Origin: an uncultured Erysipelotrichaceae bacterium
Lineage (GTDB): Bacteria; Bacillota_I; Bacilli_A; Erysipelotrichales; Erysipelotrichaceae
Direction of reading: 5' to 3'
Assembly: GCA_902782955.1 (NCBI GenBank)
Contig: CACZPD010000119.1
Span: 1-11,012 of the forward strand
DNA: 11,012 nt
Shown: positions 1 through 11,012 of the stretch, one piece after another
How positions within the stretch are numbered: position 1 is the stretch's first letter
Layout: the number at the start of each line of letters is the position of its first letter
Position numbers and translations under genes: made by a program
The notes under the pieces: generated by a model
What the model saw: the letters and a program-made list of their open reading frames with translations, nothing else
Databases searched by the model: none
What the model was told of the DNA's origin: nothing

Positions 1-48
1 ATACCGGAACGATTCGCTTCATGGTGTCCGGAATTTGAAAGTAAATAA
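1..48 (+). CDS. Possible C-terminal tail of an upstream gene (partial)
   Basis: Frame 1 is open from the window edge to a TAA at 46-48 and would give a 15-residue tail ending in CPEFESK. The stop lies 9 bases before a hairpin terminator, which is where a gene end is expected. Another frame also closes in this stretch (TGA at 36-38), so the frame is not certain. There is too little sequence to name a product. Confidence 0.3.
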   Translation: MPERFASWCPEFESK

Positions 49-57
49 AAAATACGG

Positions 58-82
58 GAGTTGTCATCAGACAGCTCTTTTT
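58..82 (+). terminator. Rho-independent terminator of the upstream gene
   Basis: An 8-bp stem, GAGTTGTC (58-65) with GACAGCTC (70-77) and one G-U pair, closes an ATCA loop and is followed directly by five T (78-82). It separates the preceding transcript from the tdh-kbl operon. Confidence 0.75.
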
Positions 83-110
83 ATGTAGTCAGCAATATAT
101 ATAAATGTTT

Positions 111-116
111 TATAAT
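111..116 (+). promoter_or_regulatory. Candidate -10 box for the tdh-kbl operon
   Basis: A consensus TATAAT sits in a very AT-rich stretch 54 bases before the tdh start. No convincing -35 box is present at 16-18 bp spacing, so activation by a protein or a different true start site is possible. The implied leader is about 47 nt. No operator or riboswitch-like structure was recognised here. Confidence 0.4.
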
Positions 117-169
117 AAAGACAGAAGAAATACCTGAACAAATAATAATTAACGGAGGATGTTTTTATC

Positions 170-1243
170 ATGAAACAGCAGGATGGAATGATGTGGGCTC
201 TTGTAAAGGACAAAGCCGACGTCGGACTGACGATGAAGCGTGTTCCGATTCCGAAAGTCGGTACCAACGACGTAAAGATCAAAATACTGAAAACAGCGAT
301 CTGCGGGACCGATGTGCATATATGGCAGTGGAACAAATGGGCACAGCACACAATCGATATCGGACGGGTAGTCGGACATGAGTATGTCGGCGTGATCGTG
401 GAAGCCGGACCGGGTGCCAGAGGATTCAAGCCCGGGGATTTCGTATCCGGGGAGGGACATATCACCTGCGGCAAATGCCGCAACTGCAAGGAAGGGCATA
501 AGGAAAACTGCCGGAACGCGGAAGGCGTAGGCGTCAACCGTGACGGCGCGTTCGCGGAGTATCTGGTCATTCCCTATGTCAATGTATGGCCGTGTTCTCC
601 CGATATCCCGCAGGAGATGTACGCGATCTTTGACCCGTTCGGCAACGCGACGCATACCGCATTGTCATACAATGTTCTCGGCGAAGATGTCCTGATCACA
701 GGAGCCGGGCCGATCGGCTGTATGGCGGCTGCCATCGTCCGGTTTGCCGGGGCAAGACATGTGGTCGTGACAGACTTCAACCCGTATCGTCTGGATATGG
801 CAAAGAAACTCGGCGCTACGACAGTCGTGGATCTGAATCATGAAAAACTGGAAGATGTCATGAACCGGATCGGCATGGAGGAAGGCTTTGATGTCGGTCT
901 GGAGATGTCCGGATCCGCGACTGCCCTGAATCAGATGATCCACGATATGAAGCACGGCGGGAATATTGCCCTGCTCGGACTGCAGGATCCTGATACGCCG
1001 GTCGATCTTGAGACGGTGATCTTCAACGGACTGAACCTGAAAGGCATTTACGGACGCAAGGTATGGGATACCTGGTACAAAATGACGACGATGCTGCAGG
1101 CGGGACTGGATATCGCACCGATCATTACACACCATTTCGATATCCGGGATTATAAGAAAGGTTTCGAGGCGATGATATCGGGACAGTCGGGAAAGGTCAT
1201 TCTGGACTGGACACATCTGTATGATGAAGGAGAAACAAAATGA
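170..1243 (+). CDS. tdh: L-threonine 3-dehydrogenase
   Basis: Zinc-dependent, NAD-linked medium-chain dehydrogenase that oxidises L-threonine to 2-amino-3-oxobutyrate in the cytoplasm. Visible motifs: catalytic-zinc residues C45 (in the ICGTDVHIW motif), H70 and E71; the structural-zinc cysteines C100, C103, C106 and C114; the nucleotide-binding GAGPIG (178-183) of the Rossmann fold, with an acidic residue (D202) at the end of the second strand, as expected for NAD. The [12 protein letters not shown] stretch (154-165) is typical of threonine dehydrogenases and separates it from sorbitol and alcohol dehydrogenases. At 357 aa it is slightly longer than the family's usual 340-350. The start at 170 is backed by GGAGG at 154-158; Met7 or Met8 are weaker alternatives. 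It overlaps kbl by four bases, as expected for a paired pathway. Confidence 0.93.
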
Positions 1244-2454
1244 ACAGACAGGAAATACTCAGAAAATACGCGGATGAGGTCACGGCAGTCAAAGAAGCCG
1301 GATTGTTTAAAGGAGAGCTGCCGATTGTTTCGGCACAGGGTGCGCATGTTAAACTCGCGGACGGCAGGGAACTGCTGTGCATGTGCGCGAATAATTATCT
1401 CGGACTCGGGAATTCCAGACGGCTGATCGAAGCGGCGGAAAAGACATATGATGAGCGCGGCTACGGAGTTGCGTCAGTACGCTTTATCTGCGGCACACAG
1501 GATATCCATAAACAGCTGGAAAAACGGATCTCCTCTTTCCTCGGAACAGAAGATACGATACTGTACTCTTCGTGTTTCGATGCCAACGGGGGATTGTTTG
1601 AAACATTGCTTTCCGCCGAGGATGCCGTGATCAGTGATGAGCTGAATCACGCTTCCATTATCGATGGCGTACGTCTGTGCAAGGCAAAAAGATACCGCTA
1701 TAAGAACAATGACATGGCGGATCTGGAAGAAAAGCTGAAACAGGCTGATGCGGACGGCGCAAAGATCAAACTGATCGCTACCGACGGCGTTTTCTCCATG
1801 GACGGGATCATCTGCAATCTGAAAGGGATCTGCGACCTGGCAGACAAATATGAGGCACTTGTCATGGTGGATGATTCCCATGCGGTAGGCTTTGTCGGCA
1901 AGAAAGGCAGAGGTACGCCTGAATACAACGGTGTGGAAGGCAGGGTGGATATCATAACCGGAACGCTGGGCAAAGCGCTCGGCGGCGCATCCGGCGGCTA
2001 TACATCCGGACGGAAAGAGATCATTGATCTCCTGCGGCAGAGAAGCCGTCCGTATCTGTTCTCCAATTCCCTGGCACCGGCAATTACCGGCGCGGCTATT
2101 GAACTGTTTGATATGCTGGAAGAAAGCACGGAACTCAGGGATCATCTGGAAGAGATCACGGTGGATTACCGGAAGAATCTGGTCGAAGCGGGATTCGATG
2201 TGATCCCGGGAACACATCCGTGCGTTCCGGTCATGCTGTATGATGAAGTGATTACAGCGGAATTTGCCCGCAGAATGGTGGAAAAGGGAGTCTATGTTGT
2301 GGCGTTCTCCTATCCGGTCGTTCCGAAAGGAAAAGCCCGTATCCGCACACAGGTCAACGCATGCCATACAAAGGAAGATCTGGAATTTGCGGTGAAATGC
2401 TTTAAGGAAGTACGGCAGGAAATGCAGGACGAAGGATGGTTTGAGAAAAAATAA
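1240..2454 (+). CDS. kbl: Glycine C-acetyltransferase (2-amino-3-ketobutyrate CoA ligase)
   Basis: PLP-dependent alpha-oxoamine synthase that cleaves 2-amino-3-oxobutyrate with CoA to glycine and acetyl-CoA, taking the unstable product of threonine dehydrogenase. The PLP-binding lysine is K245 in [13 protein letters not shown] (241-253). The DDSHAVG motif (211-217) supplies the Asp that contacts the pyridine nitrogen and a conserved His, and H137 in [11 protein letters not shown] is the ring-stacking His. The N-terminal NNYLGL (51-56) is the family signature. Length is 404 aa against about 398 for the well-known enzymes. The ATG overlaps the tdh stop in an ATGA junction, with AAGGAG at 1227-1232 inside the tdh end, so translation is probably coupled. 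The alternative family members KAS synthase (bioF) and HemA are less likely given the tdh partner. Confidence 0.93.
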
Positions 2455-2464
2455 CAGCCGTTTT

Positions 2465-2524
2465 AAGGACGATGTATCCGGAAATGAATTTTCATTCAGG
2501 GACGAAGATATATCGTCCTTTTTT
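2465..2524 (+). terminator. Terminator of the tdh-kbl operon, with two alternative stems
   Basis: AAGGACGAT (2465-2473) can pair with ATCGTCCTT (2512-2520), with T continuing to 2524. The shorter AGGGACGA (2498-2505) can pair with the same right arm (2513-2520). A small inner hairpin, AATGA/TCATT (2483-2496), fits inside the long form. Either form gives a stem followed by a T-run just after the kbl stop. Confidence 0.8.
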
Positions 2525-2533
2525 GTTACGGGG

Positions 2534-2564
2534 AAAATGAAAAACCGATGCAAAGGCATCGGTT
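2534..2564 (-). terminator. Terminator of the LacI-family gene
   Basis: A perfect 9-bp inverted repeat, AACCGATGC (2543-2551) and GCATCGGTT (2556-2564), has a 4-base loop. Read on the minus strand it lies 21 bases after the regulator stop and runs into TTTTT, then CATTTT. Read on the plus strand it is followed by an A-run, which marks it as a minus-strand terminator. Confidence 0.75.
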
Positions 2565-2585
2565 AAAAAACGATTGTGTTTCGGA

Positions 2586-3611
2586 TCAGCGGGTGCTTTC
2601 CCCATACATCGGTATAGTCTTCACATAGACCCACTGAAGGGGGAAATCAGGGTACTGGATCCTTTGTGCCAGGAAGAAGGCTGAAAGTCTGCCGATGTCA
2701 CTGCTTGGAATCTGGGCGCTGCTCAGGGAAGGCTGGACGAGAGCGGCTTCCATGGATCCGTCAAATCCCGATACCATCACATCCTCGGGGATTGACAGTC
2801 CTTTTTCTTTCAGTGCGGTCATCAGATGAATGGCGAGATAGTCATTGGCACAGGCAAACGCATCCGGCATTTCCGGCATAGCGTCAAGCTGTTCCAGAAG
2901 CCATTCGATATTCTCGTACTGCAGGCCGTCTTCTTTCAGAATGCAGAGATCTCTGTTTACGGAAAGACCGGATTTATACAGGCAGCCGCAATAAGCGATC
3001 CACCGTTCATAGAAACTGTTGCAGTGTTCGTAATCTCCTACAAATCCGATCTTTTTCGCACCGTGTTCGATCATGCGGCTGACCAGGATGGTTTCGCTTG
3101 TAATGTTTTCCATGGAAATAAAATCACAGTTTATCAGCGATTCACGGGCACGGGGATATCCGTCCACAAAAATAGTCGGCAGTTTGAGGGAACAGATCAT
3201 TTCAATGTATTCCCGGTCAAACAGTTCAATACCGAGGATCCCGGCTGTCTCTTTCGGATCAAAATGAGGCGGCAGTTTTTTTGCGGTGATTTCTTCACGG
3301 GATATCTCATACATCTTCATGGTGTATCCAAAGCGGCTGATCCGGTCGGTAAAACTCGTAATGAAGAACGCGCCGAAATTATGACTGAGAAGTTTATGCT
3401 GGGTCAGAACCGCGATTGTACCTGTATTTTTCTGAACCGGTTCGCCTCCGGCTGAATGCTGATAATATCCCAGTTCCTGGGCTTTGGCAAAAATCAGATT
3501 TTTCGTAGTTTCCGGTACAGAGCCGCGTCCGTTGAAGGCTTTTGAGACTGTATTGCGCGATAATCCGCATGCGTCAGCAATTTCCTGCATTGTGACTCTT
3601 TTCAGCCGCAT
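2586..3611 (-). CDS. LacI/GalR-family transcriptional regulator
   Basis: 341-aa DNA-binding regulator. The N-terminal helix-turn-helix is clear (about residues 7-27: TMQEIADACGLSRNTVSKAFN), followed by the usual third helix ending in AQELGY (44-49). The rest (about 64-341) is a periplasmic-binding-protein-like sensor domain, with GTIAVL (64-69), FACANDYLA (252-260) and VSGFDG (280-285) as family landmarks. Such proteins usually bind a sugar or sugar phosphate and release an operator. The segment after the HTH (50-63) lacks the usual hinge-helix pattern (PN..A..L), which is odd. The start is fixed by GGAGG at 3616-3620. It is divergent from the giant lipoprotein gene and shares its 347-base control region, so that gene plus the GH32 gene is its likely target. 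The ligand cannot be read from the sequence. Confidence 0.9.
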   Translation of the reverse strand: MRLKRVTMQEIADACGLSRNTVSKAFNGRGSVPETTKNLIFAKAQELGYYQHSAGGEPVQKNTGTIAVLTQHKLLSHNFGAFFITSFTDRISRFGYTMKMYEISREEITAKKLPPHFDPKETAGILGIELFDREYIEMICSLKLPTIFVDGYPRARESLINCDFISMENITSETILVSRMIEHGAKKIGFVGDYEHCNSFYERWIAYCGCLYKSGLSVNRDLCILKEDGLQYENIEWLLEQLDAMPEMPDAFACANDYLAIHLMTALKEKGLSIPEDVMVSGFDGSMEAALVQPSLSSAQIPSSDIGRLSAFFLAQRIQYPDFPLQWVYVKTIPMYGESTR

Positions 3612-3658
3612 AAATCCTCCTTTTCTATTATTTTAATTACCTTATTTAATTGAACAAA

Positions 3659-3686
3659 ATGATAGCATGAGAAAAATAAAATTCAA
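3659..3686 (-). promoter_or_regulatory. Candidate promoter of the LacI-family gene
   Basis: On the minus strand, TTGAAT (3686-3681) is separated by 16 bp from TATCAT (3664-3659), and TGC precedes the -10 box, giving an extended -10 (TGnTATCAT). It lies 48 bases upstream of the start codon. The GTTTAC element at 3688-3693 abuts the -35 box, which would suit autoregulation. Confidence 0.6.
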
Positions 3687-3771
3687 AGTTTACAAATCGT
3701 AAAGTCGAAGAGGCAAAACAGCTTTAGGCTTATAAGGTGCTCTATTATATACACAAAAACAGTTTACAAAT
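3687..3771. repeat. Direct repeat of AGTTTACAAAT in the control region
   Basis: The 11-mer AGTTTACAAAT occurs at 3687-3697 and again at 3761-3771, exactly 74 bp apart, close to seven helical turns. The first copy is also part of an imperfect palindrome, TTTACAAATCGTAAA (3689-3703). Both contain GTTTAC, whose complement GTAAAC recurs at 3814-3819 and 3926-3931. They are candidate binding half-sites, not proven ones. Confidence 0.45.
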
Positions 3772-3803
3772 TGCACATATTTACGCTTAAAAAACGGATA
3801 TTG

Positions 3804-3832
3804 TTGACATGCCGTAAACGCCGTTTCATACT
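3804..3832 (+). promoter_or_regulatory. Candidate promoter of the giant lipoprotein / GH32 operon
   Basis: A consensus -35 box TTGACA (3804-3809) is followed after exactly 17 bp by CATACT (3827-3832), which matches four of six positions of TATAAT. Transcription would begin near 3839, leaving a leader of about 120 nt before the start codon at 3959. An inverted repeat fills the spacer and ends against the -10 box, a classic place for repression. Confidence 0.65.
3814..3827. promoter_or_regulatory. Candidate LacI-type operator in the promoter spacer
   Basis: AAACG-C-CGTTT (3816-3826) is a perfect odd inverted repeat within GTAAACGCCGTTTC. LacI-family operators are typically short palindromes centred on CG. 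Its position between -35 and -10 would block RNA polymerase. That the neighbouring LacI-family protein binds it is an inference from position and shape. Confidence 0.5.
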
Positions 3833-3856
3833 TAAAATGAAGTAAAATTGCATCAT

Positions 3857-3897
3857 TTAGTATTTTTTTAATACTAATCCGGACTGCCGGGTCGGAT
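3857..3897 (+). promoter_or_regulatory. Two hairpins in the leader of the giant lipoprotein mRNA
   Basis: The first is a perfect 8-bp stem, TTAGTATT (3857-3864) with AATACTAA (3870-3877), around five T. The second pairs ATCC (3877-3880) and GAC (3882-3884) with GTC (3891-3893) and GGAT (3894-3897), with one bulged G. No T-run follows the second stem, so these are not simple terminators; mRNA protection is one possible role. No known riboswitch class was recognised. Confidence 0.4.
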
Positions 3898-3942
3898 TTA
3901 GAACAAATAAAGTCTGATTTCTGCAGTAAACGCATCATCAAT

Positions 3943-3950
3943 GGAGGAGG
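3943..3950 (+). promoter_or_regulatory. Ribosome binding site that fixes the giant lipoprotein start
   Basis: GGAGGAGG ends 8 bases before the ATG at 3959. An in-frame ATG at 3941 would place this ribosome site inside the coding sequence and add six residues (MEEEFG) before the signal peptide, so 3959 is preferred. Confidence 0.85.
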
Positions 3951-3958
3951 AATTCGGT

Positions 3959-6900
3959 ATGAAACGTGTGAGATTCATGGGCATTGGTTTGCTCATGTGT
4001 TCACTCCTGCTGACCAGCTGCGGACAGGATGCTCCGCAGCGTAATGCGGACGATCCCGAAACGGAAGAAGAAGCAACAAACTGGGAAGATATTTTCCCGT
4101 TTGAGAATTTTCCGACAGAAGGCCAGTCCCAGGAATCTGCAGGGAACACAGGGAAAGTAACGCCTGAACGGATCGACAATTCTATTTTCCGTGCCAAATT
4201 CGAAGGAACCGAAGTCGAAGGAACCGGTAAAGCGGTTGACGGTGTCTATCGCTTTAACGCTACCAAGACAGACGGGGAATCATGGCACGTCAAACTGGAA
4301 TGCAATTATCCGACTGTAGCGGGAAGAGATTACTTTGTAACCTATAACTTCCGCTCGGATGTGGCAGGTAAAGTTAAATTCGGAGATTTCCAGGAATTTT
4401 CGATTCGCAAAGGTGACAACAGCATTACAGGCGTCATGATAGCCTCGAGCGGCACGAGCTATCTTGATCTGCAGCTTGGTATGCTTTCACCTTTTACGAT
4501 CGATTTTACTTCGATCGAAGTGAAAGAATATGAGGATGAGTCCAAGTATGAAAACGCGCTTCCCAAACCTGTAAACTTCGAAAGAGAATCAGTCGTTTAT
4601 GAAAAACACGACTCCGGCTACGCTGTGATTCCTGTGCGCAGGGAAGACACGATCAATGTCAACTTCGCTGATGCACCGGATGATCCGGGTGTATGGAAGT
4701 CCAGGCTTTATGTCAGGACAGGCGTGATCCCTGAACTGGGTTCCCGTTACCGCGTTACTGCGGACATCATGTGTCATGATGACATGCCTTTTGAAGTCCT
4801 GTTTAACAACGGTGATGAAGAAAAGGGATACGGAGCTCTTTATGAACAGAGCTTAAAGGCGGATGAAGTCAAGAAGATCGAAGCTGTCGTAACAGGAAGA
4901 GGCTACGGCGATGAGCTTGTTATGCAGCTGTCCCTGGGTAAGACACCTGATGGATCCAAGGTGATCTTCGGAAATGTCCAGGTCGATAAAATTATAGATA
5001 ACTATACCAGCATGCTTCCGGCTGATTTTGAGCTGGATGATTCTATCTGGACCGGAGACTATATTGAGCAGATGATCCCGGTTGCTTTCAAAAAGCTTCC
5101 TCTGGATCTTACATACGACGGCATCGATACAATCTATGAAGGTCATGATGACGGTTATGTTGTTGATCTGAAGGAAAGTTCTTCAGAGGCGACATTCAAG
5201 ATCAAAAAGGCACCGGATAAAGCAGATGACCGCGGTGTATGGAAAGCAAAACTTTACGTCGCCACAGGTGTAAAACTGCAGCCCGGCCAGACTTACCTGG
5301 TTAAATATGATCTCACACCTACCGGTGATCAGGCTGATTATGAAGTCTGCTTCGACGGTGACAGCGAGAATGCTTACGGTGCGCTTTACGGACGCAGTCT
5401 GAAAGCAGGACAGACAGACCATGTTGAACAGCTGATCACGCCTGAATCCGCAGGCGGTCCGCTGACACTGCGTCTGCAGCTCGGTAAAACCGATTCCTCC
5501 AAAGGCAATACATATAAACTGAGCAACCTCAGCGTTGAATCAGTCAAACAGAAGTTCACAAACGTTCTTCCTTCAGATTTCTCATATGAAACAAGTGCGG
5601 GAAAAGTAAAATATGTCAGTGTTCTTCCGGATGATTTCGCTTACACGACAGGTGTAAATGTTACGGAACAGCATGACGATGTATATACCCAGAGTGTTTC
5701 CTCAACAGATGACAGTGCGACACTGGATATTATAGAAGCACCGTCCAGCGCAGATGACCGCGGTGTATGGAGGTCCAAACTCTATATTAACACCGGTGTT
5801 ACACCTGAAAAGGGAACGAAATATGCGATCAGCTTTGACGTTACAGGTGATAAAGACCAGGCAGAATACGAGATCTGCTTTGACGGCAAAGATGAAAAGA
5901 GCTATGGCGCTTTGTATGGCCAGAAAATGACTGCCGGTGAAACGAAGTCGATCAGGCACGCTTTTGTCGCGGAAAGCGATGAGAGTCCGATCATCATGAG
6001 ATTCCAGCTTGGAAAGACAGATGACGCTTCCGGAAACAAGATCACAGTCAGCAATATCAAGATCGCTGCCATAACTTTAGGAGATACGGAATCCATCCTG
6101 CCGGATGATTTTGCTTATCCTACAGTAAGCACGACAGAGCCTGGTGAAGACGGATTCGTTCCGGTAACTATGCCTTCTTCACCGGATTTCTCAGAAGCAC
6201 ATGATCCTGGATTTGAACAGTCAAAAGACGGTTCTTCCCTGAAGATCACCAAAGTTTATCGTGATTCATGGAATTCCAAACTAATTGTAAATACCAATAC
6301 AACACTGGAAGCCGGAAAAAAGCACAGAATCACGTTTAACATCAAATCAACAAAGGAAATCGATGATTTCGAAATCGACTATCACAAAGGTGGTGATGAA
6401 AAAGAATACGGTGCATTGTATCGCCAAAGCATCGCTGCAAATGAGACAAAAAAGTTCGTATATGAAACTGGTGATGAAATTCCGGAGGGAAATCTGTTTA
6501 TTCTGCTTAAGGTAGGCCGCAGCCCTGTTCCGAATACCATTACTGTCAGTGATGTGAAGATCGAGAAGTATGTTCCGGAACATACAGAAACTATTGATGT
6601 GCCGGAAGGATACAAAGATGTAAGTATCAATATTTCAGCAAGTCAGAGCTGTGATGATGATTATCAACAGACGCTTTCAGGCACTGCCCTGACGATCGAC
6701 GCAGTTTCCGCGGAGCCGGGTGTAGGGAAATCCAAGTTATTTATTCATACCGGCAAGACACTGGAGGACGGGAAGAAGTATAAGGTCACTTCAAACGTTA
6801 CATCAGAAATAGCCCTTGATGCTTTTGAAGTCTGCTATAACAAAGATGGTGCTGAAAAAGGCTATGGGGCAGATTATAGTCTGAGTATGGGCGCATCCGA

Positions 6901-9700
6901 TAAAACGATTGTGAAGGAATTCACAGCTGATGGCTCAGGAGTCCTTGATCTGCAGTTCCAGCTGGGCAAGAGTCCGGTCGGCAATACATTCAAGGTCAAC
7001 AGTGTTAAGCTGGAGGAATTTGTTCCTGCACATTCGGAAGAGCAGGATGTTGAAGGCGCTTATGAAAATGTAGAGATTTCCGGTCTTACAGCAACGGAAG
7101 CACATGATGATAACATTAATCAATCAGTAAGCGGCACTTCACTGACGATAACCCAAAATCATGGTGTATGGCAATCCAAACTGTTCGCAGATACCGGGAC
7201 CAAGCTTGAAGCGGGCAAGGAATACAAAGTGACAGCGAACGTCACGTCCACTGAAGAGTTTAATTTCGAAGTTGTTTATAACAACGGCAGTGCAGAAGAT
7301 GCTTTTGGTACAGACCGTGGACTGAGCATAGGCGCCGGTGAAACAAAAGATATTACACATGAAATCACAACAGCGTCAGATCTCAGCGCAGACAATCTGG
7401 TCCTCCAGTTCATGATGGGCAACAGTCCTGCGAATACATTCACTGTGAACAGTATTACCCTGGAAGTGAAAGAGGACGGCGAGGAACCGGTTCAGATAGT
7501 TGATCCGAAATCGTTCAATTACGCGTCAGATAAGGATTACAAAGTGTCTCTGAGCGGTGACGGCAGTTCTGCAAAACTCACTACAGATCAGGCGGAATCT
7601 CCTGCAGTATGGAAAGCGAGACTCTTTGCAAAGACCGGCGCAATACTGGAAGCCGGAAAGACATACCGGATCAGCGCAGATGTTAAGGCAGACTCCGAAA
7701 CAGGTTACGAGATCTGCTACAACAGCGGTGATGAAGAAAAAGGATTCGGCGCGAAGTACGACCTTACAGCTTCTGAAACAACAGAGACTGTAGAATATAC
7801 AGTGACACCGGATCGTACGGGTGAACTGAACATCCAGTTTGCCCTCGGTAATACCCCGGTTGGAGAAAGCGTAACGGTAAGCAATATCAAGGTTGAAGTG
7901 TTTGCGGAGGAAGAAGGCGAAAACCTCATGACAGATCCTCTGATCGCATGGGCTCCTGTTCACGAGTTCATGGATGCTGGTTATTCGGGAGATCTGACAA
8001 ATGATGATTCTTCCGCCACTCTGAAACTTGATACGGTTGCGTCCGAACAGGCAGACTGGAAAGTCAAACTGTTTGTAGAGACCGGAGCGAAGCTCGAGAA
8101 AGGCAAGAAATACCGTATCAGCTATAAGCTGAGGGCAGATAAAGCGACCACGTACAATGCTTTCTACAACAACGGTACTGAAGAAAAGGCTGTCGGAGAC
8201 TTCTATGATCTGAGCACAGGCAATACTATGATCAGACATACAGTGAAGCCTTCAGATGATGCAGAACTGATCATCCAGCTGATGCTCGGAAACAGCCCTA
8301 AGAATAACAATCTGACGATCAGTGATGTTAAGGTTGAGGAAGTAATTGAAGAAAATCCGAACAGACCGATCAATGTCTGGGTACATGAGGACTACAAAGC
8401 AAGTCTGTCGAATACGAAGTCTTCCGCAAGCCTGGCGATTACAAAAGTTCCGAGTTCCGGACGTGAAGCATGGAAGATCAAACTCTTTGCGGAGACCGGC
8501 GCGAAACTGAAGAAAGGCAAGACATACCGCGTGAGCGTTGATGTCAAGTCGCAGTCAGCGATGGAATACGAGATCTGCTACAACAACGTTGAAGTTGAAA
8601 AAGAACTCGGCGCACAGTACGGTCTGAAAGCGACAAGCAGCAAGAAGACTGTTACTTACAACATCACACCTGAAAAGGATGCTGAACTGATCCTTCAGTT
8701 CGGACTCGGCAATGCTTCCAAGGCAAATACATTCACGATCAGCAACGTGAAAGTCGAAGAGTCAAGCATCAGTTCTTCCAGGAACGTCATTCCGGACTTC
8801 ACTTATGACAGCGTAGGCTATATCAGCAAAGCTGCAGACGGAGACTATATCACTTCTCTTGATCAGAAGGATTCTTCTGCTGTGTTCAATATCAAGAAAG
8901 CACCTTCCGACAGACATCCTTGGGAGGCAAAGGTCATTGTCCGTACAGGTGTCACACCGAAATCCGGCAAAGGCTACCGCGTCAGCGTGGATATCGATTC
9001 AGCGAGATCGCAGAACATGTTCGAAGTGTTCTATGACGGAAAAGAAGAACTGGCATACGGTGCGCTCTATGAGCAGTATCTGCCTGCCGGCAAGAAGACG
9101 TTCTCATACATCATTTATCCTGGTGACAGCAAAGGTGAGATTTCGATGCAGCTCCGCTTCGGTGAGACCAACAGCACCAACGGAAATGTCTACAAGATCA
9201 GTAACGTCAAGGTCGAAGAAGTCACATTCAAGCACACGAGGACACCTGAGATCAGGAATGTATCTGAACTGGATACACAGCCCGGCTATACCTCAACGCT
9301 GGAGAGGACACCGTTCAAGGATACGATACGTCTGATCAGGACACCTGAAGAAGGCCGTGAAGCCTGGAAGACAAAACTCTTTATTACTACCGGAGCTACC
9401 CTCCAGGAAGGACAGAAGTACCGCATCCGCATGCTCGTCAAGTCCATCATTCCGGCACCGTTCGAAGTATGTCTGAACAACAAGGATGTTGAAAAGGGTC
9501 TCGGCGGAATCTTCGGACTGATGTCCAAGCCATATGGCGAATACGTTGAGTATTCCGCTTATGTCAAGGAAGATACGAAGCTCGTCATTCAGCTTTCTCT
9601 CGGCAACTGTGTCGCACCGAACACGATCATGGTCAGCGACGTCAAGGTCGAAAAAGCAGGAAAGATCAACCTGATTTCGGATAAGATTTACGTCTTCTGA
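3959..9700 (+). CDS. Giant surface lipoprotein of twelve CBM4/9-like beta-sandwich modules
   Basis: 1913 aa. Residues 1-20 are a lipoprotein signal peptide (KR near the N-terminus, hydrophobic core, lipobox LLTSC), so C21 should be lipidated and the protein tethered outside the membrane. Residues 22-72 are an acidic, probably disordered stalk. The rest is twelve diverged modules. A typical module reads: acidic/aromatic lead-in with HDDGY; W[KQR].KL[FY]..TG..L..GK.Y.[VI]; [FY]E[VI]CYN.GDEEKGYGALY; then L..Q..LG..P..NT..[VI]S[ND][VI]KVE. This strand pattern recalls CBM_4_9 / galactose-binding-like sandwiches, but the match is from pattern only. No catalytic motif, LPXTG signal, C-terminal membrane helix or S-layer domain is visible. 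It is followed after 56 bases by the GH32 lipoprotein gene with no terminator between, so a glycan-binding or scaffold role is inferred. A purely structural adhesin or spacer is the main alternative. Confidence 0.85.
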   Translation: MKRVRFMGIGLLMCSLLLTSCGQDAPQRNADDPETEEEATNWEDIFPFENFPTEGQSQESAGNTGKVTPERIDNSIFRAKFEGTEVEGTGKAVDGVYRFNATKTDGESWHVKLECNYPTVAGRDYFVTYNFRSDVAGKVKFGDFQEFSIRKGDNSITGVMIASSGTSYLDLQLGMLSPFTIDFTSIEVKEYEDESKYENALPKPVNFERESVVYEKHDSGYAVIPVRREDTINVNFADAPDDPGVWKSRLYVRTGVIPELGSRYRVTADIMCHDDMPFEVLFNNGDEEKGYGALYEQSLKADEVKKIEAVVTGRGYGDELVMQLSLGKTPDGSKVIFGNVQVDKIIDNYTSMLPADFELDDSIWTGDYIEQMIPVAFKKLPLDLTYDGIDTIYEGHDDGYVVDLKESSSEATFKIKKAPDKADDRGVWKAKLYVATGVKLQPGQTYLVKYDLTPTGDQADYEVCFDGDSENAYGALYGRSLKAGQTDHVEQLITPESAGGPLTLRLQLGKTDSSKGNTYKLSNLSVESVKQKFTNVLPSDFSYETSAGKVKYVSVLPDDFAYTTGVNVTEQHDDVYTQSVSSTDDSATLDIIEAPSSADDRGVWRSKLYINTGVTPEKGTKYAISFDVTGDKDQAEYEICFDGKDEKSYGALYGQKMTAGETKSIRHAFVAESDESPIIMRFQLGKTDDASGNKITVSNIKIAAITLGDTESILPDDFAYPTVSTTEPGEDGFVPVTMPSSPDFSEAHDPGFEQSKDGSSLKITKVYRDSWNSKLIVNTNTTLEAGKKHRITFNIKSTKEIDDFEIDYHKGGDEKEYGALYRQSIAANETKKFVYETGDEIPEGNLFILLKVGRSPVPNTITVSDVKIEKYVPEHTETIDVPEGYKDVSINISASQSCDDDYQQTLSGTALTIDAVSAEPGVGKSKLFIHTGKTLEDGKKYKVTSNVTSEIALDAFEVCYNKDGAEKGYGADYSLSMGASDKTIVKEFTADGSGVLDLQFQLGKSPVGNTFKVNSVKLEEFVPAHSEEQDVEGAYENVEISGLTATEAHDDNINQSVSGTSLTITQNHGVWQSKLFADTGTKLEAGKEYKVTANVTSTEEFNFEVVYNNGSAEDAFGTDRGLSIGAGETKDITHEITTASDLSADNLVLQFMMGNSPANTFTVNSITLEVKEDGEEPVQIVDPKSFNYASDKDYKVSLSGDGSSAKLTTDQAESPAVWKARLFAKTGAILEAGKTYRISADVKADSETGYEICYNSGDEEKGFGAKYDLTASETTETVEYTVTPDRTGELNIQFALGNTPVGESVTVSNIKVEVFAEEEGENLMTDPLIAWAPVHEFMDAGYSGDLTNDDSSATLKLDTVASEQADWKVKLFVETGAKLEKGKKYRISYKLRADKATTYNAFYNNGTEEKAVGDFYDLSTGNTMIRHTVKPSDDAELIIQLMLGNSPKNNNLTISDVKVEEVIEENPNRPINVWVHEDYKASLSNTKSSASLAITKVPSSGREAWKIKLFAETGAKLKKGKTYRVSVDVKSQSAMEYEICYNNVEVEKELGAQYGLKATSSKKTVTYNITPEKDAELILQFGLGNASKANTFTISNVKVEESSISSSRNVIPDFTYDSVGYISKAADGDYITSLDQKDSSAVFNIKKAPSDRHPWEAKVIVRTGVTPKSGKGYRVSVDIDSARSQNMFEVFYDGKEELAYGALYEQYLPAGKKTFSYIIYPGDSKGEISMQLRFGETNSTNGNVYKISNVKVEEVTFKHTRTPEIRNVSELDTQPGYTSTLERTPFKDTIRLIRTPEEGREAWKTKLFITTGATLQEGQKYRIRMLVKSIIPAPFEVCLNNKDVEKGLGGIFGLMSKPYGEYVEYSAYVKEDTKLVIQLSLGNCVAPNTIMVSDVKVEKAGKINLISDKIYVF
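4184..4528 (+). repeat. Module 0 (residues 76-190), most divergent copy
   Basis: It keeps the Trp (W109 in SWHVKL), the YFVTYNFRS strand (125-133), FGDFQEFSI (141-149) in place of YGALYEQSL, LDLQLG (169-174) and a closing FTSIEVKE. It lacks the TG..L..G turn and the EVCYN strand. As the membrane-proximal copy it may be specialised. Confidence 0.6.
4577..4993 (+). repeat. Module 1 (residues 207-345), sub-type A
   Basis: W246 in GVWKSRLYV, TGV (254-256), YRVTADI (264-270), FEVLFNNGDEEKGYGALYEQ (278-297), QLSLGKTP (323-330) and GNVQVDKI (338-345). It has no Cys in the FEV strand. A 45-residue linker, the longest in the protein, follows. Confidence 0.8.
5129..5545 (+). repeat. Module 2 (residues 391-529), sub-type A
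   Basis: HDDGY lead-in (396-400), W428 in RGVWKAKLYV, C464 in YEVCFD, YGALY (473-477), and LQLGKT followed by the longer SSKGNTYKLSN turn (512-523). The DNA for the W region shares 22 identical bases with module 3. Confidence 0.8.
5654..6073 (+). repeat. Module 3 (residues 566-705), sub-type A
   Basis: HDDVY lead-in (572-576), W604 in RGVWRSKLYI, C640 in YEICFD, YGALY (649-653), FQLGKTDDASGN (682-693) and VSNIKI (697-702). It is closest to module 2 by eye. Confidence 0.8.
6185..6571 (+). repeat. Module 4 (residues 743-871), transitional
   Basis: HDPGF lead-in (748-752), W771 in SWNSKLIV, FEIDYH without Cys, and YGALY (817-821) as in sub-type A. The closing GRSPVPNTITVSDVKIEKY (853-871) is of the sub-type B form. 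It thus joins the two sub-types. Confidence 0.75.
6632..7021 (+). repeat. Module 5 (residues 892-1021), sub-type B with Trp replaced by Gly
   Basis: CDDDY lead-in (898-902), then GVGKSKLFI where every other module has Trp in the third position; G923 is codon GGG at 6725-6727. C959 in FEVCYN, YGADY (969-973), and FQLGKSPVGNTFKVNSVKLE (1000-1019). Confidence 0.8.
7088..7471 (+). repeat. Module 6 (residues 1044-1171), sub-type B
   Basis: HDDNI lead-in (1049-1053), W1071 in GVWQSKLFA, FEVVYNNG (1103-1110), FGTDR (1116-1120) in place of YGALY, and FMMGNSPANTFTVNSITLE (1151-1169). The lead-in to Trp is the shortest of the series. Confidence 0.8.
7517..7903 (+). repeat. Module 7 (residues 1187-1315), sub-type B
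   Basis: W1218 in AVWKARLFA, C1253 in YEICYN, FGAKY (1263-1267), FALGNTPVGESVTVSNIKVE (1294-1313). It shares a 19-base identical run (TACGAGATCTGCTACAACA) with module 9. Confidence 0.8.
7955..8344 (+). repeat. Module 8 (residues 1333-1462), sub-type B
   Basis: W1367 in DWKVKLFV, YNAFYNNG (1399-1406) without Cys, VGDFYDLS (1412-1419) in place of YGALY, LMLGNSPKNNNLTISDVKVE (1441-1460). Confidence 0.8.
8372..8764 (+). repeat. Module 9 (residues 1472-1602), sub-type B
   Basis: W1505 in AWKIKLFA, C1540 in YEICYNN, LGAQY (1550-1554), FGLGNASKANTFTISNVKVE (1581-1600). It is joined to module 8 by only about nine residues. Confidence 0.8.
8819..9223 (+). repeat. Module 10 (residues 1621-1755), sub-type A out of order
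   Basis: W1655 in PWEAKVIV, FEVFYDG (1688-1694), YGALYEQYL (1700-1708), and LRFGETNSTNGNVYKISN (1732-1749), which has the longer sub-type A turn. It resembles modules 2 and 3 although it lies between sub-type B copies. Confidence 0.8.
9260..9658 (+). repeat. Module 11 (residues 1768-1900), C-terminal copy, sub-type B
   Basis: W1803 in AWKTKLFI, C1838 in FEVCLNN, LGGIFGL (1848-1854), LSLGNCVAPNTIMVSDVKVE (1879-1898). Only 13 residues (GKINLISDKIYVF) follow, so the protein ends on this module with no anchor. Confidence 0.8.
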
Positions 9701-9756
9701 TCATTCAGGAATTCTTAAGATAAGCAAGATGATCAAATAAGAAAGGTGTGTACAAT

Positions 9757-11012
9757 ATGCGTAATCAGAAATATTCGCTCCCGCTGCTTCTGGTCATGAC
9801 CTTGTCTCTGACTGCCTGCAATGCCGGCAAAGGTTCCGGAGAAGCGGGCGGCAATCAGGGAGGAGTTCCTGATAATGGTTCTGCCGCAGGCACAGAGGAG
9901 ACGTACGAAGCTGTGGATTACAACCTGTATCCCGCGCCTGAAAAAGGCTATGTAGGTGATGTCATGCCCTTTGTGACCGATGACGGTCAGCTGGAATTGT
10001 ATTATCTGTGTGAAACAGATTCCAACGGTCAGGGCTATCACCCGATCTATAAATTCAGCACAAAAGATCTTTGTTCCTACAAGGATCACGGCATGGTGCT
10101 CAACTACGGACTTGGTACAGAGCCTGATCCCGCACTGGGAACAGGATCTGTCATGCAGGACGCAAACGGACTCTACCATCTGTTCTATACCGGTCACAAT
10201 GACAACGGCAACGGCGGAAAAGGCAAGGAATGTGTCATGCATGCGACCAGCACAGACCGTGAGAACTGGGTGAAGGACAGCAATGTCGTGTTCTTCGCAC
10301 CGGAAGGTTATTCCAAGGATGATTTCCGTGATCCGGAAGTCTTCTGGGTGGAAAGAGATCAGTGCTACTGGCTCCTGATCGCGGCCAGGGAAGAAGAAAC
10401 ACTGGGCGGCGTAGTTCTCAAGTATACTTCAAAAGACCTGAAGAACTGGCAGATGGTCGGACCGATCTTCGCTCCAATGGCCCAGTATATGCTTGAGTGC
10501 CCGGATCTCTTCAACATCGGGGATACCTGGTATCTGACATACAGCTGGGACTGTGTGACTTACTATGCGATGAGTGATTCCATGGATGGACCGTTTGTCC
10601 CGGCAAGGGACAATGTCCTGGACGGCAAAGGTCTGACAGAAGGCAACGGGTTTATCTTCTATGCCGCAAAACCGGCAGAGCTCAACGGAAATCTCTACTT
10701 ATGCGGCTGGCACGGACGCGCAGGTGTAAGCTCGGATTCCGGCATCTATCAGTGGGCAGGAAGCGTGATGGTTCATCAGATCGTCCAGCTTGATGACGGA
10801 AGACTCGGCGTCAAGGCTCCTGAAACATTCGATAACTACTTCACAGCTGATAAGCCTGTCAAGGCAGCCGCAAAGGAAGGCAAAGTCGAGATCAGCGACA
10901 ACAACATCACGCTCTCGGCAGAACCTGAAAAATACGCGCTGGCTGACATGGGTGTAAGACCGGCGACCATGACGCTGGAATGCGATGTAACGATCGATCC
11001 GGACGGCATTGC
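9757..11012 (+). CDS. GH32-like beta-fructosidase lipoprotein (partial, runs off the window)
   Basis: 418 complete codons are visible with no stop. Residues 1-20 are a lipoprotein signal peptide with lipobox LTAC, lipidated at C21, then a Gly/Ser/Glu-rich stalk (to about 52). From about 57 the five-bladed propeller of glycoside hydrolase family 32 can be followed: YVGDVMPF (65-72), where D68 stands at the nucleophile position; GTGSVM (128-133); FYTGHN (143-148); FRDPEVF (190-196), the RDP transition-state motif; and ECPDLF (247-252), with E247 the general acid/base. WAGSVMVHQ (333-341) ends the propeller, and a beta-sandwich domain probably begins after about 375. Such enzymes cleave beta-fructosyl bonds of sucrose, inulin or levan from the non-reducing end. 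AAAGG at 9742-9746 and the lipobox support this start. Exact substrate is not readable; another clan GH-J or GH43-like activity is the alternative. Confidence 0.85.
   Translation, partial: MRNQKYSLPLLLVMTLSLTACNAGKGSGEAGGNQGGVPDNGSAAGTEETYEAVDYNLYPAPEKGYVGDVMPFVTDDGQLELYYLCETDSNGQGYHPIYKFSTKDLCSYKDHGMVLNYGLGTEPDPALGTGSVMQDANGLYHLFYTGHNDNGNGGKGKECVMHATSTDRENWVKDSNVVFFAPEGYSKDDFRDPEVFWVERDQCYWLLIAAREEETLGGVVLKYTSKDLKNWQMVGPIFAPMAQYMLECPDLFNIGDTWYLTYSWDCVTYYAMSDSMDGPFVPARDNVLDGKGLTEGNGFIFYAAKPAELNGNLYLCGWHGRAGVSSDSGIYQWAGSVMVHQIVQLDDGRLGVKAPETFDNYFTADKPVKAAAKEGKVEISDNNITLSAEPEKYALADMGVRPATMTLECDVTIDPDGI

Follow-up and report, generated by a model that had tools for sequence, protein, structure and literature searches.

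Our analysis describes a unit of three genes in a bacterium of the ruminant gut, which very likely encodes a fibre of twelve predicted sugar-binding modules, anchored by lipid, beside a surface enzyme for cutting grass fructans. The unit lies in the window, by which we mean the whole stretch of 11,012 nucleotides analysed, and our preferred reading, with a probability of about 0.72, is that it represents a compact, horizontally spread fructan-capture unit composed of a repressor, an N-terminally anchored twelve-module fibre and a tethered endo-fructanase. This reading draws on computed properties of the locus and its relatives, namely module number, fold, gene order, GH32 clade, catalytic residues, co-occurrence, fusions and a conserved upstream site, with co-occurrence, fusions and fold contributing most of its odds.

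The giant lipoprotein is encoded on the forward strand at 3959..9700 and carries an N-terminal lipobox (LLLTSC), twelve CBM4-like modules and a conserved C-terminal tail. Its ATG is placed at 3959, while the open reading frame list also holds a frame from an earlier start at 3941. Between its stop, ending at 9700, and the ATG of a BT1760 endo-levanase-like GH32 lipoprotein (9757..11012, forward strand; lipobox LSLTAC), which runs past the window end, lies a gap of 56 bases in which a terminator scan lists no terminator-like site. A LacI-family regulator (2586..3611, reverse strand; Pfam LacI 34.2 bits and Peripla_BP_3 85.7 bits) is divergent from the pair, and genes for L-threonine 3-dehydrogenase and glycine C-acetyltransferase lie farther left. 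The original prediction of a 1913-residue lipoprotein 56 bases before a GH32-like lipoprotein, with no terminator between them, lipoboxes on both and a divergent LacI regulator upstream, is borne out by the coordinates, the terminator scan, the lipoboxes as read from the sequence and the Pfam matches, and its twelve-copy array is confirmed as eleven strong modules and one degenerate one. No transporter is present in the window, whose right end falls inside the GH32 gene, and the contig of a sister strain (L021) stops about 110 bases past GH32. A Pfam scan of 17 chosen neighbour genes found no fourth gene common to most module loci; a Bmp/PnrA-like substrate-binding protein (cluster c11) occurs near the unit in three of 15 (L025, L030 and L076).

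The count of twelve includes module 1 (residues 61-193; 4139..4537), which is degenerate, seen by alignment only and absent from the eleven profile matches. The strong modules, all on the forward strand, are modules 2 (4598..4993), 3 (5135..5545), 4 (5663..6070), 5 (6191..6571), 6 (6641..7021), 7 (7094..7468), 8 (7517..7903), 9 (7961..8344), 10 (8372..8761), 11 (8825..9223) and 12 (9272..9658). All eleven are found at i-E < 0.01, by construction since the profile was built from modules 2-12 of the same protein. Modules 3-12 share 23-38% identity with module 2. The independent Pfam model CBM_4_9 matches the giant at 70.3 bits (cutoff 25.9) over three stretches. When module 10 was modelled alone (pLDDT 97.5), the 15 highest Z scores in a fold search fell on CBM4 modules, the CBM1 module of the xylanase BiXyn10A and BtSGBP-B, 1ulo, 4mgs and 4qpw being counted as CBM4 modules. 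Sequence identity to CBM4 modules such as CBM4-2 of the Rhodothermus marinus xylanase, and to BtSGBP-B, is 13-15%. The modules have a predicted CBM4 beta-sandwich, as had been proposed for them. Each module folds in a model of a module tandem, whose pTM of 0.55 nevertheless leaves the inter-module geometry loose and we make no claim on the shape of the fibre.

Among giant homologues (7982 candidates scored, 148 proteins found, 120 listed), the 120 listed carry arrays of 6-19 modules by profile, and a crude lipobox pattern is present in 98 of them. The extreme C-terminal tail of the window protein (9659..9697, forward strand) ends in ISDKIYVF, and a tail ending like ISDTIYTF forms the extreme C-terminus in 107 of the 120 homologues listed. 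Between loci its codons differ and its residues are kept, and in the window protein its last 13 residues are predicted to be disordered (pLDDT < 50). The tail also looks like the opening strand of a further module. As a guess, it might dock to GH32.

The window encodes 418 of the 527 residues of the GH32 protein, and the full protein (P0001) was taken from L021, where it is 100% identical over those 418. It matches Pfam PF00251 (GH32N) at 113.2 bits (cutoff 22.1). Compared with solved structures, the full protein scores 176 bits against BT1760 entries (6r3r, 8a9y and 7znr) and 55 bits against the next, and a 35-row GH32 profile, built from 34 of 44 frames with P0001 as first row, scores 213 and 82 bits respectively. 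BT1760, from Bacteroides thetaiotaomicron, is an endo-levanase of the cell surface (PMC7618045); its entry codes and its residues Asp41 and Glu221 are given in PMC6560043 and PMC7618045. Aligned by eye, the catalytic nucleophile D68 and the acid/base E247 of GH32 correspond to these two residues, and Y94 and W333 to the active-site aromatics Y70 and W318, which carry the numbering of PMC7618045, one higher. All four residues, together with the RDP stabiliser R191-D192-P193 and the lipobox Cys21, are invariant in 35/35 aligned GH32 sequences. The lipobox pattern occurs in 41 of 49 GH32 frames; the L039 enzyme, which lies outside the alignment, is without the lipobox Cys. The alignment of P0001 with BT1760 reaches residue 499; of the C-terminal beta-sandwich domain the window contains a part, which gives no GH32C Pfam match. 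Given the closeness to BT1760 and the retention of the catalytic residues, the protein is, as judged from sequence, very likely a fructan-active enzyme and likely an endo-levanase, although W217 and F243, which form a secondary levan site in BT1760, are by eye not conserved.

Module and enzyme genes are linked well beyond the window. When the genome collection was scanned by pattern for GH32 alone, which picks up close relatives only, 57 loci emerged, with titles naming Erysipelotrichaceae, Lachnospiraceae, Ruminococcaceae/Oscillospiraceae, Coriobacteriaceae and others; a source is named in ten titles and is always ruminant gut (goat, sheep, cattle or roe deer). Directly before GH32 and on the same strand, a module gene is found in 15 of the 57 loci, ten of which have the same LacI family divergent before it, so that the predicted neighbourhood of multi-module lipoprotein, GH32 and LacI recurs. 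No module gene was detected in the remaining 42 loci, some of whose contigs are short or cut; this counts against our reading, as many species seem to use the enzyme with no fibre beside it. In L031 and L065 the giant is broken into frames, and in L069 it is reduced to a 25-residue frame (7498-7575 of that locus) that joins the start to the C-terminal tail before an intact GH32 gene, which is probably a natural loss of the giant, though it may be an assembly artefact. The scan covered all stop-to-stop frames. Where loci are rich in GC, very long antisense frames (clusters c3, c90 and others) proved to be artefacts of ORF picking; the c59 frame was an antisense artefact too and has no Pfam match.

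The reverse search, with modules alone, returned 21 matches in 400 genomes of one family and five in 392 genomes of the window's phylum. Twenty-two of these genomes were new, of which 19 were analysed (G486, G532 and G558 being left out), and 18 of the 19 have GH32 in the same ORF as the modules or near them. Four of the 18 are fused, twelve have GH32 within about 155 bases of the module frame or overlapping it, and two have it farther away (1.9 kb in G425 and 3.2 kb in G247); the GH32 of G546 is of the canonical type only. In the nineteenth, G396, no GH32 was seen and the open module ORF is cut by the contig end. As a scale for chance, 60 relatives of the host gave 84 matches to the GH32 query, and a GH32 gene would fall within about 6 kb by chance in a genome of 2-3 Mb in roughly 1% of cases, an approximate figure since it derives from a different set of genomes. 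Modules and enzyme share one frame of 2755-2914 residues in L149, L150 and L153, where 12-13 modules are followed by GH32, with L152 a cut case. These data, together with the fold, support the earlier proposal that the giant is a multivalent fructan-binding fibre or scaffold for the enzyme, in which the binding itself is what we infer.

Solved CBM4 modules have beta-glucans, xylan or xyloglucan as ligands, in part by their entry titles, and to our knowledge no CBM4 module has a fructan ligand. The modules might then bind plant cell-wall glucan or xylan, with the giant glueing the cell to grass particles and GH32 taking the fructan that leaks from them. Their top fold and sequence relatives bind such polymers (by entry title or from general knowledge), and sticking to plant particles would benefit cells of the ruminant gut. 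We nevertheless regard this as unlikely, since GH32 genes accompany the module family in 18 of 19 genomes, importer operons with GH32 contain it as well, and the fusions join modules and GH32 in one chain. Whole-genome searches of 14 module-locus genomes (E up to 1e-5) also speak against it: 13 of them have all module matches on a single contig, while G158 has them on two. The same search of five genomes of module-free loci found no modules.

The importer operons are seen in L155-L163, where a frame of 546-754 residues with one to three detected modules stands beside a canonical and a BT1760-like GH32, and where eight of the nine loci also hold a solute-binding protein and two permeases (the exception, L162, is a cut contig). 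By Pfam, CBM_4_9 is present in all five small module proteins scanned (four from these loci and one from L146), and a Bact_surface_Ig-like domain in three of the five, two above its cutoff. The small proteins and their operons suggest an origin for the giant, which may have grown out of a minor component of an otherwise ordinary operon for fructan import. Against our reading, the GH32-b genes beside the small proteins score 200-344 bits on the GH32 profile, with one at 905, and the fused GH32 193-216, which makes most of them distant cousins.

Upstream of the giant, the window contains two operator-like sites. A matrix built from 17 sites of other loci ranks a site at 3762..3778 best in the whole window (24.5 bits) and a palindrome at 3688..3704, 74 bases away, second (17.0 bits). 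The first is also the only exact match in the window to the pattern TTTACANNNTGYRMA, which was read off upstream stretches and is therefore, in part by selection, abundant in them. Over the 827,448 bases of the window and the 57 loci together, the pattern has 21 sites, and 24 of 29 strand matches fall within 500 bases before a module gene (counting the L069 remnant); the other five immediately precede a GH32 gene or follow LacI in L031. Paired sites stand 149-151 bases apart in L030, L034, L069, L072 and L073 and 172 bases apart in L032. Across ten whole genomes the pattern gave 37 matches, against nine for a reversed control, with 22 on the unit's contig and 15 elsewhere, and the perfect palindrome TTTACA-N3-TGTAAA is present in seven of the ten, there only on the unit's contig. 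CG-centred LacI palindromes were tried and set aside, their one match in 12 upstream stretches being taken as chance and the conserved site being centred otherwise. The conserved upstream site fits a dedicated LacI regulator, often at paired sites, and binding of the LacI protein to these sites is presumed. A promoter-like site (TTGACA-17-CATACT; 3804..3832, forward strand; 10/12 matches) is one of the top two among the 15 such sites that the window contains, and is no evidence by itself given that 14.2 are expected in shuffles.

We propose that the LacI-type protein, a putative repressor, would sit on its dedicated operators and be released when a fructan-derived sugar appears, whereupon one transcript would yield both lipoproteins. 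The giant, held by its N-terminal lipid anchor, could reach with its chain of CBM4-fold modules through or along the cell wall and keep a long fructan chain at the surface by binding it weakly at many points. The tethered GH32 would then cut the held polymer internally as an endo-fructanase, most likely of the levan/phlein type with action on beta-2,6 linkages, and the oligosaccharides would pass to a separate ABC importer and a second GH32 of canonical type, both at the same locus in some relatives. Grass fructan is abundant in the ruminant gut, the origin of all ten loci with a named source, which argues against the idea that the unit acts on bacterial levan, as a biofilm exopolysaccharide, in place of plant fructan. 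BT1760, the nearest solved enzyme, does cut bacterial levans, as that idea would have it, but it cuts timothy-grass levan too, according to PMC5245892, and we find a purely bacterial substrate rather improbable.

The array has been kept under constraint. When window modules were compared with three other 11-module proteins (L022, L030 and L072), 29 of the 33 best matches were at the same position; the ten-module proteins of L073 and L032 were compared and left uncounted. Best matches share 40-74% identity across proteins versus 38-50% within the giant. With dN/dS of 0.29 against L021 and 0.17 against L022, where dS is near saturation, selection on the giant is purifying overall. By flanks and GH32 the window and L021 belong to the same species (dS 0.011 for GH32; dS 0.004 and dN 0 for LacI), and a different insertion site in the sister strain was rejected, as its contig starts inside the same kbl gene. 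Modules 5-7 are a replaced block between the two strains, with 82.7, 66.4 and 88.5% nucleotide identity compared with 94.8-100% for the other eight strong modules, and no donor was found among the loci of this analysis. A role of the array chiefly as spacer or coat, its length lifting something or shielding the cell, with modules 5-7 serving phage or immune escape and sugar binding vestigial in most modules, would suit this swap within a nearly identical remainder and the 6-19 detected modules of listed homologues, but is very improbable as it leaves both the constraint and the link to GH32 unexplained.

Regarding the spread of the fructan-capture unit, strong module matches among 149 relatives of the nearest genome (genus and order) are confined to the sister genome, with one weak match each (1e-4 to 1e-3) in four others, from which transfer of the cassette is likely. 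Module-bearing GH32 genes form no single clade (14 rows, at least three changes, 31 of 500 shuffles as low), and the GH32 tree therefore settles neither loss nor transfer. A tblastn search of 72,556 plasmid records with modules 10-12 and the tail gave no match at E 1e-5.

In line with the original prediction, which knew of no named Gram-positive system with this design, none was found, nor any title on such a fibre, in the literature within reach of the search, which is mostly non-subscription. Somewhat better than even, in our estimate, are the odds of the fuller claim that this is an unnamed Gram-positive fructan-capture machine, with the first CBM4-type fructan binder, a twelve-module fibre paired or fused with a BT1760-type endo-levanase, a self-regulated cassette spread among ruminant-gut Bacillota and a variable block that tunes the fructans caught. 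If true, Gram-positive gut bacteria would have their own counterpart of the surface glycan-binding proteins with which Bacteroides captures fructan, which pasture grasses store as a major soluble sugar, and the CBM4 fold would gain a new ligand. Arrays of a few to 19 modules, and the loss in L069, beside related enzymes would also offer a clean test of why surface binding modules multiply. The closest parallel is the B. thetaiotaomicron levan utilisome (BT1760, BT1761 and SusCD), which likewise pairs a surface GH32 lipoprotein with a surface binder lipoprotein, binding being presumed in our case. There, surface lipoproteins feed oligosaccharides to the importer, and the binder BT1761 has two Ig-like domains and one globular domain (PMC7618045). 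The present unit differs in its Gram-positive hosts, in a binder of twelve CBM4-fold modules in place of the Ig-Ig-globular arrangement, and in an importer that lies outside the window and is of ABC type in relatives; Pfam found no SusCD-like gene among the five window genes scanned. According to PMC10076258 (2023), CBM38 and CBM66 were the only two fructan-binding modules reported before DUF4960 (Lev-Lev5), all three being non-catalytic fructan binders and the first two attached to GH32 enzymes. A Pfam search of the giant, with families listed at E up to 1, gave no match to DUF4960. The modules described here have a CBM4-like fold and form long arrays in a separate lipoprotein. Gram-positive PULs, such as those of Roseburia and Eubacterium rectale, are clusters of regulator and enzyme genes in Firmicutes whose definition includes a transporter in the same locus. 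The small-module relatives, which sit in importer operons, conform to this plan, whereas the window unit consists of regulator, fibre and enzyme only and adds a giant binding array.

Within the gene for the giant lipoprotein, modules 5-7 form a replaced, strain-variable block. Between the window (6150-7500) and L021, the corresponding locus of a sister strain of the same species (4561-5960), these modules share 66-88% nucleotide identity, and outside them the two strains' giant genes are near-identical in the nucleotide comparison. Array length also differs among relatives. Locus L145 carries a 2481-residue frame with 16 module matches (2513-9955), a longer array than that of the window, and among the 120 homologues listed the module count reaches 19 and the longest protein, P0022, has 3120 residues. 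Of these 120 homologues, 107 keep the extreme C-terminal tail of the giant protein (window 9659-9697; consensus KAG...SDTIYTF), although its last 13 residues are predicted by the structure model to be disordered. At L069 the giant gene has shrunk to a 25-residue frame (7498-7575) consisting of the start and the C-terminal tail, with an intact GH32 gene downstream; if the assembly is right, this remnant is a natural deletion of the array.

Natural fusions occur at three loci (L149, L150 and L153), where 12-13 modules and GH32 share a single frame of 2755-2914 residues, and L152 is a cut case of the same arrangement. The N-termini of the fusions carry a signal-like segment that has no obvious lipobox.

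In the window the unit adjoins tdh-kbl, a threonine degradation pair (170-2454). This pair was found at 77-80% identity in six of the 11 other congeners searched, where relatives of the window's GH32 sit on contigs other than that of tdh-kbl. A Bmp/PnrA-like substrate-binding protein (cluster c11) lies beside the unit in three of the 15 loci with a module gene directly before GH32 on the same strand (L025, 7427-9373; L030, 1-2025; L076, 3510-5453). At L071 (4309-8199), two divergent genes of the window's GH32 family lie beside a 1430-residue open reading frame. 

Directly after the GH32 gene at L056 lies a gene (3901-10686) for a 2261-residue protein with three SpaA (prealbumin-like) stretches, another giant surface protein adjoining this enzyme.
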